Below are positions 1-64,000 of a stretch of DNA of 64,000 nt, piece by piece. The stretch covers positions 434,001 through 498,000 of the forward strand of contig PMSI01000001.1 in NCBI GenBank assembly GCA_003168375.1, written 5' to 3'. This stretch comes from Vulcanimicrobiota bacterium (GTDB lineage Bacteria; Vulcanimicrobiota; Vulcanimicrobiia; Vulcanimicrobiales; Vulcanimicrobiaceae). Under the pieces are notes generated by a model that worked only from the letters and a program-made list of their open reading frames with translations, ran no database searches and was not told the origin of the DNA. Every line of letters begins with the position of its first letter. Within the stretch, counting starts at the first letter, position 1. The position numbers were made by a program, and so were the translations under genes.

Positions 1-958
1 GGTCCCCGGCATCACCTTCGGTCTGCAGTCGTGGACCGAGTCCCCCCGCTGGTACCGCACCGGCCTGAACATCGCCCTGAGCGACACGGGCTTGCGCAAG
101 AAATCCACCGTCGACTACTCGGGAATCACCTCGCTCGAGGTGCTCGCGACGAGCGCGGACGGCACGAAGGTACCGCTCTCGATCGTGATGCGCAAGGACG
201 CGCAGCTCGACGGCGCGCGTCCGACCTGGCTCGACGGCTACGGCGCCTACGGGATCGTGATCCGGCCGTCGTTCTCGACGACGCGGTTGGCATGGCTCGA
301 GCGCGGCGCGATCTACGCCGAGTGTCACCCGCGCGGCGGGGGCGAGTACGGCGAGGACTGGCACTTCGGCGCGCACATCGCCACCAAGGGGCGCACCGTC
401 GACGACTTCATCGGTTGCGCGCGCTATCTGATCGACAACCACTACACCTCGTCCGCCAAGCTCGCCGGCAGCGGGACGAGCGCCGGCGGGGTGACGATCG
501 GCAACGCGATCGTCCAGCATCCGGAGCTGTGGGCCGCGGCGCTCGACGTCGTCGGTGATACCGACGCGGTGCGGGACGAGTTCGCCGAAGGCGGCCCCGC
601 GAACATCCCGGAGTTCGGGACGATCGCGAACAAGGTGGGCTGGGACGCGCTCTACGCGACCGATGCGTACCTGCACGTGAAGGACGGCGTCGCCTATCCC
701 GCCGTCCTGGCGATCACCGGCGCAAACGACCCGCGCGTCGCGCCTTGGATCGTCGCGAAGTTCGCGGCGCGCCTGCAGGCGGCGACGTCGAGCGGGAAGC
801 CCGTGCTGCTGCGCGTCGACTACGACGCGGGGCACGGCTATCTCGGCAGCTCGCGCGCGCAGGCGCAGGCGCTCACCACCGACGAGCTCTCGTTCCTGTT
901 CTGGCAGCTCGGCGACCCGGCGTTCGCGGCGGCCCCCGCCCCGGCGTCTTCGCCGTAG
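1..958 (+). CDS. Prolyl oligopeptidase family serine peptidase (C-terminal part)
   Basis: The reading frame is open at the left edge (frame starting at base 2), so only the C-terminal 318 residues are visible. They form the alpha/beta-hydrolase domain of the S9 prolyl oligopeptidase family. Visible residue 160 is the nucleophile Ser in GTSAGG, Asp243 lies in GANDPR and His278 in AGHGY, giving a full catalytic triad in the correct order. The YGAYG motif about 80 residues before the Ser matches the strand-turn carrying the oxyanion-hole Tyr. The missing N-terminal part should be a beta-propeller. The protein would cut oligopeptides after Pro or a related residue; the exact specificity cannot be read from this part. 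The DUF1697 gene follows after 11 nt. Confidence 0.9.
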   Translation, partial: VPGITFGLQSWTESPRWYRTGLNIALSDTGLRKKSTVDYSGITSLEVLATSADGTKVPLSIVMRKDAQLDGARPTWLDGYGAYGIVIRPSFSTTRLAWLERGAIYAECHPRGGGEYGEDWHFGAHIATKGRTVDDFIGCARYLIDNHYTSSAKLAGSGTSAGGVTIGNAIVQHPELWAAALDVVGDTDAVRDEFAEGGPANIPEFGTIANKVGWDALYATDAYLHVKDGVAYPAVLAITGANDPRVAPWIVAKFAARLQAATSSGKPVLLRVDYDAGHGYLGSSRAQAQALTTDELSFLFWQLGDPAFAAAPAPASSP

Positions 959-969
959 GCCACGCACGT

Positions 970-1512
970 ATGCCGGTGTACATCGCGCTGCTGCGCGGCG
1001 TCAACGTCGGTGGCCGCGCGAAGGTCGCGATGTCCGACCTGCGCACGCTGTTGACGGAGTTGGGCTTCGACGACGCGCGATCGCTGCTGCAGAGCGGCAA
1101 CCTCGTGTTTCGCGGTGCGGCACGCAAGCCTGCCGAGCTCGAACGCGCGCTCGCCGCCGCCGTGCAAAGCCGGCTCGGCATGCGCTCGGACGTCATGGTC
1201 CGCACGGTCCCGGACTGGGACGGAATCGTCGCCGGCAACCCGTTTCCCGACGAAGCCGAGCGCGATCCGTCACATGTCCTCGTCTTGTTCCTCACGGGGT
1301 CGGCAAGCGCGGAGGCGGTCGCAGCGCTGCAAGGGGCGATCGCGGGGCGCGAGATCGTGCGCGGATCAGGGCGGCAGATCTACGCCTACTACCCCGACGG
1401 GATCGGCCGCTCGAAGCTGACCCTGCCCGCGATCGAAGCGGCGCTCGGCACGCGCGCCACCGGACGCAACTGGAACACCGTGCTCAAGATCGCCGCGCTC
1501 GCAGGCGCCTAG
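970..1512 (+). CDS. DUF1697 domain protein
   Basis: This 180-residue protein starts at ATG 970, where the family pattern begins at once (MPVYIALLRGVNVGG). The phrases LLRGVNVGG, LLQSGNLVF and GRNWNTVLKI are the conserved signatures of DUF1697. The family is widespread, about 180 residues long and of unknown biochemical role. It lies 11 nt after the peptidase and is probably co-transcribed. A longer in-frame extension to 745 exists but overlaps the peptidase and carries no family similarity, so I reject it. It converges with the aspartyl-protease-like gene, overlapping by 4 nt at the 3' ends. Confidence 0.85.
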   Translation: MPVYIALLRGVNVGGRAKVAMSDLRTLLTELGFDDARSLLQSGNLVFRGAARKPAELERALAAAVQSRLGMRSDVMVRTVPDWDGIVAGNPFPDEAERDPSHVLVLFLTGSASAEAVAALQGAIAGREIVRGSGRQIYAYYPDGIGRSKLTLPAIEAALGTRATGRNWNTVLKIAALAGA

Positions 1513-2912
1513 CGCGACGGCGTTTCGAAGTGGATCGTCGCGCGGCGATAATCGAGCACGAGGACGAAGCGCCGTAACACCTGCTCGCCGACGTTTGCCG
1601 CGATCGTCGGGTCGGCTTCGGCTCCGGAGTGCGCGTCGGTGAGCAGGAGGTTGACGTCGGGGACGGCCAGTTCGCCGAGTCGCAGCTCCTTCGCGTGCGC
1701 GAAATATGCATGCACCGGCCCGCCGATCCCCGTGATGGGATAGCCGCTCGCCTCGGCGTGGTAGCGCGTGCGGAGATCGTGCGCGACGACGAACGGCGTA
1801 TTGACGTCGACCGCGCTCGCGCTTCCGGTGTCGATCGTCATCGGTCCGGCGATACCGTCGAGCGCGCCGTCGACCTGCGGCTGGCGCTCGACGAATACCA
1901 TCGGCACCGCGATGCCCGCCGGCGAGAGCGCGCGCGCATCCGGGGCGAGTTCGAGGCGGCCGCGCTGCAGGTCGATCCGCGCCGCGAAGCGCGCCAGCAG
2001 CTCGTATCCGATGATCCCGTCGATCGGCGCGGTCGCACCGAGGTCGAGCACGAGGAACGGCTGATCGCGCATCTCGGCACCGCCGACGCGAACGCTCCGC
2101 GCGCTCGCGTAGCGAATCTTCGCGAGGGCCGCGCCGGCGCCGCCGACGGTGCCCTCACCGAGCGGTTCGACACCGGCGCGGCGAGCGGCGTCCGGCGTGA
2201 TGACGTTCTGTCCGCCGGTGTCGAGCAGGAAGCGCAGCACCGGTCCGCCGTTGACCGAGACCGGAATGACCGCCAAATCGGCTCCCCCGATCAAGTTGAC
2301 GGTCTCGACGCCGCGCAGCGACCAGTCGCGCGGCTCGGGCGGCGGCGCGAAGGCGGCGTCGCGAATCGTGCGCGGCGTGTCGATGCCGAGCACGTGTGCG
2401 GTCCACGTGCCGTTCTCAGACGTGTCGGCGATCGTGAACGGCACGACGAAGCCGTTCGCGGTGCGATAGTCCGCGAACGTCGTGCGTTCGGTTTGATGGC
2501 CGATGTGGCGGACCATCCGCGTGACCTCGCCGGTCGGCTGGTCGACCGTGAACTCGGGAGGCTGCGCGGGATGCTCGCGCGATCCGGCAGGGTCCACCGG
2601 CGCCAGCACGTGCGACCAGTCGACGATCGCAGCGCGCTCGTCCCGATTGCCTTGCACGCGCGGCATCCCGGTCGCGTCGGCCCGCCAGGCACGCGTGCCG
2701 TCCCAGCCTTCGCGTTCGGAGACGGGGCCGGCATCAAAACGCCGTACGAACCGGCCGGTCGTCCGGTCGACGAGGATCTCGCCGCGACCGGCGATCCCGT
2801 ACGCGCTGACGTCGAGCTGCACACGGACGAAGCGCGGCGCCGGGGCGCTCGCGCTTCGCAGGATCGTCGGACTCGTCGCAACCGCCGCAGCGAACGCGAA
2901 CAGGTGGATCAT
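1509..2912 (-). CDS. Secreted two-lobed aspartyl protease-like protein
   Basis: The protein has 467 residues. A short hydrophobic N-terminus (MIHLFAFAAAVATS) looks like a signal peptide. Residues about 30-200 form a beta-rich region without a named family. The C-terminal half carries two retropepsin-like lobes, each with the catalytic triplet: Asp231 in DTGGQN and Asp361 in DTGSAS. The phrase DGIIGYELLARF between them is the hydrophobic-glycine motif that normally follows in retropepsins. Having both Asp-Thr-Gly motifs in one chain suggests the lobes fold against each other as in pepsins. A paralog with the same layout lies at 9035-10507 on the other strand. Substrate is unknown; export is inferred from the signal peptide. 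Confidence 0.8.
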   Translation of the reverse strand: MIHLFAFAAAVATSPTILRSASAPAPRFVRVQLDVSAYGIAGRGEILVDRTTGRFVRRFDAGPVSEREGWDGTRAWRADATGMPRVQGNRDERAAIVDWSHVLAPVDPAGSREHPAQPPEFTVDQPTGEVTRMVRHIGHQTERTTFADYRTANGFVVPFTIADTSENGTWTAHVLGIDTPRTIRDAAFAPPPEPRDWSLRGVETVNLIGGADLAVIPVSVNGGPVLRFLLDTGGQNVITPDAARRAGVEPLGEGTVGGAGAALAKIRYASARSVRVGGAEMRDQPFLVLDLGATAPIDGIIGYELLARFAARIDLQRGRLELAPDARALSPAGIAVPMVFVERQPQVDGALDGIAGPMTIDTGSASAVDVNTPFVVAHDLRTRYHAEASGYPITGIGGPVHAYFAHAKELRLGELAVPDVNLLLTDAHSGAEADPTIAANVGEQVLRRFVLVLDYRRATIHFETPSR

Positions 2913-2954
2913 GGCGCGCTCGTTTCGGGCGAGCTCACCCTCGATCCGGTCGAG

Positions 2955-4229
2955 TTAGCGGCCGCGCCGCTTCGCGAAGCCCGAGCGCGCTCCACCGTTG
3001 AAGCTGTGCCCGTTGCCGTTGCGCGCCGGCGCGAAGCGCTGCTGCTGCGGTGCGCCGTGTGCGGAAGGACGGTGGGCGATCGCCGCGACCGGCGCGAGCT
3101 CGGGGAGCTCCGGCAGCTTGCTGCGGTCGATGCGCCGGCCGACGGCCTTCTCGATATCGCGGAAGAGCCGTTCTTCGTCGCGCGAGACGAACGTGATCGC
3201 GTCGCCGGTCAGCTCCGCGCGCGCCGTGCGGCCGACGCGGTGCACGTAGTCTTCGGGGACCATCGGAACGTCGTAGTTGACGACGTGACCGAGCTCCGCG
3301 ATATCGATCCCGCGCGCCGCGACGTCGGTCGCGACCAAGACGCGCAGCTTGCCGCGCTTGAAATCGGCCAGGGCACGCGTACGCTGCGCCTGCGAGCGGT
3401 CGCCGTGGATGCGCTCGGTCGAGATGTTGTGCTTCTCCAGCGCGAGCGCGAGCCGGTTGGCGCGGGCCTTGGTGCGGGTGAAGGCGAGCGCGCTGTAGAT
3501 CGTGTTGTCCTTGAGCAGCTCGACGAACAGATTGGTCTTTTGCATCTGGTCGACGGCGTACGCGGTGTGGGTGATCCCCTCAGCCGTCGTGGAATTCGAG
3601 TGCGGGGTCACCTCGACGCGCACGGGATCCTTCAGCAGGTCGCGGGTCAGTTTGAGGACTTCGGGCGCGATCGTCGCCGAGAAGAACAGCGTTTGCCGCT
3701 GCGCGGGGACCTTCGCGACGATGCGCTTCACCGCCGGGAGAAAGCCCATGTCGAGCATCCGGTCGGCTTCGTCGAGGACGAGCAGCGAGACGTCGTCGAG
3801 GCGCGCGGAGCCCTGGCCCATGAGGTCCATGAGGCGGCCCGGTGTCGCGACGATGATCTCGGTACCGCGCGCGAACGCGGCGAACTGGGCGCCGAAGCCG
3901 ACGCCGCCGTAGATCGACGCGATGCGCAGGTTGGTGCCCTTGGCGAGGGCGGTCAGGTGGGCCGCGATCTGCGCCGCCAGCTCGCGCGTCGGCGCGAGGA
4001 TGAGCGCGCGGGTTTTCTTTCGCGGCAGCGTCATGAGACGTTCGATCAGCGGGATCCCGAACGCGGCGGTCTTGCCGGTCCCGGTTTGCGCGCTCGCGAG
4101 GACGTCTTTGCCGGCGAGGGCGGGCGGTATCGCCGCAGCCTGTACCGGGGTCGGGGTGGTGAAGCCGAGCTCACGCACGGCTCGAAGGAGCGCCGGGCTC
4201 AGGCCCAGCGCGTCAAAAGTCGGTTGCAT
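2955..4229 (-). CDS. DEAD-box ATP-dependent RNA helicase (RhlE-like)
   Basis: This 424-residue protein has every core motif of a DEAD-box helicase in order: Q motif Gln30, motif I AQTGTGKT 47-54, PTRELA 80-85, TPGR 129-132, DEAD 153-156, SAT 184-186, then ARGIDI and HRVGRTAR in the second RecA domain. The C-terminal tail is basic and Gly/Asn-rich (NGNGHSFNGGARSGF), as in RhlE-type enzymes that bind structured RNA. I chose ATG 4229 because MQPTFDALGL matches the usual start. An upstream ATG at 4286 would add 19 residues that resemble nothing. A promoter-like pair and an inverted repeat lie in the 154-nt leader. The likely role is ribosome assembly or mRNA turnover; a cold-shock role is only inference. 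Confidence 0.93.
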   Translation of the reverse strand: MQPTFDALGLSPALLRAVRELGFTTPTPVQAAAIPPALAGKDVLASAQTGTGKTAAFGIPLIERLMTLPRKKTRALILAPTRELAAQIAAHLTALAKGTNLRIASIYGGVGFGAQFAAFARGTEIIVATPGRLMDLMGQGSARLDDVSLLVLDEADRMLDMGFLPAVKRIVAKVPAQRQTLFFSATIAPEVLKLTRDLLKDPVRVEVTPHSNSTTAEGITHTAYAVDQMQKTNLFVELLKDNTIYSALAFTRTKARANRLALALEKHNISTERIHGDRSQAQRTRALADFKRGKLRVLVATDVAARGIDIAELGHVVNYDVPMVPEDYVHRVGRTARAELTGDAITFVSRDEERLFRDIEKAVGRRIDRSKLPELPELAPVAAIAHRPSAHGAPQQQRFAPARNGNGHSFNGGARSGFAKRRGR

Positions 4230-4294
4230 CGATTCTTTCGAAAACGAGCGCGAGGTCGATCGTCGGTAATTCGAAAGATCGCGCAAAGTGGAAC

Positions 4295-4344
4295 GTCACA
4301 CGAGGTGACACGTCAGTATATCACGACGGACACAGGAAGTCCAA
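4295..4344 (-). promoter_or_regulatory. Predicted promoter and inverted repeat upstream of the DEAD-box helicase
   Basis: On the minus strand a -35-like TTGGAC (4339-4344) is followed after 18 nt by a -10-like TATACT (4315-4320). Just downstream lies the inverted repeat GTCAC-N5-GTGAC (4295-4309), at the expected start of the transcript. The repeat could be an operator or a 5' UTR stem. The prediction rests on hexamer similarity only. Confidence 0.45.
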
Positions 4345-4383
4345 CCGGCGGGCAAGGCGACCTTTGTCGCCTGCGACGTTTGT

Positions 4384-4788
4384 CTATTTTCCGCGCGCCG
4401 CGGCGATCCCGTACATCAGCGCCCGCCCGATCTCGACGATCGGCAGCAGCACGCCGAACAGCATCACCATACTCTGCGCAGCAGCCATGGCGCCGCGCGC
4501 GAGGGCCGCGAAGGCGAGCACGAGCAGCACCACGCTGACCGCCCCAACGATGCTGTGGAAGCGCAGCGAGCCTGCGGCTTGGGTGCGGACGAAGCCGCGT
4601 GGCGCGACGATCACCGCGACCAGCGCGACGGCGAGCGCGGTAGCGAGCATGACGAGACCCGGCATGAACAATACGAACATGAACGCGTAGTCATTCTGGT
4701 GCGTCACGAGCAGCAGCACCCAGACCGCCGCGCCGAGCACCGGCGCGGCCTGAACGAACGCGGCGATCGCGCGCTCCCGCCCGTTCAC
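4384..4788 (-). CDS. Four-helix membrane protein, function unknown
   Basis: The protein has 134 residues and about four hydrophobic segments: AAPVLGAAVWVLLLV, YAFMFVLFMPGLVMLATAL, IVGAVSVVLLVLAFAAL and a last one at SMVMLFGVLLPIVEIG. I start it at GTG 4788, 8 nt after the SDR stop codon; an ATG at 4863 would overlap the SDR gene and add unrelated residues. It is the last gene of the leftward operon that begins with threonine dehydratase. I do not recognise the family. The hydrophobic pattern and conserved operon spacing support a real gene, but no function can be given. Confidence 0.6.
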   Translation of the reverse strand: MNGRERAIAAFVQAAPVLGAAVWVLLLVTHQNDYAFMFVLFMPGLVMLATALAVALVAVIVAPRGFVRTQAAGSLRFHSIVGAVSVVLLVLAFAALARGAMAAAQSMVMLFGVLLPIVEIGRALMYGIAAARGK

Positions 4789-4796
4789 GGTATCGC

Positions 4797-5543
4797 CTAC
4801 CGGCCTCCCGAGACGTCGAGCACCGCACCGGTAACGTACGACGCCGCCGCCGAGAGCAGCCACATCACCGCTTCGGTGACTTCGTCCGGCGTCCCGATCC
4901 GTCCCATCGGCACCATCGGCGTGATCTGCGCGACGCGTTCCGGGCGCCCGCCGCGCGCGTGGATCTCGGTGTCGATCAAGCCCGGCGCGACGGCGTTCAC
5001 GCGTATCCCCTCGCGCGCGACCTCTTTCGCCAAGCCGAGTACCATCGTATCGACCGCCGCCTTCGATGCGGCGTAGTGCACGTACTCGTTCGGCGACCCG
5101 ATCCGCGCTGCGACCGAGGAGACGACGACGATCGCGCCGCCGTTCCCGCCGCGCGCGGTCGACATGCGGCGCACGGCCTCGCGCGCGCAGGTGAACGCGC
5201 CGACGACGTTCACCGCGAGCACGCGCTCGAGCATCGATGCATCGATATCTTCGACGCGAGTGAAACTGCCCGTGATGCCGGCGTTGATCGCAACCGCGTC
5301 GAGCCGGCCGAACTCTCCGTCGACCGCCGCGAACGCTGCAACGACGTCCGCCTCGCGCGCGACGTCGGCGTGGATCACCAGCGCTCGTCGGCCGGCCGCC
5401 TCGACGTCGGCCGCGACCCGCTGCGCGGCGTCACGGTCGGCGGCGTACGTCAGCGCCACGTCGTAGCCGTCGGCCGCGGCGCGCCGAGCGATCGAGGCGC
5501 CGATGCCGCGGCTCGCGCCGGTCACCAGCAGCGTCCCCGGCAT
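4797..5543 (-). CDS. SDR family NAD(P)-dependent oxidoreductase (FabG-like)
   Basis: This 248-residue protein is a classical short-chain dehydrogenase. The cofactor loop TGASRGIG is at residues 8-15, NAG at 87-89, and the catalytic Ser143, Tyr157 and Lys161 (YAASK) are all present. The C-terminal GRIGTPDEV and SYVTGAVLDVSGG match FabG and glucose-dehydrogenase-like members. The start at ATG 5543 places the TGxxxGxG loop at the usual distance. It lies 4 nt after the glycosyltransferase stop, so the two are co-transcribed. The substrate cannot be read; there is no fatty-acid synthesis gene nearby, so a housekeeping FabG role is unlikely. The residue after the glycine-rich loop does not clearly favour NADPH or NADH. 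Confidence 0.85.
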   Translation of the reverse strand: MPGTLLVTGASRGIGASIARRAAADGYDVALTYAADRDAAQRVAADVEAAGRRALVIHADVAREADVVAAFAAVDGEFGRLDAVAINAGITGSFTRVEDIDASMLERVLAVNVVGAFTCAREAVRRMSTARGGNGGAIVVVSSVAARIGSPNEYVHYAASKAAVDTMVLGLAKEVAREGIRVNAVAPGLIDTEIHARGGRPERVAQITPMVPMGRIGTPDEVTEAVMWLLSAAASYVTGAVLDVSGGR

Positions 5544-5547
5544 CCCG

Positions 5548-6804
5548 CTACTTCGCGATCGCGTCGACGTACGCGATCTTGCGGCCGAGCGACTCCAGCA
5601 CGTGCCCCCAAGTGTAGCGCGCCGCCGTTTCGGCACCGTTCGCGCGCAGCTGCTCGGCCAGCTTCGCATCGCCGAACAGCGCCTGAAGGTACGTCGAGAG
5701 CTCGCGCCCGTCGCTGGTGTCGCACACGATCGCGTTGACGAACGGCTCGGCGTACTCTTCGCCGGTCGCGCCACAGACGACGATCCCACCCGCCGCCATC
5801 ACCTCGAGACCGACCAGCCCGAACGGTTCCTTACCGCTGTTCGCGAGCACGACGTCGGCCCCGGCGTAGAGCGCGTAGAGCGTTGCCTCCTCGAGGAAGG
5901 CGCGCACGTGTACCACCGGCGTCTCGATCGCGGCGAGCCGCTGCGCGAACTCCCGCCAGTCGCTCCCCTCGTACTCGAGCCGAGAGACGGCGAGCTGCCG
6001 CTCGCGAGCGCGGGCGAAGACGACGTCGCCGTAGGGCTCCCTCCCGCCGCGCACGATGAGCCGCGCGTCGATCCCGGCCGCGCGCACCTCGGCCAGCGCG
6101 TCGATCGCCTGCAGCCAGTTCTTGTCGGGGTCGAAGCGCCCGACTTTGACGCAGGTCGGCTTGCCGGCGAACGCTTCGCGAATCGCTTTGGTCTGCTCGG
6201 GGTCGGCGCCGTCGAGCAGCGCCTCGTCGATCCCGTTCGGGATGACCAGCGCGTGCACGCCCCACTGCGCAAGCTCGAACTTCATGTACTTGCTGACCGC
6301 GCTGACCGCCGCGGCACGGGTGAGCGTCGGCCAGTGGATCTTCTCGAAACCGTACGTGTTGTTCGCGTTCCACATCAGCGTGAGCGCGCCGCGAACGCCG
6401 CGCTCGCGCGCGGTCCGATCGATCGCGATCGCGACGTTCGCCGTCTGCCACTCTTCGCAGATGACGAGGACGCGCTCGCCGCGGGCGTGCGCCGGCACGA
6501 CGAGATCGTCGACGATCCACGCCGGCAGGCTCACCTCCCAGTCGTGGATCTTCCCCGGCTCACCGTCGTAGGCGTTGCGGGGATGCTGCTTCGAGATCCA
6601 CTGCGACCAGCGCCGCAGCGTGACGCCGGGATCGGTCTGCTCGACCGGCGCGGCGTTGGGGTCGCCGACGAAGAACAGCTGCACGTCGTGACCGCTCGCA
6701 CCGAGCGCGCGCGCCAACTGGGTAACGCGCGTGGCGAGCCCGCCGATCAGCGCGTAGCGGTCCGGCCCCTCGAACGAGAGGATCGCGACCTGCCGAGGGA
6801 TCAT
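5548..6804 (-). CDS. GT4-family glycosyltransferase
   Basis: This 418-residue protein has the two Rossmann domains of GT-B glycosyltransferases. The N-terminal half starts VAILSFEGPDRYALIGGLAT, with the GG loop that contacts the acceptor. The C-terminal half has KVGRFDPDKNW and the EX7E motif inside SGKEPFGLVGLEVMAAGG, which binds the sugar nucleotide. There is no signal peptide or membrane segment, so it works in the cytoplasm or at the inner face of the membrane. The start ATG 6804 overlaps the stop of the lipase gene as ATGA, which supports translational coupling. The sugar donor and acceptor are unknown, and there is no polysaccharide cluster around it. Confidence 0.85.
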   Translation of the reverse strand: MIPRQVAILSFEGPDRYALIGGLATRVTQLARALGASGHDVQLFFVGDPNAAPVEQTDPGVTLRRWSQWISKQHPRNAYDGEPGKIHDWEVSLPAWIVDDLVVPAHARGERVLVICEEWQTANVAIAIDRTARERGVRGALTLMWNANNTYGFEKIHWPTLTRAAAVSAVSKYMKFELAQWGVHALVIPNGIDEALLDGADPEQTKAIREAFAGKPTCVKVGRFDPDKNWLQAIDALAEVRAAGIDARLIVRGGREPYGDVVFARARERQLAVSRLEYEGSDWREFAQRLAAIETPVVHVRAFLEEATLYALYAGADVVLANSGKEPFGLVGLEVMAAGGIVVCGATGEEYAEPFVNAIVCDTSDGRELSTYLQALFGDAKLAEQLRANGAETAARYTWGHVLESLGRKIAYVDAIAK

Positions 6805-8000
6805 CCGTGCGACACCGGATCCGCGCCGCAGTTCGAGGGCGCCGCGCTCCCGGCGAAGCGCGCCCCGATCCACGCCAGCGCGTCGTTCGCGGAGGCGGGA
6901 ACGACGGGACGGTGGCCGAGGCCTTGATAGACTTCGTAGCGCACCGTTGCTCCGTTTGCGCACAGCGCCTTGTCGAGCGCGTCGCTCGACGTTTTCGGGA
7001 CCGTCGTGTCGGTCGTTCCTTGCAGGAGCAGCACCGGGACACTCAGATGCAACGGTCCGGCGTCGCTCGCTGCCGCGACCCGCAGGAGCGGCTGCAGCAC
7101 GGCGTCGCTCCGGAACGCGGACGCGGGGACGAGCCCGCCCCAGGACTCTTTCGCATAGAGCGCGCCCGAGCAGCGGTCGAGCAGTTGCGGGAGCAGCGCG
7201 ATCGCGGGCGGCGTCAAGATCTGATCGAGCTTCACCTCGGGATCGACCGACGCCGCGGCCTGCATGAACAGCGCAGCGAATGCGAAGGCAGGCGTCGGAG
7301 AGGTCGCTTTGGGCATCGACCCGATGAACGGCGAGATGAACGCCGCCGGCGCCTCCGCGACCGTGCCGAGCAGTTGCAGCTCGGGAGCCCACGCGGCCGC
7401 CGAAGCCGCCGCGAAGAGCGCTGCGTGCCCGCCTTGCGAGTGACCCATCGCGATCCAGCGCGTCGAGAGGCCCGACTCGATCTGCCGAGCCGCGCGAACC
7501 ATGTCGATCGTGTCGTGCGCCTCGGCGGTGCCGATCAAATACGGATGGATCCCCGGCGTCCCTTGACCTTCGTAGTCGGTCTGCACGACCGCGTAGCCGG
7601 CGGTGACCAGCTGATCGAGGACGGGCGCGATCGGGCCGAGATAGGCGTGCTCGGGAGCGTCGGGGCCGTCGAGTGAGGGCGTACACGCCGGCGCGTCGCC
7701 GGTCGTTCCGTGCGCCCAGCTGATGACCGGCCACCCGCCGCGCGGCGGCGCGCCGCGCGGGATCGCCACCATCCCCGAGACGGCGCGGTCTTTCCCGTCG
7801 GCGCCGGTCGTGTGATAGAGCACGAGCAGGTTGCGCGCGGCGGACGGCAGCGCGGCCGGGGTGGAGAACGGGCGCGACCAGATGACGTCGCCGTGTGTCC
7901 CCGCGGGCAGCGGGCTGGGCGGCGTGTAGAACGCCGTTCCGGCCGGCGCCGGGAGCGTCGCGGCGATCAGCGTCGCGGTCATCGACAGTACGGCAAGCAT
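6801..8000 (-). CDS. Secreted lipase (alpha/beta hydrolase, LIP family)
   Basis: The 399-residue protein starts MLAVLSMTATLIAATLPAPAG, a clear signal peptide, and ATG 8000 is preceded by GAAGGG at a good distance. The hydrolase fold shows ISWAHGTTGDAPAC, then the nucleophile in GHSQGGHAA, the acid in LLLQGTTDTTVP and the histidine in GLGHRP. The layout and the phrase VVQTDYEGQGTPGIHPYL resemble the secretory lipase family (LIP), which cleaves triglycerides or esters outside the cell. The gene overlaps the dehydratase upstream (stop 8011) by none and the glycosyltransferase downstream by 4 nt. A triglyceride substrate is inferred from family only; an esterase on other esters is possible. Confidence 0.8.
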   Translation of the reverse strand: MLAVLSMTATLIAATLPAPAGTAFYTPPSPLPAGTHGDVIWSRPFSTPAALPSAARNLLVLYHTTGADGKDRAVSGMVAIPRGAPPRGGWPVISWAHGTTGDAPACTPSLDGPDAPEHAYLGPIAPVLDQLVTAGYAVVQTDYEGQGTPGIHPYLIGTAEAHDTIDMVRAARQIESGLSTRWIAMGHSQGGHAALFAAASAAAWAPELQLLGTVAEAPAAFISPFIGSMPKATSPTPAFAFAALFMQAAASVDPEVKLDQILTPPAIALLPQLLDRCSGALYAKESWGGLVPASAFRSDAVLQPLLRVAAASDAGPLHLSVPVLLLQGTTDTTVPKTSSDALDKALCANGATVRYEVYQGLGHRPVVPASANDALAWIGARFAGSAAPSNCGADPVSHG

Positions 8001-8010
8001 CGCAATCCCT

Positions 8011-8976
8011 TCATAGCACGCCGGCAAAGACTGCCGCGTCGACGTTCCCGCCGGAGAGCACGGCCGCGATGCGCTTTCCGCGCAAGCGGCCGGACTCCGC
8101 CGCGACCGCCGCGACGGCGGCTGCGCCGGCGCCCTCGGCGACGTTGTGCGTGTCGGTGAAGATCCAGCGCATCGCCTCGCGGATCGCTTCCTCCGGCACG
8201 GCGACGACGCGCGCCGCCCCCGAACAAACGATCGCGACCGCCGCGGGATCGGGGACGCGAACGGCCGCGCCGTCCGCGATCGTCTCGGCCGGCCCGGTCT
8301 CCACCACCTCGCCGGCGGCGAACGAGCGCGCGTAGGCGGGGAACCGCTCCGCGACGACGCCGACGACCTCGGTCGAAAGCCCGAGCAGATCGCGCACGGC
8401 GATGACCCCGCTGATCCCGGTACCGAGGCCGATCGGCACGTAGACCGCGTCGAACGGGCCCGCGGCGAACAGCTCGCGCGCGTACGTGGCGACGCCGAGC
8501 ACGAGATCGCGATGAAATGACGGCACGAACTCCGCCCGCGGGTCGGAGGTGACGAGCGTCGCGGCGTACGCCTTCGCCTCGTCGAAGTCGCGGCCGTGCA
8601 CGACGAGCTCGGCGCCGAGCGCGCGCATCGCGGCGTTCTTCTCCGGCGAATTGCCGTCGGGCACGACGATCGTAGCGCGCAATCCGGCGCGCCCCGCCGC
8701 GAACGCGATGCTCTGTCCGTGATTGCCGCGCGTCGCGCTCACGAGGCGCGTCACGTGCGGTGCACGGCGGCGAAGCGCGTCGACGAACGTCAGCCCGCCG
8801 CGCACCTTGAAGGCGCCCAGCGGGGTGTGGTTCTCGTGCTTGAGCACCAGCTCGACGCCGAGCCGTTCGCACAACAGCGGCCAGCGGTACGCCGGCGTCG
8901 GCGGGACCGCATCGCGAATCAGCGCCGCCGCTGCGTCGATCTCCGCAAGGCTGAGGGTGAGCGGCGGCGAGACCAT
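8011..8976 (-). CDS. Threonine/serine dehydratase-family PLP enzyme
   Basis: The 321-residue protein is a fold-type II PLP enzyme. Lys57 in GAFKVRGG is the Schiff-base lysine, GNHGQS at 84-89 binds the cofactor phosphate side, and GLGTGISG is the phosphate-binding glycine loop. ATG 8976 is chosen because family members begin with TLSLAEIDAAAALI close to the N-terminus; a longer start at 9066 would run into the divergent gene. There is no C-terminal ACT domain, so it is the short, catabolic-type form rather than the isoleucine-regulated IlvA. It would deaminate Thr to 2-oxobutyrate or Ser to pyruvate; related enzymes use hydroxy-aspartate or phenylserine. It heads the leftward operon that continues with the lipase. 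Confidence 0.85.
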   Translation of the reverse strand: MVSPPLTLSLAEIDAAAALIRDAVPPTPAYRWPLLCERLGVELVLKHENHTPLGAFKVRGGLTFVDALRRRAPHVTRLVSATRGNHGQSIAFAAGRAGLRATIVVPDGNSPEKNAAMRALGAELVVHGRDFDEAKAYAATLVTSDPRAEFVPSFHRDLVLGVATYARELFAAGPFDAVYVPIGLGTGISGVIAVRDLLGLSTEVVGVVAERFPAYARSFAAGEVVETGPAETIADGAAVRVPDPAAVAIVCSGAARVVAVPEEAIREAMRWIFTDTHNVAEGAGAAAVAAVAAESGRLRGKRIAAVLSGGNVDAAVFAGVL

Positions 8977-9034
8977 CCGCCCTGCTACCGCGCGGCACGG
9001 AGCGAATACTGCCGCATCCCTCGAAGCTGCGGCG

Positions 9035-10507
9035 GTGCTCTCCGCCGCGCTGGCCGCGCTCGTCACGCTCGCATCGGTCGCGCCCGCATCCCGGCCGGCA
9101 GCGCTTCCCGACCTGCGCGTGATCCGCCGGCTCTCGCCGCGGCACCGGTTCGTCCGCCTGCGGGCGGAGATCGACGGCGACGGCGTCCGTGGGGAGGAGA
9201 CCGGTCTCTACGATCTTGCCACCGGCCGGTTCGTCGAGCGGATCGTGGCCGGCCCGGTCTCGTTCTCCGACGGCTTCGACGGCGCGCGCGTGTGGAGCGC
9301 CGACGCGACCGGGATGCCGATCGTCGCGGGCAACGCGGAAGACCGGCTCGACGCGCTCGCCTGGGCGCACTTCTTCGGGCGCGGCGGCCCCGAGCGTCCG
9401 GCATTCACGCGCCTCGCGGTGCGACCCGGCGAGGTGGTGGTGCGCCTGCGATACACCGGACTCTCGGCACCGATCGACGTCACGCTGAATCAGGTAAGCG
9501 GGCTCGTGACGGCGATCGAGGACGACTCGCGCGGCGAAGCCGGCCGCTCGCATTTCGCCGACTACCGGCGGGTCGACGACGTACTGCTGCCGTTCCGCGC
9601 GGACACCGCGACTCGGTACGGTCCGTGGCACGAACGGGTGCGCGCCGTCGATTTCCCCGCCGGCACGACGGACGATGCGTTCGGACCGCCGCCTCGCCCG
9701 CAGGACGCCGAACTCGACGGGATCACCGCGGTGCCGCTCGAGATGCGGCGCGGACATCCCGTCGTCGCGATCCGCATCGACCATGGACCGGTCTTGCGCG
9801 TGCTGTTCGATACCGGATCCTCGAACATCCTCACGCCCGAGGCCGCGCGCCGGGCGGGCCTGCAGACGGTCGGCGAGGGCAAGATCGGCGGGATGGGACC
9901 GAGCGTCGTACGCCAGCGCTACGCGACCGCGCGGCGGCTGACCATCGGACGCGCGGTGCTGCACGATCAGCCGTTCTCGGTCGTCGACGACCAAACCAGC
10001 GGTCTCGACGGCGCGATCGGCTGCGAGGTGCTGCAGCGGTTCGCGACGCGCTTCGATTTCCGCCGCAAGACCGTCGAGCTCGCGCGTGACGCCCGTCTGT
10101 TCGGCATCCGTGCGACGCCGATCGCGTTCCGGTTCTCGGGCTGTCAGCCCGAGATCGACGGGGCGCTCGACGGTCTGCCGGGCGCGATCTCGATCGACAC
10201 CGGCGACGCCAACGCGTTCGACGTCACGGCGCCGTTCGTTCGCGCGCACAAGCTGATCGCGCGCTATCGCACCACCCAGATCGGCTTCGCCGACGCGATC
10301 GGCGGCGCGTCGATGGGTTTCTTCGCGCACGCGAAGACGCTGCGGCTCGGCCCGGTCGTCGCACACGACGTCCCGATCATCCTCAACGCGGCGACCTCCG
10401 GCGCTATGAACGATCCCGCCGAGCTCGGCAACGTCGGCATTCCGGTGCTCGCGCGCTTCGTCGCCGTCTTCGACTACCGCAACAGCCGCATGTGGCTCTT
10501 GCGGTAG
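9035..10507 (+). CDS. Secreted two-lobed aspartyl protease-like protein (paralog)
   Basis: This is the paralog of the protein at 1509-2912, with the same order of regions: signal peptide, a beta-rich half with the shared phrases TGRFV, ADATGMP and FADYR, then two aspartyl lobes. The motifs are DTGSSN near the middle and DTGDANAFDV near the C-terminus, with DGAIGCEVLQRF between them. No ATG fits. I chose GTG 9035 because it gives a signal peptide (VLSAALAALVTLASVAPA) and a total of 490 residues, close to the 467 of the paralog. The true start could be slightly upstream, since no good SD precedes this GTG. It is divergent from threonine dehydratase (58 nt apart) and converges with aconitase. 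Confidence 0.75.
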   Translation: MLSAALAALVTLASVAPASRPAALPDLRVIRRLSPRHRFVRLRAEIDGDGVRGEETGLYDLATGRFVERIVAGPVSFSDGFDGARVWSADATGMPIVAGNAEDRLDALAWAHFFGRGGPERPAFTRLAVRPGEVVVRLRYTGLSAPIDVTLNQVSGLVTAIEDDSRGEAGRSHFADYRRVDDVLLPFRADTATRYGPWHERVRAVDFPAGTTDDAFGPPPRPQDAELDGITAVPLEMRRGHPVVAIRIDHGPVLRVLFDTGSSNILTPEAARRAGLQTVGEGKIGGMGPSVVRQRYATARRLTIGRAVLHDQPFSVVDDQTSGLDGAIGCEVLQRFATRFDFRRKTVELARDARLFGIRATPIAFRFSGCQPEIDGALDGLPGAISIDTGDANAFDVTAPFVRAHKLIARYRTTQIGFADAIGGASMGFFAHAKTLRLGPVVAHDVPIILNAATSGAMNDPAELGNVGIPVLARFVAVFDYRNSRMWLLR

Positions 10508-10513
10508 CCGCCG

Positions 10514-13273
10514 CTACGCGCTCGCGAGCTGGCGCAACACGTACTGCAGGATTCCGCCGTGGCGGTAGTACTCCGCTTCGTCGGGGGTGTCGATGCGCAG
10601 GAGCGCGTCGAAGCGCGTCTCCACGCCGTTCGGGCCGATTGCGGTGACCTTGACCGTCATCCCCGGATCGAGCTTGGCCGCGGTCCCTTGAATCGCGAAC
10701 GTCTCTTCGCCGGTGAGTCCCAATGACTCGCGCGTCGCGCCGTCGACGTACTGCAGCGGCAGGATCCCCATCCCGATCAGGTTCGAACGGTGGATGCGCT
10801 CGAACGATTCCGCGATCACCGCCTTGATCCCGAGCAAGTACGGTCCTTTCGCCGCCCAGTCGCGCGACGAGCCGCTACCGTACTCTTTTCCGGCGAGCAC
10901 GATCAGCGGCGTGCCGTCGGCGCGGTACTTCTCGCTGGCGTCGAAGATCGACATCTGCTCGTTCGTCGGGAGGTAACGCGTGACGCCGCCCTCGACGCCG
11001 GGGACCAGCATGTTGCGCAGCCGGATGTTGGCGAACGTTCCGCGCACCATCACTTCGTGGTTGCCGCGCCGGGCGCCGTACGAGTTGAAGTCGGCCGGCT
11101 CGATCCCTCTCGAGATCAGGTACTGCGCGGCGGGCGAGGTCTTCGAGATGTTTCCCGCCGGTGAGATATGGTCGGTGGTGACCGAGTCGCCGACCATCGC
11201 GAGCACGCGCGCGCCGGTGATGTTCTGCACGGCGGCTGGGCTCTTCGGCATCCCGTCAAAATACGGCGGGCGCTTCACGTACTCGCTCTTCGGATCCCAC
11301 GCGTACCGCTCGCCGGCGGGGACGTTCATCGACGACCACCGCGCATCACCCGAGAACACGTCGGCGTACCGCGTCTTGAAGAGCTGATCCGAGACCGCCG
11401 CGGCGAGCGCGGCGTCGACCTCGGTGCTGGTCGGCCAGAGATCCTTGAGGTACACGTCCTCGCCGATCGCGCTGCGGCCGAGCGGTTCCGTCGTGAGGTC
11501 GACGTCCATCCGGCCCGCCAGCGCGTACGCGACGACCAGCGGCGGCGAGGCGAGATAGTTCGCGCGGACCTGCGGGTGGATGCGGCCTTCGAAGTTGCGG
11601 TTGCCGCTCAGCACGGCGGCGACGATCATGTCGTGTTCAGCGACGGCGTGCGCGACCTCTTCTCCGAGCGGACCGCTGTTGCCGATGCACGTCGTGCAGC
11701 CGTAACCGACCAGGTTGAATCCGAGCGCGTCGAGATACGGCGTGAGCCCCGCCTTGAGCAGGTAGTCGGTGACGACTTTCGAGCCGGGCGCGAGCGACGT
11801 CTTGACCCACGGCGCGGCTTTGAGTCCTTTTTCGACCGCTTTCTTCGCGAGCAGTCCGGCGCCGATCAGCAGCGCCGGGTTCGAGGTGTTCGTGCATGAG
11901 GTGATCGCCGCGATCACGACCGCGCCGTCGGAGACCTCAGTGCGCGGATGCACCGCGACCGCCGTCCCGCCGCCTTCGCCCTCGAAGCGATCGACTTGCT
12001 TGCCGTTGCCGGTTCCGCGCGCACTCTGCCATTCGGCGAGCGCGATCGCGAAGGTGCGCTTCACGTCGCTGAGCGGGACACGGTCCTGCGGGCGGCGCGG
12101 TCCGGCGAGGTTCGGCACGACGTCGTCCAGGTCGAGGGTCAGCGTGTCGCTGAAGCGCGGCTCGGGCGAGTCGTCGGTGCGGAACATCCCCTGCGCCTTG
12201 GCGTACGCCTCCACGAGCGCGATCTGCTCGGGCGCGCGTCCGGTCAGGCGAAGGTACTGCAGGCTGAGCTCGTCGATCGGGAAGATCGCGACCGTCGAAC
12301 CGTACTCCGGCGACATGTTTCCGATCACCGTGCGATCGGCGACCGGGAGTTGCGAGAGTCCGGTGCCGTAGAACTCGACGAACTTGCCGACGACGCCCTT
12401 CTTGCGCAGCATCTGCGTGATCTGCAGCGCGAGATCGGTCGCGGTGACGCCTTCGCGCAGCTTGCCGGTCAGCTTGAACCCGATCACGTCGGGGATCAGC
12501 ATCGTTACCGGCTGGCCGAGCATCGCCGCTTCCGCCTCGATCCCGCCGACGCCCCAGGCGAGCACGCCGAGCCCGTTCGCCATCGTCGTGTGCGAATCGG
12601 TTCCGACGACGGTGTCGGGATAGGCGACGGTCGTGCCGCTCGGGTGCAGCTCGCCGGCACCGCCGGCGCCGAACACGACCCGCGCGAGATACTCGATGTT
12701 GACCTGATGGACGATCCCCGTGTCGGGCGGGACGGCCCGGAACCCGTCGAGCGAGGACTGACCCCACTTCAGAAACGCATAACGCTCGCCGTTGCGGGCG
12801 AACTCGAGTTCGGCGTTCTTCTCGAACGCGTCGGGCGACGCCCAGGCGTCGACCTGCACCGAGTGGTCGATCACCAGCTCGACCGGCTGCAGCGGGTTGA
12901 TGCGCTTGGGGTCGCCGCCGAACTCGGCGATCGCGTCGCGCATCGCGGCCAGGTCGACGACGCACGGTACGCCGGTAAAGTCCTGGAGGAGCACGCGGGC
13001 CGGGCGGTATGCGATCTCCTTCGACGAGGGCGTGCCCGGCTGCCACGACGCCAGCGCCTCGATGTCGTCGCGGCTGACCGAACGACCGTCCTCGAAACGG
13101 ATCAGGTTCTCGAGCAGGATCTTCAGCGAGTACGGCAGCGTCGCGAGATCGTGCTGCTCGCCCAGCGCCGCCAGGCGGAAGTAGGTGTATTCCCGATCAG
13201 CCTGCCCTGAGCTTGTCGAAGGGACCCGCAGCGTGTCGCGCGCGGAAAAGCTGTTCGGATGCGTCTGCGTCAT
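10514..13273 (-). CDS. acnA: Aconitate hydratase AcnA
   Basis: The 919-residue protein is the monomeric AcnA/IRP1-type aconitase that interconverts citrate and isocitrate in the TCA cycle. The [4Fe-4S] ligands are in SCTNTSNP and [14 protein letters not shown]; the C-terminal swivel domain carries [17 protein letters not shown] 13273 has GGAG six nt upstream and gives the normal length. Residues 16-26 ([11 protein letters not shown]) are unusual: they are encoded by a copy of the short dispersed repeat found at 13205-13224, sitting where other AcnA proteins have a short turn before the conserved YTYFRLAAL. The rest looks intact, so the insertion is probably tolerated. The gene is divergent from the winged-helix gene. 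Confidence 0.95.
13205..13224 (-). repeat. Short dispersed repeat, copy A (inside acnA)
   Basis: Minus-strand core CCTTCGACAAGCTCAGG. It is an imperfect palindrome and occurs with small changes at 17922-17944 and 21415-21435. This copy is read in frame inside acnA and adds the residues PSTSSG near the N-terminus. Confidence 0.7.
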
Positions 13274-13333
13274 GGCTCCGCAAGAGTTCGGCGCAGCATG
13301 CTCGGGCTGCTCCCGCCCGCTGTCGCAGCTTTG

Positions 13334-13364
13334 TTGACATGCGTACCGGTTTTTGGGACAGTAT
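13334..13364 (+). promoter_or_regulatory. Predicted promoter of the winged-helix/nucleotidyltransferase pair
   Basis: A perfect -35 hexamer TTGACA (13334-13339) is followed after 19 nt by CAGTAT (13359-13364) as a possible -10. Transcription would then begin at or within a few bases of ATG 13370, predicting a leaderless or nearly leaderless mRNA; there is also no SD before that ATG. The sequence around the spacer (ACCGGT) is palindromic and could be an autoregulatory site. The -35 match is striking; the rest is inference. Confidence 0.45.
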
Positions 13365-13369
13365 CGGCG

Positions 13370-13714
13370 ATGCGCCGCGACGACCTGCGGCCGGCCGTTT
13401 TCGGCACGGCGACGCGCGACCGGGTTCTGGTCCGGCTCGCCCTCTCGGAGAACGGCTTGCACGTTCGGGAGCTGGCTCGCCAGATCGAATCGAGTGCGAA
13501 CGCCGTCCACCGGGTGGTGATCGGCCTCGAGCGCGCCGGCGTCGTCGTCTCGCGCCCGGTCGGCACCACCCGCATCGTGCTGCTGAACCGGCGCTGGTAC
13601 GGCGCGGTCGAGCTGCGCGCGCTGCTCGAACGGCTGGCCTACGCCTATCCCGAGGTGCGGGAGCGCGCGCGCACGTACCGGGAACGCCCGCGCCGCATCG
13701 GCAAGCCGCTGTGA
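13370..13714 (+). CDS. Winged-helix transcriptional regulator (ArsR-like)
   Basis: The 114-residue protein has a winged helix-turn-helix: [19 protein letters not shown] followed by the recognition helix region [22 protein letters not shown] and a wing ([10 protein letters not shown]). The C-terminal part is basic. The pattern matches small ArsR/MarR-like DNA-binding domains that often control nucleotidyltransferase toxins or housekeeping NTases. ATG 13370 is preceded by a promoter-like sequence and not by an SD. The stop codon overlaps the next gene's GTG start as GTGA, so the two proteins are coupled. A role as autorepressor or antitoxin of the pair is inference from this layout (compare AbiEi with AbiEii, which are also a winged-helix protein and an NTase). 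Confidence 0.75.
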
Positions 13715-14274
13715 TCCTGCCGCTCGACGCGTCGCTGGTCGACGTCGAGTTCGCCGCGTGCACGGTACTCGACCGGGCGGGCGAGACCGCGGTGCTGTGC
13801 GGCGGCAGCGCCGCGGCCTACTACGTCCCCGACCTCTACCAGTCGCTCGACATCGATTTCGTGGTCGAGGTCGGGGCCGCGCCGCACATCGTCGACCGCG
13901 CCCTCGCGACGATCGGCTACGCGCGGGCCGCCGAGGGGCACTACCGGCACGAGCGGCTCCCCTACATGCTCGCGTTTCCGATTGGCCCGCTGGCGATCGG
14001 CCGCGAGTACGTCGCGACCTGGCGCACCGAACGGCGCGAAGACCTGGTGCTGCACGTCTTCACCCCGACCGACGTCGTGCGCGACCGCTTCCTGCACTAC
14101 TGGGCTTGGGGCGACCGCACCGCGCTCGACGTCGCGCTGGCGGTCGCGAGGGCACACGCGCCCGAGTTCGATCTCGCCGCCTTCACCGCGTGGACGCAGC
14201 GCGAGCTCGCGGCCGACCCGTCCTACGACCCCTCTCGAATCGGGCGGTTTTTGACGAATCTCGAGCGAGCTTAG
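13711..14274 (+). CDS. Nucleotidyltransferase-like protein paired with a winged-helix gene
   Basis: The 187-residue protein carries the minimal nucleotidyltransferase signature: [10 protein letters not shown] and, about 15 residues later, the metal-binding pair in LDIDFVVE. The following region ([15 protein letters not shown], then [29 protein letters not shown]) resembles the substrate half of DUF6036/AbiEii-type NTases. GTG 13711 overlaps the regulator stop by 4 nt; no other start keeps the GGS motif in the right place. Such proteins transfer an NMP to tRNA, protein or a small molecule. Whether this one is a toxin, a resistance enzyme or something else cannot be said from sequence alone. 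Confidence 0.7.
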
Positions 14275-14309
14275 AAGAGCTTAGCCGCTTCGGTGGGAAC
14301 CGAAGCACG

Positions 14310-14867
14310 GTGATCGCGCAAATTCGAGCTACCGCCGCGATGACGCTCGCCGCGGCCACGGCGATCGCCTTCGCAGTCGTCGTCACACCACGCCCGGCTC
14401 CGGCTGCGCCGAACGACGGGTGCGGGCAGGCCCTGGCGTACGAAAAGGCCGCAGCGAACGACTCCTCCACGCGCCAAGCCGCGTACGACTCCGCCGTCGC
14501 GGGGCTCGCCGCCAATCAGCGCTGCAACGACCCCCAGATGAAGCTGGTCAACGAGGCGTACCTGCTCTCGATGCGCGCTCCGGCCGAGCACGACCTCAAG
14601 ATCGGAAACTGGCAGCGCGATCTGACCAGAGCGAGCATGCTGCTCGTCCAATGCACCAATTGGCCTGGGCTGCGAAACACGCGCGCCGGGATCGACTGCG
14701 GGACGCAGAAGCGCTACAACGACATCATCGCCAAGACGCTAGCGGCGACGCCGGCACCGGCGCCGACCGTCTCCGCGCGGCCGGCACCGCCCACGCCGCC
14801 GGCCGGCGGTTCGTCGATGCCGCTCCCGAGGCCGGCCTCGCCTATCCCGTCGCCGACTCCGCGGTAG
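14310..14867 (+). CDS. Secreted hypothetical protein with Pro-rich C-terminus
   Basis: The 185-residue protein begins with a signal peptide: a start with an Arg in the n-region (MIAQIRATAAM), a hydrophobic core AAATAIAFAVVV and a likely cut after APA. I chose GTG 14310; ATG 14340 would remove the basic n-region. Four Cys residues in the mature part (GCGQAL, QRCND, QCTNWP, DCGTQK) could form disulfides. The last 45 residues are Pro/Ala/Ser-rich and probably unstructured. I recognise no family. The 3' end overlaps RNase D on the opposite strand by 26 nt. Confidence 0.6.
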   Translation: MIAQIRATAAMTLAAATAIAFAVVVTPRPAPAAPNDGCGQALAYEKAAANDSSTRQAAYDSAVAGLAANQRCNDPQMKLVNEAYLLSMRAPAEHDLKIGNWQRDLTRASMLLVQCTNWPGLRNTRAGIDCGTQKRYNDIIAKTLAATPAPAPTVSARPAPPTPPAGGSSMPLPRPASPIPSPTPR

Positions 14868-16080
14868 GAGCGTCGCCGGGCTCGAGGCGCTCGATCGTCG
14901 TGCGCGGCTCCGCCTCGCGGTAGCCGTACACCCGTAGGACCGACTCCCCGGTCAGCAGATCCCAGAGCGGATCGACCACGAGCTGGCGGCGCCAGGACGT
15001 CAGGTTCACGACGTCACCGAGCGCTTCGGCGGTCTGCGGCGCCTCGCGCGCGATGCGCTCGAGCGCCGCACGCGGCAGCAGCAGCGTCGTCGGGAGATCG
15101 TTCTCGGCGGCCAGCGCGCTGACCAGCACCGCCATCGTCGAGACGAGCGCCTCGCGCTGCGGCCCCAACGGCTTCGGCGCGCGCGGCGGGAGCTCGTCCT
15201 CACCGATCGCCTCGCCGCGCTGGACCGCCTCGACGATCCGCTCGCCCAAGTTGCGCCGCGTCCCCGCGTCGATGCGCCGCAACTGCGAGAGCTCGTCGAC
15301 CGACTTCGGCCGCAGCTGCACCAGGCCGATCATCACGTCGTCCGGGAGCACGTACTTCAGCGGAATGTTGCGCTCGCGCGCGTAGCGGTCGCGCAGGTGC
15401 GCGAGCTCGTTGAGGATCCCGAGCTCGCGCCGGTTCATCCGCGCGTTCCCCGAGACGCGCTGGTACAGCCGCTTGGGATCGTTGCGATACGTGCGCAGCT
15501 CGACCAGCGCCGGCATCTCCTCCGCGGCCCAGCTCCCGCGCCCGCGTGCGACGAGGCGTTCGCGCAGCGTGTCCTCGAGGGTGAAGAGGTACCGCACGTC
15601 GTCGACCAGATACTCGACCTGCTTGGGCGTGAACGGTCGCGTGCTCCAGTCGCTGACGGTCTGCGACTTGCGCAGCGTCACGCCGCACAGATCGCGGACG
15701 AGATCGAGCAGCGAGATCGAGAGCCCGTAGCCGACGAACGCCGCCGCGACCTGCGTGTCGAACACCTCGCGCGGAAGCGTCTCGAACGCATCGGCGAGGA
15801 TGCGCAGATCCGAGGAGAGTGCGTGGCCGACGACGTGCGCGCCGGCCAGCGCGCCGACCAGCGGCCGGAGGTCGCGGAGCGCGAGCGGATCGACCAGCGC
15901 AACGCCGTCGTCGAACAGCAGCTGCACGACCATGAGGTGCGGCGTATACGACTTCTCGGTGTGGAACTCGGTATCGAGACCGATACGCGGTGCGCGAGCG
16001 ATGCGCTCGCAGAGCGCAGCGAGCGACTGCGGTGTATCGACCAGGTCGACAGCGTGGCCTGAGTCCGCGCCGGGGTTCAT
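14842..16080 (-). CDS. rnd: Ribonuclease D-like 3'-5' exonuclease
   Basis: The 412-residue protein has the DEDDy exonuclease domain: Asp36 and Glu38 in GLDTEFH, Asp91 in SSDLRIL, and Tyr157/Asp161 in YLVDDVRYL. It is followed by an HRDC domain (ERNIPLKYVLPDDVMIGLVQLRPKSVDELSQL) and a second helical region, as in RNase D of about 375-400 residues. It trims the 3' ends of tRNA precursors and other small RNAs. ATG 16080 overlaps the upstream VTT gene's stop as ATGA, so the two are co-translated. It converges with the secreted gene at 14310. Confidence 0.92.
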   Translation of the reverse strand: MNPGADSGHAVDLVDTPQSLAALCERIARAPRIGLDTEFHTEKSYTPHLMVVQLLFDDGVALVDPLALRDLRPLVGALAGAHVVGHALSSDLRILADAFETLPREVFDTQVAAAFVGYGLSISLLDLVRDLCGVTLRKSQTVSDWSTRPFTPKQVEYLVDDVRYLFTLEDTLRERLVARGRGSWAAEEMPALVELRTYRNDPKRLYQRVSGNARMNRRELGILNELAHLRDRYARERNIPLKYVLPDDVMIGLVQLRPKSVDELSQLRRIDAGTRRNLGERIVEAVQRGEAIGEDELPPRAPKPLGPQREALVSTMAVLVSALAAENDLPTTLLLPRAALERIAREAPQTAEALGDVVNLTSWRRQLVVDPLWDLLTGESVLRVYGYREAEPRTTIERLEPGDAPTAESATG

Positions 16081-16757
16081 CGTTGCACCGGTGACGCGGT
16101 GCGGATTTCGGCGGGCGGCGAGGCGTGGCGGCTGCGGCGGTGTGGGAGGCGAATGTGATGCTTCTCCGCGTAGGCTTGTGCAGGGACGAAGACGTGCGCC
16201 TCGAGGGCGTCGGACGCCGCGTCGCCGAACACGGCGAGGACGGTGCAGATCGGGATGGCGACGGCACACATGGTGTAGACTTGGCGAAAGATCGGGACGC
16301 GTAGCGCGGCGGCCGTCTGCGTGGCGATCGTTCCGCCCAGCCCCGGAATTATGCGGATCACGATCAGGAACATCGGCGAACCGATCTGAAAGTGGCGTGC
16401 CCAGCCGGGCAGCCGTTCGACGTTCCTCTTGACGTCGAACGCGTCGGAGGTCCGCAGCGCCACGAGGTAGCCGATGATCGCGGCCAGCACGAGACCGACC
16501 GCGTTCACGACCGCACCCCAGACGGGCCCGAACAGGACGCCGTTCATGATCGCCAGCGCGTCGGTGACGGAGAACGGCGCCGACGCGACGATCGCGAACA
16601 CGAGGACGGCGAGCGGCATCGCAAGCGGACCCAGCTGAGCAAGCACATGCTCGACCCAGGGGCGGTGAGAGACGACGTACGCGGCCAACGCGAACGACGC
16701 GAGCAGGATGAACGCTGCCTCCACGCGGCGCAGCACACGGACGATTCCAGGGGTCAC
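16077..16757 (-). CDS. VTT-domain (DedA/TVP38-like) membrane protein
   Basis: From GTG 16757 this is a 226-residue integral membrane protein with about five hydrophobic segments. The central part, ALAIMNGVLFGPVWGAVVN, then IIGYLVALR and RIIPGLGGTIATQTAAALR, has the G-rich re-entrant pattern of the VTT/SNARE-associated (TVP38/TMEM64, DedA) family, whose members move lipid carriers or act as lipid scramblases. The start is uncertain: the frame stays open to 16949 but the extra residues look unlike protein, and no strong SD is seen. It overlaps RNase D by 4 nt. Confidence 0.78.
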   Translation of the reverse strand: MTPGIVRVLRRVEAAFILLASFALAAYVVSHRPWVEHVLAQLGPLAMPLAVLVFAIVASAPFSVTDALAIMNGVLFGPVWGAVVNAVGLVLAAIIGYLVALRTSDAFDVKRNVERLPGWARHFQIGSPMFLIVIRIIPGLGGTIATQTAAALRVPIFRQVYTMCAVAIPICTVLAVFGDAASDALEAHVFVPAQAYAEKHHIRLPHRRSRHASPPAEIRTASPVQR

Positions 16758-16845
16758 CGCAGGGCTTCTTTGCGGGATCGCCGTGTTCGCCTCCGCGCGC
16801 GACGAAGTGCGAGAGCTTCGCGAAAGAACCCCCCCACTTCTGGGG

Positions 16846-16891
16846 TTGACCCTCACCAGGATGTAGCAGTACGATGATGACACCTCGAGGT
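16846..16891 (+). promoter_or_regulatory. Predicted promoter with a palindrome at the start site
   Basis: TTGACC (16846-16851) and TACGAT (16870-16875) are separated by 18 nt. The perfect palindrome ACCTCGAGGT (16882-16891) sits exactly where transcription would begin and could be an operator. No protein gene follows on this strand until the terminator at 17122-17150. Confidence 0.45.
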
Positions 16892-16910
16892 ACTGACTCA
16901 ACGACACACG

Positions 16911-16965
16911 GGAGGGCGGCTTGACGTCGCAAGATCCACCCGGGTCCAAGGCACCGACCGGCTGA
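16911..16965 (+). other. Mini-ORF 1 with strong SD (14 codons, TTG start)
   Basis: The ribosome-binding sequence GGAGGGCGGC (16911-16920) is followed directly by TTG at 16921 and a 14-codon frame (MTSQDPPGSKAPTG) ending at TGA 16963-16965. The start is 4 nt after the GGAGGG core. The same layout recurs at 17032-17086. Coding is unproven. Confidence 0.25.
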
Positions 16966-17031
16966 CTGCGCGCCGGCCGGTGACCGAAACGACAACCGAA
17001 TTGTCCAAGCGCAAACCAGCATCCGATGGCA

Positions 17032-17086
17032 GGAGGGCGGCATCAGTTCGATGACCGAGGGTCCACCGAAGGAGACAGCGTCGTAA
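17032..17086 (+). other. Mini-ORF 2 with strong SD (14 codons, ATC or internal ATG start)
   Basis: GGAGGGCGGC recurs at 17032-17041, followed directly by ATC at 17042 and a frame of 14 sense codons (ISSMTEGPPKETAS) ending at TAA 17084-17086. The internal ATG at 17051 is 13 nt from the SD core. Length, SD sequence, and a Lys at codon 10 match mini-ORF 1. Coding is unproven. Confidence 0.25.
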
Positions 17087-17121
17087 CGGTCGATTGACCG
17101 CTGCGACAAAACCGAAATACG

Positions 17122-17150
17122 AAGGGCCACGCCGGATCGGCGTGGCCCTT
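17122..17150 (+). terminator. Strong rho-independent-type terminator
   Basis: AAGGGCCACGCC pairs perfectly with GGCGTGGCCCTT around a 5-nt loop. On the plus strand it is followed by a T-rich stretch (TCGCTTTTCTTC), so it would end the candidate small RNA. It also lies 26 nt past the stop of the leftward DUF4142 gene and may serve both directions. Confidence 0.75.
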
Positions 17151-17176
17151 TCGCTTTTCTTCGCCTTTTGTCAGGA

Positions 17177-17851
17177 CTAGTGGTAGGCGGCGAGTTTGAC
17201 GCTGGTCACGCCGAGCGCTTGCGCGAGGTCGTAGTGCGCTTGGTCCGCGATGCGGTGATAGTTGGCGTCGGCTGCGGCACCGAACTTTTTGTCGATGTCG
17301 TTCATGACCGCTTCGTGGATCTGGTGGGTCACGAGGTGGTCGAGCTGCGTGCCTTCATAGTACGTTCCGCCGACGAGCCCGAGCCCGACCACGCGCTTGG
17401 CGAGCACCGCTCCGTGCAAGGCCGGCGCCGGAAACTTCACGCCGGCTTTGGTCGCGATCGCGACCGCATCGTCGACGGCGAAGTTCTGCACCGCGACGAA
17501 CGAGCCGACTTTGGCTGCACCGTATTGCTTGGTGAGCTTCGCGACTTCCGCGTTCGCGGTCTTCGCGCCGGCCAGCGCGGTCAACGCCTTGACGAGCGAG
17601 AAGTGGCCGGGCGCACCGCCCGCGGTGACGAGCGAGATGGTAGCTTGCAGGTCGGGCGCTCCGGTGTAGGCGGCGCCGTCGCCGCCGGCCGTGCCGGGCG
17701 GCATTCCGTGGTCCATGCCGCCGGCCATCATGCCGCCGGACATCGAACCCGTGCTCATCGGCATCGGTGAGGACATCTGCGCGAAGGCGGGGGCGATACA
17801 GAGTGCGGCCAGCGCCGCGCCGGCCGCTGCGGCCGTGAATCGTTTGATCAA
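17177..17851 (-). CDS. DUF4142-like secreted ferritin-fold protein with Met/His-rich N-terminus
   Basis: The 224-residue protein starts with a signal peptide (MIKRFTAAAAGAALAALCIA, cut after AFA). The mature N-terminus is rich in Met, Gly and His (MSSPMPMSTGSMSGGMM then MDHGMPPG), a composition that often binds copper or silver. The rest is all-helical and matches the DUF4142 layout: a helix with VAKLTKQYGA, then LDHLVTHQIHEAV and a final helix ADQAHYDLAQ. DUF4142 proteins are periplasmic four-helix bundles related to ferritin-like folds, with no settled function. A role in metal handling is inferred from the Met-rich stretch. Confidence 0.7.
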   Translation of the reverse strand: MIKRFTAAAAGAALAALCIAPAFAQMSSPMPMSTGSMSGGMMAGGMDHGMPPGTAGGDGAAYTGAPDLQATISLVTAGGAPGHFSLVKALTALAGAKTANAEVAKLTKQYGAAKVGSFVAVQNFAVDDAVAIATKAGVKFPAPALHGAVLAKRVVGLGLVGGTYYEGTQLDHLVTHQIHEAVMNDIDKKFGAAADANYHRIADQAHYDLAQALGVTSVKLAAYH

Positions 17852-17917
17852 ATGCGTTCTCCAGAAAAAAGTAGTCCGCCGATCGAACGGCTCCCGACGG
17901 AGAACGGATTGTCCCTG

Positions 17918-18379
17918 TCAGCCTGACCCTTCGACGGGCTCAGGGGAAGGCTCGACCGCCGCGATCGAGCTTTGGTCCGAGGCATCGCTGCTCGCTTCGG
18001 TCCCCAGGAAAGCCGCGAGGATCTCGAGCCCGACGGCCGGGCTGGTCGCGCGCAGGCTGAGCGCGAGCACGTTTGCGTCGTTCCAGCGGCGGGCGCCCTC
18101 GGCGGTCACGGCATCGCCGCACAAGGCGGCCCGGATCCCGCGCACCTTGTTGGCCGCGATCGAGATCCCGGTGCCGGTCCAGCAGCAGACGATCCCGACG
18201 TCGGCGCGTCCCTCGGCGACGGCGGCGCCGACCGCGCGGCCGATCGAGGCCCATTCGGTTTCTGCTGCGGCCTCACCGAGGGCGCCGAAGCGCTCGACGG
18301 CGGCGCCGCGCCGGTTCAGCTCCTTCACGATCGCGTCGGTCAGCGGGCCGACGTCGTCCGATCCAATCGCACAGCGCAT
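17918..18379 (-). CDS. RpiB/LacA/LacB family sugar-phosphate isomerase
   Basis: The 153-residue protein matches RpiB: start MRCAIGSD, the active-site region IVCCWTGTGISIAANKVRGIRAALC with Cys as the general base, and ARRWNDANVLALSLR for phosphate binding. RpiB interconverts ribose- and ribulose-5-phosphate; close relatives isomerise other sugar phosphates. Two points are odd. The usual SDHAG near the N-terminus is SDDVG, so the catalytic-site His of the loop is replaced. The last eleven residues (EPSPEPVEGSG) come from a copy of the short dispersed repeat, which also supplies the stop region, so the native C-terminus was replaced or extended. Confidence 0.82.
   Translation of the reverse strand: MRCAIGSDDVGPLTDAIVKELNRRGAAVERFGALGEAAAETEWASIGRAVGAAVAEGRADVGIVCCWTGTGISIAANKVRGIRAALCGDAVTAEGARRWNDANVLALSLRATSPAVGLEILAAFLGTEASSDASDQSSIAAVEPSPEPVEGSG
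17922..17944 (+). repeat. Short dispersed repeat, copy B (end of the rpiB-like gene)
   Basis: Core CCTTCGACGGGCTCAGG. Orientation relative to the host gene is opposite to copies A and C: here the gene reads the other strand, giving SPEPVEGSG at the C-terminus. Confidence 0.65.
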
Positions 18380-18405
18380 CAAGTCATCCCGAGCGGATCG
18401 AAGGG

Positions 18406-18819
18406 TTATTGCTGGACGGTGATGTTGTCGGCTTGCAGCGTCCCGTTGGGATCGGTGCGGCCGTTGATGTCGACGTTCGAGCCGACGCCCGGGGTCGCGC
18501 CACGCGGGTTGATGATCGTGCCCTGGTGCAGCTTGATCGTGCGGTAGCAGTTCGTCCCGCACTGGACCTGCATGTCGAAGCGCTTGAAGTAGGTCACCGT
18601 CCCGCGCGCGTTGTTGCGGGTGTTGATCGCCTGGCGCTGGAGGATCTGAGCGCCGACCCCCATGATCGTTTGAATGATCGCCGAGTTCGGTGTGTTCGGG
18701 GGCAGGGTGGGCACGGCGATCGGGGTCGGCACCGGCACGGGGGTCGACTGCGCTCCAGCGAGTGAGGTCGCGCCCAGAGCGAGAACGAGAGCCGACGTGG
18801 CGATGAAAGAACGACGCAT
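18406..18819 (-). CDS. Secreted hypothetical protein (OB-like beta domain)
   Basis: The 137-residue protein has a clear signal peptide (MRRSFIATSALVLALGATSL, cut after AGA) and a Pro-rich linker (PVPVPTPIAVPTLPP). The mature domain, roughly residues 65-137, is beta-rich: GTVTYFKRFDMQVQ, then CGTNCYRTIKLHQG, then VDINGRTDPNGTLQADNITV. This layout looks like a small OB-type barrel that holds a GT-rich exit strand, but I cannot name the family. It is divergent from the NUDIX gene with 39 nt between them. Two close Cys residues may form a disulfide. Confidence 0.6.
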   Translation of the reverse strand: MRRSFIATSALVLALGATSLAGAQSTPVPVPTPIAVPTLPPNTPNSAIIQTIMGVGAQILQRQAINTRNNARGTVTYFKRFDMQVQCGTNCYRTIKLHQGTIINPRGATPGVGSNVDINGRTDPNGTLQADNITVQQ

Positions 18820-18858
18820 GGCACGCAAGCAACGCGCCTGGGACCAGGCAGGGTTCCG

Positions 18859-19578
18859 GTGACGGAGGAGATCCGCGACGCGGCGACCGTCATCGTCGGC
18901 CGCGATACGAGCGAGGGCTTGCAGGTCTTCCTGGTCCGGCGGAACGCCGGCGCCTCGTTCCTGCCCGACCGCTACGTCTTCCCAGGCGGCCGCGTCGACG
19001 AGGCCGACCGCGACGAGGCGGCGCGGCGGCTGCGCGGCTCGGCCGGCGACGTCGATCCCGCGTTCGCGATGACCGCCGCGCGCGAGACCTTCGAGGAGGT
19101 CGGGCTGCTCTTCGCCGACCGGGTCGTGCATGGCAGCGAACTCGCCGAGTTGCGCCGCACGATGCACACCGGTGAGATCACGTTCGGAGAGGTGCTCGAA
19201 CGGCTCGACGCGGCGGCGGACGCATCGCAGCTGCGCTACTTCTCGCGCTGGATCACGCCGAAGGGCGAGCTTGCGACGCGCCGCTTCGACGCGCGCTTCT
19301 TCGTGGCGCGCGCGCCTGCGAACCAAGTCGCGGAGGCCGACGCGACCGAAGTGCTCGACGGTCGTTGGATGCGGCCCTCCGACGCGCTCACCGCGCACGA
19401 GCGCGGCGAGATCGGGATGATCCTTCCGACGATCAAGCACCTCGAACGAATCGCGCCGTACCGAACCGTCGACGAGTTGTTCGCCTTCGCGCGCGGTAAG
19501 GCGATCGTGACCGTCACGCCGGAGGTGCAGCCCGGACCGCGGTTCGTGCTGCTCCCGGAGCTCGAAAACGCATGGTGA
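18859..19578 (+). CDS. NUDIX hydrolase
   Basis: The 239-residue protein starts at GTG 18859. The NUDIX box is split by an insertion: FPGGRVDEADRD at 41-52 and then AARETFEEVGLLF at 73-85, where the RE..EE.G residues that hold Mg are intact. The long insertion between the two parts is typical of the NUDT19/CoA-diphosphatase-like subgroup rather than MutT. It would hydrolyse a nucleoside diphosphate linked to another group, perhaps CoA derivatives. The stop overlaps the start of the metallo-beta-lactamase gene by 7 nt; this NUDIX plus MBL pair often appears together with acyl-CoA metabolism genes. Confidence 0.85.
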   Translation: MTEEIRDAATVIVGRDTSEGLQVFLVRRNAGASFLPDRYVFPGGRVDEADRDEAARRLRGSAGDVDPAFAMTAARETFEEVGLLFADRVVHGSELAELRRTMHTGEITFGEVLERLDAAADASQLRYFSRWITPKGELATRRFDARFFVARAPANQVAEADATEVLDGRWMRPSDALTAHERGEIGMILPTIKHLERIAPYRTVDELFAFARGKAIVTVTPEVQPGPRFVLLPELENAW

Positions 19579-20498
19579 CGCTCAGCCCGCGCGTCGGGCG
19601 GTTGCGCGCACCGAACCCTTCACCGATGACGCTCGACGGGACGAACGGCTACGTCGTTCGCGCCGGTCCGGGCGCGCTGGTCGCGATCGACCCGGGGCCG
19701 CTCGACGACCGCCAGCGCGACGCGTTCCTCGCGACTGCACGCGAGCTCGGCGCACCGTACGCAGCGATCCTGGTCACGCACGGCCACCCCGATCACGCCC
19801 CCGGCGCCGCGCCGCTGGCGGCCGCGACCGGCGCGCCGGTCTACGCCCATCCTGCCGCGCGCTTCCCGCACGACCGCACAATCGCCGACGGCGAACGGTT
19901 CACGTTCGGCGACGCCGCGTTCACCGCGCTGCACGCGCCGGGCCACGCGCGCGATCATCTCGTCTTCGTCCTCGACGACGAGCGAGCGCTGTTCGCCGGC
20001 GACGTGGTCCTCGGAACCGGCACGGTCGTCGTCGCTCCGCCGGGCGGCGAGATGCGCACCTACCAGCGCACGCTGCACCGATTACGCGACGAGTACGGCG
20101 ACGCGCGAGCACTCTACGGCGGGCACGGTCCCGAGGTGCGTGAGGTGCGCGCGAAGCTCGACGAGTACATCGCGCACCGCGAAGCGCGTGAACGGCAGAT
20201 CGTCGCCGCGCTGCGCGACGGGAATGACACGATTCCGGCGCTGGTCGAAGCAGTGTATCACGACACCGACCGCCGCCTGTGGCCGGCCGCCGCGCGCCAG
20301 ATCCTCGCCTATCTGATCGCGCTCGAGGCCGAAGGCCGCGTGCGCGCGGAGCGGATCGACCGCAAGCCGACGCCGCACGAAGCGGCCCTGCTCGACCCCG
20401 ATCTCTCGAAACTCGGCGAGGGTCCGGAAGCCGCCGTGGTCCGCGCCGAGCTCGGCTACGGAACGCCCGAGCCGTTGCGGCGCTACGTGCTCAGCTAA
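19572..20498 (+). CDS. Metallo-beta-lactamase-fold hydrolase (LACTB2-like)
   Basis: The 308-residue protein has the metal site THGHPDH at 69-75, a third His in HAPGHARDH, Asp in FAGDVVLG and the final His in YGGHGPEV. After residue 210 comes a helical C-terminal domain with winged-helix character (WPAAARQILAYLIALEAEGRV), as in LACTB2 and related hydrolases. Substrates in this group include thioesters and single-stranded RNA; I cannot choose between them. ATG 19572 overlaps the NUDIX stop, so the two are translated together. Confidence 0.85.
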   Translation: MVTLSPRVGRLRAPNPSPMTLDGTNGYVVRAGPGALVAIDPGPLDDRQRDAFLATARELGAPYAAILVTHGHPDHAPGAAPLAAATGAPVYAHPAARFPHDRTIADGERFTFGDAAFTALHAPGHARDHLVFVLDDERALFAGDVVLGTGTVVVAPPGGEMRTYQRTLHRLRDEYGDARALYGGHGPEVREVRAKLDEYIAHREARERQIVAALRDGNDTIPALVEAVYHDTDRRLWPAAARQILAYLIALEAEGRVRAERIDRKPTPHEAALLDPDLSKLGEGPEAAVVRAELGYGTPEPLRRYVLS

Positions 20499-21292
20499 CC
20501 ACCGACCGGAACTTCGTTCCCGTCGTACGTGCCCGCGAAGCGCTTCGCAACGCCTTCGAAGTACTCATCGAGTGCAACGAGCTCGTCTATGCCGACTCCG
20601 GCACGCGCGGCAACCACGCTGTATCGAGCTTCGTCCTCGTCGGTCGAAGGTTCGACGATCGACACGTCGTCTGCGCGCTTTTCTGCAGCAATGGCGCTTG
20701 CTGCACGACGCGCACTCTTTACGTCGGGAAACACGAGGAAAAACGACGCCGTACGCTCACGGTCGCTACTCCATCGCGGCGGTCTCTGATATTCACGGGC
20801 GGCCGGTCCTTTGAATTCCCATTCGGGGTCCCAACCCGCGTCGATAAGAACCCTCATCGCCAAGGCCGGCACCAACTGCCGGTATGGGTAGCTCTGTTGC
20901 TCTCGAGTGAGGCTCCCGACTCGCCACTCCGTCGTGCCGTCGTCGAGCCACCAAGAACCATCCCGGTGCCGGCCGTCGGGACCCCTCGACGCGCTCGCGC
21001 GAAACACGGGAAGCGAGGGATCGTAGTCACGCGGCAGTTCAGCGTGACCGACAAAGCGGATCCGGCCCTCGTTCGCTTCAGATGCAACGTCGCCCATCAA
21101 GGCGACGAACAGCTCCGAGGCGTCGCGGACCGCGAGCGCCGCGTCTGAACCCACGGATTCAGCAAGCGGCGCGAGGATGCGCATCGCCCAACCGAACGTC
21201 GGATCCTTCGCGATGGCTTGCAGATACGCGAACCCGCCGTCGACCGAGAGCTCATACACGTCGCCGGCCCGAACCGTTCGACTCTTGCTCAT
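20495..21292 (-). CDS. Two-domain protein: Imm26-like N-terminus and RraB-like C-terminus
   Basis: The 265-residue protein has two parts. Residues 1-150 begin GDVYELSVDGGFAYLQAI and resemble the immunity protein 26 fold found in toxin-immunity loci. Residues 170-265 (FPDVKSARRAASAIAAEKRA, then YSVVAARAGVGIDELVALDE and a final AGTYDGNEVP) match the RraB (RNase E inhibitor) domain family, whose typical ending is a Gly-Tyr-Asp-Gly-Trp/Asn motif. Both domain calls rest on motif memory and are moderate. Combination of an immunity-like and a ribonuclease-inhibitor-like domain suggests it blocks a nuclease or toxin, but no toxin gene is next to it. ATG 21292 is 8 nt after the oxidoreductase stop. 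Confidence 0.6.
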   Translation of the reverse strand: MSKSRTVRAGDVYELSVDGGFAYLQAIAKDPTFGWAMRILAPLAESVGSDAALAVRDASELFVALMGDVASEANEGRIRFVGHAELPRDYDPSLPVFRASASRGPDGRHRDGSWWLDDGTTEWRVGSLTREQQSYPYRQLVPALAMRVLIDAGWDPEWEFKGPAAREYQRPPRWSSDRERTASFFLVFPDVKSARRAASAIAAEKRADDVSIVEPSTDEDEARYSVVAARAGVGIDELVALDEYFEGVAKRFAGTYDGNEVPVGG

Positions 21293-21300
21293 GGACAAGC

Positions 21301-22329
21301 CTACGTGACGGCGAGCAGCACCTTGCCGAACTGCGCGCCCTTGTCGACGGATTCGGCGGCCGCGACGACCTCGTCCATCGCGTAGACTTTGTCGACGGCG
21401 GGTTTGATAACGTGTCCTGAGCCTGTCGAAGGATCGAAGAGCGCCAACATCTCGGCGAAGTCGCGCGGCGAGCCCATCGACGTGCCCAGGATGTCCAGCT
21501 GCTTCCAGAACAGCGAGAACGGGCGCAGCTTGGCGTCGCCGAGCGTCCCGCCGTAAACGACGACGCGCCCACCGTACCGCGTGACGTTGACGGCCTTGAA
21601 GAACGTGTCGCCGCCGGCGGAGTCGACGACCAGACTTGGCCCGCCGTCGACTGCGGCGACCTCCTTCTCCCACTTCTCGGAAGTCTTGTAGTTGATCGCG
21701 ACGTCGGCGCCCATCGATTTCGCGCGTTCGAGCTTCTCGTCGCTCGACGACGTGACGATGACCTTCGCGCCGATCTTCTTGGCGAACAGCAGGACGAAGG
21801 TCTGCACCCCGCTGCCGACGCCCGGGATCAGCACGACGTCGTCTTTCGTGCAGCCGCCGCGCGAGACGAGGGCGCGGTACGCGGTGACCCCGGCGAGCGG
21901 GATCGCCGCCGCTTCGTCGTCGGTGAGCGAGGCCGGCGCCGGATGGACGTTCCCCGCGGGCACCGCGATGTACTCGGCAAAGGTTCCTTGATGCGGCATC
22001 CCGAGCACCTGCGCGCTGCGGAGCCAGATACGCTGATCGGGCCCCCAGCCGAGGGTCGGATCGATCACGACGCGCGTTCCGACCGCCGGCCCCCGCGCTC
22101 CCTCGCCGTGCGCGGCGACCGTGCCGACGCCGTCGGAGCCCGGAATGCACGGGAGCTGGATCCCCGGATACAGGCCCTGGCTGATGAAGACGTCGCGCCG
22201 GTTGAACGCGGCGCGGGCGATCTTGACCAGCGTCTCACCGGGCTGCGGCTGAGGATCGTCGACCTGCTCGACGCGGAAGTTCTGGGGACCGCGTTCGCGG
22301 TCGATCTCGTGGAGGCGGACGGCTCGCAT
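21301..22329 (-). CDS. Quinone oxidoreductase / zinc-independent medium-chain dehydrogenase
   Basis: The 342-residue protein is a medium-chain dehydrogenase/reductase. The start HEIDRERGPQNFRVEQVDDP and the sequence FNRRDVFISQGLYPG fit the quinone-oxidoreductase branch; the structural-zinc Cys cluster is absent. The cofactor loop is GVGSGVQT. Residues 299-306 (DPSTGSGH) come from a copy of the short dispersed repeat (21415-21435), inserted in frame in the last third, just before the conserved region IKPAVDKVYAMDEV. The enzyme would reduce quinones or other alkenals with NADPH; no partner gene points to a substrate. It is divergent from preT. Confidence 0.85.
   Translation of the reverse strand: MRAVRLHEIDRERGPQNFRVEQVDDPQPQPGETLVKIARAAFNRRDVFISQGLYPGIQLPCIPGSDGVGTVAAHGEGARGPAVGTRVVIDPTLGWGPDQRIWLRSAQVLGMPHQGTFAEYIAVPAGNVHPAPASLTDDEAAAIPLAGVTAYRALVSRGGCTKDDVVLIPGVGSGVQTFVLLFAKKIGAKVIVTSSSDEKLERAKSMGADVAINYKTSEKWEKEVAAVDGGPSLVVDSAGGDTFFKAVNVTRYGGRVVVYGGTLGDAKLRPFSLFWKQLDILGTSMGSPRDFAEMLALFDPSTGSGHVIKPAVDKVYAMDEVVAAAESVDKGAQFGKVLLAVT
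21415..21435 (-). repeat. Short dispersed repeat, copy C (inside the quinone oxidoreductase)
   Basis: Minus-strand core CCTTCGACAGGCTCAGG, one base from copy A. It is read in the same frame as copy A and gives PSTGSG in the protein. Confidence 0.7.
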
Positions 22330-22415
22330 CCCGGCACCGTACGCGGGCCGTACGGGGAGCGCCTACCGGCGACCGTGAATGACGCTTCAACGACGTCTCC
22401 GCCCTTGGAGAGGAC

Positions 22416-23726
22416 TTGGCTTTTCCGTCAGTGAGCTTGGGACCGCCGATCGCGAAGCGGCTCTCCCGCCTAGAGGTGCAGATCGAGGCGAACCGCTGCC
22501 TCAACTGCTACGACGCGCCGTGCATCCGCGCATGCCCCACCTCGATCGACGTGCCGCGCTTCATCGGCCGCATCGCGACCGGCGATCTGCTCGGCAGCGC
22601 ACAGACGATCATGGACGCGAACCCGGTCGGCGCGAGCTGCGCCCGCGTGTGTCCGACCGACCAGCTCTGCGAAGGGGCCTGCGTCTACAAGGCGGACGAG
22701 AACCCGATCCGGATCGGCGACCTGCAGCGCTACGCGACCGACTGGGCGATCCAGACCGGTACCACGCTCTTCGCGGCCGGCCCGCCGACCGGAAAGCGCG
22801 TCGCGGTCGTCGGCGGTGGTCCAGCGGGGCTCGCAGCCGCGCGCGACCTTGCCCGCATGGGGCACGCTGTCACGATCTTCGAGCGCGACCCCGAAGCAGG
22901 CGGACTCGACACGTACGGGATCGTCCCGTTCCGGCTCCCTGCCGAGATCGCGCTGTGGGAGGCGGAGCAAGTGCGCGCACTCGGCGTCGAGATCCGCACC
23001 GGCGTCACCGTCGGTGAAACCATCTCCGCCGACTCCGTGCTGGCCGAGTACGACGCGGTCGTGATCGCGGTCGGGATGGGCAACGTTCCCCGGCTCGGGA
23101 TCGAGGGCGAGGACGCGGTCGGCGTGTGGGACGCGCTCGACTTCATCCGCATCGCCAAGATGGGCGGCGACGTCGGCCGGCTCGGCGAGCACGTTGCGAT
23201 CATCGGCGGCGGCAACACCGCGATCGACGCCGCGACGTGTTCGCGCCGGTTAGGCGTGCCATCGGTAACGATGTACTACCGGCGCGGTGCGGAGCGGATG
23301 ACCGCCTACGGCTTCGAGATCGAGTTCGCCCAGGTCGAAGGCGTCGAGTTTCGCACCTACGTGCTGCCGAAGCGGATCGTCGTCGAGAACGGGCGCGTCG
23401 CGGGGCTCGAGCTGATCTCGACCGATCCCGCCGGCAGCGCCCGACCGTTGCCGGGGACCGAGCGGATCGTCCCGGCCGACACGGTGATCGCGGCGATCGG
23501 GCAGACGCGGCACACGTCGCTGCTCGACGCGTTCGGCGTGGTGCACGACGTCAACGGCATCGCGATCGTCGACGACGGGATGCGCACGAACCTGCCGAAC
23601 GTCTACGCGGCCGGCGACTGCATGTTCAAGCCCGGCGGTATCGACGCGATGGTCGTCGAGGCGGCGCAGCGCGGCAAAGTCGCCGCGCAGAGCGTCGATA
23701 CGTTCCTACGCGCGGAGGTGCGCTGA
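22416..23726 (+). CDS. preT: NAD-dependent dihydropyrimidine dehydrogenase subunit PreT
   Basis: The 436-residue protein matches PreT, the flavin subunit that takes electrons between NAD(H) and the PreA dehydrogenase. Residues 28-90 hold the Cys motifs for iron-sulfur clusters (CLNCYDAPCIRACPT, then CARVCPTDQLCEGACV). FAD and NAD sites follow at VAVVGGGPAGLAAA and VAIIGGGNTAIDAA. I start at TTG 22416 because GGAGAGGAC lies just before it. preA begins on the stop codon (TGATG), so the pair is strictly coupled. It performs the first step of reductive uracil/thymine breakdown together with PreA. Confidence 0.92.
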   Translation: MAFPSVSLGPPIAKRLSRLEVQIEANRCLNCYDAPCIRACPTSIDVPRFIGRIATGDLLGSAQTIMDANPVGASCARVCPTDQLCEGACVYKADENPIRIGDLQRYATDWAIQTGTTLFAAGPPTGKRVAVVGGGPAGLAAARDLARMGHAVTIFERDPEAGGLDTYGIVPFRLPAEIALWEAEQVRALGVEIRTGVTVGETISADSVLAEYDAVVIAVGMGNVPRLGIEGEDAVGVWDALDFIRIAKMGGDVGRLGEHVAIIGGGNTAIDAATCSRRLGVPSVTMYYRRGAERMTAYGFEIEFAQVEGVEFRTYVLPKRIVVENGRVAGLELISTDPAGSARPLPGTERIVPADTVIAAIGQTRHTSLLDAFGVVHDVNGIAIVDDGMRTNLPNVYAAGDCMFKPGGIDAMVVEAAQRGKVAAQSVDTFLRAEVR

Positions 23727-24979
23727 TGGCCGATCTTTCGATCGATCTTGCGGGGATCAGGAGCCCGAACCCGTTTTGGCTCGCGTCGGCGCCGCCGACG
23801 AACTCGGGCTATCAGGTGATGCGCGCGTTCGCGGCCGGCTGGGGCGGCGCCGTGTGGAAGACGCTGGCGCTGGAGCCGATCGTCAACGTGACCTCGCGCT
23901 TCGGCGGCTACAACGTCGGGGCGTACCGGATGGCCGGCATGAACAACATCGAGCTGATCACCGATCGCCCGCTCGATGAGAACCTGCGCGAGATCGCCGA
24001 GTGCAAGGCGGCGTACCCGGACCGCGCGATCGTCGTATCGCTGATGACGGAATGCACGCGCGAGAGCTGGCACGAGCTGATCCGCCGCTGTGAGACGGTG
24101 CCGCTCGACGGCTTCGAGCTCAACTTCGGCTGCCCGCACGGGATGTCCGAGCGCGGCCAGGGCGCCGCCGTCGGTCAGGATCCCGAGCTGATCGAGATGG
24201 TCACCCGCTGGGCCAAGGAAGCCGCGCACGTCCCGGTCATCGTGAAGCTGACGCCGAACGTGACCGACGTGCGCTACGCGGCGCGCGCCGCCGCCAAGGG
24301 CGGCGCCGACGCGATCAGCCTGATCAACACGATCAACTCGCTGATCGGGGTCGACCTCGACAGCTGGCTGCCGATCCCGCACGTCGACGGCAAATCCTCG
24401 CACGGCGGGTACTGCGGCCCGGCGGTGAAGCCGATCGCGCTCAACATGGTCGGCGCCTGCGCGAAGGACGCGCAGGTCGGGATCCCGATCTCCGGGATCG
24501 GCGGGATCTCCGACTGGCGCGACGCCGTCGAGTTCATGCTGATGGGTTCGACCAGCGTCCAAGTCTGCACGGCGGTGATGCATCACGGGTTCCGCATCGT
24601 CGGCGACATGATCGACGGCCTGAACAACTACCTCGACGGCCGCGGCATGGCGTCGGTCCGCGACCTCATCGGAAAGACCGTGCCGCGCTTCGTCGACTGG
24701 AACGACCTCAACCTCGACTACAAGATCATCGCGCGGATCGACCCGGAGTCGTGCATCCGCTGCAACAAGTGCTACATCGCGTGCGAGGACGCGGCACACC
24801 AGTGCATCGACCGGCCGGCCGATCCGAAGCTCGCGCCGGTCGTCGACGAAGAGCACTGCGTCGGCTGCAATTTGTGCCAGATGGTCTGCCCGGTCGTCGA
24901 CTGTATCGAGATGGTGCGGGTCGACGCAGGCGACACCGTGCACACCTGGAGGGAGAAGCTGCAATCGGTACCATTATAA
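23726..24979 (+). CDS. preA: NAD-dependent dihydropyrimidine dehydrogenase subunit PreA
   Basis: The 417-residue protein has an FMN-binding DHOD-type barrel (SAPPTNSGY, then FELNFGCPHGMSERGQGA with the active-site Cys region, and GIGGISDWRDAVEF) followed by a C-terminal 2x[4Fe-4S] ferredoxin module (CIRCNKCYIAC and CVGCNLCQMVCPVVDC). This is the layout of PreA. It reduces uracil or thymine to the 5,6-dihydro form; PreT supplies electrons. ATG 23726 follows GGAGG at the right distance and overlaps the preT stop by one base. Confidence 0.93.
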   Translation: MADLSIDLAGIRSPNPFWLASAPPTNSGYQVMRAFAAGWGGAVWKTLALEPIVNVTSRFGGYNVGAYRMAGMNNIELITDRPLDENLREIAECKAAYPDRAIVVSLMTECTRESWHELIRRCETVPLDGFELNFGCPHGMSERGQGAAVGQDPELIEMVTRWAKEAAHVPVIVKLTPNVTDVRYAARAAAKGGADAISLINTINSLIGVDLDSWLPIPHVDGKSSHGGYCGPAVKPIALNMVGACAKDAQVGIPISGIGGISDWRDAVEFMLMGSTSVQVCTAVMHHGFRIVGDMIDGLNNYLDGRGMASVRDLIGKTVPRFVDWNDLNLDYKIIARIDPESCIRCNKCYIACEDAAHQCIDRPADPKLAPVVDEEHCVGCNLCQMVCPVVDCIEMVRVDAGDTVHTWREKLQSVPL

Positions 24980-26355
24980 GGGCCGGCACGGTTGTCACCG
25001 CGACCGACGTCTTTCCGGCCGACGTGCTCGTCGAGGACGGCACGATCGCCGCGATCGCGCGCAGCATCCCCGGGCTCGGGCACGAGACGGTCGACGCGTC
25101 AGGCGCGTACGTCTTCCCCGGCTTCATCGACCCCCACACGCACCTCGACATGCCGTTCGGCGGGACGACCACCGTCGACGACTTCGCCAGCGGCACGGTC
25201 GCGGCGGCGCTCGGCGGCACGACGACGATCGTCGACTTCGCCCTGCACACGCGCGGCGACTCGCTCGCGAACGCGCTGAAGACTTGGCACGCGAAGGCCG
25301 CCGGAAAAGCGGCGATCGACTACGGCTTCCACCTCACGATCGCCGACGGCCGGCCCGAGACGATCGCGGAGATCCCCGAGATGATCGTGCGGGAAGGCGT
25401 CAACTCGTTCAAGGTCTTCATGGCCTACAAGCACGTGCTGCAAGTCGACGACGAGACGATCTTCAAGGTGCTCAAAGCCTGCGCGAAGGCGGGCGGACTG
25501 GTGCAGGTCCACGCCGAGAACGGCGACGTCATCGAGGTCACCGTTAGAGAGGCGCTCGCGGCCGGTCAGACCGCACCCAAATACCACGCGCTGACGCGGC
25601 CGGTCGAGCTCGAGGGCGAGGCCGTTCATCGCGCGATCCGGCTGGCCGAGGTCGCCGGCGCGCCGCTCTACGTCGTGCACGTCTCGAGCGCGATGGCCGC
25701 CGACGCGATCAGCGACGGTCGCAAGCGCGGGCTGCCGATCTACGGCGAGACGTGCCCGCAGTATCTCGTCTGCGACGTCAGCGACTACGACCGTCCGGAC
25801 TTCGCCTCCGCGAACTACGTGATGTCGCCGCCACTGCGCGAGAAGCGCGACCAGCAAGTTCTGCTCAAGAAGCTCAAGAACGGCGAGCTCCACGCGTTCG
25901 GGTCGGATCACTGCTCGTTCAACAACTGCGGGCAGAAAGAGCTCGGCAAGGACGACTTCTCGAAGATCCCCAACGGCGCGCCGACGATCGAGGACCGCGT
26001 CGCGATCCTCTACGAGCACGGCGTGCACAAGGGCGTGCTCGGGCTCAACCAGTTCGTCGCGCTCGCTTCGACGAACCCCGCCAAACTGTTCGGCCTGTTC
26101 CCGCGCAAGGGGACGATCGCGGTCGGCAGCGACGCCGACATCGTGGTGTGGGATCCGAACGTGGAGCGCACGATCTCGGCCAAGACGCACCACATGAAAG
26201 CCGACAACAACATCTTCGAGGGGATGACGGTCCACGGCAAGCCGCGTTACGTCTTCTCGCGCGGCCGCCGGGTCGCCGACGACGGAAACTTCGTCGGCGA
26301 GCCAGGGACCGGCATCCACCAGAAGTCCTCCCCCTTCCGCCCGGTCCAACTCTGA
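24964..26355 (+). CDS. hydA: Dihydropyrimidinase (D-hydantoinase)
   Basis: The protein of about 463 residues hydrolyses dihydrouracil or dihydrothymine to the N-carbamoyl-beta-amino acid. Metal ligands: His58 and His60 in DPHTHLD, Lys150 in NSFKVFMAY (to be carbamylated), then HAENGD, HVSSAM and FGSDHCSF. The start is odd. There is no ATG, GTG or TTG near the N-terminus; the frame runs IGTIIRAGTVVTATD and is preceded by GGAGGG. Counting from ATC 24964 puts the ligands at 58, 60 and 150, exactly the published numbering of bacterial hydantoinases. ATT at 24973 is the other candidate. It overlaps the end of preA by 16 nt. Confidence 0.9.
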   Translation: MGTIIRAGTVVTATDVFPADVLVEDGTIAAIARSIPGLGHETVDASGAYVFPGFIDPHTHLDMPFGGTTTVDDFASGTVAAALGGTTTIVDFALHTRGDSLANALKTWHAKAAGKAAIDYGFHLTIADGRPETIAEIPEMIVREGVNSFKVFMAYKHVLQVDDETIFKVLKACAKAGGLVQVHAENGDVIEVTVREALAAGQTAPKYHALTRPVELEGEAVHRAIRLAEVAGAPLYVVHVSSAMAADAISDGRKRGLPIYGETCPQYLVCDVSDYDRPDFASANYVMSPPLREKRDQQVLLKKLKNGELHAFGSDHCSFNNCGQKELGKDDFSKIPNGAPTIEDRVAILYEHGVHKGVLGLNQFVALASTNPAKLFGLFPRKGTIAVGSDADIVVWDPNVERTISAKTHHMKADNNIFEGMTVHGKPRYVFSRGRRVADDGNFVGEPGTGIHQKSSPFRPVQL

Positions 26356-26370
26356 GTCAGGAGCTACGCG

Positions 26371-27261
26371 ATGAGTGATGCCGACGTCGTTCGCATCGGC
26401 CTGGTGCAAGCGCACCATGAAACCGACGGCGGGCAGCCGGTCGAAGTCCACAAGCGCGAGGCGATCAAGAAGCACGAGCGGATGATCCGCGAGGCGGCGC
26501 AGCGCGGCGCGCAGATCGTCTGTCTGCAGGAGCTCTTCTACGGCCCGTACTTCTGCACCGAGCAGAGCCCGAAGTGGTACGAGGCGACGGAGCACATCCC
26601 CGACGGCCCGACGACGCGGCTGATGCAAGACCTCGCGCGCGAGCTCGGGATCGCGCTCGTCGTCCCGATGTACGAGCGCACGATCAGCGGCGTGTACTAC
26701 AACACCGCGTCCGTGATCGACGCCGACGGCGCGTTCCTCGGCATCTACCGCAAGCACCATCTGCCGCAGGTCGCCGCGGGGCCGGCACCGTGCGGCTTCT
26801 GGGAGAAATACTACTTCAAGCCCGGCAATGCCGGCTATCCGACGTTCAAGACGAAGTTCGCGCAAATCGGCGTCTACATCTGTTACGACCGCCACTTCCC
26901 CGAAGGCGCGCGGCTGCTCGGCCTCAACGGCGCCGAGATCGTGTTCAACCCGTCGGCGACGGTCGCGGGGCTATCGGAATACCTCTGGAAGCTCGAGCAG
27001 CCGGCGCACGCAGTCGCGAACGGATACTACGTCGGCGCGATCAACCGCGTCGGCTTCGAGACCCCATGGAACATGGGCGAGTTCTACGGGCAGTCGTACC
27101 TCGTCGATCCGCGCGGCCAGTTCGTCGCGACCGGCTCGCGCGACAAGGACGAGGTCGTGATCGGCGACATGGACCGGCGCGTGATCGAAGAGGTCCGCAA
27201 CACCTGGCAGTTCTACCGCGACCGCCGCCCCGAGACGTACGGCGCCATGGTGGAAGTGTAG
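26371..27261 (+). CDS. Beta-ureidopropionase (N-carbamoyl-beta-alanine amidohydrolase), nitrilase family
   Basis: The 296-residue protein is a nitrilase-superfamily amidase with the Glu-Lys-Cys triad: Glu54 in LQELFY, Lys128 in YRKHHLP and Cys171 in YICYDRHFPE. The phrase CTEQSPKWYEATE and the pyrimidine-locus context point to N-carbamoyl-beta-alanine as substrate, giving beta-alanine, CO2 and ammonia: the third step of reductive pyrimidine catabolism. ATG 26371 has AGGAG seven nt upstream, 15 nt after the dihydropyrimidinase stop. N-carbamoylputrescine amidase is the closest alternative by sequence, but the neighbours favour the pyrimidine role. Confidence 0.92.
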   Translation: MSDADVVRIGLVQAHHETDGGQPVEVHKREAIKKHERMIREAAQRGAQIVCLQELFYGPYFCTEQSPKWYEATEHIPDGPTTRLMQDLARELGIALVVPMYERTISGVYYNTASVIDADGAFLGIYRKHHLPQVAAGPAPCGFWEKYYFKPGNAGYPTFKTKFAQIGVYICYDRHFPEGARLLGLNGAEIVFNPSATVAGLSEYLWKLEQPAHAVANGYYVGAINRVGFETPWNMGEFYGQSYLVDPRGQFVATGSRDKDEVVIGDMDRRVIEEVRNTWQFYRDRRPETYGAMVEV

Positions 27262-27264
27262 CCG

Positions 27265-28785
27265 GTGCAGACGCAGGTCGAGCAGTCCGGGATCGTCACG
27301 CTGACGGCGGAGTCGGCGCAGGCCGCGTCGGCGAACATCGATCTCTGGAACGACGATCTGCGGCCGTGCACGCGGGCGGAGCACTCGTGGAGGGCGTCGC
27401 GCTTCGCCAGCCTGTGGACCGGAATGTGTCTGTGCATCCCGACGTACTCCCTCGCCAGCGGGATACTCTCGACCGGGATGAACTGGTGGGAAGCGATCCT
27501 GGCGATCTTCGTCGGAAGCTGCGTCGTGCTCGTGCCGATCCTGCTGGTCGCGCACGCCGGGACGCGGTTCGGCATCCCCTACCCGGTATTCGCGCGGCTG
27601 TGGTTCGGGACGCGCGGCGCGCACGTTCCGGCGCTCGCGCGCGCGGTGATCGGCGCGGGCTGGTTCGGGATCAACTCCTGGTTCGGCGGGCTCGCTCTCG
27701 ACGCGATCGTGTCGCGGCTCGTTCCCTCGTGGACCACGATCGGTCCGCACCAGTACGTCGCGTTCGGCTTGTTCTGGCTGCTCAACGTCGGCGTCGCGAT
27801 GCGCGGCCCGCAGGCGATCGGCCGGCTCGCCGCGTTCGCCGCGCCGACGTTGGGACTCGCGGCCGTCTTGCTGTTCGCATGGGGGATGTCGGCCGCCGGC
27901 GGCGTCGGCCCGATGCTGGCGGTACCAGCGACGCTCCACGGCGGCGCGTTCTGGGCCGCGTTCTTCCCGTCGGTGATCGGCGTCGTCGCGTTTTGGGCGA
28001 CGCTCGCGCTGAACATTCCGGACTACTCGCGCTACGCAGACTCCCAACGCGCGCAGCTGCGCGGGCAGCTTGTGATGCCGTTGGTGATGGCAGCGTTCTC
28101 GTTCGTCGGGATCGCCGTTACGTCGGCGACCGAGGTGGTGTTCGGCCAGAAGCTGTGGAACCCGGTCGATCTGATCGTGAAGTTCCCGACGTACGTGGTC
28201 CTAATCGGCGGGATCGTGGTGATCCTCTCGTCGATTACGATCAACGTCGGCGCGAACGTCATGGCGCCGGCGCGCGCGTTCGAGAATCTCTGGCCGAGCC
28301 GCATCACGTTCGCGGGCGGCGCGATCCTGACCGGCCTGCTCTCGCTGCTGATGCAGCCGTGGTACGTGCTCTCGACGTTCGCGACGTACGTGTTCACCTG
28401 GCTCGGCACGTACGGGACGCTGCTCGGCCCATTCGACGGGATTGCGATCGCCGACTACTGGCTGGTGCGCCAACTGCGCCTCGACCTGTTCCAGCTCTAC
28501 TCGCGCAACGGCCGCTACGACTACGCCGGCGGCTGGAACCTGCGCGCGGTCGGCGCGCTGATCGTCGGCTGGATCCCGCCGCTGATCGGCCTGTGGGTCG
28601 CTCCGCTACACTTCCTGTGGTCCGGCGGCTGGCTCTTCAGCATCATCGTCGCCGGGATCGCCTACACGTGGTTCATGCGCACCGAGAAGTCGCGTCTGAC
28701 CGAACCCGAATACGAAGCGATCACGGAGATCGAGTCTCCCGTCGGGGCGCGCGTCGCCGTCAGCGGTGAACCCGTTTCGGGCTGA
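27265..28785 (+). CDS. NCS1-family nucleobase/hydantoin permease
   Basis: The 506-residue protein has about twelve membrane segments and NCS1 motifs: an N-terminal cytoplasmic NIDLWNDDLRPC, then WTGMCLCIPTYSLASG in helix 1, GAGWFGINSWFGG, ALNIPDYSRYA, and IADYWLVR near the end. Such carriers take up uracil, cytosine, allantoin or hydantoin with Na or H. Its position inside the pyrimidine-breakdown locus, 3 nt after the amidohydrolase, suggests import of uracil, thymine or their dihydro forms. The GTG 27265 start is chosen for its distance; the ligand choice is inference. Confidence 0.9.
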   Translation: MQTQVEQSGIVTLTAESAQAASANIDLWNDDLRPCTRAEHSWRASRFASLWTGMCLCIPTYSLASGILSTGMNWWEAILAIFVGSCVVLVPILLVAHAGTRFGIPYPVFARLWFGTRGAHVPALARAVIGAGWFGINSWFGGLALDAIVSRLVPSWTTIGPHQYVAFGLFWLLNVGVAMRGPQAIGRLAAFAAPTLGLAAVLLFAWGMSAAGGVGPMLAVPATLHGGAFWAAFFPSVIGVVAFWATLALNIPDYSRYADSQRAQLRGQLVMPLVMAAFSFVGIAVTSATEVVFGQKLWNPVDLIVKFPTYVVLIGGIVVILSSITINVGANVMAPARAFENLWPSRITFAGGAILTGLLSLLMQPWYVLSTFATYVFTWLGTYGTLLGPFDGIAIADYWLVRQLRLDLFQLYSRNGRYDYAGGWNLRAVGALIVGWIPPLIGLWVAPLHFLWSGGWLFSIIVAGIAYTWFMRTEKSRLTEPEYEAITEIESPVGARVAVSGEPVSG

Positions 28786-28819
28786 CTCGAAAAGGCATCC
28801 TGGCGATCCGGAGGCACCT

Positions 28820-29437
28820 TTGAAATATCCCGCTCTCACCTTCGTTTCGACGATTCAGATCATCTTCGGCTGGGTCGCCGTGGTCGGCGGCGCCTTCGTG
28901 GCTGTGTGGGGAATGTCCGAGGCCGCCGGCGCCTCGCAAAACGCATACGTGCAGTTCGAGGGAATGGGCCGCGTCGTTGCTGGTCTCGGCATCGCCGGAT
29001 TCGGATTCTTCTCGGTACTCGTCGGCGAGTGGTCCAAAGTCTTCACCGACATCGAGGCAAACAGTGCCCGCTCCGCAGAGATCGATCAGCGAATACTCGG
29101 CCTTTTGGAGCGCACCGCGTTCACCGTTGCCGCTCCTCCGACTTCTGACGACGCGATCGGCGAGCGGGTAGCGCCGAACGCCCGGGCCGTAGCACCAATA
29201 CCCGAGCCGGTGACGCCGAGTCCCCCCGTGGTTGAAACGGTCGAACCGGCGGCTGCACCAAGCACGAACGAGGACGAGACGCTCCGCCGGGGCGACGCGC
29301 CGACTGCGGCTTCAGCCGGCGGAGAAAAGACCCGTCAGCGCCCGCGGTCGTATTGCCCACACCTCTGGCGGTCCGTCGTGCTCGAGGGACGGGTGGTTGG
29401 CGACCGTTGTTCGTTGTGTGGGGTCCTCAGAACGTGA
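28820..29437 (+). CDS. Membrane-anchored protein with C-terminal Cys pairs, unknown function
   Basis: The 205-residue protein has two membrane segments (IQIIFGWVAVVGGAFVAVWG and VVAGLGIAGFGFFSVLVG), a helix with IEANSARSAEIDQRILGLLE, a long Pro/Ala/Glu-rich linker (residues about 100-175) and a short C-terminal part with CPHLW and CSLCG that could bind zinc. TTG 28820 is selected because GGAGG lies 5 nt before it; a GTG at 28766 would overlap the permease. I recognise no family. It sits at the end of the pyrimidine operon but nothing ties it to that pathway. Confidence 0.55.
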   Translation: MKYPALTFVSTIQIIFGWVAVVGGAFVAVWGMSEAAGASQNAYVQFEGMGRVVAGLGIAGFGFFSVLVGEWSKVFTDIEANSARSAEIDQRILGLLERTAFTVAAPPTSDDAIGERVAPNARAVAPIPEPVTPSPPVVETVEPAAAPSTNEDETLRRGDAPTAASAGGEKTRQRPRSYCPHLWRSVVLEGRVVGDRCSLCGVLRT

Positions 29438-29451
29438 TTCAGCCGGCGTGA

Positions 29452-29766
29452 TGGGGTTATCCCGACCACTTCTACTTGGCCGTCGGCGGCGCGGAATTGC
29501 TGGGCGCGATTCTGCTGGCGATCCCGAAGACCCGAACCGCCGGCGCGGTGCTGCTGATGGCGATCATGACCGGTGCGACCGCCACCCACGCACTTCACCG
29601 CGAACCACGGTTCGTGACAACGCTCGTCATCCTCGCGTTGCTGGCGCTCGTCGGTTCGCGGGCGCTCGTCGTCAGCTCGGCTTCTTCGACGTCCGATAGG
29701 CTTCCGCCAGCTCGCCGACGGCGATATCGATCGTCGCGACGGCTTCGTCGATCTGTTCGTCGGTGA
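29452..29766 (+). pseudogene. DoxX-like membrane protein, N-terminally truncated remnant
   Basis: The frame reads YPDHFYLAVGGAELLGAILL, then IPKTRTAGAVLLMAIMTGAT and a last helix LVILALLALVGSRAL. This is the middle and end of a DoxX-like protein, which normally begins about 40 residues earlier with another helix. An in-frame TGA lies immediately before the first recognisable residue, and the 3' end runs into the aminotransferase gene on the other strand. A TTG at 29476 could start a shortened protein, but there is no good SD. I regard it as a decaying gene fragment. Confidence 0.5.
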
Positions 29767-31036
29767 TGATCAGCGGCGGGGCGACGTGGAGCACGTTGTA
29801 GCGGCCGAACGCGTAGGCGCCGCGTTTTTTGAGCGCAGCGAACAGGGTCGGCATCACGCCGAGCGACTTGCCCTGCCAGGGCACGAGCGGCTCGCGCGTC
29901 GTCCGGTCGGCGACGAACTCGACCGCGAAGAACGCGCCGCAGCCGCGCACCTCGCCGACGATCTCGTGCTTGTCGCGGATGCGCTCGAGGCCCGCGCGCA
30001 GGCGCGGCTCGATGACGTTCGCGGCGCGCGCGTAGAGATCGCCGTCACGGTACGCCTGCAGCGCCGCGACGCCGGTCGCCATCGCGAGCGGGTGACCGGA
30101 ATAGGTGTGTCCCGCCGGCAACGGGCGCTGATCGAACGTGCGCACGAGGTCCTCGCGCAGCATCACGCCGCCGAGCGGGACGTAGCCTGACGTGACGCCC
30201 TTTGCGAAGGTGATCGCGTCGGGGACGACGCCGAACCGCTCGCCGGCGAACGCCGCACCGACGCGCCCGAACCCGGTCATCACCTCGTCGAAGATCAGCA
30301 CGATGCCGTGCGCGTCGCACAGCGCGCGCAAACCCGCGAGGTAGCCGGGCGGAAAGACGATCACACCGTTCGAGCCGATCACCGGCTCGATCAGGATCGC
30401 CGCCACCTGGTCCGGGTTCTCGGCCGCGACCGTGTCGGCGACGTGCTGCAGCGCGCGGCGCGTCTCTTCGGCCGGATCGGTCGTGAAGAACGGGCTACGG
30501 TACGGATACGGCGTCCAGAAGTGCACCACGCCCGGCATCACGTTCGTGGGTTCGTTGTACCAGCGGCGGTTCTCGCCGGTCAGCGTCGCCGAACCCGCAC
30601 CCGACCCGTGAAACGAGCGGTATGCGGTCAGCACCTTCGCCCGGCCGGTGACCGCGCGCGCGAACTTGATCGCGTCCTCGTTCGCCGATGCGCCGGAGGT
30701 CGTGAAGAACACACGGCCGCCCTGCTCGCCCCAAGGCGCGAGGCGCACCAGCGCTTCGGCCAGCTCCGCGCGCACGTCGTTGAACCAGCTCGGCGGGCTG
30801 AAGCACAGCCGGTCGACCTGTTCGTGCATCGCGGCGCGCACGGCCGGATGCCCGTGCCCGAGGTTCACGGCGATGAGCCCCGACGTCAAATCGGCGTAGC
30901 GGTTCCCGTCGGCGTCGTAGAGGTAGATCCCCTCGCCGCGCACGATCACCGGCGGCTTGAGGTTGCCCTGCGCCATCCACGGCGTCAGGACGTAGCGCGC
31001 ATGCTTCGTCCCCAGCGCTTCACCGGTTGCGATCAT
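29672..31036 (-). CDS. Class III aminotransferase (beta-alanine--pyruvate type)
   Basis: The 454-residue protein is a PLP-dependent omega-aminotransferase: FTTSGASANEDAIKFAR, the PLP-ring Asp250 in LIFDEVMTGFGR, and the Schiff-base Lys279 in FAKGVTSG. ATG 31036 has AGGAGG eight nt upstream. The neighbouring pyrimidine-breakdown genes produce beta-alanine, and an aminotransferase of this class would convert it to malonate semialdehyde, so I assign that role by context. Taurine:pyruvate aminotransferase is very similar and cannot be excluded from sequence alone. It converges with the pyrimidine operon rather than belonging to the same transcript. Confidence 0.88.
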   Translation of the reverse strand: MIATGEALGTKHARYVLTPWMAQGNLKPPVIVRGEGIYLYDADGNRYADLTSGLIAVNLGHGHPAVRAAMHEQVDRLCFSPPSWFNDVRAELAEALVRLAPWGEQGGRVFFTTSGASANEDAIKFARAVTGRAKVLTAYRSFHGSGAGSATLTGENRRWYNEPTNVMPGVVHFWTPYPYRSPFFTTDPAEETRRALQHVADTVAAENPDQVAAILIEPVIGSNGVIVFPPGYLAGLRALCDAHGIVLIFDEVMTGFGRVGAAFAGERFGVVPDAITFAKGVTSGYVPLGGVMLREDLVRTFDQRPLPAGHTYSGHPLAMATGVAALQAYRDGDLYARAANVIEPRLRAGLERIRDKHEIVGEVRGCGAFFAVEFVADRTTREPLVPWQGKSLGVMPTLFAALKKRGAYAFGRYNVLHVAPPLIITDEQIDEAVATIDIAVGELAEAYRTSKKPS

Positions 31037-31094
31037 CGTGGGATCCTCCTACGGCGCCGTACGCCGCGGCCCTCGGATGCCCCCGCCGGAGGCC

Positions 31095-31649
31095 TCAGCG
31101 CGGCGGCGGGTCGGCGGCCTTGAAGAGCTCGGGCAGCGCCAGCGAAAAACCCGGCAGCGAGTGATGCGCGATGACGTCGTCGCCGTGGAGCTCGAGCACG
31201 CCATTGGCGTCGTGCAGGCGGACCGTTCGTCTCCCCGGATCGACGACGATCACGAGCGACGCGCCCGAGCTGAGGTAGACGCTGACCTTGTGCTCGACAT
31301 ACGCCATACGATCGCCGGGGGAGAGGATCTCGACGGCGACGTCCGGGGCGAACGGGGGCACCTCGAGATCGCGATCCGCGAGCCCGATGAGACGCTCGTT
31401 CCTGACGAACGCGACGTCGGGCACCAGCGGCCGGCGTATCTCGCCGGGCGGAGCCACGCGAAACCGCCACTCGGTAGCCGTCTGGCCATGGCCGGTTTCC
31501 CAATCGCGGAGCGCCGCGAAGAACGTGCCCTGCAAGCGTCCATGCGTGCGGAACGGGCTCACTTTCCGGACTGCGCGTCCGAGGATCCATTCCGTTTCGG
31601 GTTTCGTGTCCGGCAGAACGATTTCGTGGATCGACATGGGTTCACGCAC
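31095..31649 (-). CDS. Uma2-family endonuclease (DUF820), copy 1
   Basis: The 184-residue protein is a PD-(D/E)xK restriction-fold protein of the Uma2/DUF820 family. The conserved phrases are PDVAFVRNERL (77-87), PDVAVEILSPGD (102-113, with Asp and Glu at the metal site) and EHKVSVYLSSGASLVIVVDP with Lys121. Uma2 proteins are numerous in cyanobacteria and some soil lineages and their biological role is unsettled. The start MREPMSIHEIVLPDTKP is shared residue for residue with copy 2; MSIHEI at the fifth codon is also a possible start. Confidence 0.82.
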   Translation of the reverse strand: MREPMSIHEIVLPDTKPETEWILGRAVRKVSPFRTHGRLQGTFFAALRDWETGHGQTATEWRFRVAPPGEIRRPLVPDVAFVRNERLIGLADRDLEVPPFAPDVAVEILSPGDRMAYVEHKVSVYLSSGASLVIVVDPGRRTVRLHDANGVLELHGDDVIAHHSLPGFSLALPELFKAADPPPR

Positions 31650-31702
31650 GTCGTATCACACCCGGCCGCGCGTCGGCAATACTCTCTTTACGATTGCTCC
31701 CC

Positions 31703-32257
31703 TCAGCGCGGGGGCGGGTCGGCAGCCTTGAAGAGCTCCGGCAGCCCGAGCGAAAATCCGGGGAGCGCCGGGTGCACGATCGCGTCGTCGCCGCGGAGCT
31801 CGCGCATTCCCTGCACGTCGTGCAGCTGGACGGTCCGGTGCGACGGGTCGACGACGATCACCAGAGATGCACCAGTCGAAAGATAGACGCCGATCTTGTG
31901 CTCGATGCGCCGTACTCGATCGCCGGGCGAGCGAATCTCCACGGCGACGTCGGGCGAAAACTCCGGCGCCTCGAGTTCGCGCCCTTCGAGCCCTACCAGG
32001 CGTTCGTTGCGCACGTACGCGATATCCGGCACCAATGGCCGGCGAATCTCAGCGGACGGAGCAAGGCGAAAACGCCATTCGGTGCCGACTTCTCCGCGCC
32101 CGGCGGACCAATTCAACAACGCCGCGCTGAACGTAGCCTGCAGCCGCGCGTGCGTACGGAACGGGCTCATTTTCTGGACGGCGCGGCCCAGGATCCATTC
32201 GGTTTCCGGCTTCGTGTCGGGGAGGACGATTTCGTGGATCGACATGGGTTCACGCAC
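31703..32257 (-). CDS. Uma2-family endonuclease (DUF820), copy 2
   Basis: This is a tandem duplicate of copy 1, with the same length (184 residues) and an almost identical start (MREPMSIHEIVLPDTKP). Metal-site motifs are PDIAYVRNERL, PDVAVEIRSPGD and EHKIGVYLSTGASLVIVVDP. Differences are spread along the sequence (for example EGRELEAPEFS versus ADRDLEVPPFA), so the duplication is not recent. The 53-nt gaps upstream of both copies are also similar, meaning that the duplicated unit included the promoter region. Confidence 0.82.
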   Translation of the reverse strand: MREPMSIHEIVLPDTKPETEWILGRAVQKMSPFRTHARLQATFSAALLNWSAGRGEVGTEWRFRLAPSAEIRRPLVPDIAYVRNERLVGLEGRELEAPEFSPDVAVEIRSPGDRVRRIEHKIGVYLSTGASLVIVVDPSHRTVQLHDVQGMRELRGDDAIVHPALPGFSLGLPELFKAADPPPR

Positions 32258-32295
32258 GTCGTATCACGCCCGAGCGCGAGCCCGCAATACTCAAC

Positions 32296-33120
32296 CTACC
32301 AGTGCAGTAATCCGAGGAGCGTGTGCGGGAGCAGCCAGACGCGGGCGACGATCCCGGGCAGAAACTCCCAGAACGCAACCATCGATGCGAACGTGCGCGG
32401 TACTCCGGCCAGAATGAACGGCACGCCCGCGACGACCAGCAGCAGCACCCAGCCCAGGATCGGCCCGAACCGGCGCATGCCGCCGTGCGCGACGACCGTG
32501 CCGCCGAGCAGATCGCCGAGGCGCCGGTGCCCGGGCAGCAGCGCCATGATTCCGCCGATGACCAGCAGATCGATCGGACGCAGCAGACCGCGCACGAACG
32601 CGCGGCCGAGACCGACGGGCCCGCCGCGCGCCGCGAAGACCTGCAGGCCGAGCACGAGCTTCGCGATCGTCGTTCCGAAGATCGCCTCGCAGATCCAAAC
32701 GTAGACGAGCGCGATCGCGATCCCCAGCGCAAAGGTCGCGTCGAAGCCGCGCTGGCTGTTCGTCGGCAATCCGGTGATCGGGTTGAACGCGATCAGCGAA
32801 TACGCCAGCGACGTGACGACGACAGAGACGAGCGCAATGTCGATGAGGAACGCGAAGAAGCGCGCGAAGACGTAGCCGAGCGGGTGTCCGAAATCGTACT
32901 GCGCCCGCGCCATGACGACGGTCCTGGTCGGCGGCGGGATGAGGGTGCCTCTTACGGGCGGCGCGGCCGGCGCCGGCTGGGGCGCGACGTGGACCGGCTC
33001 GCGCGGTTCGACGACGGCAGGGTCGATCTGCCGGCGCTGCGGCGGCGGCGGAGGCTGGACGCGCGGCATCGCGACGGTCGCTTCGAGGTCGTCCTGCGGG
33101 GGCGGCGGAGGGCTCGACAC
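32296..33120 (-). CDS. RDD-family membrane protein
   Basis: The 274-residue protein has a Pro-rich, probably cytoplasmic tail (residues 1-65: PPPPPQDD, then QPPPPPQRRQ) followed by an RDD domain: YVFARFFAFLIDIALVSVVV, then WICEAIFGTTIAKLVLGLQV, and HRRLGDLLGGTVV. A further hydrophobic pair at the C-terminus makes about five membrane helices. RDD proteins are small membrane proteins, some of which exchange Na for H or help to insert other membrane proteins; function here is unknown. Confidence 0.8.
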   Translation of the reverse strand: MSSPPPPPQDDLEATVAMPRVQPPPPPQRRQIDPAVVEPREPVHVAPQPAPAAPPVRGTLIPPPTRTVVMARAQYDFGHPLGYVFARFFAFLIDIALVSVVVTSLAYSLIAFNPITGLPTNSQRGFDATFALGIAIALVYVWICEAIFGTTIAKLVLGLQVFAARGGPVGLGRAFVRGLLRPIDLLVIGGIMALLPGHRRLGDLLGGTVVAHGGMRRFGPILGWVLLLVVAGVPFILAGVPRTFASMVAFWEFLPGIVARVWLLPHTLLGLLHW

Positions 33121-33163
33121 GCCGGTATCTACCGCCCCCGGGTTGGGATCGTTTCGTGAGGCC

Positions 33164-34780
33164 CTAGACGAAGCCGCTCGCCGCGGTCGCGCCCTTCTTT
33201 TGCAGCTCCGCTTGGCGCAGCTCGACGCGGCGGATCTTGCCGGAACGCGTCTTCGGCAGCTCGGCGACGAACTCGATCGCGCGCGGGTACTTGTACGGCG
33301 CGGTCACGCGCTTGCAGTGCTCCTGCAGCTCACGCACGAGCGCATCGCTCGGATCGTAGCCCGGGCGCAAGACGACGAACGCTTTCACGATGTTGCCGCG
33401 GTCGGCGTCGGGCGAGCCGACGACCGCCGACTCCATCACCGCCGGATGCTCGAGCAGCGCGCTCTCGACCTCGAACGGCCCGATGCGGTACGCGCCCGAG
33501 GAGATCACGTCGTCGGCGCGACCGACGAACCAGAAGTACCCGTCGTCGTCGACTTGCGCGCGGTCGCCGGTCAGATACCACTCGCCGCGGCGCGAGTTCC
33601 GCGTCTCCTCGTCGTTCTTGTAGTAGCCCCGGAACAGCGAGGGCGGATCGCCCCGCAACGCGATGTCGCCGACCTCGCCGGGTTCGCAGACCTTCCCGTG
33701 CTCGTCGACGACCGCGACCTCATGGCCCGGCGTCGGCTTGCCCATCGAGCCCGGACGCACGTCGGTACCGGGCCGGTTCGCGACCAGCAGCGTGTTCTCG
33801 GTCTGACCGTAGCCGTCGAGGATCGTCAGGCCGAAGGCCGCTTTCCAGACCTCGATCACTTCCGGGTTGAGCGGCTCGCCGGCGCTGACGCAGTGGCGCA
33901 GCTTCGGAAGCGTCCAGCGCTCGCCGAGCTCGGGCAGTTTCACCTCGAGCCGGTACTCGGTCGGGGCTTGACACAGCACCGTCACCCCGAGATCGCGAAT
34001 CAGGTCCATCCGCTCCTCGGGGATGAAACCGCCCTCGTGCAGCACGATCGCCGCGCCGCACGACCACGGTCCGAGCAGCACGTTCCAGAGCGACTTCGCC
34101 CAGCCGGTTCCGGCCGTGCACCACACCAGATCGGCGGGTTTGACGTCGAACCAGACTGCGGCTTGCATCCGCTTGGCGAACGTGTAGGCGACCGTGTGCA
34201 CGACGCCCTTCGGATCCTTCGTCGTTCCGCTCGTGTACACGATATAGGCCAGGTCCTCGGGGACGGTGCTTTCGCCGTCCCAGGGCTGCGCGGCCGCGAG
34301 CAGCGGATCGGCAGCGACCCACCCGTCGCGCTCACTGCCGACGAGCAGCCACGTGCGCACGGTCTCGGCGCCGGCGCGCATCGCGTCGAACTCGGCCGCG
34401 TTCGAGCTGTGCGCGACGACGGCGATCGCGCCGCTGTGGTTCGCGCGGTAGAGCAGGTCTTTGGCGCGCAGCTGCTCGGCGCTGGGAACGGCGGCCGCGC
34501 CGATCCGCAGCAGCCCCGCCATGCAGAACAGCCAGTCCGGGATCTTCGGGAGCACGACGACGACGCGGTCGCCCTTCTTCACCCCGGCGTCGCGCAGGAC
34601 GGCGGCCCAGCGCTTCGACTGCTCCGCGACGTCCGCAAACGTGTACTCGCGCCGGTCCCCGGCCGCGTCGACGAAGAGCAGCCCACGCCGGTCCTCGCGC
34701 GCGAGCGCGTCGAGGACGTCGCGAGCGAAGTTGAAGCCCGCCGGGACGTCCCATACCAACGCTGCTGCTGACTCGCTCAT
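33164..34780 (-). CDS. AMP-forming acyl-CoA synthetase
   Basis: The 538-residue protein is an acyl-adenylate-forming enzyme. The P-loop-like motif YTSGTTKDPKGVVHT, the AMP-binding DGYGQTEN, the hinge region YLTGDRAQVDDDGYFWFVGRADD and the catalytic Lys in PKTRSGKIRRVELR are all present. ATG 34780 was chosen; an earlier ATG at 34813 adds residues with no similarity. The layout (VWDVPAGFNFARDVLDALA) is that of medium-chain acyl-CoA or acetate/benzoate-type ligases (AcsM/BCL-like). It activates a carboxylic acid as CoA thioester; the acid is unknown. Confidence 0.9.
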   Translation of the reverse strand: MSESAAALVWDVPAGFNFARDVLDALAREDRRGLLFVDAAGDRREYTFADVAEQSKRWAAVLRDAGVKKGDRVVVVLPKIPDWLFCMAGLLRIGAAAVPSAEQLRAKDLLYRANHSGAIAVVAHSSNAAEFDAMRAGAETVRTWLLVGSERDGWVAADPLLAAAQPWDGESTVPEDLAYIVYTSGTTKDPKGVVHTVAYTFAKRMQAAVWFDVKPADLVWCTAGTGWAKSLWNVLLGPWSCGAAIVLHEGGFIPEERMDLIRDLGVTVLCQAPTEYRLEVKLPELGERWTLPKLRHCVSAGEPLNPEVIEVWKAAFGLTILDGYGQTENTLLVANRPGTDVRPGSMGKPTPGHEVAVVDEHGKVCEPGEVGDIALRGDPPSLFRGYYKNDEETRNSRRGEWYLTGDRAQVDDDGYFWFVGRADDVISSGAYRIGPFEVESALLEHPAVMESAVVGSPDADRGNIVKAFVVLRPGYDPSDALVRELQEHCKRVTAPYKYPRAIEFVAELPKTRSGKIRRVELRQAELQKKGATAASGFV

Positions 34781-34821
34781 GGGGCCGAGGATTCGCAGGA
34801 CGGCCCGGCGCACCCGCCCTT

Positions 34822-35055
34822 ATGGCCCGTCCAGCTTTGGCCCGCGTCCTCCGCGCCTCGAACCTGCGCCTGGGCAAGCTCCGCGCGCGCGGCGTCCCGG
34901 CGATTCTGCTCGGCGCCAGCGCGATCGTGATCGCCGCCGGCACGGTGCGCGCGCTCAAGGCCGCGGCGCCGTCGCTCGCCGAGTCGTTACGCGAAGCGAC
35001 GAAGCTCGTCGAAGCGCTGCGCAGCGATCGCGATCAGCGCCGGCTCAACTCCTAG
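34822..35055 (+). CDS. Small basic protein with one membrane helix
   Basis: The 77-residue protein has a basic N-terminus (MARPALARVLRASNLRLGKL), one hydrophobic stretch (VPAILLGASAIVIAAG) and a charged C-terminal helix (ESLREATKLVEALRSDRDQR). It fills the gap between the divergent synthetase and the TonB receptor, with ATG 34822. No family is recognised. The hydrophobic pattern and codon use resemble a real gene, but it could be spurious. Confidence 0.4.
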   Translation: MARPALARVLRASNLRLGKLRARGVPAILLGASAIVIAAGTVRALKAAAPSLAESLREATKLVEALRSDRDQRRLNS

Positions 35056-35058
35056 CGA

Positions 35059-37335
35059 TCACCACGGCGCGGTGACGCGCAGGACGAAGCGTCGCGGCGC
35101 GTTCCACTGCGTCGTGTTGAACCCGTTGTTGATCTTGACCACGTAGCGGTGGTCGAGCAGGTTCTCGACCGAGAGCGTGTAGCCGAAGCGTTTCGTGGCT
35201 TGGTCGGCCGAATGACCGACCGACGCGTCGAGGATCCAGTGCGCGGGCAGCCGGCCCTGGCCGCTTTCGAACTGGACCGGGAAACCCGTCCCGTACTCGG
35301 CCTGCAGCGTCGCGAAACTGCGCAGACCACCGCCGAAATGGCGGGTGTAGAACGCGTTCGCGGACCAGCGCTGATCGTGATCCTCCGGCTGCAGCGTCAG
35401 GTCGCCGGCGGCGTCCGGCGCGAACAGGAAGGTGCCGCCGGAGACGCCGCCCGCTTCGGCTCGCTGGAACGTCAGCGAGACGCCGGAGTCGACGCGCGCC
35501 GACGATCCGTCGAGCCGGAACTCGATCCCGCGGTCGCGCCCGACCGCGTTGTTGAACACCGCGAAGAGCGGCGTGTTCGCGAGCTGCGTCGTGTCGAGGA
35601 CGTTGACCGCGGTACGGTCGAAGGCGTTGAGGTACGCGCGTAGTCCGGGCCGGAACGTGCGTGCGATCCCGATCTCGACGTACGTGTCACGCTCGGGCTT
35701 GAGGTCGTAGACCGGCGCCGCGCCGGACGCGGTCTGCGTGACGATCGCGTCACGCCGCACGTCCTCGAGGCTCGGGGCGGCGTACAGCCGCCCGACGTAC
35801 GCGTGCAGCACCGTGCCGCTCGCGAGCTCCTGGTTGATCTCCAGCCGCGGGCTCAACTGCGAGCCGCGGGTGTACCCGGTGCTGTGGTCGTAGCGCAAAC
35901 CGGCGTTGATCGCTACGCGGTTGGTCGGCGTCCATTTGTCGGCGATGTACGCGCCGGTCTGCGTGCCTTTCGCGGACGCGTCGTCGATGAAATCCGGCGA
36001 GCCGGGGATTCTGATCAGCGCGCTCGAGCGCAGGTTCTCTTGCTGCAGATCGACGCCGAACTTGAGCGCATGACGATCGCTCGCGCGAAATGCCGACGCG
36101 CGCAGGCCGGCGTACGACGCTATTCGGTCCTGACGCAGCCCGTTCTGCGGCGTCAGCGACCCGTCGTCGTTCACGACGTTCGCTTGGACGTCGTTCGCCA
36201 GATCGCCGTCGTAGGCGACGCGGTTCCAGCGCATCCACGGCACCAGCCGCAGGTAGCCGTTCCCGTCCTTCGAGGTATGCGTGAACGAGAGGCTGGCGAA
36301 GCGGTCGTATTCGCGCTGCACGTCGTCGGTCCCCGACACGGCGACGAACGGCGAACTCGGCGAGAACGCGGTGTTGATCGGGATCTGGAAACTCGCGTAC
36401 TGGCTCGAAAAATCGGCCGCCAGCAGGTCGCGCTCGCCCATCGGCAGCGCGATCCGCAAAAACTGGTCGGAGGTCGCCGACGCGTCGTGTTCGGCGATCT
36501 TCGACGGGGTGTCGAGACCACGGTTCGTGCGCTGCGCGTTCAGCGCCAGCGAGAACTGCGCGCGGCCCGACGTGAAGTGCTGCACGAGCCGCGCGTCCGA
36601 CGAGCCGTTCTCGCCCACGCCGAGGGTCAGCGCACCGCCGGCACCGGCTTCGGTTCCGCCGCTGAGGACGTTGACGATCGCGCCCTGGCGCGAGCCGCCG
36701 AACTCGGCGGGAAACGCGCCGGTGAAGATCTCGACCGCCTGCGCGTTGCGCGGGTCGATCAGCTGGGCGAAGTTCGAGCTGGTCGATTGCGGCAGCGGCG
36801 CGCCGTCGAGTTCGTAGCTCAGGCCGTGAAAGCCGTGGGCCACCGGCTCGTCGTACGAAAAGCGCACGACGCCGGGAACCTGCTCGACGATCGCGTCGAG
36901 CCGGTCGTTGCGGGGCAGCGCCGCCAGCCGTCGCGCGCCGTACGCGTTCTCGGAGACCGGCGTGCCGCGCACGCTGGTCGCGGTCGCGTTCGTGCGGCCG
37001 ATGACGGGCGCCGCGACCAGCGCGACGTCGACGATCGCGCCGGTCGCAACGTCGATGCTCGCGACGGCGGTGCCGTCAGCGGCCGCCGCGCGCAGTGTGT
37101 AGTGCCCGAACGGAACGCGCGCGAACGCGAACCGTCCGTCCGGACCGGTTAGGACGGATTGGCTCACACGCTCGCCGGCGAGCGTGACCGTGACGCCCGC
37201 GAGCGGCCGGTGGTCGGCCCGGGTCAGCGTGCCGCGGACGACGCCGACGACGTCGGCACGGGCCGGTGCGACGGACGAGGTGACGGCGACGATCGCGCAG
37301 GTGAGCGCGGTGAGCACCGAACGAAACGGATGCAT
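35059..37335 (-). CDS. TonB-dependent receptor (possibly copper or other metal)
   Basis: The 758-residue protein has a signal peptide (MHPFRSVLTALTCAIVAVTS, cut after ARA), a carboxypeptidase-regulatory beta domain (VVGVVRGTLTRADHRPLAGV), a plug with DRLDAIVEQVPGVV and VEIFTGAFPAEFGG, and a beta-barrel that ends with a C-terminal aromatic-poor strand RFVLRVTAPW. At 758 residues it is smaller than the other two receptors. It follows the Met-rich membrane protein at 37400-38065 on the same strand after 64 nt, so the pair may take up a metal such as copper. The ligand is inference. A GAAG sits shortly before ATG 37335, but the SD is weak. Confidence 0.88.
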   Translation of the reverse strand: MHPFRSVLTALTCAIVAVTSSVAPARADVVGVVRGTLTRADHRPLAGVTVTLAGERVSQSVLTGPDGRFAFARVPFGHYTLRAAAADGTAVASIDVATGAIVDVALVAAPVIGRTNATATSVRGTPVSENAYGARRLAALPRNDRLDAIVEQVPGVVRFSYDEPVAHGFHGLSYELDGAPLPQSTSSNFAQLIDPRNAQAVEIFTGAFPAEFGGSRQGAIVNVLSGGTEAGAGGALTLGVGENGSSDARLVQHFTSGRAQFSLALNAQRTNRGLDTPSKIAEHDASATSDQFLRIALPMGERDLLAADFSSQYASFQIPINTAFSPSSPFVAVSGTDDVQREYDRFASLSFTHTSKDGNGYLRLVPWMRWNRVAYDGDLANDVQANVVNDDGSLTPQNGLRQDRIASYAGLRASAFRASDRHALKFGVDLQQENLRSSALIRIPGSPDFIDDASAKGTQTGAYIADKWTPTNRVAINAGLRYDHSTGYTRGSQLSPRLEINQELASGTVLHAYVGRLYAAPSLEDVRRDAIVTQTASGAAPVYDLKPERDTYVEIGIARTFRPGLRAYLNAFDRTAVNVLDTTQLANTPLFAVFNNAVGRDRGIEFRLDGSSARVDSGVSLTFQRAEAGGVSGGTFLFAPDAAGDLTLQPEDHDQRWSANAFYTRHFGGGLRSFATLQAEYGTGFPVQFESGQGRLPAHWILDASVGHSADQATKRFGYTLSVENLLDHRYVVKINNGFNTTQWNAPRRFVLRVTAPW

Positions 37336-37399
37336 GATCTTCGGAAAATCTCCGGACATCGGACACGCGCGGGTGAAAAGCGCCCGAGGGCGCGGCGTC

Positions 37400-38065
37400 C
37401 TAGTACCGGAGCGGTGGAGCGCGCGACGAACGGCGGCGCGCGAGCCGGACGCCGGCCGGGACCGGCAGCGGCGTCCGGTGCAGCAGCCACGGCGAATCGG
37501 CCCCGGGGACCAGCAGCCGGAAGGCGGCGGCGAGCGCGTCGATGAGCCGGCGCGCAAATGCCATGATGAGCCGCGCGACACCGAGCAGCGCGAGCGCGGC
37601 CGCAGCCGCACCGGCGACGAGGATCGCGGCGGCAAGCAGCGGCGCAGCGCCGGAGAAATTTCCGTCGACGGCGATCGCGAGGGCGAGCGGGAGTGCGCCG
37701 GCGGCGCAGAGCAGCGCCGCCAGCGGCGCGAACCGCATCCCGAGCAGTAGCCGCGCCGAGGTGACCGCGACGTCCGCGCCCGACGGCCGCGCGACGGCGA
37801 GAGCGATCAGCGCAAGCACGCAGAACGCCCCGGCGACGAGGGCGGCACCGATCAGGATCGGGCAAGGTCCGCTCATCACGGCATCCGGCATCGGCATCCC
37901 GTCCATTACCATGCCGGGCATCGATGCGGCGGCGAGCTTGCTCTCCGCCAGCCGGTGGACGCAGACGCCGTCGTGCGCGAGCGCGGCGATGCCGACGGAC
38001 GCCAACCCGGCGACCGCGGCAAGAACGGTCAGCGCGACGAAGCGCGCACGATCCCGAATCCGCAT
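37400..38065 (-). CDS. Membrane protein with Met-rich periplasmic loop
   Basis: The 221-residue protein has about five membrane segments (VALTVLAAVAGLASVGIAAL, ILIGAALVAGAFCVLALIAL, APLAALLCAAGALPLALAI, LLAAAILVAGAAAAALALLG). Between the first two lies a Met-rich loop with MPGMVMDGMPMPDAV and nearby Cys and His (HDGVCVH, SGPCP). Such loops bind Cu(I) in copper transport proteins. ATG 38065 is the natural start (MRIRDRARF). No known family is recognised; a role in copper handling is inferred from the loop and the TonB receptor next to it. Confidence 0.6.
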   Translation of the reverse strand: MRIRDRARFVALTVLAAVAGLASVGIAALAHDGVCVHRLAESKLAAASMPGMVMDGMPMPDAVMSGPCPILIGAALVAGAFCVLALIALAVARPSGADVAVTSARLLLGMRFAPLAALLCAAGALPLALAIAVDGNFSGAAPLLAAAILVAGAAAAALALLGVARLIMAFARRLIDALAAAFRLLVPGADSPWLLHRTPLPVPAGVRLARRRSSRAPPLRY

Positions 38066-38175
38066 CTGTGCGTCAACGTGCGGCAAGCACGACCGGATGC
38101 CCTGTCCCCGTCGGTACCCTGACCGACCGAGCCGTGGCGGGTGCCGCCCGGCGCGGGGTCGTAGACCGGCCGTTC

Positions 38176-38424
38176 GTGATCGACCAGCAGATCGCAGCGA
38201 TGCTGCGCCAGACGATGCCCGACGCCGAGGTCCGGGTCTACGACATGACCGGCACCATGGACCACTTGGAGGTGTTCGTACGCTCGAAGGCGTTCGCGGG
38301 CGTCGCCCCGCTCGACCGCCACCGCATGGTCGAGAAGGCGCTCGCGCCGGCCCGCGCCGACGGGCGCATCCACGCCCTCCAGATTCGCACCGCCACTCCC
38401 GAGGACACAACCCCACATGGCTGA
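38176..38424 (+). CDS. BolA family protein
   Basis: The 82-residue protein has the BolA fold: IDQQIAAMLRQTMPDAEVRVYDMTGTMDHLEVFVRSKAFAGVAPLDRHRMVEKAL, read in pieces as a first helix, then DHLEVFV and the class motif LDRHRMVEKAL before RIHALQIRT. BolA proteins bind glutaredoxins through a [2Fe-2S] cluster. Here the next gene is such a glutaredoxin and overlaps by 8 nt, so they are coupled. GTG 38176 gives the normal length; a GTG at 38134 would add 14 residues. Likely role: iron or Fe-S cluster status sensing or trafficking. Confidence 0.85.
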   Translation: MIDQQIAAMLRQTMPDAEVRVYDMTGTMDHLEVFVRSKAFAGVAPLDRHRMVEKALAPARADGRIHALQIRTATPEDTTPHG

Positions 38425-38767
38425 CCTGCAAGACGAGATCAAGGGCGAGATCGCCGGCAACACGATCCTCGTCTACGGTAAAGGGACCAAGGACGCGCCG
38501 CGCTGCGGCTTCACGCAAGAGACGATCCAGTTCTTCAACGCGTTCGGCTACCCGTTCGCGGTGGTAGACGTGCTCGAGAACATGCCCAAACGCGAGGCGC
38601 TGGCGCAGCTCACCGACTGGCCGACGCTGCCGAAGGTCTTCATCGACGGGCAGTTCTACGGCGACACCGACATCCTCGATCCGATGGCGCGCAGCGGCGA
38701 GTTGGCCAAGCTGCTCGACAAAGCGTTCGAGGGCAAGGGCGTCACGCCGACGATCCAGCTGCGATAA
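38417..38767 (+). CDS. grxD: Grx4-family monothiol glutaredoxin
   Basis: The 116-residue protein has the monothiol active site CGFT at residues 30-33 (the usual motif is CGFS), WPTLPKVFIDGQFYGDTDI and a C-terminal helix typical of Grx4. It holds a [2Fe-2S] cluster bridged by two subunits or with BolA, and delivers clusters. The Thr in place of Ser is common in some lineages. ATG 38417 lies inside the end of bolA, 8 nt before its stop. Confidence 0.93.
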   Translation: MADLQDEIKGEIAGNTILVYGKGTKDAPRCGFTQETIQFFNAFGYPFAVVDVLENMPKREALAQLTDWPTLPKVFIDGQFYGDTDILDPMARSGELAKLLDKAFEGKGVTPTIQLR

Positions 38768-38771
38768 GCGC

Positions 38772-39239
38772 GTGCTGGAGCTCTACGCACCCGGGGGCGA
38801 AGCCGACTGGCTTCGCTCTTTCCGTTTCGCGCTGGAGATCCGTCCGCGGTTCTGCGAGACGGACGCGCTCGGACACGTCAGCAACACCGTCTACACGGCG
38901 TACTGGGAGCTCGCGCGGCTGCGCTATTTCGAGGCGATCGGGGAGGCGGACGACGCGCCGAAACGGATCCTCGCCTTCAACCACATGGCGGTCGAGATCG
39001 CGACGCGCATGATGCGGCCGTGCTTCTACGACGAAGAGCTCCTGGTGCACGCGCGCATCGGCGCGCTCGGACGCAGCAGCGCGACGTTCGAGAACGCGCT
39101 CAGCGCGCCTGCGACCGGCGAGATCCGCGCGATCGGGCGCATCTCCGTGGTCAGTTCGAAAGACGACGAGCACGCGACGCCGTGGACCACCGGCCAGCGC
39201 GCGAAGCTCGAGGCGTTCGAAGGCCGTCGCCTGTCCTGA
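38772..39239 (+). CDS. Acyl-CoA thioesterase (4HBT hotdog fold)
   Basis: The 155-residue protein matches 4-hydroxybenzoyl-CoA-type thioesterases: RFCETDALGHVSNTVYTAYWELAR has the active-site Asp in TDALGHVSN, followed by a beta-sheet with VEIATRMMRPCFYDEELLVHARI. It hydrolyses acyl-CoA thioesters; the YbgC-like subgroup is the nearest. GTG 38772 is 4 nt after the glutaredoxin stop, so it may be in the same operon. The 3' end precedes the inverted repeat at 39251-39280. Confidence 0.85.
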   Translation: MLELYAPGGEADWLRSFRFALEIRPRFCETDALGHVSNTVYTAYWELARLRYFEAIGEADDAPKRILAFNHMAVEIATRMMRPCFYDEELLVHARIGALGRSSATFENALSAPATGEIRAIGRISVVSSKDDEHATPWTTGQRAKLEAFEGRRLS

Positions 39240-39250
39240 GCGGACGCGAA

Positions 39251-39280
39251 GAGGACCGCGCCCTCGTGGACGCGGTCCTC
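39251..39280. terminator. Perfect 10-bp hairpin between convergent genes
   Basis: GAGGACCGCG pairs with CGCGGTCCTC across a 10-nt loop, between the thioesterase stop and the TonB receptor stop on the other strand. No T-tract follows on either strand, so it may act as a two-way terminator only weakly or with other factors. Confidence 0.55.
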
Positions 39281-39306
39281 TCGTGCTGGGCTTCCGCGAA
39301 GCCGGG

Positions 39307-42171
39307 TTAGAGCTTGAGGCTCAGCGACACCCGGACGTTGCGCGGCCCGTACGTGTTCGCGTTCAACTGCGCGCCCGCGAGCGGAGCGCCGCCAACGGTC
39401 GACGCGCCGTTGATGTACGGCTGGAAGATACCCTGGTACTCCGTGATGTACGCGTTCCCGTAGGTGTTGAACACGTTGTCGATGTTCACGTTGAGCGAGA
39501 GCCCGTGCTGGTTGAGCGGCAGGCTACCGTTCGCGTTCGTGATGACGAACGCCGGCAAGAACAGGGAGTTGTTCGTGCCGTAATACGTCTCGCCGACCGA
39601 GACGTACGCACCCTTTGCCGTCCGGTAGTGCGCTTCGGCGTATCCGCTCGAATACGGGATCGGCTGGTTCGAGACGCCCTGCGAGCCGCCGTAGAAGTTC
39701 ACGCCGGGGACGACGCCGAGGTTTCGAATCGGAAGCGTCGAGCCTGGGTTCGAGTAGAAGCTGGCCGGAACGTTGACGGGGGTCGCCTGCTGCAGCGTCC
39801 CCTGAAGCGCGTAGCCGAAACCAATCACCGGATCGCGGCGGAGCGACATCTCGATACCGCTGTAGCGAGCCTGTGCGAGATTGGTCGATCCGGTGCTGGT
39901 CAGCGGGACCGTGGTGGGTGCACCCGTACAATTCGGGAAGGTCTGGCCGACCAGGCACGTGTTCAGCGTCACGTTACCGTTGGCGTACTGCGAGGTGCTG
40001 ATCAGCTGATTCCGCAGATTCGTCTGGTAGATGTCCATCGAGAACACGGTCTGCTTGCCCGGACCGAAACGGATGTCGCCGCCGACGTTGTAGCCTATCG
40101 AGGTCTCGGGGATCAGGTTCGGGCTCGCTTCCGTGTTGGTCGCCGTCTGCTGCGCGGGCTGCACCAGCTGCGGCGCCGACGTGACGCGCGAGTAGAGCTG
40201 GATATACGGAGGCGCGATCGCCGTGCCGGCAGACGCGCGCAGCGAGATGTCGGGGTTGACGCGGTACGTGAGGCCAAGGCGCGTATCGTAGTGCGACGTG
40301 CTCTGGTCGAGGAACGTCGCACCGTTGGTCTGCGAGTAGTGGGTCATGTACGTGTTGAAGTAATTGCTCCACGTCACGTTCATGCGCGAGCCGATGTTCC
40401 AGATACCGCGGGCCAGGATCGTCGTGAACGTCTGACCGGAGGTCGGCGGCACGGTCGCCGTGACCGGACCGCCCGGAACGAACGTGCCGACGTTGTACGA
40501 ACCCGTCGTCGAGTGCGTCTGGTCGGCGACGAGGCTGATGAGGTTGCCGCTCTCGCCGAACGGGTGATCGATCTCGAGCGAGTAGCCGCGCAGACGATCC
40601 TCCTCCGACGAGTTGAAGTACGCGCCGGGAACCGTCAGCGTGACGTTCTGCCCGGTGTACGTGGTCGGCACGCCGCCGACCGTCGCGGTACCGAAGAGCT
40701 GCGCCTGGAAAACGGCGGGCTGGACGGGGCTGTTGAGGCCGTTGTACTGCAGGCGGTTGATCGACGCCGTGTAGGCGCGCGCCAGGATGTTGTTGTTGCC
40801 CAGCGTCGTGCGGATCTCGGCCTGGAAGATCGGCTCGTTGTTGATCTCCCATTCGTGCGGCGGCGCGAAGATGTTGTCTTCCGCCAAGAACGGACCGGGC
40901 TGCGGCCCCGTCGACGACGTGTACGACGCGGCCGGATTGAAGATCGACGTGTACTGGTTGAAATGGTTGCCGTTCTGTTCGGTCCAGGTCTGGCTGCCGA
41001 GGTAGCTCGCAGTCAGCACCGTCGTGGGGGAGAAGCTGTAGCGCAGCTTCACGAGCTCCGTCTTGTTCGTGTACGTCGTGCTGACGGGGATGCCGCTGTA
41101 GACGAGCGTCGCCGTACCGTTGAAGATCGTTTGCGTCGTCCCCGGGATCGCCGGAGACGTCGTGATCGTGCCGGTGATCGCCTGGCCGTTGACGAGCCAT
41201 GCGCGATTCATCGGCGTGGGAGCCGTGTAGTTCGTCAGCGGACCGGGCGTCCCGTTCACGGCGTAGTCGAACACGAAGCCGAGTTTTCCGTTCATGATCG
41301 TGTTCGAGTAACCGAAGTTCGAGAAGACGCCGCCCCAGCTGTCCATGCCGATCGTCTGGTATCCGGTCGGCTTGCGCGACGGGTCGAGGGTCCGGAAGTT
41401 CACCGTGCCGCCGATCGCGTAATTGACCTCAGGCGCGTTGGCGCCGGGACCTTTGACGATCTCGACCGAGCCCAAGGTGAACGCGTTGAGGAAGGTCGAG
41501 ACGTAGTCACCGAACGCGCCGACCGAGACCGGATGGCCGTCGATCAGCGAGGCTGTCTCGAACGAGAGACCGCCGCGAATGTTCGGGAACGTGATCGCAC
41601 CCGGGGCCGCGCCGTTGCCGGACGTTGCGGGCAGGCTGACCACGATGCCGGGCGTCTGGTTGAGGATCGCCTTGACCTGCGGCTGTCCCTGGTCGATGAA
41701 CGTCTGCGTGCTGACGACGTTGACGGCCGCGGGTGACGTGTTGAAGCTCGCGCGCGAAAAGATCGTACGCGTCGAGCCGATCACGCGCAGCGAGGTGAGC
41801 GTGGGGGCCGCGAGCTGCACGTTCAGCGTGACCGGCGTACCGGCCGTGACCGCGACGTCCTGCTCCGTACCCGTCTGGTATCCCGCGCGCGACACGGCCG
41901 CGACGTAGACCCCCGGCATGACGCCGGTGATCGTGTAGCGGCCTTGCGCGTCGGAGGTCGCGGTGTACGTCCGCGGTCCGGTAAGGGTGATGATGGCGCC
42001 AGCGACCGGCGCGTTCGAGGTATCGGCCACGAGACCGGACACCACGGACGCCGTCGCCTGCGCGATCTGAGCCGCGGGGACGCTCTGCGCCCACGCCGGT
42101 GCCATACTCAAGGGCCCACCGACGAGTGCGAAGAGTCCTACAGCGCTCAGGACGCGTGACAGACTGGGCAC
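39307..42171 (-). CDS. TonB-dependent receptor with carboxypeptidase-regulatory N-terminus (1)
   Basis: The 954-residue protein has a signal peptide (VPSLSRVLSAVGLFALVGG, cut after AWA), then a carboxypeptidase-regulatory-like domain (VVSGLVADTSNAPVAGAIIT), a plug domain with NQTPGIVVSLPATSGNG and VEIVKGPGANAPEVNYAIGGTV, and a long barrel ending RNVRVSLSLKL. The GTG 42171 start is chosen because GGAGG is 4 nt upstream. The barrel is Tyr/Asn/Thr-rich as in Bacteroidota-style receptors. It is divergent from a second receptor with the same layout. No ligand can be read; siderophores, cobalamin, or plant glycans are all possible. Confidence 0.9.
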   Translation of the reverse strand: MPSLSRVLSAVGLFALVGGPLSMAPAWAQSVPAAQIAQATASVVSGLVADTSNAPVAGAIITLTGPRTYTATSDAQGRYTITGVMPGVYVAAVSRAGYQTGTEQDVAVTAGTPVTLNVQLAAPTLTSLRVIGSTRTIFSRASFNTSPAAVNVVSTQTFIDQGQPQVKAILNQTPGIVVSLPATSGNGAAPGAITFPNIRGGLSFETASLIDGHPVSVGAFGDYVSTFLNAFTLGSVEIVKGPGANAPEVNYAIGGTVNFRTLDPSRKPTGYQTIGMDSWGGVFSNFGYSNTIMNGKLGFVFDYAVNGTPGPLTNYTAPTPMNRAWLVNGQAITGTITTSPAIPGTTQTIFNGTATLVYSGIPVSTTYTNKTELVKLRYSFSPTTVLTASYLGSQTWTEQNGNHFNQYTSIFNPAASYTSSTGPQPGPFLAEDNIFAPPHEWEINNEPIFQAEIRTTLGNNNILARAYTASINRLQYNGLNSPVQPAVFQAQLFGTATVGGVPTTYTGQNVTLTVPGAYFNSSEEDRLRGYSLEIDHPFGESGNLISLVADQTHSTTGSYNVGTFVPGGPVTATVPPTSGQTFTTILARGIWNIGSRMNVTWSNYFNTYMTHYSQTNGATFLDQSTSHYDTRLGLTYRVNPDISLRASAGTAIAPPYIQLYSRVTSAPQLVQPAQQTATNTEASPNLIPETSIGYNVGGDIRFGPGKQTVFSMDIYQTNLRNQLISTSQYANGNVTLNTCLVGQTFPNCTGAPTTVPLTSTGSTNLAQARYSGIEMSLRRDPVIGFGYALQGTLQQATPVNVPASFYSNPGSTLPIRNLGVVPGVNFYGGSQGVSNQPIPYSSGYAEAHYRTAKGAYVSVGETYYGTNNSLFLPAFVITNANGSLPLNQHGLSLNVNIDNVFNTYGNAYITEYQGIFQPYINGASTVGGAPLAGAQLNANTYGPRNVRVSLSLKL

Positions 42172-42409
42172 GTGCCCTCCTAAAGAAGAAGAGATTGAGC
42201 GAAACGACCGCGCCCACAAGGGCACGGCGAGAGCGACCTCGGCGAACGGGGTCGCCGGAAGTCTACCTAGGGAGGATTAAGGGGTCACGAAAGGCGTTCC
42301 CTTCGACTTTTTGCACAGGTTGTCGCCCATGATTGAGTCTTAACATCGGAAGGCTAGCCTGGCGCGGGCTCCAATACTTCCCGAAACTCAGTCGAACGGA
42401 GGATAGACC
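42172..42409. promoter_or_regulatory. Shared regulatory region between the two divergent TonB receptors
   Basis: This 238-bp gap should hold both promoters. It contains GGAGG just before each start codon (4 nt before GTG 42171 on the minus strand, and GGAGGATAGACC before GTG 42410). I see no cobalamin, TPP or other known riboswitch motif and no convincing -35/-10 pair. Confidence 0.35.
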
Positions 42410-45400
42410 GTGCGGTTTTTGTATCGTGCCGGCGCTGCGCTCGCATTGGCGGCCCTGGCCCTGAGCGGAGCGGCCACAGCGGACCCGGCCCCCTCGCCCG
42501 TGGTAGCTCAAGCTTCGGCCACCCAGGGCACGCTGAACGGCCGCGTCACCGATCCTCGCGGGAACCCCGTCGCAGGCGCAGCCGTGTCGGTCACCGGAGC
42601 CGGTCCTGCGGCTAGCGCGACCACGAACAACGACGGGCGCTTCTCGTTCATGCTCCAGCCCGGTGTCTACACCGTCACGGTCAACCGCGGCGGTTTCGAG
42701 ACCGCTCAGAACGACGTCGCGATCGTGGCCGGCAGCAGCATCGTGCTGGCCATCCCGCTCCAGGAGCAAAACCTCCAGAGCTTGCGCGTCATCGGGCGCG
42801 TGAGCACGAACTCGCAGCGGGCGCAGCTCAACGCCTCGGAGTCGTCCGTGTCGACGCTTCCACCGCTCGAGATCACGCTGCGGCAGAACAACACCCTCAC
42901 CGATACGGTCGCGACCCTGCCGGGTGTCGTCGTGCAGCGCACGTTCTCCGTAACGCCGAACACGAATTTCGTCGTGCGCGGCGCGGGCACGCAGACCCGC
43001 GTCACGATCGACGGCCACCCGGTGAGCTCCGGCATCTTCGGCCAGTGGAACACCAACTATGCGGCCGCGGGGATCTTCAACGACGTCGAAGTCGTGAAGG
43101 GCACCGGCCTCAACGGAGCGATCGCCGGCGAGTCCGCGGTCGGCACGGTGAACCTGCGCACCCGCGACTTCACCGCCAAGAACTCCTTCGGGCTGCAGCT
43201 CGGCAGCGACAGTTACGCGGGCGGCATCTACAACATGTTCGCCGACGTGAACTTTCTCAAGAACAAGGCGAGCCTCATCGTCGCGAAGTCGTTCATCGGG
43301 TTCAACGGCCCCTGGAACCTGGCGTTCAACGATCGCTCCGGCGCCAACACTTTGTCGGCGCAGGCACCAGGGCTGAACCAGGCGCAGAGCTTCATCGGCC
43401 TCGACCAGTGGCAGGGAGACTTCTCCAACCGCTATTCGCTCCAGGCCGAGCTCGCCAAGCTGCGCTATCGGTTCAGCGAGACCACGTCGGTGACGCTGGA
43501 ATACCTGGGAATGCAGGGCCAGTACCAGCCGCAAGGCGGAGCGTACGGCACGTACCAGGGTTCGATGACGCTTCAGGCGTGCCAGAACGGGAGCGCGTTC
43601 CAGGCCTCTCTTGCGACGTGCACCTCCCAGTCCACGTACACCGCGCCGTACACGTTCAACAACATCGGCGCTACCGTCAACGCGTATCAATGGTTTCCGA
43701 ACTCGTTCATCCAGAACAACGAGCCGCAGTTCGCGGCCGAGTTCCGGACCGCCATCAAGAACGACACAATCCTGTTCCGGCCGTACACCCACCTCATCAA
43801 CCGCTACATCAGCGGCGTTCGTGAGAACGACTACCCGGGGAACGGCGGCGGCTGGTTTGCCGTCACGAACGCAGCGAACTGCCAAGTGAAGTTCATCGCT
43901 CCTAACACGGCGGGTGGACCGGCGGCCGGCGCGGCCGGGCCTTGCTTCCCGTCCACGACGGGCCCCAATGGGGGGTCGTACATCGGCAACGATCCGACCG
44001 GCCACCAGTTCCTGACCACGCCCAACGCGCCGGTCTGCAGTCCTGCGCCGCCGTTCACGTGCTTCACCACGACGACGGGTATCCAAAACGACGGGACCTT
44101 CGGCTACGGGACCCCGTTCAGCCAGCCCGAGGTCGACCGGCTCAACGGCTATACGCTGAGCGTGATCCATCCCGCGGGCAACAATATCTTCAATTTCAGC
44201 ATCGACTACCGCAAGGATTTCGCGCAGTCGCAAAGCAGCGACCAGAGCGCCGCCGCGCCGGGGTGCCAGTTCGTCATCGGCTCGGTCACGGGCGCGAGCG
44301 TCGGCACGTTCCAGCCCGGATGCTCGACGGCTCAGTTCCCCCTGGTGGGATCTCCGTACACCCGCTACAATCTCTTGCCCCGCTCGGCGATCGGAACTCC
44401 GCCGACCGTCTCGCAATACACCGACCTCGCGCTCACCGGAACGTTCCATCTCGGTGACAAGCTGAGCCTAGCAATCGGGAACTACCTCGAAATCTACAAG
44501 CTCAACGCGCAGATCGAAGACCCGAATGTCCTGGCGGCCTTCGCCGCCCTGGGGAACGCGGGTGCCGCGCCCGTCGCACTCGTGACGCGGACCCAAAACT
44601 ACAGCCACTACGACCCGCACGTCGGGCTGGAGTACCGCGCGAACCGCGACTTGAGCCTGCGGGCGAACGCCGGGTCGTCGATCACGCAACCGTGGCCGGG
44701 TATCGTCTCGGGGTTCGGTTCGATCACGATCCCCAACGCGGCGAACGGCGGAAATTACACCAACAGCATCCCGAACTTCAACCTCAAGCCCGAGACGACG
44801 GTCTCCTACGACCTCGGGTTCGATCAGCGGCTCCACGACGGCGGGATCCTGTCCTTCGACCTCTACGACATCACCATCCACGACGTGTTCCTCGCCAACA
44901 CGACGAACCTCGGAACGATCCCGAACACCTGCGGACCCGGTAACGGGGGCCCGTTCCCGAACTCGCTGTGCTTGCAGTCGAATCAGATCAACGGACCGAT
45001 CCAGCGGACGTACGGAGCGGAGCTCGCGGTCACCAAGAACCCGATCAACGGCTGGGGCTATTACCTCTCCGCAACGCTTGCGCGGACGTATTACGATCAG
45101 CTTCCGCTGAGCATCTACTTCGCCAACACGTCGGCGGGGAACGGCAACTTCAACGTCAGCGGAGCCCAGCTCTTCGGCAACCCGTTCTTCAAGTCGTACG
45201 GCCAGTTGCTGTACGCAGACCCGCGCGGAGTGGTGTTCGAGCTCGGAGCGGATTTTGAAGGTCCGGACAACTCGACGTTCGGTCCGCCGTTCGTTCTGTG
45301 GGACGCAGCCGCACGCATTCCGATCGCACCGCACGTGAAGCTGCAGATCTCAGCCCAGAATCTCTTCAACCTCAACACGGGCACGCTGCTGGGGCGCAGC

Positions 45401-45532
45401 TTGAGTAACCAGGGCAACTTTGAGCCTGCGCTGTTCCTGAGCGGTGGGCAGTTGCTGCCGACCGGCAGCACGACGAACCTCAACGCACTGCCTCCGCGTA
45501 CGATCCGCATGTCGCTGAACTTCGCGACGTAG
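42410..45532 (+). CDS. TonB-dependent receptor with carboxypeptidase-regulatory N-terminus (2)
   Basis: The 1040-residue protein starts at GTG 42410, with GGAGGAT upstream, and has a signal peptide (MRFLYRAGAALALAALALSG). A regulatory-like beta domain (GTLNGRVTDPRGNPVAGAAV) precedes the plug (DTVATLPGVVVQ, then NFVVRGAGTQTRVTIDGHPV and VEVVKGTGLNGAIAGESAVG). The barrel is long and carries several Cys pairs that are unusual for a TonB receptor. The C-terminus ends TIRMSLNFAT. Sequence shared with the divergent receptor (LRVIG, FETA, IDGHPVS) shows that they are paralogs. It precedes the terminator at 45548-45593. Confidence 0.9.
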   Translation: MRFLYRAGAALALAALALSGAATADPAPSPVVAQASATQGTLNGRVTDPRGNPVAGAAVSVTGAGPAASATTNNDGRFSFMLQPGVYTVTVNRGGFETAQNDVAIVAGSSIVLAIPLQEQNLQSLRVIGRVSTNSQRAQLNASESSVSTLPPLEITLRQNNTLTDTVATLPGVVVQRTFSVTPNTNFVVRGAGTQTRVTIDGHPVSSGIFGQWNTNYAAAGIFNDVEVVKGTGLNGAIAGESAVGTVNLRTRDFTAKNSFGLQLGSDSYAGGIYNMFADVNFLKNKASLIVAKSFIGFNGPWNLAFNDRSGANTLSAQAPGLNQAQSFIGLDQWQGDFSNRYSLQAELAKLRYRFSETTSVTLEYLGMQGQYQPQGGAYGTYQGSMTLQACQNGSAFQASLATCTSQSTYTAPYTFNNIGATVNAYQWFPNSFIQNNEPQFAAEFRTAIKNDTILFRPYTHLINRYISGVRENDYPGNGGGWFAVTNAANCQVKFIAPNTAGGPAAGAAGPCFPSTTGPNGGSYIGNDPTGHQFLTTPNAPVCSPAPPFTCFTTTTGIQNDGTFGYGTPFSQPEVDRLNGYTLSVIHPAGNNIFNFSIDYRKDFAQSQSSDQSAAAPGCQFVIGSVTGASVGTFQPGCSTAQFPLVGSPYTRYNLLPRSAIGTPPTVSQYTDLALTGTFHLGDKLSLAIGNYLEIYKLNAQIEDPNVLAAFAALGNAGAAPVALVTRTQNYSHYDPHVGLEYRANRDLSLRANAGSSITQPWPGIVSGFGSITIPNAANGGNYTNSIPNFNLKPETTVSYDLGFDQRLHDGGILSFDLYDITIHDVFLANTTNLGTIPNTCGPGNGGPFPNSLCLQSNQINGPIQRTYGAELAVTKNPINGWGYYLSATLARTYYDQLPLSIYFANTSAGNGNFNVSGAQLFGNPFFKSYGQLLYADPRGVVFELGADFEGPDNSTFGPPFVLWDAAARIPIAPHVKLQISAQNLFNLNTGTLLGRSLSNQGNFEPALFLSGGQLLPTGSTTNLNALPPRTIRMSLNFAT

Positions 45533-45547
45533 TCCGCGGCCGACCGG

Positions 45548-45593
45548 AAAACGGAGAGGCCTGCCGCGCCCGCGCGGTGGGCTTCTCCCGTTT
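45548..45593 (+). terminator. Rho-independent-type terminator after the TonB receptor
   Basis: The arms AAACGGAGA and TCTCCCGTTT pair with one extra C, and the centre has a second stem CCGCG/CGCGG. It ends in GTTTCG rather than a long T-tract. It lies 16 nt after the receptor's stop codon. Confidence 0.6.
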
Positions 45594-45611
45594 CGTGCCG
45601 AAGTCGCGCCC

Positions 45612-46073
45612 GTGCCGCGACACTGGCTGTTCAAGACCGAACCGGATACCTTCTCGATCGACGACCTGGAACGCGTCGGCCGCGAGGAGTGGTCCGGCGT
45701 GCGAAGCTTCCAGGCGCGCAACATCATGCGCGAGATGAAGCTCGGGGACCTCGGCTTCTTCTACCACTCCAGCACGAAGCCGCCGGGGATCGCCGGGATC
45801 TGCCGGGTCGTCGCGGAGGCGCATCCCGACTCGACCCAGTTCGACAGGCGCAGCGAATACTACGACCGCACCTCCAAACGCGACGCCCCGAGATGGTGGT
45901 GCGTCGACGTCGAGTTCGTCCGGCGTCTCCCGCGGTTCGTCCCGCTTGAAGAGCTGCGCGCGATACCGGCACTCGCCTTCATGCCGCTGCTACGCCGCGG
46001 CCAGCGCCTCTCCGTCCAGCCCGTCTCCCCGCAAGAGTGGGACCTGATCGTGAGACTGGTGGGCTCTCGCTAG
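45612..46073 (+). CDS. EVE-domain protein
   Basis: The 153-residue protein consists of one EVE domain (PUA-like fold): WLFKTEPDTFSIDDLERVG, then WSGVRSFQARNIMREMKLGD, FFYHSSTKPPGIAGICRVV and the closing WWCVDVEFVRRLP. EVE domains bind modified bases in DNA or RNA and are related to YTH domains. Alone, without a fused nuclease, it is the THYN1-like housekeeping form. GTG start 45612. Its 3' end overlaps the polyphosphate kinase gene by 4 nt on the other strand. Confidence 0.9.
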   Translation: MPRHWLFKTEPDTFSIDDLERVGREEWSGVRSFQARNIMREMKLGDLGFFYHSSTKPPGIAGICRVVAEAHPDSTQFDRRSEYYDRTSKRDAPRWWCVDVEFVRRLPRFVPLEELRAIPALAFMPLLRRGQRLSVQPVSPQEWDLIVRLVGSR

Positions 46074-48190
46074 ACCGCCTGGTAGCGCTTCAAGAAGACT
46101 TCTTGCGACGCGACGCGCTCCTCGCCCGGGAGAACGGTGCGCCGCTCGTAGCCGCCGTCGGGGCGCAGGATGCGCGCTTTCACGTTGTCGTCGAGCAGCA
46201 AGGCGAGTATCTCGTCGCAGATCATGTCGCCGAGGACCGGGTCGAGCACGGGAACCACGGTCTCCACGCGCCGGTCGAGGTTGCGGCCCATCCAGTCGGC
46301 GCTCCCGATGTAGACCTCCCGCGCGCCGCCGTTGGTGAACGCGAACATTCGTGAGTGCTCGAGGAAGCGACCGACGATGCTGCGCACGCGAATCGACTCG
46401 CTCACGCCCGGGATCCCGGGCCGCAGCACGCACATCCCGCGCACGATGAGGTCGATCGGAACGCCGGCGCGCGCCGCCCGGTAGAGGCGCTGCACGATAC
46501 CGGCGTCGCTGATCGCGTTCAGCTTCGCCGAGATCCCGCACGGGCGGCCGGCCTGGGCGTGCTCGGTCTCGCGGTCGATCAGCTCTTCGAAGCCGGTGCG
46601 CAGGCCGATCGGCGCGACCAGCAGCTGTTCGTAGCGATCCGCCTTCGAGAACCCGGTCAGCGCGTTGAACAGCTGCGTCGCGTCGCTGCCGAGATCGGCG
46701 CGGCACGTGAAGAGCGACAGATCGGTGTACGTGCGCGCCGTCTTGTCGTTGTAGTTGCCGGTCCCGAAGTGCATGTAGCGGCGGATGCCGTCGGGCTCGT
46801 TGCGCACGACCAGCGTCACCTTGGCGTGCGTCTTGAGGTTCGGCAAGCCGTACACCACGTGCACGCCCGACCGCTCCAGCATGCGCGCCCAGTGGATGTT
46901 GTTCTCTTCGTCGAAGCGCGCCTTGAGCTCGATGAGCGCGGCGACTTGCGTGCCGTTCTCCGCCGCGTCGACCAGCGCTTGGATCACCGGAGAGTTGCCG
47001 GACGTGCGGTACAGCGTCTGTTTGATCGCGAGCACGTTCGGGTCGTTGGCGGCTTGCTGCACGAACTGAACGACCGGATCGAACGATTCGTACGGGTGGT
47101 GCAGCATCAGATCGCCTTCACGGATCACCGCGAAGATGTCGGGCTGCCCGATCAGGCGCTTCGGAATCGTCGGCGTGAACGGCGGGTCGTGCAGCTCGGG
47201 CTCGTCGAGGTTGACCAGCGTCCACAGGTCGGCGGTCCCCATCATCCCGTCGACCTCGTAGCAGTCGCCGGCGTCGAGCTCGAGCGCTTCGAGTACCATG
47301 CGGCGCAGCGTCTCGGGCATGTCGGGCTCGACCTCGAGCCGGACCGGTTCCCCGAAGCGGCGTTTGCGCAGCTCGGACTCGATCGCGCGCAGCAGATCGT
47401 CGGCCTCGTCCTCCTGCAAGTCGAGGTCGGCGTCGCGCGTGACGCGGAACAGATACGACGCGGTCACGCCCAGGCCGGGGAACAGGGCCTCGAGATTGTG
47501 CGCGATGATGTCTTCGATCATCACGAACCAGCGCTGGCCGCGCGGCGCCGACTCGACCGGCACGAAGCGCGGCAGCGAGCCCGGTACCTTCACCCGAGCG
47601 ACGTAGCGGATCGGACCGTCGGGGGTCGTCTCTTCGAGCTCCACCGCGAGCGAGATCGAGAGGTTCGAGATGTAGGGGAACGGATGTCCCTTGTCGATCG
47701 CCAGCGGCGTCAACACCGGGAAGACGCGCTCCTCGAAGTACCGCCGCATCGTCCGCGTCGTCTCGACGTCGAGCTGGTCGAAGCCGAGGATCCGGATCCC
47801 GTGCCCCTCGAGCGACGGAAACAGCTGGTTCTGCAGGCAGTCCGTCATGCGCGCCAGCGAGCGCCGCAGCCGTTGGCTGACGAGGTCGAGCTGCTCCTCC
47901 GGCGTGCGGCCGTCGTCGGAGCGCTTATGGACCTCCGCGGCGAGCTGCTGCATCAAGCCCGCGATCCGGATCATGAAGAACTCGTCGAGGTTGGTCCCGT
48001 AGATCGCGACGAACTTCATCCGCTCGAGCAGCGGGTTGCCCTCGTCGAGCGCTTCCTCGAGGACGCGGTCGTTGAACTCCAGCCACGACGTTTCGCGATT
48101 GATGTAGAGCGAGGGATCGTCCAGGGGGAGTGGCGGCGTTAGGGCGAGGGGCGGGCGGAGCTCGGCGCCGACCTGCGAACCGGAGAGCAT
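46070..48190 (-). CDS. ppk1: Polyphosphate kinase 1
   Basis: The 706-residue protein has the full Ppk1 layout: an N-terminal domain starting YINRETSWLEFNDRVLEEA, a head domain (GTNLDEFFMIRIAGL), and two phospholipase-D-like catalytic domains with the phosphorylated His in NLKTHAKVTLVVR and the second in SADWMGRNLDRRVE. It makes long-chain polyphosphate from ATP at the membrane. ATG 48190 is chosen for the expected length; a longer frame to 48718 has no similarity. It diverges by only 21 nt from the ABC permease gene. Confidence 0.95.
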   Translation of the reverse strand: MLSGSQVGAELRPPLALTPPLPLDDPSLYINRETSWLEFNDRVLEEALDEGNPLLERMKFVAIYGTNLDEFFMIRIAGLMQQLAAEVHKRSDDGRTPEEQLDLVSQRLRRSLARMTDCLQNQLFPSLEGHGIRILGFDQLDVETTRTMRRYFEERVFPVLTPLAIDKGHPFPYISNLSISLAVELEETTPDGPIRYVARVKVPGSLPRFVPVESAPRGQRWFVMIEDIIAHNLEALFPGLGVTASYLFRVTRDADLDLQEDEADDLLRAIESELRKRRFGEPVRLEVEPDMPETLRRMVLEALELDAGDCYEVDGMMGTADLWTLVNLDEPELHDPPFTPTIPKRLIGQPDIFAVIREGDLMLHHPYESFDPVVQFVQQAANDPNVLAIKQTLYRTSGNSPVIQALVDAAENGTQVAALIELKARFDEENNIHWARMLERSGVHVVYGLPNLKTHAKVTLVVRNEPDGIRRYMHFGTGNYNDKTARTYTDLSLFTCRADLGSDATQLFNALTGFSKADRYEQLLVAPIGLRTGFEELIDRETEHAQAGRPCGISAKLNAISDAGIVQRLYRAARAGVPIDLIVRGMCVLRPGIPGVSESIRVRSIVGRFLEHSRMFAFTNGGAREVYIGSADWMGRNLDRRVETVVPVLDPVLGDMICDEILALLLDDNVKARILRPDGGYERRTVLPGEERVASQEVFLKRYQAV

Positions 48191-48211
48191 GGTCCCCGAG
48201 CGGTTCGGCGC

Positions 48212-48805
48212 GTGAGCGCGGACTTCTTCGCCCACCTCGGCGCTCACGTCGGCCTCGCGGGATCGGCTCTCCTGCTCGCGGTCGCATTGGGGCTCCCGCT
48301 CGCCGGGCTCGCCGCGGACCGGCAGCTCCCGCGCGGCCTGCTGCTCGCGTTGGCCGGCGGATTCCGCGTCGTCCCGTCGCTGGCGATCCTCACGCTCGCG
48401 CTCCCCCTGCTGGGGCTCGGCTTCCGGCCGGCGCTGCTGGCGCTGGTCGTGCTCGCGCTCCCGCCGATCCTGGTGAACACCGATGTCGGCCTGCGCGGCG
48501 TGCCGAACGCCACGCTCGAGGCCGCGCGCGGAACGGGGATGACGGAGCGGCAGATCGGCGCGCGCGTTCGTTGGCCCCTCGCGCTCCCGGTCGTCGCCGT
48601 CGGCGTGCGAACCGCCGCCGTCGAGGTGATCGCGTCGGCCACGCTCGCCGCGTTCATCGGCGGCGGAGGTCTCGGCGACTACATCGTGGGCGGCCTTCAG
48701 ACGGGTGACTACCCCCAACTCGTCCTCGGCGCCGTCTCCGTCGCCGCGCTCGCGCTCCTAGCCGACGCCCTTCTCGGCTACGCGCAATCCAAACTCGCCG
48801 TCTGA
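48212..48805 (+). CDS. Osmoprotectant ABC transporter permease (OpuBB-like)
   Basis: The 197-residue protein is an ABC-type permease with about five membrane helices and the EAA loop EAARGTGMTERQIGARVRWPLALP. The first of two permeases in the glycine-betaine/choline/carnitine importer locus. GTG 48212 gives MSADFFAHLGAHVGLAG; only 21 nt separate it from the ppk1 start. Transport through this protein would be powered by the ATPase at 49673. Confidence 0.85.
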   Translation: MSADFFAHLGAHVGLAGSALLLAVALGLPLAGLAADRQLPRGLLLALAGGFRVVPSLAILTLALPLLGLGFRPALLALVVLALPPILVNTDVGLRGVPNATLEAARGTGMTERQIGARVRWPLALPVVAVGVRTAAVEVIASATLAAFIGGGGLGDYIVGGLQTGDYPQLVLGAVSVAALALLADALLGYAQSKLAV

Positions 48806-48819
48806 AAATAACGAGGCTC

Positions 48820-49704
48820 ATGAATCTCACTCGCGCGCGCGCACTCGCTTTCATCGCCGCTGCTCCGCTCGCCGTTTCGTGCGGCGGCGGCGACAGCGTC
48901 AAGGTCGGCTCGAAGAACTTCACCGAGGAGCTGATCCTCGGCGAGCTGTACGCGCAGAGCCTGGAGTCAGCCGGGCTGCGCGTCACGCGCAAGCTGAATC
49001 TCGGAACGACCGATATCGCGATGGCCGCGTTGCAGCGCGGCGAGATCGACCTGTATCCCGAGTACACCGGCACGGCGCTGCTGACCGTGTTGCACCTGCC
49101 GCCCGACAGCGATCCCAAACGCTCGTACCTGACCGTGAAGAACGCCTACGCAAAACAGTACGCGCTGGAGTGGCTCGCTCCGGCACCGATGAACGACACG
49201 CAGGCGCTCGCCACCACACGCGAGGTCGCCGGCCGCTACGCGCTGGGCCACTTGAGCGACCTCGCGGCGAAGGCGAACGAGCTGCGGCTCGGGGCGGTGC
49301 CCGAGTTCCTGACCCGTGCCGACGGTCTGCCGGGGCTGCAGAAGCGGTACGGCGGGTTCCGGTTCAAGCAGGTCAAGAGGATCGACAACGGCCTGAAGTA
49401 TCAAGCGCTCGAACACGGCGACGTCGACGTGATCATCGCGTTCTCGACCGAGGGCCAGCTCAAGGCGGACAGCCTCGTGGTACTCGAAGACGACAAGCAT
49501 CTCTTCCCCTCGTATGCCGTCGCACCGGTCGTGCGAAAGGCGACGCTCGACGCGAAGCCGTCGCTGGCGCAGCCGCTGAACAAGCTCGCGCCGCTGCTGA
49601 CGAACGAGGTGATGCAGAATCTCAACCTGCAGGTCGACGGCAAGCTGAAGCGCGAGCCGGCCGACGTGGCGCGTGACTTCCTCAAGCAAAACGGCCTCGC
49701 CTGA
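48820..49704 (+). CDS. Osmoprotectant-binding lipoprotein (OpuAC/OsmF-like)
   Basis: The 294-residue protein starts with a lipoprotein signal peptide and lipobox (APLAVSCGGG; Cys at about residue 21). The mature part begins VKVGSKNFTEELILGELYAQ, with FTE and YPEYTGTALLTV, the aromatic-binding phrases of the quaternary-amine substrate-binding proteins. It delivers glycine betaine, choline or a similar compound to the permeases. The stop overlaps the ATPase start by 32 nt. Confidence 0.88.
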   Translation: MNLTRARALAFIAAAPLAVSCGGGDSVKVGSKNFTEELILGELYAQSLESAGLRVTRKLNLGTTDIAMAALQRGEIDLYPEYTGTALLTVLHLPPDSDPKRSYLTVKNAYAKQYALEWLAPAPMNDTQALATTREVAGRYALGHLSDLAAKANELRLGAVPEFLTRADGLPGLQKRYGGFRFKQVKRIDNGLKYQALEHGDVDVIIAFSTEGQLKADSLVVLEDDKHLFPSYAVAPVVRKATLDAKPSLAQPLNKLAPLLTNEVMQNLNLQVDGKLKREPADVARDFLKQNGLA

Positions 49705-50491
49705 CGCCGGCGGCGGCGCGCGCATCGAGCTGCGCGGCGTCGGCGTCCGCTATGCCAACGCGGCGAACGCAGCGGTGCACGAGGTCGACCTGACGATCGA
49801 GGCCGGTGAATTCGCTGTGCTGCTGGGGCCGTCTGGCTGCGGGAAGAGCACGCTCCTGCGCACGATCAACCGGCTCGTCGAACCGACTTCGGGGACGGTG
49901 CTCATCGACGGCGCCGACGTCCTCGAGCGCGACGCGACCGTGGTGCGCCGCGGGATCGGCTACGTGATCCAGGCGGTGGGGCTCTTCCCTCACTACACGG
50001 TCGCCCAGAACGTCGGGGTCGTGCCGCAGCTGCTCGGCTGGGATGCCGCGGCGATCGATGCGCGCGTCGACGAGCTGCTGGAGCTGATCCGGCTCGATCC
50101 GGCGCGGTATCGCGACCGCAAGCCGCGCCGGCTCTCGGGCGGTGAGGCGCAGCGCGTCGGCGTGGCGCGCGCGCTCGCGGCGCGGCCGCGCGTGCTGCTG
50201 ATGGACGAGCCGTTCGCGGCGGTCGACGCGATCGTTCGCGCGTCGCTCCAGGACGAGATCGCGCGCGTTCACCGCGAGCTGGGTACGACGATCATCTTCG
50301 TCACCCACGACGTCGACGAAGCGCTTCGGCTCGCCGATCGCGTCGTCGTGATGAACGCCGGGCGAATCGTCCAAACCGCTCCACCCGACGAACTCCTCGC
50401 GCGCCCGGCGGACGCGTTCGTTCGCGATTTGGTCGGCGTCGATCCCGAGACGCGCCGCCTCGTGCTCGAACGGCCGCTGATCGAACGATGA
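49673..50491 (+). CDS. Osmoprotectant ABC transporter ATP-binding protein
   Basis: The 272-residue protein has Walker A GPSGCGKST at 52-60, signature LSGGEAQR at 154-161 (Glu in place of the common Gln before the usual Gln), Walker B LLMDEPFAAVD and the H-loop THDVDEAL. It lacks the CBS domains that regulate OpuA. GTG 49673 overlaps the binding-protein gene. It energises uptake through the two permeases. Confidence 0.92.
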   Translation: MTSSSKTASPDAGGGARIELRGVGVRYANAANAAVHEVDLTIEAGEFAVLLGPSGCGKSTLLRTINRLVEPTSGTVLIDGADVLERDATVVRRGIGYVIQAVGLFPHYTVAQNVGVVPQLLGWDAAAIDARVDELLELIRLDPARYRDRKPRRLSGGEAQRVGVARALAARPRVLLMDEPFAAVDAIVRASLQDEIARVHRELGTTIIFVTHDVDEALRLADRVVVMNAGRIVQTAPPDELLARPADAFVRDLVGVDPETRRLVLERPLIER

Positions 50492-51099
50492 CCTACCTCG
50501 CAACGCACGCGGCGCGCGTCGCCGGCCTGCTGGGTGCGCACGTGGTGCTCGTCCTCGTCTCGCTTGCGGTCGCGCTCGCGATCGCCGTCCCGCTCGGGAT
50601 CCTGGCGGCGCGCAACGAGCGGGCCGGCGCGCTGATCCTCGGGGTGACCGGCGTCGTGTACACGATTCCGAGCCTCGCGCTGCTGGCGCTGCTGGTCGCG
50701 GTGCTCGGGCTCGGCCAGCTCACCGCGATCGTCGCGCTGGTCGCGTACGCGCAGATGATCCTCGTGCGCGGCGTCGTCGCCGGCCTGCGCGGGGTCGACC
50801 CGGCACTGGTCGACGCGGCGCGCGGCCTCGGGTTCACGCCGCGCGAGAGCCTGCTGCGCGTCGAGTTCCCCGCGGCGCTCCCGGTCGTGCTCGGCGGCGT
50901 GCGCGTCGCGACCGTCTCGCTCGTCGCGCTCGCGACCGTCGCGGCGTGGATCAACGCCGGCGGTCTGGGCGTGCTGCTGTTCGAGGGGATCGGCACCAAC
51001 AATCCCGACAAAATCTTCGCCGGCGCGCTGGCCGCCGCCGGGCTCGCGATCGCCGCCGACCTGCTGCTGCGCGGCGCGGAGCGCGCGGTGCGCACGTGA
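50488..51099 (+). CDS. Osmoprotectant ABC transporter permease 2
   Basis: The 203-residue protein has five to six helices and the EAA-type loop DAARGLGFTPRESLLRVEFPAALP. The start ATG 50488 overlaps the ATPase stop as ATGA. It pairs with the permease at 48212, so the importer has two different permeases (OpuBB and OpuBD layout). Confidence 0.88.
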   Translation: MTYLATHAARVAGLLGAHVVLVLVSLAVALAIAVPLGILAARNERAGALILGVTGVVYTIPSLALLALLVAVLGLGQLTAIVALVAYAQMILVRGVVAGLRGVDPALVDAARGLGFTPRESLLRVEFPAALPVVLGGVRVATVSLVALATVAAWINAGGLGVLLFEGIGTNNPDKIFAGALAAAGLAIAADLLLRGAERAVRT

Positions 51100-51521
51100 A
51101 GCCGCTCTTCGGTTACGGCACCTTCCGCAAGGCGGCGTGGCGCAACGCGATCCTCGGCGCCGAGTACCCGGCGCAGCCCGCGACGCTGCGCGGGTACCGC
51201 CGCATCGCCTGCACCTCGGGATACCTCTCGCTGCGCGAGACGCTGTTCGACGTCGGTCTCGTGAACGGCGCACTGATCGAGATCGACGCGATCGGCTGGG
51301 AGATCGCCGATCGCTGGGAGGAGGTGCCGACGTATCGCCGCCACGACGTCGTCGTCAACACGATGAGCGGTCCGGCCGAAGCGACGACCTACGTCTGCGC
51401 CGATGACAGCGGCGCGACGCCGGTCGACGACGACCGCTTCGCGCTGACCGCCGACGCGGCGGTCGAAGCGTCGATTCGGGAATTCGACATGATCGTGCGG
51501 CTCATCCGCCGGAACAGCTGA
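51096..51521 (+). CDS. Gamma-glutamylcyclotransferase-like (GGCT/AIG2) protein
   Basis: The 141-residue protein has the GGCT-fold start VKPLFGYGTFRKAAW (the usual motif is YGxL/F) and the acid region DRWEEVPTYRRHDVVV. It would open or close a gamma-glutamyl bond. GTG 51096 overlaps the permease stop as GTGA, so it is co-translated with the osmoprotectant importer; the functional link is not clear. It converges with egtD. Confidence 0.8.
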   Translation: MKPLFGYGTFRKAAWRNAILGAEYPAQPATLRGYRRIACTSGYLSLRETLFDVGLVNGALIEIDAIGWEIADRWEEVPTYRRHDVVVNTMSGPAEATTYVCADDSGATPVDDDRFALTADAAVEASIREFDMIVRLIRRNS

Positions 51522-51524
51522 CCC

Positions 51525-52526
51525 TCAGACGACGAGGAGCAGGCTCAGGGCATACCGGCCGGCGGCATCGGTGTAGGTCTTCTTTTCGGCGAAGCCGCAG
51601 TCGTTCGAAAGCGCGACGATCTCCTCACGCGTGAACTTGTACGAGGACTCGGTGTGGATCGCATCGCCGGCCTCGAAGTCGACGGTGAGACCGGCGACCG
51701 GGACCCGCACGCGCTGCTGCCGCTCGCTGACCAGGAACGACTCGACGGCGCCGCGCGCCTCGTTCCACCGTGCGTGGAATCGGAACGCGCCGAGGTCGAA
51801 GTCTCCGCCCAGCTCGCGGTTGATCCGCGCCAGCAGGTTCTTGTTGAATGCCGCGGTCACGCCGGTCGGATCGTCGTAGGCGAGCTCGAGGATCGACGGA
51901 TCTTTCTTGAGGTCATAGCCGATCAGCAGACCGTCGCCCGGATGTCGTGCCGCCGCGAGCAGCTGCAAGAGCTCGCGCGCGTCGGCCGGCTCGAAGTTTC
52001 CGATGTTCGAGCCCAGGAAGAGCGCCAGCACGCGGCCGTTCGTTTTGAGCGCCTTGTCGCGCAGCAGCGGGAAGTAATCGCCGGCATAGGCGACGATCCG
52101 CAGGCGCTCGTAGGCGCCGGCGAGCGCCAGCGACGACTCGGTCACGGCGTCGGCCGAGATGTCGATCGGGTGATAGGTGAGCCTGGGCTGACGTTCGAGG
52201 ATCGCGTCGATCAGGATGCGCGTCTTGATCGCGCTCCCGCTCCCCAGCTCGATGAGCTCGAGCGGCCTGTCGAGCGAGCCCGCGATCTCGCGGCCGTACG
52301 TCGCCAGCAGATCGCGTTCGACGCGGGTGAGGTAGTATTCGGGGAGCCTGGTGATCGCCTCGAACAGCGCCGATCCCAGATCGTCGTAGAAGTACTTCGG
52401 CGAGAGGCTCAGCGGTCGCGTGCCCAAGCCCGCCCGGACGTCCTCGGCAAAGGTCGCGACGCGCGCGGGATGCGGGTCGCGGTGGAGGACGAAACGCTCG
52501 GAAAACCCCGAGGTCGCCGCAGTCAT
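51525..52526 (-). CDS. egtD: L-histidine N-alpha-methyltransferase EgtD
   Basis: The 333-residue protein matches EgtD, which trimethylates histidine to hercynine with three SAM. Visible signatures: SPKYFYDDLGSALFEAITRLPEYYLTRVE in pieces SPKYFYDDLGSALFE and EYYLTRVE, the SAM loop ELGSGSAIKTRILI, and FLGSNIGNFE, where Asn lies in the substrate pocket. The C-terminal IHTESSYKFT carries the Glu and Ser that hold the histidine. In most genomes egtD is next to egtB; here it stands alone, so it may make hercynine or rely on an unlinked egtB. Confidence 0.9.
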   Translation of the reverse strand: MTAATSGFSERFVLHRDPHPARVATFAEDVRAGLGTRPLSLSPKYFYDDLGSALFEAITRLPEYYLTRVERDLLATYGREIAGSLDRPLELIELGSGSAIKTRILIDAILERQPRLTYHPIDISADAVTESSLALAGAYERLRIVAYAGDYFPLLRDKALKTNGRVLALFLGSNIGNFEPADARELLQLLAAARHPGDGLLIGYDLKKDPSILELAYDDPTGVTAAFNKNLLARINRELGGDFDLGAFRFHARWNEARGAVESFLVSERQQRVRVPVAGLTVDFEAGDAIHTESSYKFTREEIVALSNDCGFAEKKTYTDAAGRYALSLLLVV

Positions 52527-52715
52527 CGTGCGACGCCTAACCCGTAGGCGGTGGCTCGGTTTGCGCTCTGTGGGAAGGCCATAGGCCCCCTCAATCGCCC
52601 CATCGGCAAGCCCTATACCCCGTCCGGAGTCAGGTTCTCGGGCGATGGGTCCGGGACCGCCGCAGCGAAGGCGCCTCGCCCGGCGCCGAGACGCGCTGTC
52701 CTTCGGAGCATTCGC

Positions 52716-53390
52716 ATGATCACCGAGAAGACGACGATCAACGGGCCGCGCGGCCCGATGCCGACGTACATCGCGCGGCGGGACGACACACCCCGGCCGG
52801 CGGTGATCGTGCTCGAGGGGATCTACGGCTTCGACGACGAGCTGCGGCGGATCACCGATCTGGTCGGCAACGCGGGCTACGTCGGCTGCGCGATCGACTA
52901 TTTGCGCGGCCAGGACGTCGCCCAGGGGTTTCACACCGCGACGATGGCCGACGACATCGCGATCACGCGCGACTGGCTCAACGAGCAGAAGTACGTCGCG
53001 CACGGGAAGATCGCGGCGTGGGGCTTCGGCGTCGGCGGCGCGGTCGCGTTCATCGGTGCGACCCTGCCCGGGATGAGCGCCGCGATCGCCTTCTACGGCC
53101 AGAGCATCACCAAAGGACTTCCCGACGGCGGCGACGCTCCGATCAAGGATGCCGACGCGATCCGCACGCCGCTGCTGCTGGTCTACGGCGGCGCCGACAC
53201 CGAGATCTCGCAAGCCGAGATCGACCGCATCCGCACGCGCCTGAACGCAGCCGGGAAGAGCGCCGACGTGCAGATCTATCCGACCGTCGGCCACTCGTTC
53301 TTCCGTCAGGATCTCGGAACTGTCGCCACCCGCGAAATCGCCGATGCCTGGGACCGCGTCGTGTCGTTTCTGAAAAGGTCGTTCGCGTAG
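52716..53390 (+). CDS. Dienelactone hydrolase-like protein lacking the nucleophile
   Basis: The 224-residue protein follows the dienelactone hydrolase fold: LEGIYGFDDELRRITD, then the nucleophile elbow, VYGGADTEISQAEID and GHSFFR at the C-terminus. The usual GxCxGG or GxSxGG reads WGFGVGGAV here: glycine replaces the Cys or Ser. The Asp and His of the triad are in place. It may be a non-catalytic relative or use another residue. ATG 52716 has CGGAG upstream. Confidence 0.75.
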   Translation: MITEKTTINGPRGPMPTYIARRDDTPRPAVIVLEGIYGFDDELRRITDLVGNAGYVGCAIDYLRGQDVAQGFHTATMADDIAITRDWLNEQKYVAHGKIAAWGFGVGGAVAFIGATLPGMSAAIAFYGQSITKGLPDGGDAPIKDADAIRTPLLLVYGGADTEISQAEIDRIRTRLNAAGKSADVQIYPTVGHSFFRQDLGTVATREIADAWDRVVSFLKRSFA

Positions 53391-53401
53391 CGCGACGCCC
53401 G

Positions 53402-54055
53402 CTAGCGTCCGATGATGCGCGACCAGCGGTCGCGCACGTCGACGATGTACTCGCGCGTCTCGCGGTACGGCGGCACACCGTGGTAGGCTGCGACCGTCCC
53501 GGGACCGGCGTTGTAGGCTGCGAGCGCGAGCGCGTACGGATCGTCGTCGGTGCGCGCGCGGTAGTCGTCGACGTACGCGGCGAGCAGGCGCGCGGCGCCG
53601 GCGATCGCCGAGCGCGGCTCCCACGGATCGACGCCGTACTCGATCGCAGTCGGCACCGTGAACTGCGCGATGCCGACCGCGCCGGCCGACGAGACCGCGA
53701 ACGGATCGAACGCCGACTCTTGGAGCAGCGTCGCCGCGAGGAACTGCGGCGGAAGACCGCGTGCGTGAGCCGCTTCGATCGTATCGGTCGCGAGCAGCAA
53801 GGCGTCAACCGCGCCGATGCGCGGGTTCGTGCGCATGACCTCGCGAGCGACCTTCATCGCGAGGGGCGCCGTGCGCCCGCTGTCCATGCAGAGGCGAAGG
53901 CCGCGCATGACGCCGACCGGCGGGGGTATATGCCATGAAAGGGCGGCATCCCGCAGCCCGTCGATCCGGATCCCCGAGACGGTCAGGACCGCTGCCACGA
54001 AAACGGCCGCGAGAGGGTTTCCAGGAGTCGGAACCAATCCGCCGTTAGCCCTCAA
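53402..54055 (-). CDS. Lytic transglycosylase (SLT domain)
   Basis: The 217-residue protein has an N-terminal hydrophobic segment (LAAVFVAAVLTVSGI) for export and a lysozyme-like SLT domain: LPPQFLAATLLQESAFDP with the catalytic Glu in QES, VSSAGAVGIAQFTVPTAIEYG and ALAAYNAGPGTVAAY. It cleaves peptidoglycan without water, forming 1,6-anhydro sugars. The start is TTG 54055; other starts inside the hydrophobic segment are possible. Confidence 0.85.
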   Translation of the reverse strand: MRANGGLVPTPGNPLAAVFVAAVLTVSGIRIDGLRDAALSWHIPPPVGVMRGLRLCMDSGRTAPLAMKVAREVMRTNPRIGAVDALLLATDTIEAAHARGLPPQFLAATLLQESAFDPFAVSSAGAVGIAQFTVPTAIEYGVDPWEPRSAIAGAARLLAAYVDDYRARTDDDPYALALAAYNAGPGTVAAYHGVPPYRETREYIVDVRDRWSRIIGR

Positions 54056-54074
54056 TCACTCTTCAAGGATCAGC

Positions 54075-54677
54075 GTGAACACGATCTCGTTAGGCTCGCC
54101 GGTGTTCTCCGCGTTGGCGGCGACGTTCATCGTCCTGCTGGTCGGAGATTTCGCCTCGACGTTCCTCTATCACGTGCCGCAGCACGCATGGGGAAAGCTC
54201 CACCTTCGCACCCATCACGATAAGCGCCGCTCGTACTGGGACCACGCCGTGCTCTCGCGCGATCCCCAGGTCCTGCTCGACGGCTTGCTCGGCGCGGTGC
54301 CCTACCTCGCGCTGGCGGTCCTCTGCTCGAGGATCTCCATCTACGGAGCGGTCGCCGGCCTGCTCCTCGGCCAGCTCCACGTCTGGTGGCGCCACACGAC
54401 GGAGCTGGGCTGGCGGACCCCCGCGTGGTTCGTCCGGGTTGCTCGGGGGATCGGGCTGGTGCTCCCCGAGGACCATGACGGTCATCACCGGAACCCCGAG
54501 ATCGAGTTCGGCGACATCTTCCGCTTCTACGACGCCCCGGCCCGCGCGACGATCGCGTTCTGCCGGAGCCTCGACCCGAAGCGCAGAGCCGCCGCCCTTC
54601 GCCGCGCCGCCGTCGCCCGCCGCCGAGAGGCTGCCGCGTCGATGAAGCGGCGCAAGATGGTAAAGCAGACCAGCTGA
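54075..54677 (+). CDS. Membrane di-iron hydroxylase/desaturase-like protein
   Basis: The 200-residue protein has three membrane helices (VFSALAATFIVLLVGDFAST, VPYLALAVLCSRISIYGAVA and one near the C-terminus) and three histidine clusters: HVPQHAWG, then HLRTHHDK and EDHDGHHRNP. This is the spacing of fatty-acid hydroxylase/desaturase di-iron enzymes. The best fit is the fatty-acid hydroxylase superfamily; an CarF/TMEM189-type desaturase is another option. GTG 54075 follows AAGGATCAGC. The MGDG-type glycosyltransferase lies 6 nt downstream, so both probably act on membrane lipids. Confidence 0.65.
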   Translation: MNTISLGSPVFSALAATFIVLLVGDFASTFLYHVPQHAWGKLHLRTHHDKRRSYWDHAVLSRDPQVLLDGLLGAVPYLALAVLCSRISIYGAVAGLLLGQLHVWWRHTTELGWRTPAWFVRVARGIGLVLPEDHDGHHRNPEIEFGDIFRFYDAPARATIAFCRSLDPKRRAAALRRAAVARRREAAASMKRRKMVKQTS

Positions 54678-54683
54678 GGTGGG

Positions 54684-55847
54684 ATGACCAAACGCGTCCT
54701 CTTTTTGATCTCCGATACGGGCGGCGGACACCGTGCCGGCGCGCAAGCCGTCGGGGCCGCGCTCGACGAGATCGACGGAGCGACGCGTTTCGAGTGGCGG
54801 ATCGACGACATCGCCACCCACTGCACGTTTCCGCTTTCCAAACTGGGGCCGGCGTATAGCGCGGCCCTTCGCTATGCTCCGCCGATCTACGGCGCCCTGT
54901 ACTACGCGACGAACGGGCGGCGCCGCTACAAGACGATCGTGCGCTTCTGCGAGCCGCTCTACCGCGAGCGGCTGCGTGACGTGTTCACCCAGTATCAGCC
55001 CGACGTCATCGTCTCGGTCCACCCGTTGCTGAACCACGCCGCGCTGCGAGCGCGTGCCGACGCCGGGATGCAGCACGTCCCGATCGTCACGGTGATCACC
55101 GATCTCGGACGGGTGCACGAGGGCTGGCTCCTTCCCGAGGCCGACCTGACCGTCGTCCCGGCCCGCGAGGTCTACCAGCGAGCGATCGAGCGCGGCGTTC
55201 CGCCGGAGCGGCTGCGCCTGCTCGGCCATCCGATCCACCCGCGGTTCGAGGACGTTTCGGGCTCGAAGGCCGAGCACCGCAAGAAGCTGGGGCTCCCCGA
55301 GAAGGCGACGATCGCGCTTCTGATGGCCGGCGGCGAGGGCGGCGGGAAGCTGCTCCCCACGACGCTCGGCCTCGCCAAGTCCGGGCTGGACTTCCACCTC
55401 GTGGTGGTGACCGGACGCAACGCCGCGCTCAAGGCGAAGCTCGAGGAGCTCGCACCCTCGCTGCCGACGCCGATGACCGTGCTCGGCTTCCGGCACGACG
55501 TCCCGGAGCTGATGCGGGCCGCCGACCTGCTGGTCACCAAGGCCGGGCCGGGGACGATCGCCGAGGCGTCGGTCGCCGAGGTCCCGGTCGTCGTCTACGA
55601 CTACGTCCCCGGGCAAGAACGCGGCAACCTCGACTACGTGCGAACCAACGGGATCGGCGTCGTCGCGCTGAGCACCGCTGAGGTCGTCTCATCGGTCTCC
55701 CGGATCGTCCACAACCAGGAGCGCCTGGCGAAGATGCGCTCGCAGCAGACCGCGATCGCGCCGCGCGGTTCGTCGCGCCGGATCGCCGAGCTGATCGCGG
55801 AGATCGCAAAGACGGGCCGGCGACCGACCATCCCCGCCGCCGGATAG
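54684..55847 (+). CDS. MGDG-synthase-like (GT28) glycosyltransferase
   Basis: The 387-residue protein starts MTKRVLFLISDTGGGHRAGAQ; the GGGHRA loop is the signature of monogalactosyl/diglucosyl diacylglycerol synthases. The C-terminal half has LMAGGEGGGKLL, VTKAGPGTIAEA and VPVVVYDYVPGQERGNLDYV, which bind the UDP-sugar. It should add a hexose to diacylglycerol at the cytoplasmic membrane face. The upstream gene is a membrane di-iron enzyme in the same operon. Confidence 0.87.
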   Translation: MTKRVLFLISDTGGGHRAGAQAVGAALDEIDGATRFEWRIDDIATHCTFPLSKLGPAYSAALRYAPPIYGALYYATNGRRRYKTIVRFCEPLYRERLRDVFTQYQPDVIVSVHPLLNHAALRARADAGMQHVPIVTVITDLGRVHEGWLLPEADLTVVPAREVYQRAIERGVPPERLRLLGHPIHPRFEDVSGSKAEHRKKLGLPEKATIALLMAGGEGGGKLLPTTLGLAKSGLDFHLVVVTGRNAALKAKLEELAPSLPTPMTVLGFRHDVPELMRAADLLVTKAGPGTIAEASVAEVPVVVYDYVPGQERGNLDYVRTNGIGVVALSTAEVVSSVSRIVHNQERLAKMRSQQTAIAPRGSSRRIAELIAEIAKTGRRPTIPAAG

Positions 55848-55857
55848 ACTCCGGGTC

Positions 55858-57042
55858 ATGCCTCCCACGCTGACCATCGACGTCCCGGCGGAGGTCGCGG
55901 CCGAGGTCGTCGCGACCCGGCGCGACCTGCACCAGCACCCCGAGCTGGGCTTCGAGGAGCACCGCACCTCTGCGCTCGTCGCCGACCGGCTGCGCGCGCT
56001 CGGGTTCGACGTCCACACCGGGATCGGCAAGACGGGGGTCGTCGGCGTCGTGAAGGGCGCGCATCCCGGCAAGACGATCATGCTCCGTGCCGACATGGAC
56101 GCGCTCCCGATCGACGAGGAGAACGAGGTCCCGTATCGCTCGCAAGCGGCCGTGCACATGCACGCCTGCGGGCACGACGGTCACGTCGCGATGCTGCTCG
56201 GCGCCGCGCGCGTCGTGATGAGCCGTCGCGACGAGATCGCCGGCACCGTCGCTTTTCTGTTCCAGCCCGCCGAAGAAGGCAAAGGCGGGGCGAAGGCGAT
56301 GGTCGAGGAAGGCGTTCTCGAGCGCTTCGGTATCGAACGAGCCTACGGTCTGCACCTGGCGTCCGCGCATCCGGCCGGGCAGGTCGGCTTTCGCGAAGGC
56401 GCGTTCTACGCATCGAGTGACTCGATCGAGATCACGATCGAAGGCAAGGGGGGTCACGGGGCCTCACCCCACTTGTCGATCGATCCGATCTACGTCGCGG
56501 CCCAGTTCGTCGTCGCAGTTCAGCAGGTCGTCTCGCGTCAGGTCGATCCGATCGAACCCGCCGTGGTGACGATCGGCGCGATCCACGGCGGTACGACGCA
56601 CAACGTGATCCCGAGCCGCGTGCAACTGCTCGGAACCGTGCGCGCGTTCGATGCCGGGGTGCGCGGGAAGATGGCCGAGCGCATCGAGCGCGTGCTGCGC
56701 GGCGTCTGTGAAAGCTCGGGCGCGACCTACCGCTTCGAGTACATCTGGCGGTATCCGGTGACGTCGAACGACATCGAGCAGACACGCTATGCGCGCGCGC
56801 TAGCGGAGCGCGTCGCCGGCGGCGAACACGTCGCGGACGTTCCGAAGCTCATGGGCGCCGAGGACTTCTCGTTCTTCGCCGAGCGCGTCCCGGCGTGTTT
56901 CTTCACGATCGGCAGCAACGGCGGTCCGGACAGCGCCTGGCCGCACCATCACGCACGCTTCGACATCGACGAGTCGGCGCTGCAGACCGGCGTGCGCATG
57001 ATGATCGCGCTCGCGCTCGACGCACCGCAGCACGCGCCGTGA
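55858..57042 (+). CDS. M20D-family amidohydrolase
   Basis: The 394-residue protein is an M20D metallopeptidase-like amidohydrolase: DLHQHPELGFEE, LRADMDALPI, the metal-binding HMHACGHDGHVAML with Cys as bridging ligand and FQPAEEGKGGAKAM. The dimerisation domain follows (SSDSIEITIEGKGGHGASPH) and MGAEDFSFFAE near the end. The substrates in this group are N-acyl amino acids, hippurate or IAA conjugates. It lies 10 nt after the GT28 stop. Confidence 0.92.
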   Translation: MPPTLTIDVPAEVAAEVVATRRDLHQHPELGFEEHRTSALVADRLRALGFDVHTGIGKTGVVGVVKGAHPGKTIMLRADMDALPIDEENEVPYRSQAAVHMHACGHDGHVAMLLGAARVVMSRRDEIAGTVAFLFQPAEEGKGGAKAMVEEGVLERFGIERAYGLHLASAHPAGQVGFREGAFYASSDSIEITIEGKGGHGASPHLSIDPIYVAAQFVVAVQQVVSRQVDPIEPAVVTIGAIHGGTTHNVIPSRVQLLGTVRAFDAGVRGKMAERIERVLRGVCESSGATYRFEYIWRYPVTSNDIEQTRYARALAERVAGGEHVADVPKLMGAEDFSFFAERVPACFFTIGSNGGPDSAWPHHHARFDIDESALQTGVRMMIALALDAPQHAP

Positions 57043-57461
57043 ACGCCGGCGTTCGCGCCGCGTGCGCGGACGATCTGCCGGCGATCGACGCGTTCATCCC
57101 GGCGTTCCTCGAGCCGCCGTACAAACGCGGTCGCTTCCTGCGCGCGCTGCGCGACGGCAAGGTCGTCGTCGCAATCGACGAGGGTTCCGTCACCGGGTTC
57201 ATGTGGGTGAACGAGTTCTTCGGACACACCTTCGTCAACGTGCTGGCCGTCGCGCCGCGGCAGCGCCGGCGCGGACATGCCGGTACGTTGCTCGCACACG
57301 CCGAGCGCAATGCGCTGACGGATCGCGTCTTCACCTCGACCAACGCGTCGAACGCGGCGATGCATGCCGTGCTGAAGCGGTACGGATGGAAGCGATGCGG
57401 TGAAGTCGGTGATCTCGATCTCGGCGATCCGGAGATCGTGTACGTGAAGTATCCGAGCTGA
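57039..57461 (+). CDS. GNAT-family N-acetyltransferase
   Basis: The 140-residue protein matches GNAT: VRAACADDLPAIDAFIPAF, then FVNVLAVAPRQRRRGHAGTLLAHAE with the acetyl-CoA loop QRRRGHAG, and TSTNASNAAMHAVLKRYGW. The start GTG 57039 overlaps the amidohydrolase stop as GTGA. The acceptor is unknown; coupling with the amidohydrolase, which removes acyl groups, is curious. Confidence 0.85.
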   Translation: MNAGVRAACADDLPAIDAFIPAFLEPPYKRGRFLRALRDGKVVVAIDEGSVTGFMWVNEFFGHTFVNVLAVAPRQRRRGHAGTLLAHAERNALTDRVFTSTNASNAAMHAVLKRYGWKRCGEVGDLDLGDPEIVYVKYPS

Positions 57462-57489
57462 CCCGTCCCAACCCCCGGGGACGGTGTGC

Positions 57490-57705
57490 CTAGATCGCGC
57501 GGCGGCGTTCCATCAGCTCGGCGGGAGGTCGCGGGTGACGTTCGCTCAGGATCTCGCGGAGCGTCGTCTCACAGCCGCAGGTTCGGGCGGGGGTGCCGCG
57601 GCCCAGCAACAGGGCCCGGCAGCCGTCGCGATGGTGGAGTGAGGCCCGGTGTCCGCAGTCGTCGCAGATCGGCGGCAACAGCGCCGGGATGTCGCGGTCG
57701 TTCAC
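57490..57705 (-). CDS. Small Cys-rich protein (putative zinc binding)
   Basis: The 71-residue protein has CDDCGHRASLHHRDGC and RTCGCE, six Cys and three His that could bind one or two zinc ions. The C-terminus is charged (REILSERHPRPP). No family is recognised. ATG 57705 is the first start. It is separated from the glucokinase gene by 60 nt. Confidence 0.5.
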   Translation of the reverse strand: MNDRDIPALLPPICDDCGHRASLHHRDGCRALLLGRGTPARTCGCETTLREILSERHPRPPAELMERRRAI

Positions 57706-57765
57706 ACCGTCAGTCTGGCGGTCCCTGATTTCGCTGCGCTTACGGCCACTTACGAAGCTCTTACG

Positions 57766-58788
57766 CTAGGCGGGGACCGCCGCCGGAAGCTGCGCGACCA
57801 GGCCGCCGCGCATCGCCGCGGTGGCGGCCCCGACGGCGCCCGCGTCGTTGCCGAGCGTCGCTCGGACGATCCGTGTCGTCCCGCGCGGTACCATCGTCGT
57901 GCGCACTTCGACCAACGGCTTGACGCGGTCGAGCAGGAAGTCACCGCCGCTCGAGACGCCGCCGCCGAGTGCGATCACCTCGGGATTCACGAACGCGATC
58001 ACGTTGGCGAGCCCGAGCGCGAGATCGTCGCAGAACGCGTTCCACGCCGCGAGCGCGTGGGCGTCGCCGGCCTGGGCAGCCTTCCGGATGCGTTTCGAAC
58101 CGAGCCGGTCGCGCCACGTCCGGGCGTCGTCGCCGACCTTGTCCTTATCTTTGACGGGGGGCGGGTCGAGCAGCATGCTGCGCGGGAACGAGGGCGCGAC
58201 GCGGAACGCGTGCCGCAGCAAACCCGTCCCGGACGCCTGAGCCTCGAAGCAGCCCACCTTTCCGCACCCGCAGATGAAGCCGCCGTCGGGCCGGATCTGG
58301 TGGTGGCCGATCTCGCCGGCGCCCACCTGGAAGCCGAGCGCGACCGCGCCGTTGACGACGATCCCACCGCCGATCCCCGTCCCGAGGGTCAGCAGCACGA
58401 AGTCGCGCGTGCCTCGGCCGACCCCGTGGACGTATTCACCCAGCGTCGCGCAGCGCGCGTCGTTCGCGACGAAGACCTGGTACTTGGGAAACGCGTCGCG
58501 CACGCGCGCGCCGAGCGGGACGTCGGTCCACCCGAAGTTGGGCGAGAAGCGGATCGTCCCGCTCGCAGGATCGACGTTACCGGGCGAGCCGATCCCGATT
58601 CCGACCACGTCGTACCTGGTCGCGGCGACCGCGCTCCTGACGACCTCGGCCAGCGCGTCGACCACAGCGGCCGGCGCCCGGTCTTCGATCTCGCGCTCGA
58701 ACTTGGCGTGGATCTCCCCGCCCTCGTCGACGACCGCCGCCAGCACGTGCGAGCCTCCGAGGTCGACCCCGATCGCCGCGCGCGGCAT
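57766..58788 (-). CDS. ROK-family glucokinase
   Basis: The 340-residue protein is a ROK-family sugar kinase: start AIGVDLGGSHVLAAVVDE, VGIGIGSPGNVDP, the catalytic Asp in VANDARCA, LTLGTGIGGGIVVNG and the zinc motif CGCGKVGCFEAQASG with three Cys and a nearby His (GHHQIRP). It phosphorylates glucose or a related hexose with ATP. ATG 58788 overlaps the stop of the secreted gene upstream by one base, so all three genes form an operon. Confidence 0.92.
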   Translation of the reverse strand: MPRAAIGVDLGGSHVLAAVVDEGGEIHAKFEREIEDRAPAAVVDALAEVVRSAVAATRYDVVGIGIGSPGNVDPASGTIRFSPNFGWTDVPLGARVRDAFPKYQVFVANDARCATLGEYVHGVGRGTRDFVLLTLGTGIGGGIVVNGAVALGFQVGAGEIGHHQIRPDGGFICGCGKVGCFEAQASGTGLLRHAFRVAPSFPRSMLLDPPPVKDKDKVGDDARTWRDRLGSKRIRKAAQAGDAHALAAWNAFCDDLALGLANVIAFVNPEVIALGGGVSSGGDFLLDRVKPLVEVRTTMVPRGTTRIVRATLGNDAGAVGAATAAMRGGLVAQLPAAVPA

Positions 58789-59444
58789 CAGTTCGGCGCC
58801 CGCGGCCCGGGCGACGCCGACGGCAGCGGCAACGGGGCCGCGACGCCGCTCGGCGGCTCGACGGCGTTGGCCGGATCGTCCCAGCCCGCGTAGCTCACTT
58901 GCAGCGGGGACCCCATCCCGCGCAGCAAGACGCTACATGCCCGCGGGCGATAGGTGAACTTGTCGTACGTGCAGTCCATCGTCCCGGGGAGCAGTCCGTT
59001 CCCGGCCGCGACCGCGCGGAACGCGCCGAGGGTCTCGGCGCCTTCCGAGCGATCCGCGAGCGGCTCGAGCAGGGTGTCGGGAGCGCCCATGTAGAGCCGG
59101 TTGCGGCGCATGCGGGGGACGGGCGGCACCGGGTATGCCTTCCACTCGCCGCCCCCGGCGCGGTAGTACATGCTCGTCCCGACGACGATCGACTCGCTGG
59201 GGGTCGCGCCGCCCGTCGAGATCTTGACCCGGTCGGGGCCGAACTCCCGGATGTCGAGCGTGAGGCCGGCCGGTCCGGCGACGGCGATCCGGTACGAGGT
59301 CGCGTTGGCGATCGCCGCGTCGATCTTGGCGGTGAGCAACGGATCGCCGCTGGGAGCTGGGGTCGGATCGGCCGCGAACGCCGGTACGCCGGGCGCCAGC
59401 GCGAGCACCGCGGCGAGTGCGGCGAGCGCAAGTCTGCGCCGCAT
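58788..59444 (-). CDS. Secreted protein, tandem paralog 1
   Basis: The 218-residue protein has a signal peptide (MRRRLALAALAAVLALAPGV, cut after AFA). The mature part looks like the LppX/LprG-type or LolA-like beta fold that carries a hydrophobic ligand: AAIANATSYRIAVAG, then IREFGPDRVKIS and CTYDKFTYRPRACSVLL with two Cys. The C-terminal phrases CTYDK and WDDPANAV are shared with the next gene, showing a tandem duplication. ATG 59444 overlaps the upstream stop as TGATG. Confidence 0.65.
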   Translation of the reverse strand: MRRRLALAALAAVLALAPGVPAFAADPTPAPSGDPLLTAKIDAAIANATSYRIAVAGPAGLTLDIREFGPDRVKISTGGATPSESIVVGTSMYYRAGGGEWKAYPVPPVPRMRRNRLYMGAPDTLLEPLADRSEGAETLGAFRAVAAGNGLLPGTMDCTYDKFTYRPRACSVLLRGMGSPLQVSYAGWDDPANAVEPPSGVAAPLPLPSASPGPRAPN

Positions 59445-60022
59445 CAGTGAGCCGCACCCGGTGCGGGCGTCGCGAGGTTGGTCGGGATCGTGACGATGTT
59501 GGCGGGATCGTCGTAGCGTGAGAAGGTCAGCGTCAGGCCCTCGTTCGAGCAATCGTTGATGCGAAACGTCTTCTTATCGTAGGTGCAAGTCAGATGCTGG
59601 TCCTTCTGCGGGCCGGCGGAGGTCGTCGTGAACTGTCCCCAGGTTCGGCCGGATGCGGTCCTGTCCGGCAGGACTTGGTCGACTGGGACGTCGCGCAGCT
59701 GGGCCTGTGCCGCGACCACTTCGGGCGGCGCGTCGGTCTTCCGGTACGCCGCACCGTCACTGATGTAGGCGACCGGGCCGACCAAAACGACGTCTCGGCC
59801 TTGGCCGTTGTAGGCAAGCGTGCTGTGATACCGGTCGGGCGCGGCGAACGTCATCGTAACGCTGAATCCGGTCGAGGCGGTCGTCGTGACGACGAACGAC
59901 TTTGCGGCGTGCATCGCGCTCGAGACCTTGCTGCGGACGGTGGCGAGGTCGTCGGCGCGCGCTGCGACCGGACCGGCCGCCAGCAGGGCGAGCAGGGCGA
60001 GCGAGGCGAGACGACGGTCCAT
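59444..60022 (-). CDS. Secreted protein, tandem paralog 2
   Basis: The 192-residue protein has a signal peptide (MDRRLASLALLALLAAGPVA). The mature part matches its neighbour: MHAAKSFVVTTTASTGFSV, AAPDRYHSTLAYNGQG, and CTYDKKTFRINDCSNEG with two Cys, then YDDPANIVTIP. The fold resembles periplasmic lipid-binding proteins such as LppX/LprG, but this is judgement by pattern only. It is the first gene of the three-gene leftward operon ending with the glucokinase. Confidence 0.65.
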   Translation of the reverse strand: MDRRLASLALLALLAAGPVAARADDLATVRSKVSSAMHAAKSFVVTTTASTGFSVTMTFAAPDRYHSTLAYNGQGRDVVLVGPVAYISDGAAYRKTDAPPEVVAAQAQLRDVPVDQVLPDRTASGRTWGQFTTTSAGPQKDQHLTCTYDKKTFRINDCSNEGLTLTFSRYDDPANIVTIPTNLATPAPGAAH

Positions 60023-60081
60023 GCGACGCGTGTTCTCCGAATCGCCGGGTTCGTCCGCCGTATGTCCCGAAGCTACGCTCC

Positions 60082-60834
60082 ATGCAGGAGACGATCGATC
60101 TCATCGCCCACCGCGAGCTGCGCAACCTTCGGCGCTTCACGCGCGAGACCGGTCAGCCGACGAAGCTTGCCGAGCTCGACCTCGAACCCATCATCAACGT
60201 GCAGTCGATCGAGCTCGACGAAGAGCACGTCACCATCAAGTACAACACGAAGACCGAGCGGCGGTACAACGCCAACGAGATCACCCACAAAGAGTGGGTG
60301 TACAAGTACAACGACGATCCTGAGTTCGTCGAGGCGCTCAAGCGCGTGATCGACCTCTCGCGCAAGCACCAGTACGATCTGCCGGAGAACGTGGCGTGCC
60401 CGCCGGGCTGTGCCGAATGCTGCAGCGGCTACGAGCCGTTCGTCAGCCGCGCCGACGTCCAGCGCATCGCCGATCATCTCGGCATGACGTACGACGACGT
60501 GATGAGCGAGTACGTCGTCAAGCGGGAGTCGGCCGACGGGTACAACGTCGGCTGGCTGCGCAAAGTCGACGAGAAGGGCGAGCTCAGCGAGGACACGACG
60601 CACAAGTGCGTGTTCCTGATGGGCCCGAAGTCTGGACGGTACTACTGCGGGATCTATTCCGCGCGCCCGTCCGATTGCGGCGCGTTCACCCCGATCGGAT
60701 GCGAGGACGTCGACTGGAAGCTTCCGCGCCACGGCACGTACAAGGCGGGGAAGCCGTTCGAACCCAAACGTAAGGGCCCGCTGAAGACCGGCCGGCGTAC
60801 CGGGGCTGCCAAGAACGGACGCCGGCCGAAGTGA
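60082..60834 (+). CDS. YkgJ-type cysteine cluster protein
   Basis: The 250-residue protein has the CxxCC-type cluster CPPGCAECCSGYEPF in the middle and, about 70 residues on, YYCGIYSARPSDCGAF, the pattern of the YkgJ (zinc/iron-chelating) family. The N-terminal helical part (RELRNLRRFTRETGQ) is extra. The C-terminus is very basic. It binds a metal, probably to mature or protect another enzyme. ATG 60082 is chosen. Its stop overlaps the oxidoreductase GTG as GTGA. Confidence 0.8.
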   Translation: MQETIDLIAHRELRNLRRFTRETGQPTKLAELDLEPIINVQSIELDEEHVTIKYNTKTERRYNANEITHKEWVYKYNDDPEFVEALKRVIDLSRKHQYDLPENVACPPGCAECCSGYEPFVSRADVQRIADHLGMTYDDVMSEYVVKRESADGYNVGWLRKVDEKGELSEDTTHKCVFLMGPKSGRYYCGIYSARPSDCGAFTPIGCEDVDWKLPRHGTYKAGKPFEPKRKGPLKTGRRTGAAKNGRRPK

Positions 60835-62432
60835 CGGCGCCCGCGGCGACGCGAACCTACGACGCGATCGTCATCGGCGGCGGACACAACGGACTCGTCA
60901 CGGCGTGCTACCTGGCACGCGCGAAGTGGAAGGTGCTCGTGCTCGAGCGCCGCTACATCGTCGGCGGCGCGTGCGTCTCGGAGGAAACGTTCCCCGGATA
61001 CAAAGTCTCGACGGCGGCCTACGTCAACAGCCTGTTCCGACCGGAGATCGTCCGCGACTTGCGCTTGCGCGACTACGGGTTCGAGCTGATCGAGCGCAAC
61101 CCGTCCTCGTTCTCGCCGTTCCCGGACGGCCGCTATCTGATGCTCGGCGCCGACGAGGCGCTGAACCGCCGCGAGATCGCGAAATTCAGCGCGCGCGACG
61201 CCGAGAACTACCCGAAGTACGTCGAGATGCTGGAGCGCGTGGCGACGGTGATCGAGCCGACGCTGCTGCAGACGCCGCCGAACCCGGTCCGGCCGGGGAT
61301 CGGCGATCTGCTCGCGTTGGGCCGGCTCGGCCTCGCGGTCAAGGGGCTCGACGGTTCGATGGGCGAGGCGATCGAGATCCTCACCGGAGCGGCACGCCCG
61401 ATCCTCGATCGCTGGTTCGAATCGGAGCAGTTGAAGGCGACGCTCGCGACCGACGCGATCATCGGCGCGTTCGCGTCGCCCTCGATGCCGGGCACCGCAT
61501 ACGTGCTGTTCCATCACGTGATGGGCGAGACCAACGGCGCGCGCGGCGTCTGGAGCTACGTGAAAGGCGGGATGGGCGGGCTCACGCAAGCGCTCGCACG
61601 AGCCGCGTCGGACCTCGGCGTCGAGATCCGCACTGAGGCCGAAGTGAGCCGCATCGTGGTCGAGAACGGCGCAGCGGTCGGCGTGGCGCTCGCCGGCGGC
61701 GAGGAGCTGCGCGCGCGCACCGTCGCGAGCGGCGTCGACTGCCGGCTGACCTTCGAGACGTTCCTCGATCCGGCGCAGCTTCCGGCCGAGTTCGTCTCGG
61801 AGCTGCGCCGAATCGACTACGCCAGCGCGTCGGCGAAGATCAACGTCGCGCTGTCGGCGCTCCCGAACTTTACCGCATGTCCCGGCACCGAGGCCGGGCC
61901 GCAGCATCGCGGGACGATCCATCTCTGCCCCGACCAGGACTACATCGAGCGCGGCTACGACGACGCGAAGTACGGCCGGCCGTCGGTGAATCCGATCGTC
62001 GAGTGCACGATCCCCTCGGCGGTCGACTCGACGGTCGCGCCGCCGGGACGGCACCTCATGTCGATGTTCTGCCAGTACGCGCCGTACCACCTCAAGGGCG
62101 CCAGCTGGGACGACGCGGCCAAAAGCGCGTTCGCCGACCGCTGCTTCGACGTCGTCGAGGAGTACGCGCCGGGATTCAAAGCATCGGTGCTCGACCGCCA
62201 GGTGCTGACCCCGGTCGATATCGAGGCGACGTTCGGTCTGACCGGCGGCAACATCTTCCAGGGTTCGATGAGCCTGAACAAACTGTTCATGTTCCGTCCC
62301 GCACCGGGCTACGCGAACTACCGCACGCCGGTCAAGCAGCTCTTCCTGTGCGGTTCGGCGGCGCATCCGGGCGGCGGCGTGATGGGCGCCCCGGGGATGA
62401 ACGCCGCCCGCGAGATGCTCAGAGCGCGCTAA
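60831..62432 (+). CDS. Phytoene desaturase-like FAD oxidoreductase (PYROXD2-like)
   Basis: The 533-residue protein has the FAD-binding start YDAIVIGGGHNGLVTACYLA (glycines at 16-21) and VLERRYIVGGACVSEE. The middle FASPSMPGTAYVLFHHVMGE and the end LCGSAAHPGGGVMGAPGMNAAREML match the PYROXD2/NAD(P)-independent phytoene-desaturase-like group, not true carotenoid desaturases. No carotenoid genes are nearby. It overlaps the Cys-cluster gene, which suggests a shared role. Confidence 0.85.
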   Translation: MTAPAATRTYDAIVIGGGHNGLVTACYLARAKWKVLVLERRYIVGGACVSEETFPGYKVSTAAYVNSLFRPEIVRDLRLRDYGFELIERNPSSFSPFPDGRYLMLGADEALNRREIAKFSARDAENYPKYVEMLERVATVIEPTLLQTPPNPVRPGIGDLLALGRLGLAVKGLDGSMGEAIEILTGAARPILDRWFESEQLKATLATDAIIGAFASPSMPGTAYVLFHHVMGETNGARGVWSYVKGGMGGLTQALARAASDLGVEIRTEAEVSRIVVENGAAVGVALAGGEELRARTVASGVDCRLTFETFLDPAQLPAEFVSELRRIDYASASAKINVALSALPNFTACPGTEAGPQHRGTIHLCPDQDYIERGYDDAKYGRPSVNPIVECTIPSAVDSTVAPPGRHLMSMFCQYAPYHLKGASWDDAAKSAFADRCFDVVEEYAPGFKASVLDRQVLTPVDIEATFGLTGGNIFQGSMSLNKLFMFRPAPGYANYRTPVKQLFLCGSAAHPGGGVMGAPGMNAAREMLRAR

Positions 62433-62526
62433 CGGTGATGAAGGAAGTCTGAACGGCCCGACCGGAGGCGATGCAGGCCGCCGCGCGAAAGGCCGCTACC
62501 TCGACCGCCAAGGGAGGCATCATCCG

Positions 62527-62982
62527 GTGAAACTCGTCCTTTCCGCGACCGCGCTCAGTGCGGCCCTCGTGCTCGCGGCGACCGCGCCGATCTGGGCGCA
62601 AGGCACCACCGGTTCGTCGGGGCACATGGGACGCACGGGCGGCATGATGATGATGAAAGCGCCGCTCACCGTCCCGATGAAGGCACTGGGCGGCTCCGGA
62701 GAGACCGGATCCGCGGTGCTCAGGGATACGGCGAAGGGTCTGGTCGTCACGATCCACATCAAGAACGCCAAGGGCCCGCAGCCCGCGCACATCCACAAGG
62801 GCAGTTGCGCGAAGCTCGATCCCAAGCCGGAGTATCCGCTGCACAACGTCGTCAACGGCATGTCGGTGACGACCGTACCCGGCGTCACGATCGGCGAGCT
62901 GATCGGCAAGTCCGCAATCAACGTCCACAAGTCGCTGACCGACATTCCGACCTACGTGTCGTGCGGCGACGTCGCGAAGTAG
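62527..62982 (+). CDS. Secreted SodC/CHRD-like protein 1
   Basis: The 151-residue protein has a signal peptide (MKLVLSATALSAALVLAATA, cut after IWA) and a Met-rich start (GMMMMKAPL). The domain shows PAHIHKGSCAKLDPKP, then INVHKSLTDIPTYVSCGD: His and Cys placed as in Cu/Zn superoxide dismutase-like or CHRD beta sandwiches, but with fewer His than true SodC. A metal-binding or structural role is possible. GTG 62527 is preceded by GGAGGCATCATCC. It is a tandem paralog of the next gene. Confidence 0.65.
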   Translation: MKLVLSATALSAALVLAATAPIWAQGTTGSSGHMGRTGGMMMMKAPLTVPMKALGGSGETGSAVLRDTAKGLVVTIHIKNAKGPQPAHIHKGSCAKLDPKPEYPLHNVVNGMSVTTVPGVTIGELIGKSAINVHKSLTDIPTYVSCGDVAK

Positions 62983-62990
62983 GAGAACGC

Positions 62991-63413
62991 ATGACGAAAA
63001 CGATCCTATCGTCGCTCGCGCTCGGCACGGCCGTCGTGTTTGCGGCGACCGCGCAGACGATGGCGCCGATGGCGTCGAAGAAGCCGATCCACTTCCGGCT
63101 CCTTGCGCAGAACAACTCTGGCGAGAAAGGGACCGCGACGCTGTTCGACGGCGCCAAAGGTTTGATCGTCAAGCTGCGCATGGACGGCTCAGAGGTCGAC
63201 CAGCCCGCGCACATTCACAAAGGGACGTGCGACAAGCTCGATCCGAAGCCGACGTACCCGCTACACACCATACACGACGGTGAGTCCGAGACGACGGTCG
63301 AAGGCGTCACGATCGCCCAGCTCGAGAAGGCACCGTTCGCGATCAACGTCCACAAGTCGACGAAGGAGATCCCGATCTATGTCTCCTGCGGGAACCTCGT
63401 CGCGCCCAAGTAG
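62991..63413 (+). CDS. Secreted SodC/CHRD-like protein 2
   Basis: The 140-residue protein has a signal peptide (MTKTILSSLALGTAVVFAAT) and the same domain as its neighbour: PAHIHKGTCDKLDPKPTYPLH, read as PAHIHKGTCDKLDPKP and then YPLHTIHDG, and INVHKSTKEIPIYVSCGN. The His-x-His, Lys-Gly and both Cys are conserved between the copies. AGGAG lies 5 nt before ATG 62991. The last 35 nt overlap the frame of the following gene. Confidence 0.65.
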   Translation: MTKTILSSLALGTAVVFAATAQTMAPMASKKPIHFRLLAQNNSGEKGTATLFDGAKGLIVKLRMDGSEVDQPAHIHKGTCDKLDPKPTYPLHTIHDGESETTVEGVTIAQLEKAPFAINVHKSTKEIPIYVSCGNLVAPK

Positions 63414-64000
63414 CCACCCGCCGTTCAACGAGGGCGCCGCGCACAACGCGGCGCCCTCGCGCTTCGGCGCCCCCACGCTCGACGAGATGCCGGACGACGT
63501 GCGGGCCGTCATCGAGGAGTCGCGTTCGAAGCTCGGGTTCGTGCCGAACGTCTTCCTCGCGTACGCGAAGCGCCCGGAGCACTTCCGCGCGTTCATGCAC
63601 TATCACGACCTGATCATGAAGGGCCCGAGCGGGCTCTCGCGCGCCGAGCGCGAGGCGATCGTCGTCGCCGTTTCGGCCGAGAACGAGTGTCTGTACTGCG
63701 TCACCGCCCACGGTGCCGCGCTGCGGATCATCGGCAAGGACGCGGTCGTCGCCGACCAGATCGCGACCAATTGGCGCACGGCGGATCTCGCGCCGCGTTT
63801 GCGCGCGATCCTGACCTTCGCCTCGCGGGTGAACGAGCCGGGCTTCGCGGCGAGCGACAAAGAGCTGGCCGAGCTCAAGGCCGTCGGCCTGACCGATCAG
63901 GACGCCTGGGACATCGCCACCGTCGCCGGCTTCTTCGGCTTCTCGAACCGAATGGCCGGCTTCATGGACATGCGCCCCAACCCGCAATTCTACGAGTTGG
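63379..64000 (+). CDS. Peroxidase-related / carboxymuconolactone decarboxylase-family protein (partial)
   Basis: The frame is open to the right edge. It shows the AhpD-like fold of the peroxidase-related group: APTLDEMPDDVRAVIEE, KLGFVPNVFLAYAKRPEHF, then ENECLYCVTAHGAAL with redox Cys104 and Cys107, and a final WDIATVAGFFGFSNRMAGF. Such proteins reduce hydroperoxides through the CxxC pair. ATG 63379 lies within the preceding gene. Residues just after it are encoded by a strong hairpin (63430-63458), so a later start, such as ATG 63490 or nearby, cannot be excluded; the family, however, begins before that point. Confidence 0.85.
   Translation, partial: MSPAGTSSRPSSHPPFNEGAAHNAAPSRFGAPTLDEMPDDVRAVIEESRSKLGFVPNVFLAYAKRPEHFRAFMHYHDLIMKGPSGLSRAEREAIVVAVSAENECLYCVTAHGAALRIIGKDAVVADQIATNWRTADLAPRLRAILTFASRVNEPGFAASDKELAELKAVGLTDQDAWDIATVAGFFGFSNRMAGFMDMRPNPQFYEL
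63430..63458 (+). terminator. Perfect 11-bp hairpin at the end of the SodC/CHRD-like gene
   Basis: GAGGGCGCCGC pairs with GCGGCGCCCTC around a 7-nt loop, 17 nt after the stop of the second secreted paralog. No T-tract follows. It lies inside the reading frame of the next gene, so it may stop most transcripts and let only some continue. Confidence 0.5.

Follow-up and report, generated by a model that had tools for sequence, protein, structure and literature searches.

Within the window, the 64,000-nt stretch of DNA analysed here, a short plus-strand unit lies between a VTT-domain gene and a gene at 17177-17851. The VTT-domain gene is encoded on the minus strand (in the 227-aa form starting at 16760, homologues align from about residue 5-9 onward), and the gene after the unit is also on the minus strand, that is, convergent to it. 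Because both flanking genes are read from the minus strand, the unit stands alone between them (Table 1). A preliminary description of this DNA had proposed an autonomous small RNA of about 280 nt without a recognisable gene, with a promoter, a palindrome possibly bound by a regulatory protein, two hairpins and a strong terminator. Its signals were recovered: the promoter pair is the only sigma-70-like site within the 2 kb of 16000-18000 (9 of 12 positions, where shuffles average 0.2), the palindrome falls at the expected start site, 6 nt past the -10 box, both hairpins are found by sequence and in folds, and the terminator is as strong as described. The 275-nt strand also folds better than its shuffles (z -2.7). 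What holds of the autonomous RNA is a conserved unit of about 275 nt with signals of its own, which would be transcribed on their account; what has to be amended is its content, as the unit also carries mini-ORFs.

Table 1. Sequence features of the unit and their positions in the window
Feature	Position	Strand	Details
Promoter	16846..16875	+	-35 TTGACC, 18-nt spacer, -10 TACGAT
Palindrome	16882..16891	+	ACCTCGAGGT; expected transcript start; read as 5'-terminal hairpin ACC-UCGA-GGU
Shine-Dalgarno of mini-ORF1	16911..16916	+	GGAGGG; AAGGAGG in many other genera
Kernel hairpin P2	16916..16930	+	GCGGC-UUGAC-GUCGC; start codon in loop
Mini-ORF1	16921..16965	+	UUG start; MTSQDPPGSKAPTG, then stop
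Predicted pause Pro6-Pro7-Gly8	16936-16944	+	CCA CCC GGG
Hairpin 1	16952..16982	+	5' strand is the tail of mini-ORF1
Shine-Dalgarno of mini-ORF2	17032..17037	+	GGAGGG; invariant in genus alignment
Second kernel hairpin	17038..17057	+	CGGCAUC-AGUUC-GAUG-A-CCG
Mini-ORF2	17051..17086	+	AUG start; MTEGPPKETAS, then stop
Hairpin 2	17080..17107	+	mini-ORF2 stop falls within its 5' strand
Intrinsic terminator	17121..17151	+	14 pairs, then U-rich; conserved within genus

The absence of a gene was probably a misreading: the unit holds two tiny ORFs, each preceded by a strong Shine-Dalgarno site, and the only element conserved throughout the family is where the first of them begins. The same probably applies to the operator. 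Among 79 family members, 71 have a -10-like box at the matching place upstream, and in these a hairpin begins 4-9 nt after it; its stem has at least five Watson-Crick pairs in 35 of the 71, against 4.8 expected from shuffles. The stem sequences differ wholly between genera (GGCAUCA/UGAUGCC, CGUACCC/GGGUACG, GUCUC/GAGAC, CGUGCCGG/CCGGCACG), which favors an RNA hairpin over an operator. A regulon operator also found no support when genomes were scanned for CTCGAG after -10-like boxes, since such sites are scattered and give no sign of a regulon. In the genus of the window, the 5' stem is only 3 bp long and ACCTCGAGG is invariant among nine aligned sequences, so that the palindrome may have a role as DNA within this genus.

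Distribution and genomic contexts

The unit is conserved among relatives, as the preliminary description had asked to be checked. By blastn against 60 related genomes it was matched in nine of ten congeners at 77-90% identity, and in the nine aligned sequences of the genus the promoter hexamers, both kernels (the blocks around the two Shine-Dalgarno sites) and the terminator are near invariant, while the pairs of hairpin 2 are kept by double changes at three positions. The match to the block at 16911 extends to other genera. This block was followed by a pattern search of 149 genomes of the phylum (Candidatus Eremiobacterota, now placed by NCBI in Vulcanimicrobiota) and then by a covariance model of 37 positions, which matches 83 of 99 family genomes; four of the 16 family genomes without a match are assemblies at least 90% complete. 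The copy number is nearly always one per genome, except that genus g49 has two copies in different contexts. The RNA is accordingly present in most sequenced members of a family of largely uncultivated soil bacteria. Outside the family, the covariance model gave no convincing match: two genomes with E about 0.02 were judged chance, as were pattern matches in Actinomycetota and others, most of which have a short P2 stem or none.

Rfam 15, searched at gathering and permissive thresholds, returned nothing credible for the unit, and above the gathering score only tRNAs, in the neighbouring DNA of one locus; no family of that collection therefore explains it. Two known RNAs were considered and rejected. 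For 6S RNA (RF00013) the best match lies elsewhere (G000:C4:1036232, 25.7 bits against a gathering score of 46.4), and for the small SRP RNA (RF00169) the match over the cut-off sits at G000:C6:565588, in agreement with the earlier statement that the unit lacks the SRP signature. The below-threshold 6S match (G000:C4:1036232-1036410) has counterparts in five relatives and is probably the diverged 6S RNA of the phylum. A plasmid collection gave zero blastn matches to the unit, and no small-RNA study on this phylum was found in the literature library searched. We conclude that the unit is a genuine small-RNA gene, previously uncatalogued and absent from Rfam; on this point, that it is a stand-alone RNA foreign to Rfam, the preliminary description was correct.

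Three genomic contexts were recognized, with neighbours named from their sequences save those tested with Pfam. The unit lies between VTT or VKOR genes and DUF4142-like, rpiB or NUDIX genes (context A: the window's genus, g6, g19, g53 and one g49 copy), beside an E1-alpha-like dehydrogenase gene with TetR or Amt (ammonium transporter) genes downstream (context B), or, in most genera, immediately before rimP-nusA and co-directional with it (context C). Three unrelated positions indicate that it is an independent gene rather than a leader. The placement in context C, directly upstream of and co-directional with an operon in most genera, is what speaks for a cis-acting leader or attenuator of the operon beside it, but this reading is highly improbable, since the next gene in the window is convergent, the neighbours in other genera are unrelated, and a promoter-like site of rimP follows the terminator of the unit. 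Moreover, in genomes of types A and B the rimP-nusA operon is found elsewhere, mostly with a leader hairpin of its own and without this RNA. Reciprocally, the type-A locus of type-C genomes contains at most a small unit that lacks the kernel. The structure downstream of the kernel differs among the three contexts, and because it is not common to them, a common output is not visible.

Several observations were made beside these loci. At the type-A locus of genus g25 (L154, L155), the place of the window's RNA is taken by a small unit that has TATAAT and TTGTCTCGAG but lacks the kernel; it is possibly a decayed or a different RNA. The 5' leader hairpin of rimP-nusA (GCGUGGGCAGGUCCCGCGCUUCGUUGUU) is conserved in nearly all family genomes looked at (for example L036, L066 and L164) and has no Rfam match. 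In genus g17 only, the unit is followed after about 200 nt by a gene for tRNA-Pro(UGG), which reads CCA (L018:1700-1774).

The kernel and its codon pattern

The kernel has the same anatomy in all contexts: GGAGG, a short spacer, NTG in a hairpin loop, 6 nt, and CAR RAY CCN CCN GGN, which as codons reads M-x-x-Q-[D/N]-P-P-G. Nearly all of the 79 members have x-x-Q-D-P-P-G. Three codons ahead of Gln, 67 of the 79 have TTG, three ATG, one GTG and one CTG, and the remaining members have ATC, ATT, ATA, ACG or no near start. The distance from start to CAR is fixed, and changes in length fall upstream of the start. The NTG start is absent in five genera (g4, g8, g21, g23 and g45) and in one g19 species, where the kernel persists. 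In six loci (L034, L039, L049, L058, L074 and L075), ATC, ATT, ATA or ACG is found at or beside the usual place of the start; if translated, these would be near-cognate starts. Gly8 is GGN in 78 of 79 members, a count obtained with the GG of this codon absent from the phylum search and extraction patterns and present in the seeds of the covariance model. Residues drift after Gly8, and the frame stops at PPG or one codon later in g19, g53 and the second (type-A) copy of g49.

The variable bases of the kernel lie mostly at third codon positions. Only five of the 3003 choices of five among 15 columns have an entropy as high as that of the third positions, and for the PPG columns alone the figure is 1 in 84, although both tests draw on a small number of columns, and at Gln4 the search patterns had allowed either A or G. 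This codon pattern favors translation of the ORF, as far as it can be judged from sequence. Pro6 is encoded by CCA in 62 members, CCG in 14, CCC in three and CCU in none, and Pro7 by CCG, CCC or CCT; CCA is the rarest proline codon in eight sampled genes of the window (6 of 190 proline codons). Most third bases at Gln4 and Asp5 are A and T; the genome has a GC content of 68%. The retention of A/T at the third positions of CAA GAT CCA in a GC-rich genome implies that the nucleotide sequence or the codon choice is also selected.

Constraint on RNA structure is also apparent. Comparison across genera reveals compensatory changes in two to three pairs of P2, and partners slid out of register are only 28-50% paired. 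In the copies linked to rimP, a three-way junction drawn by hand has 85.7% of its cells paired, against 31-46% when slid; its covariation is modest, with both sides changed in 10 pairs, which 5 of 500 shuffles also attain, and the slid versions have equally many double changes.

A second frame with Shine-Dalgarno site, start and DPP-K, 11-14 residues long, is found in the window's genus and in two others, and its stop lies in or beside the last hairpin. It reads MTEDPPK.. in most congeners and M[ES]PQDPPK.. in the two other genera; the window itself has Gly instead of Asp before Pro-Pro.

A proposed proline pause and its rivals

PPG counts among the sequences at which ribosomes pause strongly, and DPP and PPN are further strong examples (PMC4739656); the pausing at all three is relieved by EF-P (PMC4739656, PMC6544042). 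In E. coli, CCA, read there by a scarce tRNA, tunes pausing, and proline pairs avoid CCC and CCU in first position (PMC8129111). In mgtL and mgtP, a short ORF can switch the RNA between folds through its proline codons and EF-P (PMC6460261). An EF-P gene is encoded in the genome studied here.

Since the start and the PPG codons of mini-ORF1 are conserved and the neighbours are not, we read the unit as a proline-pause micro-ORF transcript. Put fully, it would be both a stand-alone small RNA of about 275 nt and a tiny mRNA, on which translation pauses early at a Pro-Pro-Gly micro-ORF, a reading to which we give nearly an even chance. Ribosomes would bind GGAGGG and initiate, mostly at UUG, in the loop of P2. 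Seven residues on, a pause at Pro6-Pro7-Gly8 is expected, and EF-P together with the CCA-reading tRNA would determine how strong it is. The selected trait would be the pause and not the tail of the peptide, leaving the frame past Gly8 free to drift or stop. While paused, the ribosome would cover P2 and the downstream RNA would stay folded; a ribosome running on would traverse the 5' strand of the hairpin that follows (16952-16982, or the junction stem in rimP-linked copies). We infer, beyond transcription, translation and pausing, that the pause could switch the fold, the stability or the trans activity of the RNA. More tentatively, the unit may be a trans-acting sensor of elongation capacity, that is, of EF-P activity or the supply of CCA-reading tRNA, and the leader of no gene.

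The kernel could also be a purely non-coding structured RNA, in which GGAGGG-hairpin-CARRAUCCNCC forms a binding module for a protein or ligand and the frame is accidental. The compensatory pairs in P2, the A/T third positions retained in a GC-rich genome, the persistence of the kernel in species without an NTG start and the fit of rimP-linked copies to a three-way junction are consistent with such a module. Yet it would not be expected to vary mainly at third codon positions, nor to keep a strong Shine-Dalgarno site at proper spacing to an in-frame start with a fixed distance to CAR; furthermore, PPG is a known pause motif, and a second copy has its own Shine-Dalgarno site, start and DPP-K frame. 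We regard the non-coding module as somewhat unlikely and rank the translated pause over it, at about one half versus about a third. As constraint acts at both the RNA and the codon level, each of the two readings may be partly true. A micropeptide gene, with the peptide of 8-20 residues (M-x-[PSL]-Q-[DN]-P-P-G..) as its product, is improbable. Such a gene would account for the residue-level conservation of Q-[DN]-P-P-G with synonymous changes, but the residues beyond Gly8 show no visible constraint, in some members the peptide has just 8-9 residues, and a peptide alone would not need the conserved choice of a rare codon.

Comparison with known systems

The nearest likeness to the translated pause is offered by mgtL and mgtP of Salmonella, in which a short ORF with proline codons lies near the 5' end of a structured RNA, and pausing sensitive to EF-P and tRNA-Pro selects between RNA folds (PMC6460261), a step only predicted for our unit. 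Mini-ORF1 shares with such leader ORFs their pause-prone proline codons. It differs in that mgtL and mgtP sit in the leaders of the genes they control, whereas the unit has its own terminator and no conserved downstream gene; a controlled gene is not seen behind it, with the window's next gene convergent and the neighbours differing among genera. Also, mgtL has alternating prolines and the unit a Pro-Pro-Gly core. Dual-function small RNAs, such as Spot 42/SpfP, SgrS and SR1, form another class of comparison. Like them, the unit appears, from its conserved sequence signals, to be small and independent, with a promoter and terminator of its own and a tiny ORF; unlike them, its conserved part is the start of the ORF and not a region that pairs with targets. 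It further resembles 6S RNA and the small SRP RNA in being a stand-alone, nearly single-copy structured RNA gene, but for both families the matches in these genomes are at other loci.

To our knowledge, proline-pause ORFs have so far been described as cis leaders of one gene. The reading proposed here predicts a ribosome parked at codons 7-8 and relieved by EF-P. If it is true, the unit would represent a new RNA class for the phylum, in which an independent RNA can read out elongation capacity and a pause is maintained without an attached gene.
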